A stretch of DNA of 6,921 nt, taken from a bacterium (lineage in GTDB: Bacteria; ARS69). This document shows positions 1-6,921 of the stretch, piece after piece; position 1 is the first letter of the stretch, and each line of letters starts with the position of its first letter. Both the position numbers and the translations under genes were made by a program. The notes under the pieces were generated by a model. The model made no database searches. It was not told the DNA's origin and saw only the letters and a list, made by a program, of their open reading frames with translations. The stretch covers positions 1-6,921 of the forward strand of contig JALGZO010000497.1 in NCBI GenBank assembly GCA_025774865.1. Direction: 5' to 3'.

Positions 1-11
1 GATTGTAGCTC

Positions 12-183
12 GCCTGCGCTGCGCTGACGCGTTCGAGGGGGTCCCCCGGCTTCCTGCCGCTCGGGCTTCTTGGGGCCGGGAGCGAGGTTGCGGGCCGGCG
101 TGACGGAGTTCAGGTCGCCATCCGGAGGAGCCGAGTTTCGCGAGGTCGGGAGGTACCCTCGACCGCGTCAGCGCAGCGCAGGC
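12..183. repeat. Inverted repeat pair A (arms 12-39 and 156-183)
   Basis: Positions 12-31 (GCCTGCGCTGCGCTGACGCG) recur as an exact reverse complement at 164-183. One mismatch further on, the match continues through TCGAGGG (33-39 against 156-162), giving 27 of 28 matching positions. The arms are 116 bases apart. The hexamer GATTGT occurs just outside both arms, at 1-6 and 191-196, but at unequal distances of 5 and 7 bases, so it is weak evidence for a target duplication. The arms could be ends of a small palindromic mobile unit or a long-range RNA pairing. The right arm lies almost entirely in the loop of repeat pair B. Confidence 0.75.
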
Positions 184-253
184 TCGCCTCGATTGTCCCT
201 CGAGCCGAGCAGCAACGGCGGGCGAGGGTGCCTCCCGACGTCGCGAAGCTCGG
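131..253 (+). repeat. Inverted repeat pair B: 31-nt stem, 61-nt loop (arms 131-161, 223-253)
   Basis: Positions 131-161 pair with 223-253 in 28 Watson-Crick pairs out of 31. In a plus-strand transcript two of the three exceptions become U-G wobbles (136 and 154), leaving one G-G mismatch (144). In a minus-strand transcript the same two would be A-C mismatches, so pairing is better preserved in plus-strand RNA. The loop (162-222) contains a smaller hairpin, GGCTCG 181-186 with CGAGCC 201-206, and the right arm of repeat pair A. There is no T-tract after the stem, so it is not a classical intrinsic terminator. Confidence 0.75.
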
Positions 254-338
254 ACTCACCAGGCAGTGGCGGGAGTCTCGGTACTTCTCATGACTTTCGA
301 GATGGAACACGAGTCGGGTCCCTCGGGCGGCTCCACTC

Positions 339-1403
339 TCAGTGAAAGCGCAGGAACTGCCGCGGGATGTCGCAGCTCGCCGCGAGCTCCGCCGCGTGTT
401 CTTCGCCGTCGAACCAGTTCTCGAGTGGGGTGACACCTTCGTACAGGTGGAGCGCGGTCTGAAAGACGTAGCCGTCGCAGAGATCCCCGAGCTGGAATCC
501 CTCGCGACCGACGCTCCACCAGCTCGTTTCGCCGGGGAGCGCGGCGAAGGGCGACCCGACGACGTCGAAACCGGCCCGACGATTCTCGTCGGAGAGTCCG
601 ATCATCGATGCATCGATGTGCCCGTCGGCGGGGTAGACCCAGGGCGCGTCGCGCCCCCATCGCGATGGCCACGGGGCGTGCAGGAAGATCGTCGCGCACC
701 GCGGACCGATCTCGTCGAAGAGGAGGTTCCCGAGCCGCGCACCTTCACCGGAAGACGGTCGGAACCTCGTGAACGCGCTCTCGATGTTCGTGTAGATCAG
801 CGCCTTCTCTCCCCGAGACAGGATCTCGGTCCGTAGCACGGCAGCGTTGGCCTCGGCGTCGGCGCCGCCGAGCGCGAGGATGCGAAACGGCGTCTCCCCG
901 TCGGCTCGCGTTCGGTTCACGGTCCACGCGGCGCGGAAGAGATCGAGGTACTCCCCGTATCCCCAATGCGGGTCGTGCCGCTTTACGAGGTGGCGGGCGA
1001 GAGCGTCGTCGTAGTCGTCTGCGATCAACAGTCGATCAATGGTCTCCTGCTCCGTCGCGCTCGCGAACTCGATCCCGAGACAGTGTACGCCGGCCGCCGG
1101 CAATCGCCCGACGAGCCCGTCGACGAGGAGCACATCGTGACGGATGCGGCCGTACTCGCCGACGAAGACGATGTCGTGCGTCTCGAACTTTCCGAGTACG
1201 TAGTCCTCCGGCGGCCGGCCTCGCTCGAGAACGTGGCGGGCGAGCGCGACCTGGAGCTGGGGCTGCACGGCGGGAAGGGGCAAGCGACCCTCCGCGCAGG
1301 AGACGAGGGCCACGGCCGCGAGCGTCAGCCCCTTCCAGCGGTGGCGGTGCTTCAGGGGAAGCGCGATCAGCTCGGTTCCGGACCGCGAGGGGTCGAGGTG
1401 CAC
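339..1403 (-). CDS. Predicted lipoprotein, distantly ChaN/erythromycin-esterase-like
   Basis: This encodes about 354 residues. I place the start at a GTG at 1403 because GGAGGA (1408-1413 on the complement) precedes it by 4-5 bases. An upstream GTG at 1445 would add 14 residues with no such site and would cover the neighbour's likely -10 element. The N-terminus has a basic stretch (KHRHRWK), a short hydrophobic segment and a lipobox LVSC with Cys36, so export and lipid anchoring are likely. The core strand-then-Gly-Glu pattern (HDIVFVGE, Glu83) followed by a second strand ending IEF (Glu112) resembles the ChaN / erythromycin esterase / Tiki fold. The histidine that normally follows the GE motif seems absent (GEYGRIRH), and a later ALIYTNIESAF stretch has Glu where relatives, as I recall them, carry His. 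The hydrolase or haem-related role is therefore doubtful. The fold assignment is inference; the lipoprotein call is firmer. Confidence 0.65.
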   Translation of the reverse strand: MHLDPSRSGTELIALPLKHRHRWKGLTLAAVALVSCAEGRLPLPAVQPQLQVALARHVLERGRPPEDYVLGKFETHDIVFVGEYGRIRHDVLLVDGLVGRLPAAGVHCLGIEFASATEQETIDRLLIADDYDDALARHLVKRHDPHWGYGEYLDLFRAAWTVNRTRADGETPFRILALGGADAEANAAVLRTEILSRGEKALIYTNIESAFTRFRPSSGEGARLGNLLFDEIGPRCATIFLHAPWPSRWGRDAPWVYPADGHIDASMIGLSDENRRAGFDVVGSPFAALPGETSWWSVGREGFQLGDLCDGYVFQTALHLYEGVTPLENWFDGEEHAAELAASCDIPRQFLRFH

Positions 1404-1407
1404 CGGT

Positions 1408-1413
1408 TCCTCC
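1408..1413 (-). promoter_or_regulatory. Ribosome binding site that decides the lipoprotein gene start
   Basis: Read on the complementary strand, GGAGGA sits 4 bases before the GTG at 1403 (5 bases if the core is taken as GGAGG). The alternative GTG at 1445 has no comparable site. The same bases occupy the -35 region of the divergent VOC-gene promoter candidate, so the two control regions overlap. Confidence 0.6.
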
Positions 1414-1429
1414 GTCTCGGGGATTCGGG

Positions 1430-1435
1430 TACAAT
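1430..1435 (+). promoter_or_regulatory. Candidate -10 element of the VOC gene
   Basis: TACAAT matches the sigma-70 -10 consensus at five of six positions and would start transcription near 1442, about 57 bases before the ATG at 1499. No good -35 is visible at the right distance (TTCCTC at 17 bases is poor). Use of this site would be consistent with the divergent lipoprotein gene starting at 1403 rather than 1445. Confidence 0.45.
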
Positions 1436-1483
1436 CCTGCCACACTTCCCCGAGCGCCGCCGCCGGGAAGACCCACGGATCAG

Positions 1484-1501
1484 ATTAAGGAGAGCTTAAT
1501 G
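1484..1501 (+). promoter_or_regulatory. Hairpin over the Shine-Dalgarno and start codon of the VOC gene
   Basis: ATTAAG (1484-1489) and CTTAAT (1495-1500) are perfect inverted repeats around the five-base loop GAGAG. The Shine-Dalgarno AAGGAG (1487-1492) lies half in the left arm and half in the loop. The A and U of the start codon (1499-1500) are the last two bases of the right arm. The stem is short and AT-rich, so in RNA it would be weak and could act as a translation gate that melts easily. It may also be only a chance dyad in the AT-rich ribosome-binding region. Confidence 0.45.
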
Positions 1502-2287
1502 CCAGAAACCGCCATACACGCGCCCGGCAAGTTCTGCTGGATGGAGATCGCGACCACTGACAAGGAAGCCGCCAAGAAGTTCTATTCGGAGCTCATCGGC
1601 TGGGAGATGAAGGACACCCCCGCCGGAGACATCGGCACCTACACCATGATGAACCTAGGGGGCAAGGAAGTCGGCGGCCTCTACCAGCTGAACCAGGAGC
1701 AACTCTCCCAGAACGTTCCCCCGCACTGGCTCAATTACGTGCTCGTCGAAGACGCGGACACGGCCACGAACCAGGCGGAATCGCTCGGCGCGCAGATCCT
1801 CGTGGGGCCGATGGACGTGATGGACGTGGGGCGGATGTCGGTACTGAAGGACCCGCAGGGAGCGGTGTTCGCCGTGTGGCAGGCGAAGACGCACCAGGGT
1901 TCCGGGGCTCCCTCGGGTCCGGGCACCTCGTGCTGGGTCGAGCTCGCGACGAGCGATACGGACGCGGCCGGGAAGTTCTACTCCGGCCTGTTCGGTTGGA
2001 AGCTCGACGCACAGCAGATGGGGGATATGACGTACACGATGTTCAAGCAGGGTGAAGTGAGCGTCGGCGGGATGATGGCGCTGACGCCCGAAATGGGGGA
2101 GGCTCCCCCGAACTGGCTCACGTACATCGCGGTCGAGGATTGCGACGCGACCGTGGCGAAGGCGGAGTCGATCGGCGGCAAGGTTTGCGCTCCGCCGATG
2201 GACATCCCGAACATGGGGAGATTCTCCGTCCTCGCCGATCCCACCGGGGCCGTGTTCGCCGTGTTCCAGTTCGCCCAAGCGGAGTAG
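1499..2287 (+). CDS. Tandem VOC (glyoxalase/bleomycin-resistance) domain protein
   Basis: This is a 262-residue cytoplasmic protein made of two homologous VOC domains about 132 residues apart. Domain 1 opens with CWMEIATTD (13-21) and FYSELIGW (28-35); domain 2 repeats this as CWVELATSD (145-153) and FYSGLFGW (160-167). Both close with a matching DP-x-GAVFAV strand. The length and pattern match the mycobacterial CFP30B/27-kDa-antigen type of VOC protein, whose substrate is generally unknown. The positions where glyoxalase I carries metal-binding His/Gln and Glu appear to be Glu on the first strand and Ala on the last, so a classical glyoxalase I reaction is unlikely. The ATG at 1499 is supported by AAGGAG six bases upstream. 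The gene appears monocistronic, with the terminator 33 bases after its stop. The family call is secure; the function is open. Confidence 0.93.
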   Translation: MPETAIHAPGKFCWMEIATTDKEAAKKFYSELIGWEMKDTPAGDIGTYTMMNLGGKEVGGLYQLNQEQLSQNVPPHWLNYVLVEDADTATNQAESLGAQILVGPMDVMDVGRMSVLKDPQGAVFAVWQAKTHQGSGAPSGPGTSCWVELATSDTDAAGKFYSGLFGWKLDAQQMGDMTYTMFKQGEVSVGGMMALTPEMGEAPPNWLTYIAVEDCDATVAKAESIGGKVCAPPMDIPNMGRFSVLADPTGAVFAVFQFAQAE

Positions 2288-2319
2288 GGCGCCGTCGAGA
2301 CATCGGATGCCGCGAACGA

Positions 2320-2350
2320 AAGCCCCCTGGCCGCTCGGGCCGGGGGGCTT
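2320..2350. terminator. Bidirectional intrinsic terminator between convergent genes
   Basis: A 13-bp stem runs from 2320-2332 to 2338-2350 (AAGCCCCCTGGCC pairing back through GGCCGGGGGGCTT, with one G-T pair) around a five-base loop. It lies 32 bases after the VOC stop and 30 bases after the bacilliredoxin stop, and should serve both. On the plus strand it is followed by a CTTCTT tract; on the minus strand the downstream tract is only TCGTTCG, so termination there may be weaker. Confidence 0.85.
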
Positions 2351-2380
2351 CTTCTTGCCTTGCCCCGGGCGCGCCGCCCG

Positions 2381-2800
2381 TCAGCCGCAGTGGCGATCGA
2401 ACGCGGCCGTCAGGAGACCGGCGAAATGCTCGGGGTGCGTGCCCTCGATCTCGTGGCGCTGGATCATCTCGACCATTTTCCCGTTCTTGAACAGAGCGGC
2501 CTGCGGCGAGCTCGGCGGGTAGTCGGAGAAGAGCCCACGCAGGTATTCCGTGGCCTCGATGTCCATTCCCGCGAAGGTGGTGGTGAGTCGGTCGGGGAGC
2601 TTCCCGTGACCGAGGGCGAGTGCGATCCCCGGGCGAGCGATCCCGCCCGCACAGCCGCACACCGAATTGACGAACGCGAAAACCGTCCCGCTTTCTTGCT
2701 CCACGGCGGTCTTCACTTCGCCCGGAGTTCGGAGTTCTTCGAACCCCATCTGCACCATCTCCTGCCGGAACGGGGCCACCATTTCCTCGGGATACCTCAT
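2381..2800 (-). CDS. BrxA/BrxB family bacilliredoxin (YphP/YqiW family)
   Basis: This is a 139-residue cytoplasmic thiol-disulfide protein with a thioredoxin-like fold. The hallmark is VNSVCGCAGGIARP, with the CGC active site at Cys48-Gly49-Cys50. The length is close to Bacillus BrxA (about 144 residues). Bacilliredoxins remove bacillithiol from S-bacillithiolated proteins: one cysteine attacks the mixed disulfide and the enzyme is then recycled by free bacillithiol. Both cysteines are present here. The ATG at 2800 overlaps the stop of the upstream gene as ATGA, so the two are translationally coupled, and a GGAAGAG stretch precedes the start. Family members also occur in lineages where bacillithiol or N-methyl-bacillithiol has been reported outside Firmicutes. 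No bacillithiol synthesis gene is visible in the window, so the in vivo thiol partner is inferred. Confidence 0.93.
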   Translation of the reverse strand: MRYPEEMVAPFRQEMVQMGFEELRTPGEVKTAVEQESGTVFAFVNSVCGCAGGIARPGIALALGHGKLPDRLTTTFAGMDIEATEYLRGLFSDYPPSSPQAALFKNGKMVEMIQRHEIEGTHPEHFAGLLTAAFDRHCG

Positions 2801-3081
2801 GTCTCTTCCACTCTCCTGTACTCGATGAGCCTGCGAATCGAATGGACTTCGGCGCGGGGTACTCGCACGTGGTCCGCGTTCTTGAAAACTCCGAGCTTCG
2901 CGGACCGGGCGAGCAAGTCCTCCTTCGCGACTCCCTCGTCGAGCTCGCGAATCTCCGCATCCATCAACAGAACGCCGTCCTCGTCCTCCGAGTGATACCG
3001 GCCGAGGTACAGCGTGGTTCCCTGGGTCTCCACGACGACGGTGATCCCGTGGAGGGGATCATCACAGTGCTTGCCTTTCAA
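2797..3081 (-). CDS. Small conserved-looking protein with an Sm-like (LSm) pattern
   Basis: This encodes about 94 residues and I do not recognise a named family. I prefer a TTG start at 3081, which has GGGGGG about seven bases upstream. A TTG at 3120 would add a Pro/Arg/Gly-rich stretch encoded by a GC hairpin and has no binding site. Residues 12-44 (GITVVVETQG, then LGRY, D35, VLLMDAEI) follow the alternating pattern of the Sm1 motif. HVRVPRAEVHSIRRL (71-85) could form the last two strands (Sm2). A charged, helix-prone stretch (about 45-66) separates them. There is no signal peptide or membrane segment. It overlaps the bacilliredoxin gene by four bases (ATGA), so it is probably the first gene of a two-gene operon. 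An RNA- or protein-binding scaffold is possible; the Sm call is pattern-based inference. Confidence 0.75.
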   Translation of the reverse strand: MKGKHCDDPLHGITVVVETQGTTLYLGRYHSEDEDGVLLMDAEIRELDEGVAKEDLLARSAKLGVFKNADHVRVPRAEVHSIRRLIEYRRVEET

Positions 3082-3167
3082 GGTCGTTCCCCCCGGGCGC
3101 GGCGGACGCGCCCCGGGCAATGTACCGAATCGAAGACGGATCCGCCAGCGGCCGGTCCGGCGCCGCG

Positions 3168-3196
3168 TTGCGGGGCCGGAATGAGGGTGCTATGGT
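3168..3196 (+). promoter_or_regulatory. Promoter of the ABC importer operon
   Basis: TTGCGG (3168-3173) and TATGGT (3191-3196) are separated by exactly 17 bases, a good sigma-70 arrangement. The expected transcription start is near 3203, only a few bases before the TTG start codon at 3206, which implies a leaderless or nearly leaderless mRNA. An 11-base dyad GCCGGTCCGGC (3151-3161) lies just upstream of the -35 and could be an operator, although such dyads are common in GC-rich DNA. Confidence 0.6.
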
Positions 3197-3205
3197 GCCC
3201 GCACC

Positions 3206-3949
3206 TTGCTGGAGCTCACCGGGATCACCAAGACCTTCGCTGGGAAGATGGCCGTTCAGGTCGGTCATCTGACGGCCCGTCGGGGGACGACGCTCATCCT
3301 CATCGGCGCCAGCGGCTCGGGGAAGTCGACCCTGCTCCGCCTCATGGTCGGACTCCTGAGGCCCGACCGCGGCTCCGTCAGGCTGGACGGGACGGAGGTC
3401 TCGCCGTCCTCGGCCGGTGAGCTCCGCCGCCGGATCGGCTACGTCATTCAGGACGGCGGGCTCTTCCCACACCTTACCGCGCGCGGCAACGTCTCTCTCA
3501 TGGCCCGGCATCTGCGGTGGCCCGGCGAGCGCGTCGAGAACCGGCTCGCCGAGCTCGTCGAGCTCACGCGGTTCCCGCCCGACGGTCTCGACCGCTACCC
3601 GGTCCAGCTCTCCGGCGGTCAGCGTCAGCGGGTGAGCCTCATGCGGGCGCTCATGCTCGACCCCGACGTCCTCTGTTTGGACGAGCCGCTCGGGGCGCTC
3701 GATCCGCTGATCCGGTCGGATCTCCAGGAGGATCTCCGACGCATCTTCCGGACTCTCGGTAAGACGGTGGTGCTCGTGACGCACGACCTGAGCGAGGCCC
3801 GGTATTTCGCGGACCGCGTCGTGCTGCTGCACGAAGGGAGTGTCGTGCAGGAAGGCGTCTTCGACGATTTGATCCAGCGGCCGTCGGATCCCTTCGTGAC
3901 GAGGTTCGTGCAGGCGCAACGGCTCGGCGCCCCGGAGGCCGAAGCGTGA
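3206..3949 (+). CDS. ABC importer ATPase, OpuC/ProV/EgtV-like, without CBS domains
   Basis: This 247-residue cytoplasmic ATPase powers the importer encoded by the next gene. All ABC motifs are intact: Walker A GASGSGKST (34-42), Q-loop Gln82, signature LSGGQ (135-139), Walker B VLCLDE (155-160), D-loop through Asp166 and switch His193. The best match is the quaternary-amine/osmoprotectant ATPase group (OpuCA, ProV, EgtV). OpuA/OpuCA-type ATPases usually carry two C-terminal CBS domains that sense ionic strength; this protein ends soon after the ATPase core, so that control seems absent. The only usable start codons at the N-terminus are TTG at 3206 or CTG at 3209, because a stop precedes them at 3182. 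The first internal ATG (3248) would remove the first core strand. There is no Shine-Dalgarno, which agrees with a leaderless mRNA. It overlaps the permease gene as GTGA. Confidence 0.93.
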   Translation: MLELTGITKTFAGKMAVQVGHLTARRGTTLILIGASGSGKSTLLRLMVGLLRPDRGSVRLDGTEVSPSSAGELRRRIGYVIQDGGLFPHLTARGNVSLMARHLRWPGERVENRLAELVELTRFPPDGLDRYPVQLSGGQRQRVSLMRALMLDPDVLCLDEPLGALDPLIRSDLQEDLRRIFRTLGKTVVLVTHDLSEARYFADRVVLLHEGSVVQEGVFDDLIQRPSDPFVTRFVQAQRLGAPEAEA

Positions 3950-5439
3950 TCGGAGTCGTCCGTCTCGCGGCCCTCGGATCGGCCGCACTCCTGGCGGCCG
4001 AGGCGGGCGCCACCGAGCTCCGCGTCGGATCGAAGAAGTTCACCGAGTCGGTGGTTCTCGGAGAAGTCCTCGCGCACCTGGCACGACAGGAAGGCGGCAC
4101 GGTCGAGCACCAACGCGAGCTCGGCGGTACGCGGATTCTCTGGAACGCGCTGGTGCGCGGCGAAATCGATGCGTACCCGGAGTACACCGGCACCATCCGC
4201 CGGGAGATCCTGGCCGGCGAAGTGGGCGAGGGGGACGACGCGCTGTCCGCGGCCCTCGCGGCGCACGGGATTCGCCGGAGCGGTTCGCTCGGCTTCAACA
4301 ATACGTACGCGATCGGAATGCGCGAGAACATCGCCGACTCGCTCGGCGTCACCAAAATCTCCGACCTGCGAGAGCATCCCGAGTTGCGTCTCGGTTTCAC
4401 GAACGAGTTCATGGATCGCGGCGACGGCTGGCCGGGGCTGCGCGAACACTACGGCCTCCCGCACGCGGCGCGCGGGCTCGATCACGATCTCGCTTACCGC
4501 GGACTCGAGAGCGGTACGATCCAGGCAATGGATCTCTATTCGACCGATGCGGAGATCCGCTACTACGGTCTGCGGGTTCTCGAAGACGATCTCGAGTACT
4601 TCCCCGAGTACTATGCCGTCGTGCTGTGGCGCGACGACCTCGCCGAGCGTGCCCCGGGAGTCGTCGCAGCGTTCCGAGGGCTCGCCGGGAACATCGGCGA
4701 AGAGGACATGGTCGCGATGAATGCGCGGGCGAAGCTCGATCGGGTGCCGGAAGCACGCATCGCCGCCGATTTCCTGGCCGAAGCTCTCGACATCACGGCC
4801 GTCACTCGAGTCGAGTCGGCCGCGGATCGCTTCCTCCGGCACACCCGGGAGCATCTGTTTCTCGTTGGGGTGTCGCTCCTTGCCGCGATCTTGCTCGCGA
4901 TTCCGCTGGGAATCGTCGCGGCCAAGAGCCCGAGGCTGGGGCAGGGGATTCTCGGCGTCACCGGCGTCATCCAGACCATTCCGTCCTTGGCGCTCCTGGT
5001 CTTCATGATCCCGCTCCTGGGGATCGGAGCGGCGCCCGCGGTCTGCGCTCTGTTTCTCTACAGCCTCCTTCCGATCGTGAGGAACACGTACGCGGGTCTG
5101 CACGACGTGTCGCTCGAGATCCGCGAATCGGCCGAGGCGCTCGGCCTGTCCCCGGGTGCAATCCTCCGTCTCGTGGAGCTGCCGATGGCCTCTCGCTCGA
5201 TTCTCGCCGGGATCAAGACGTCGGCGGTGATCAACGTCGGGACGGCGACTCTCGGGGCGCTGATCGGGGCGGGAGGCTACGGCCAGCCGATCCTGACCGG
5301 CATTCGATTGGATGACGCCGGACTGATCTTGCAGGGGGCGGTGCCGGCGGCGGGACTGGCGCTCCTGGCGCAGGGCTTCTTCGAGCTCGTGGAGCGGCGG
5401 CTCGTCCCGAAGGGCCTGCGTCTCGAGGCGCACGGCTGA
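3946..5439 (+). CDS. Fused substrate-binding/permease protein of a quaternary-amine ABC importer
   Basis: This 497-residue protein joins two importer parts in one chain. Residues 1-22 form a signal peptide. Residues 23 to about 285 are an OpuAC/OpuCC-type binding domain: LRVGSKKFTESVVLGE (25-40), YPEYTGT (77-83), GFNNTYAIGM (116-125), DLYSTDAEI (196-204) and YFPEYYAV (218-225). Its many tyrosines suit an aromatic cage for a trimethylammonium group. From about 304 to the end is a BPD_transp_1 permease with several membrane segments and an EAA loop (ESAEALG 394-400, ELP 411-413) that docks on the ATPase. The start is GTG at 3946, overlapping the ATPase stop, with GGAGG seven bases upstream. The order (binding domain first, permease second) is the reverse of OpuABC and EgtU fusions. 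Substrates could be glycine betaine, choline or carnitine. Because egtD follows, ergothioneine or hercynine is my preferred inference. Confidence 0.92.
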   Translation: MIGVVRLAALGSAALLAAEAGATELRVGSKKFTESVVLGEVLAHLARQEGGTVEHQRELGGTRILWNALVRGEIDAYPEYTGTIRREILAGEVGEGDDALSAALAAHGIRRSGSLGFNNTYAIGMRENIADSLGVTKISDLREHPELRLGFTNEFMDRGDGWPGLREHYGLPHAARGLDHDLAYRGLESGTIQAMDLYSTDAEIRYYGLRVLEDDLEYFPEYYAVVLWRDDLAERAPGVVAAFRGLAGNIGEEDMVAMNARAKLDRVPEARIAADFLAEALDITAVTRVESAADRFLRHTREHLFLVGVSLLAAILLAIPLGIVAAKSPRLGQGILGVTGVIQTIPSLALLVFMIPLLGIGAAPAVCALFLYSLLPIVRNTYAGLHDVSLEIRESAEALGLSPGAILRLVELPMASRSILAGIKTSAVINVGTATLGALIGAGGYGQPILTGIRLDDAGLILQGAVPAAGLALLAQGFFELVERRLVPKGLRLEAHG

Positions 5440-5446
5440 GCTTCCC

Positions 5447-5476
5447 TTGACACCTGGGTGCGCTCACCGCTACCGT
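5447..5476 (+). promoter_or_regulatory. Promoter candidate for egtD
   Basis: A perfect -35 TTGACA (5447-5452) is followed after 18 bases by TACCGT (5471-5476), an acceptable -10. It begins only eight bases after the importer stop codon. No T-tailed terminator is visible between the importer and egtD, so egtD may be read both from this promoter and from the importer promoter. The predicted leader is about 75 bases long and includes a small hairpin, GCCGC 5495-5499 with GCGGC 5505-5509. Confidence 0.6.
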
Positions 5477-5557
5477 CGATAGCTCGCCCGGGGCGCCGCA
5501 GCTCGCGGCTCATGGACCCCTTTCATCCCGTCGAAATCGCACCTGCCGGATCTTCTG

Positions 5558-6517
5558 ATGCCTCGTCGCCTGTCCGATCAAGCTCCCGACGTCGCGGCGA
5601 CCGCGGCCGAAGTGCTCACGGGGTTGCGCGAGAGCCCCAAGCGACTCCCCTGCAAGCTCTTCTACGACGAGCGCGGCTCGCAGCTCTTCGAGGAGATCAC
5701 GCGGCTACCGGAGTACTACCCGACGCGGGCGGAGCTCTCCATCCTGGAGACGCGGGCGTCGGAGATGGCGGCTCATCTCGGCCCCCGGTGTCTCCTGGTC
5801 GAGTTCGGCAGCGGCTCGAGCCTCAAGACGCGGATTCTGCTCGACGAGCTCGTCGAGCCGGCCGGGTACGTGCCGATCGACATCTCGAAGGAGCACCTCC
5901 TCGAGTCCGCGGCGGAGCTCGCGGCCGCCTATCCGACGCTCGAGGTCCTTCCCGTCTGCGCGGACTACATGACCGAAGTCGAGATCCCGGCGACGAAGAT
6001 CGCGCCCGCTCGCCGAACCGTCTTCTTCCCCGGGGGGACGATCGGCAACTTCCATCGCCAGGAGGCCGTCGATTTCCTCGCCCGCAAGGCGGACCTCGTG
6101 GGAGCCGGAGGAGGGCTCCTCATCGGGGTGGATCTGGACAAGGATCCCGAGGTGCTGAACCAGGCGTACAACGACTCACAGGGCGTGACGGCGGAGTTCA
6201 ATCAGAACGTTCTCGTGCGGCTGAATCGCGAGCTCGGTGCCGACTTCCGCATCGACTGTTTCCGGCACCGCGCCTTCTACGACCGCGTCGCCCACCGGAT
6301 CGAGATGCACCTCGATTGCCTCGAGGATCACGTCGTGCACGTGGCCGACGAGGAGATCGCCATCCGGAAGGGCGAGTCGATCTGGACCGAGAGCTCCTAT
6401 AAATACTCGATTCCCGACTTCCAGGACGTGGCGGTGCAGGCCGGTTGCGTGCCTTCGAAGCTCTGGACCGACGACCGCGACCTCTTCAGCATCCATTTCC
6501 TGACGAGCGAGGTCTAA
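5558..6517 (+). CDS. egtD: L-histidine N-alpha-methyltransferase EgtD
   Basis: This 319-residue cytoplasmic enzyme is close to the family norm of about 320. EgtD transfers three methyl groups from S-adenosylmethionine to the alpha-amine of histidine, giving hercynine (histidine betaine), the first step of ergothioneine synthesis. The sequence shows the N-terminal FYDERGSQLFEEIT (35-48) and PEYYPTR (51-57), the SAM-binding loop VEFGSGSSLKT (81-91), the acidic PIDIS (106-110), FFPGGTIGNF (156-165) with Asn164 at the conserved histidine-binding position, and WTESSYKY (276-283), where Glu278 and Ser280 match the histidine-recognising Glu-x-Ser of mycobacterial EgtD. All substrate residues I can place are intact, so the enzyme should be active. 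The ATG at 5558 has only a weak GGA seven bases upstream. No egtB or other egt gene is in the window; its neighbour is the importer upstream. Confidence 0.95.
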   Translation: MPRRLSDQAPDVAATAAEVLTGLRESPKRLPCKLFYDERGSQLFEEITRLPEYYPTRAELSILETRASEMAAHLGPRCLLVEFGSGSSLKTRILLDELVEPAGYVPIDISKEHLLESAAELAAAYPTLEVLPVCADYMTEVEIPATKIAPARRTVFFPGGTIGNFHRQEAVDFLARKADLVGAGGGLLIGVDLDKDPEVLNQAYNDSQGVTAEFNQNVLVRLNRELGADFRIDCFRHRAFYDRVAHRIEMHLDCLEDHVVHVADEEIAIRKGESIWTESSYKYSIPDFQDVAVQAGCVPSKLWTDDRDLFSIHFLTSEV

Positions 6518-6533
6518 CCGGTTCCGACGGTCG

Positions 6534-6562
6534 TTGACTGACGGGGCGGTCATCCCTAGAAT
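6534..6562 (+). promoter_or_regulatory. Near-consensus sigma-70 promoter of carA
   Basis: TTGACT (6534-6539) and TAGAAT (6557-6562) are separated by 17 bases, with five of six matches at each box. This is the best promoter in the window. It begins 17 bases after the egtD stop and would start transcription near 6569, about 40 bases before the carA ATG. carA is therefore likely transcribed on its own rather than only by read-through from egtD. Confidence 0.85.
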
Positions 6563-6572
6563 CAAGCGCCCG

Positions 6573-6598
6573 GAAATGCGGGCCTTCCCCGCCATTTC
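6573..6598 (+). promoter_or_regulatory. Stem-loop in the carA leader
   Basis: GAAATG (6573-6578) pairs with CATTTC (6593-6598). After a single bulged C (6592), CGGG (6579-6582) pairs with CCCG (6588-6591) around a five-base loop CCTTC. The stem fills most of the predicted 40-base leader and stops directly before the likely Shine-Dalgarno GAGAG (6599-6603). There is no U-tract, so it is not a terminator. It may affect ribosome access or mRNA stability. Confidence 0.6.
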
Positions 6599-6608
6599 GA
6601 GAGTTCCG

Positions 6609-6921
6609 ATGCCGAGATCCGATTCCGCCGTTCTCGCCCTGGAGAGCGGCCATATTTTCGAGGGGACGGCCTTCGGCGCCACCGGAAGGGTGGAAGCGGA
6701 GGTCGTTTTCAACACCTCGATGACGGGGTACCAGGAGATCCTGACGGATCCCTCGTACTTCGGTCAGATCGTGGCGATGACGGCCCCGCAGATCGGGAAC
6801 ACCGGCGTCAACGACGACGATGCCGAGTCCGAAGGGGCCCATCTCTCCGGCTTCATCGCCCGGGAGTTCTCGCGGCGCACCTCCTCTCATCGAGCCACGG
6901 GCCCACTGGACGAATACCTCC
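6609..6921 (+). CDS. carA: Carbamoyl-phosphate synthase small subunit (partial, runs off window)
   Basis: The first 104 codons of carA are present and continue past the window edge. CarA is the glutamine amidotransferase subunit of carbamoyl-phosphate synthase. It releases ammonia from glutamine and passes it to CarB, feeding pyrimidine and arginine synthesis in the cytoplasm. The visible part is the N-terminal domain that binds CarB: LALESGHIFEGTAFGA (9-24), the diagnostic FNTSMTGYQEILTDPSY (34-50), GQIVAMTAPQIGNTGVN (52-68), and a REFS stretch near residue 90. The catalytic Cys-His-Glu amidotransferase domain would lie beyond the window. The start at 6609 has a weak GAGAG five bases upstream and a strong promoter at 6534-6562. 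carB is not visible but may follow. The identification is secure. Confidence 0.95.
   Translation, partial: MPRSDSAVLALESGHIFEGTAFGATGRVEAEVVFNTSMTGYQEILTDPSYFGQIVAMTAPQIGNTGVNDDDAESEGAHLSGFIAREFSRRTSSHRATGPLDEYL

Follow-up and report, generated by a model that had tools for sequence, protein, structure and literature searches.

A betaine-type importer encoded beside egtD: a candidate ergothioneine importer with a ProX-type pocket

The window, the whole stretch of 6,921 nucleotides of bacterial DNA analysed here, carries an ABC importer of the betaine type directly upstream of egtD, the gene for the first enzyme of ergothioneine synthesis. What does this importer carry, and is it tied to the pathway beside which it is encoded? 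An earlier note had proposed, with the EgtU importers in mind, that it takes up ergothioneine or hercynine. The locus is composed as follows.

2381-2800, minus strand: BrxA/BrxB-family bacilliredoxin (TIGR04191, 173 bits), divergent neighbour, in the same place in genomes G002 and G003
2797-3120, minus strand: small open reading frame of no known family between bacilliredoxin and importer, kept in G002 and G003
3206-3949, plus strand: ABC importer ATPase, ProV/OpuCA-like, 247 aa, TTG start (ORF call, domain search)
3946-5439, plus strand: fused importer protein with signal peptide, N-terminal substrate-binding domain and C-terminal permease, 497 aa, GTG start
4009-4812, plus strand: substrate-binding domain, modelled residues 22-289 (AF2, alignment to AfProX and SpEgtUC, fold matches)
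4831-5415, plus strand: permease domain BPD_transp_1, about residues 296-490 (domain search)
5440-5557: intergenic gap of 118 bases between importer and egtD (terminator scan and direct reading)
5558-6517, plus strand: egtD, L-histidine N-alpha-methyltransferase, 319 aa (TIGR03438, nearest PDB match EgtD, site residues)

Open-reading-frame calls, domain searches and a terminator scan confirmed the layout that had been described: the ATPase and the fused binding/permease protein precede egtD on one strand, and no terminator-like site was found within the gap. The ATPase had also been said to lack the CBS osmosensor, which was borne out by the domain search: PF00005 is its sole full domain, no CBS domain was detected in it, and its top TIGR match, TIGR01186, lies below the cut-off of that family. 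The ATPase frame and that of the fused protein share 4 bases, the latter starting with GTG. Within this protein, the hydrophobic residues 1-22 resemble a signal peptide, OpuAC (PF04069) covers residues 24-279 and BPD_transp_1 (PF00528) residues 318-486. Read directly, the gap holds a perfect TTGACA at 5447-5452, paired with a poor -10, which leaves room for a separate promoter for egtD. No RNA regulator was found in the window (zero Rfam matches), and a search for a plasmid-borne copy of the cassette gave no near match. The neighbourhood did not arise by chance, since G002, from another genus of the same family, has the same gene order, VOC(+)/bacilliredoxin(-)/small ORF(-)/ATPase(+)/importer(+)/egtD(+), with an importer 68% identical to that of the window.

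The gene at 5558-6517 is a true egtD. Its histidine-binding residues (Y39, Y56, N166, Y206, M252, E282 and S284 in the numbering of EgtD) are all identical to those of EgtD. The product reaches 399 bits against TIGR03438 (curated cut-off 290.9), its nearest PDB match is EgtD of Mycobacterium smegmatis (4PIM, 4UY5; E 8e-60), and all eight active-site residues checked are those of the mycobacterial enzyme. The egtB gene of the same genome, a MAG that is 92.65% complete with 8.3% contamination, lies on another contig, C158 (TIGR03440, 572 bits). The mycobacterial egt cluster is egtABCDE and is not known to hold such an importer.

Whether the linkage recurs in relatives was surveyed in 80 of them (55-70% identity, about a dozen phyla). 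It does, as the earlier note had led one to expect: egtD lies within 8 kb of the importer in 26 of the 80, against about 0.3 expected by chance (a 16 kb span of a 4 Mb genome), in many phyla, in several gene orders and often together with egtB. In 20 of the 26 linked loci egtD is contiguous with the transporter on the same strand, alone or with egtB, and at least five gene orders occur, among them the following.

egtD-ATPase-importer: L007, L013
ATPase-importer-egtD: window, L008, L020, L032, L038, L055, L088
ATPase-importer-egtB-egtD: L028, L042, L047, L059
egtB-x-ATPase-importer-egtD: L040, L043, L048 and others
divergent egtB-egtD: L016, L068, L070

Unguided clustering of the neighbouring genes placed egtD and egtB as the top two families behind the transporter's own. 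A literature search found no earlier description of an egtD-importer operon; its coverage was partial, so this absence is weak evidence of novelty.

Such linkage might be a by-product of common descent, or of one block having moved horizontally, with no functional tie. The linked loci are indeed partly clustered on the importer tree, notably eight loci of the Neomarinimicrobiota type, and linkage takes 13 changes vs 24 in shuffles. However, the linked loci differ in gene order and strand, linkage turns up in scattered parts of the tree, where well-supported branches force at least four changes, and importer and egtD co-occur in genomes even where they are not linked. Owing to the diversity of gene order and the scatter over the tree, chance or one-block inheritance was rejected, and we consider a mere by-product highly improbable. 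The strong linkage to egtD and egtB across phyla thus supports a tie to the ergothioneine pathway.

Co-occurrence was also followed at the level of whole genomes. Where the importer is unlinked, egtD is found elsewhere in 36 of 50 genomes. The culturable Rhodanobacter thiooxydans LCS2 (L058) is a carrier with egtD at a distance from the importer. Among 369 Gammaproteobacteria, egtD accompanies the importer in 17 of the 22 genomes that carry it and occurs in 115 of the 347 that do not (Fisher p 9e-5). Within the phylum of the window, importer and egtD are found together in four genomes, and a fifth is without either. In several genomes the importer occurs without egtD, for example in the single-contig 6.5 Mb Latescibacterota chromosome G008. 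The neighbours of unlinked copies (amylase, EAL/GGDEF, nuclease, phosphatase and others) are of mixed function with no shared theme, and were dropped as a clue to the cargo.

The pocket bears on the cargo more directly. The AF2 model of residues 22-289 has a pLDDT of 96.1, and the domain has the OpuAC/ProX fold with an aromatic cage and a carboxylate site; ProX has all three, so these features do not discriminate EgtU. Fold comparison was rejected as a test of specificity, since EgtU, ProX and the precursors of choline/nicotine sensors are similarly close to the window domain (Z 29-33) and the fold therefore does not tell specificity. Alignment to AfProX and SpEgtUC gives the pocket as K30, F32, T62, Y80, T83, F117, N119, Y121, E154, R158, Y198 and Y222. 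EgtU is defined by an invariant Gly244 and a Tyr-to-Phe switch at Phe293/Tyr337, and G244F alone lowers the affinity of SpEgtUC for ergothioneine about 100-fold (PMC9732360). The glycine is present in our check sequence, an EgtU-like protein from an L. salivarius plasmid. At these three sites the window has F32, Y80 and F117, and every aligned clade member likewise has Phe, Tyr and Phe, which are the residues of the glycine-betaine ProX of Archaeoglobus. The comparison with EgtU suggested by the earlier note therefore went the other way: the pocket is largely of the glycine-betaine type, and identity with EgtU is not supported.

These residues speak for a generic glycine-betaine or proline-betaine importer, serving osmoprotection or methyl supply and placed beside egtD for regulation or convenience; in the methyl-supply variant, glycine betaine would yield methionine and then SAM, which EgtD uses. 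All ten AfProX ligand-site residues checked, including the four-tyrosine cage (K13, F15, Y63, T66, F107, Y111, E145, R149, Y190, Y214), recur unchanged in the window, and only Asp109 at the base of the cage differs, being Asn119 in the window and mostly Asn, sometimes Asp, in relatives. Neither a second OpuAC protein nor a BCCT carrier was found in the window genome, so the importer may be its sole betaine importer. Nevertheless, a generic importer leaves unexplained why operons with both egtD and egtB recur in different phyla and arrangements; no gene of glycine-betaine or choline metabolism was found among the ten operon-position neighbours of unlinked copies; and W162 and H180, conserved in the clade, are absent from both AfProX (Leu153, Pro172) and SpEgtUC. 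We regard this explanation as unlikely, though a serious competitor.

We know of no hercynine importer. Uptake of hercynine (trimethylhistidine) would bring the EgtD product from outside to EgtB, with EgtD and the importer as two sources of one intermediate. This would suit the loci where egtD is linked without egtB (window, L007, L013, L020, L032, L038, L055, L071), as well as a pocket without Gly244, a residue that in SpEgtUC is close to the ordered water molecules surrounding the thioimidazole (PMC9732360). However, SpEgtUC binds hercynine at about 600 M^-1, no tighter (PMC9732360), so EgtU offers no precedent, and in importer-bearing Latescibacterota egtD was absent and no full-length match to EgtB was found. 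Hercynine as the dedicated cargo is improbable.

Since in about a dozen phyla close relatives are encoded next to egtD and egtB, the importer probably takes in ergothioneine or a near relative. On sequence evidence, we hold it moderately probable that it represents a distinct branch of the betaine importers, widespread and devoted to the ergothioneine pathway, with ergothioneine the most likely cargo and hercynine a less likely one. It is best read as EgtU-like in its working, yet without EgtU's defining residues; of the original proposal, the tie to the pathway stands through linkage, and identity with EgtU falls on the pocket residues. More tentatively, it may stand for a second lineage that became specialised for ergothioneine import independently of EgtU, with a ProX-type pocket, invariant Trp162 and His180 of its own and a reversed domain order, and that is a central component of the ergothioneine operons of many phyla known without cultivation, whose producers would routinely import their own product.

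The analysis itself gives the identities of the genes, their order and conservation, the linkage, the residues of the pocket and a predicted fold; the direction of transport, the cargo and the physiological purpose we infer as follows. ATPase, importer and egtD would form one ergothioneine-pathway cassette, an ATP-driven importer with the first enzyme of synthesis. The signal peptide would export the N-terminal binding domain, which would remain tethered to its own permease and trap a trimethylated zwitterion, with N(CH3)3 in the four-tyrosine cage (Y80, Y121, Y198, Y222) and the carboxylate held by K30, T83 and R158. The ligand would pass to the permease, with uptake driven by the ATPase. The likely cargo would be ergothioneine leaked from the cell or present outside, with hercynine as second choice; a producer would recover a molecule that costs three SAM, and in non-producers the same importer would serve for scavenging alone.

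Points that count against the ergothioneine reading are the AfProX-type pocket, the reversed domain order, the possible role as sole betaine importer and the importer genomes without egtD. Were the cargo glycine betaine, the repeated egtB-egtD linkage would tie thiol synthesis to the uptake of an osmolyte in a way that has no explanation. If the ergothioneine reading is true, ergothioneine could be bound without the known EgtU specificity residues, and the clade would give a sequence handle on its uptake in a dozen little-studied phyla.

Among known systems, ProX of A. fulgidus, for which we know of no link to egtD, is a separate binding protein, whereas the window domain is fused. Its structures (1SW1, 1SW2, 3MAM; glycine betaine, proline betaine) have the same fold. 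S. pneumoniae EgtU (EgtUA/EgtUBC; 7TXK, 7TXL; PMC9732360) is the top PDB sequence match of the window importer (E 1.5e-37), and its binding domain is the best fold match; it shares K242, T275, T296, N339, Y341, E375, R379, Y419 and Y443 with the window, as well as a binding domain fused to the permease and a separate ATPase. H. pylori EgtU (8DP6, 8DP7), which binds ergothioneine too, though less tightly (PMC9732360), also has the fold (30% identity, Z about 31-32). In EgtU, however, the permease is N-terminal and the binding domain C-terminal (solved as residues 234-506 and, in H. pylori, 287-553), the reverse of the window importer. Furthermore, reports place EgtU almost exclusively in Firmicutes, and the known ergothioneine importers come from bacteria discussed as non-producers, whereas the window-type importer occurs in producers; an importer within a biosynthetic operon would mean that producers, too, retrieve or share ergothioneine.

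The three-gene arrangement described in the earlier note, with an ATPase, an importer and egtD on one strand, was confirmed by open reading frames and domain matches. The window is one entire contig of a metagenome-assembled genome (4.7 Mb, 785 contigs) and carries:

3206-3949 (+): ABC ATPase, 247 residues (PF00005)
3946-5439 (+): fused importer protein, 497 residues, with an N-terminal OpuAC domain (24-279) and a C-terminal permease domain (318-486)
5558-6517 (+): EgtD

The ATPase and importer genes share a four-base overlap, suggesting that their translation is coupled, and a domain scan found no CBS domain in the ATPase. The pair probably works by the mechanism of type I ABC importers, with its binding domain tethered. 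A scan of the 118-base gap before egtD found no terminator-like site; a perfect TTGACA with a weak -10, read directly from the sequence at 5447-5452, leaves room for a separate promoter. EgtD scores 399 bits (cut-off 290.9) and keeps all of the histidine-site residues checked, and EgtB is encoded on a different contig of the genome (572 bits; cut-off 360). The stretch downstream of egtD (6534-6921, +) holds carA, for the carbamoyl-phosphate synthase small chain, with a good match to a sigma-70-like promoter at 6534-6562; the cassette therefore probably terminates with egtD.

Divergent from the importer are a BrxA/BrxB bacilliredoxin (2381-2800, -), which is a second thiol-redox association, and a small unknown ORF (2797-3120, -); this pair keeps its position in two further genera of the family (loci L122 and L123). 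In another genus of the family (genome G002) every gene keeps its place, starting with the glyoxalase-like one and running through egtD. The 368-residue ORF at 339-1445 (-) resembles the ChaN/Tiki haem-binding family only at a score below threshold. Near the contig end (12-253), three G+C-rich arms form imperfect inverted repeats (53 nt with 77% and 36 nt with 89% complementarity) that may represent a small mobile element or a repeat. A 602-codon open frame antisense to the importer (3625-5433, -) is probably a codon-bias artefact; similar shadow frames are present in other high-GC relatives (cluster 5 of the neighbour-ORF clustering).

Linkage to egtD recurs among relatives of the importer. 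We surveyed 80 loci (55-70% identity), which represent roughly a dozen phyla, among them Poribacteria, Nitrospinota, Latescibacterota, Acidobacteriota, Planctomycetota, Gemmatimonadota, Neomarinimicrobiota, Ignavibacteriota, KSB1, Myxococcota and Pseudomonadota. By tblastn, egtD lies within 8 kb of the importer in 26, and in 20 of these it is contiguous with the transporter on the same strand, with or without egtB. An egtB homologue (42-67% identity to the EgtB of the window genome) occurs in 17 loci, with weaker matches (30-33%) in two others. Five of six linked EgtDs scanned exceed the TIGR03438 cut-off, L071 (278 bits) falling slightly below. Gene orders vary (egtD-ATPase-importer, ATPase-importer-egtD, ATPase-importer-egtB-egtD, egtB-x-ATPase-importer-egtD and divergent forms), and in unguided clustering of neighbouring ORFs egtD and egtB were the commonest after the transporter's own families. 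On the importer tree (84 sequences) linkage requires 13 changes, at least four forced by well-supported branches. The recurrence of operons with both synthesis genes argues strongly for a role of the importer in the ergothioneine pathway. A literature search of partial coverage found no description of an egtD/egtB-linked importer of this kind.

Other neighbours were also observed. A fusion of 2-thiouracil desulfurase (PF04463) with DUF1722 lies directly upstream of the ATPase, on the same strand, in Latescibacterota-type loci; the genomes of L009, L010 and L014 lack egtD, and L029 has a local egtD. As ergothioneine is also a cyclic thione, the desulfurase may hint at thione chemistry beside the importer. 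Neomarinimicrobiota-type operons encode, between egtB and the ATPase, a protein of about 285 residues with weak similarity to DUF5996 (PF19459); in a Calditrichota locus that has no egtD nearby, it adjoins the importer.

PF04463-DUF1722 fusion gene: L009:6203-7168, L010:6218-7168, L014:3-806, L029:4690-5667
Weakly DUF5996-like protein: L040:6173-7030, L043:6339-7184, L066:6284-7159, L075:6138-6983

Where the importer is unlinked, egtD was matched elsewhere in 36 of 50 genomes (32 above cut-off) and was absent from 14, among which EgtB matches exceed the cut-off in only two and a near-full-length match falls below it in one. Among 369 evenly drawn gammaproteobacterial genomes (importer in 22, egtD in 132), egtD occurs in 17/22 with the importer versus 115/347 without (Fisher p 9e-5, kinship uncorrected). 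Within the window's phylum, four of five genomes have both and one has neither. Importers without egtD or a full-length EgtB match occur at G008 (L012), L009, L010 and L014, a set made up of Latescibacterota genomes, one of them on a single 6.5 Mb contig, and a near-identical locus titled Gemmatimonadota. These carriers may be pure scavengers, or may point to a different cargo. The clade extends to genomes without synthesis genes, in which salvage would be the simplest function, and this makes ergothioneine itself the most probable cargo.

The binding pocket bears on this assignment. EgtU binds ergothioneine through a cage (F293, Y341, Y419, Y443, N339), carboxylate contacts (K242, T296, R379) and imidazole contacts (E375, T275); its hallmarks are an invariant G244 and a Phe293/Tyr337 switch relative to Tyr63/Phe107 of ProX, and affinity falls about 100-fold in G244F, less in F293Y and about 500-fold in E375Q (PMC9732360). 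The cage and carboxylate residues are conserved in the window protein and every aligned clade member, but positions 244, 293 and 337 are Phe, Tyr and Phe throughout, as in ProX and not the EgtU-type pocket; a control, the Ligilactobacillus plasmid EgtU-like protein, has Gly, Phe and Tyr. These letters weaken the case for ergothioneine. They are not fatal to it, as wider-cluster members that lack Gly244 and the Phe switch may prefer other ligands or be less selective, and one of the cluster, H. pylori EgtU, imports ergothioneine with lower affinity (PMC9732360). Glycine betaine is a serious rival cargo, because the pocket has ProX residues and the importer is the only OpuAC-type importer of the window genome, in which we found no further OpuAC protein and no BCCT carrier. 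Of the proposed ergothioneine or hercynine importer, the pathway link is well supported; membership in EgtU is not supported, since three features tested depart from EgtU.

AlphaFold2 modelled residues 22-289 with high confidence (pLDDT 96.1, pTM 0.90). The model's top Foldseek matches are EgtU-ergothioneine complexes, followed by sensor precursors, H. pylori EgtU and ProX, all with Z in the range 29-33; the predicted fold indicates family, not cargo. Against the Archaeoglobus fulgidus ProX (AfProX) sequence, which matches the PDB entry exactly, ten of ten site residues checked are identical, whereas an eleventh, Asp109, is Asn in the window protein. Trp162 and His180 are invariant across 46 aligned clade sequences and occur in neither AfProX nor the S. 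pneumoniae EgtU binding domain (SpEgtUC): Trp162, one helical turn in sequence past the carboxylate-binding Arg158, corresponds to Leu153 in ProX and Asn383 in EgtU, and His180 to Pro172 and Pro401. We infer that both line the cleft. Domain order differs as well: the binding domain is C-terminal in the solved EgtU entries (residues 234-506 and 287-553), whereas that of the window protein is N-terminal.
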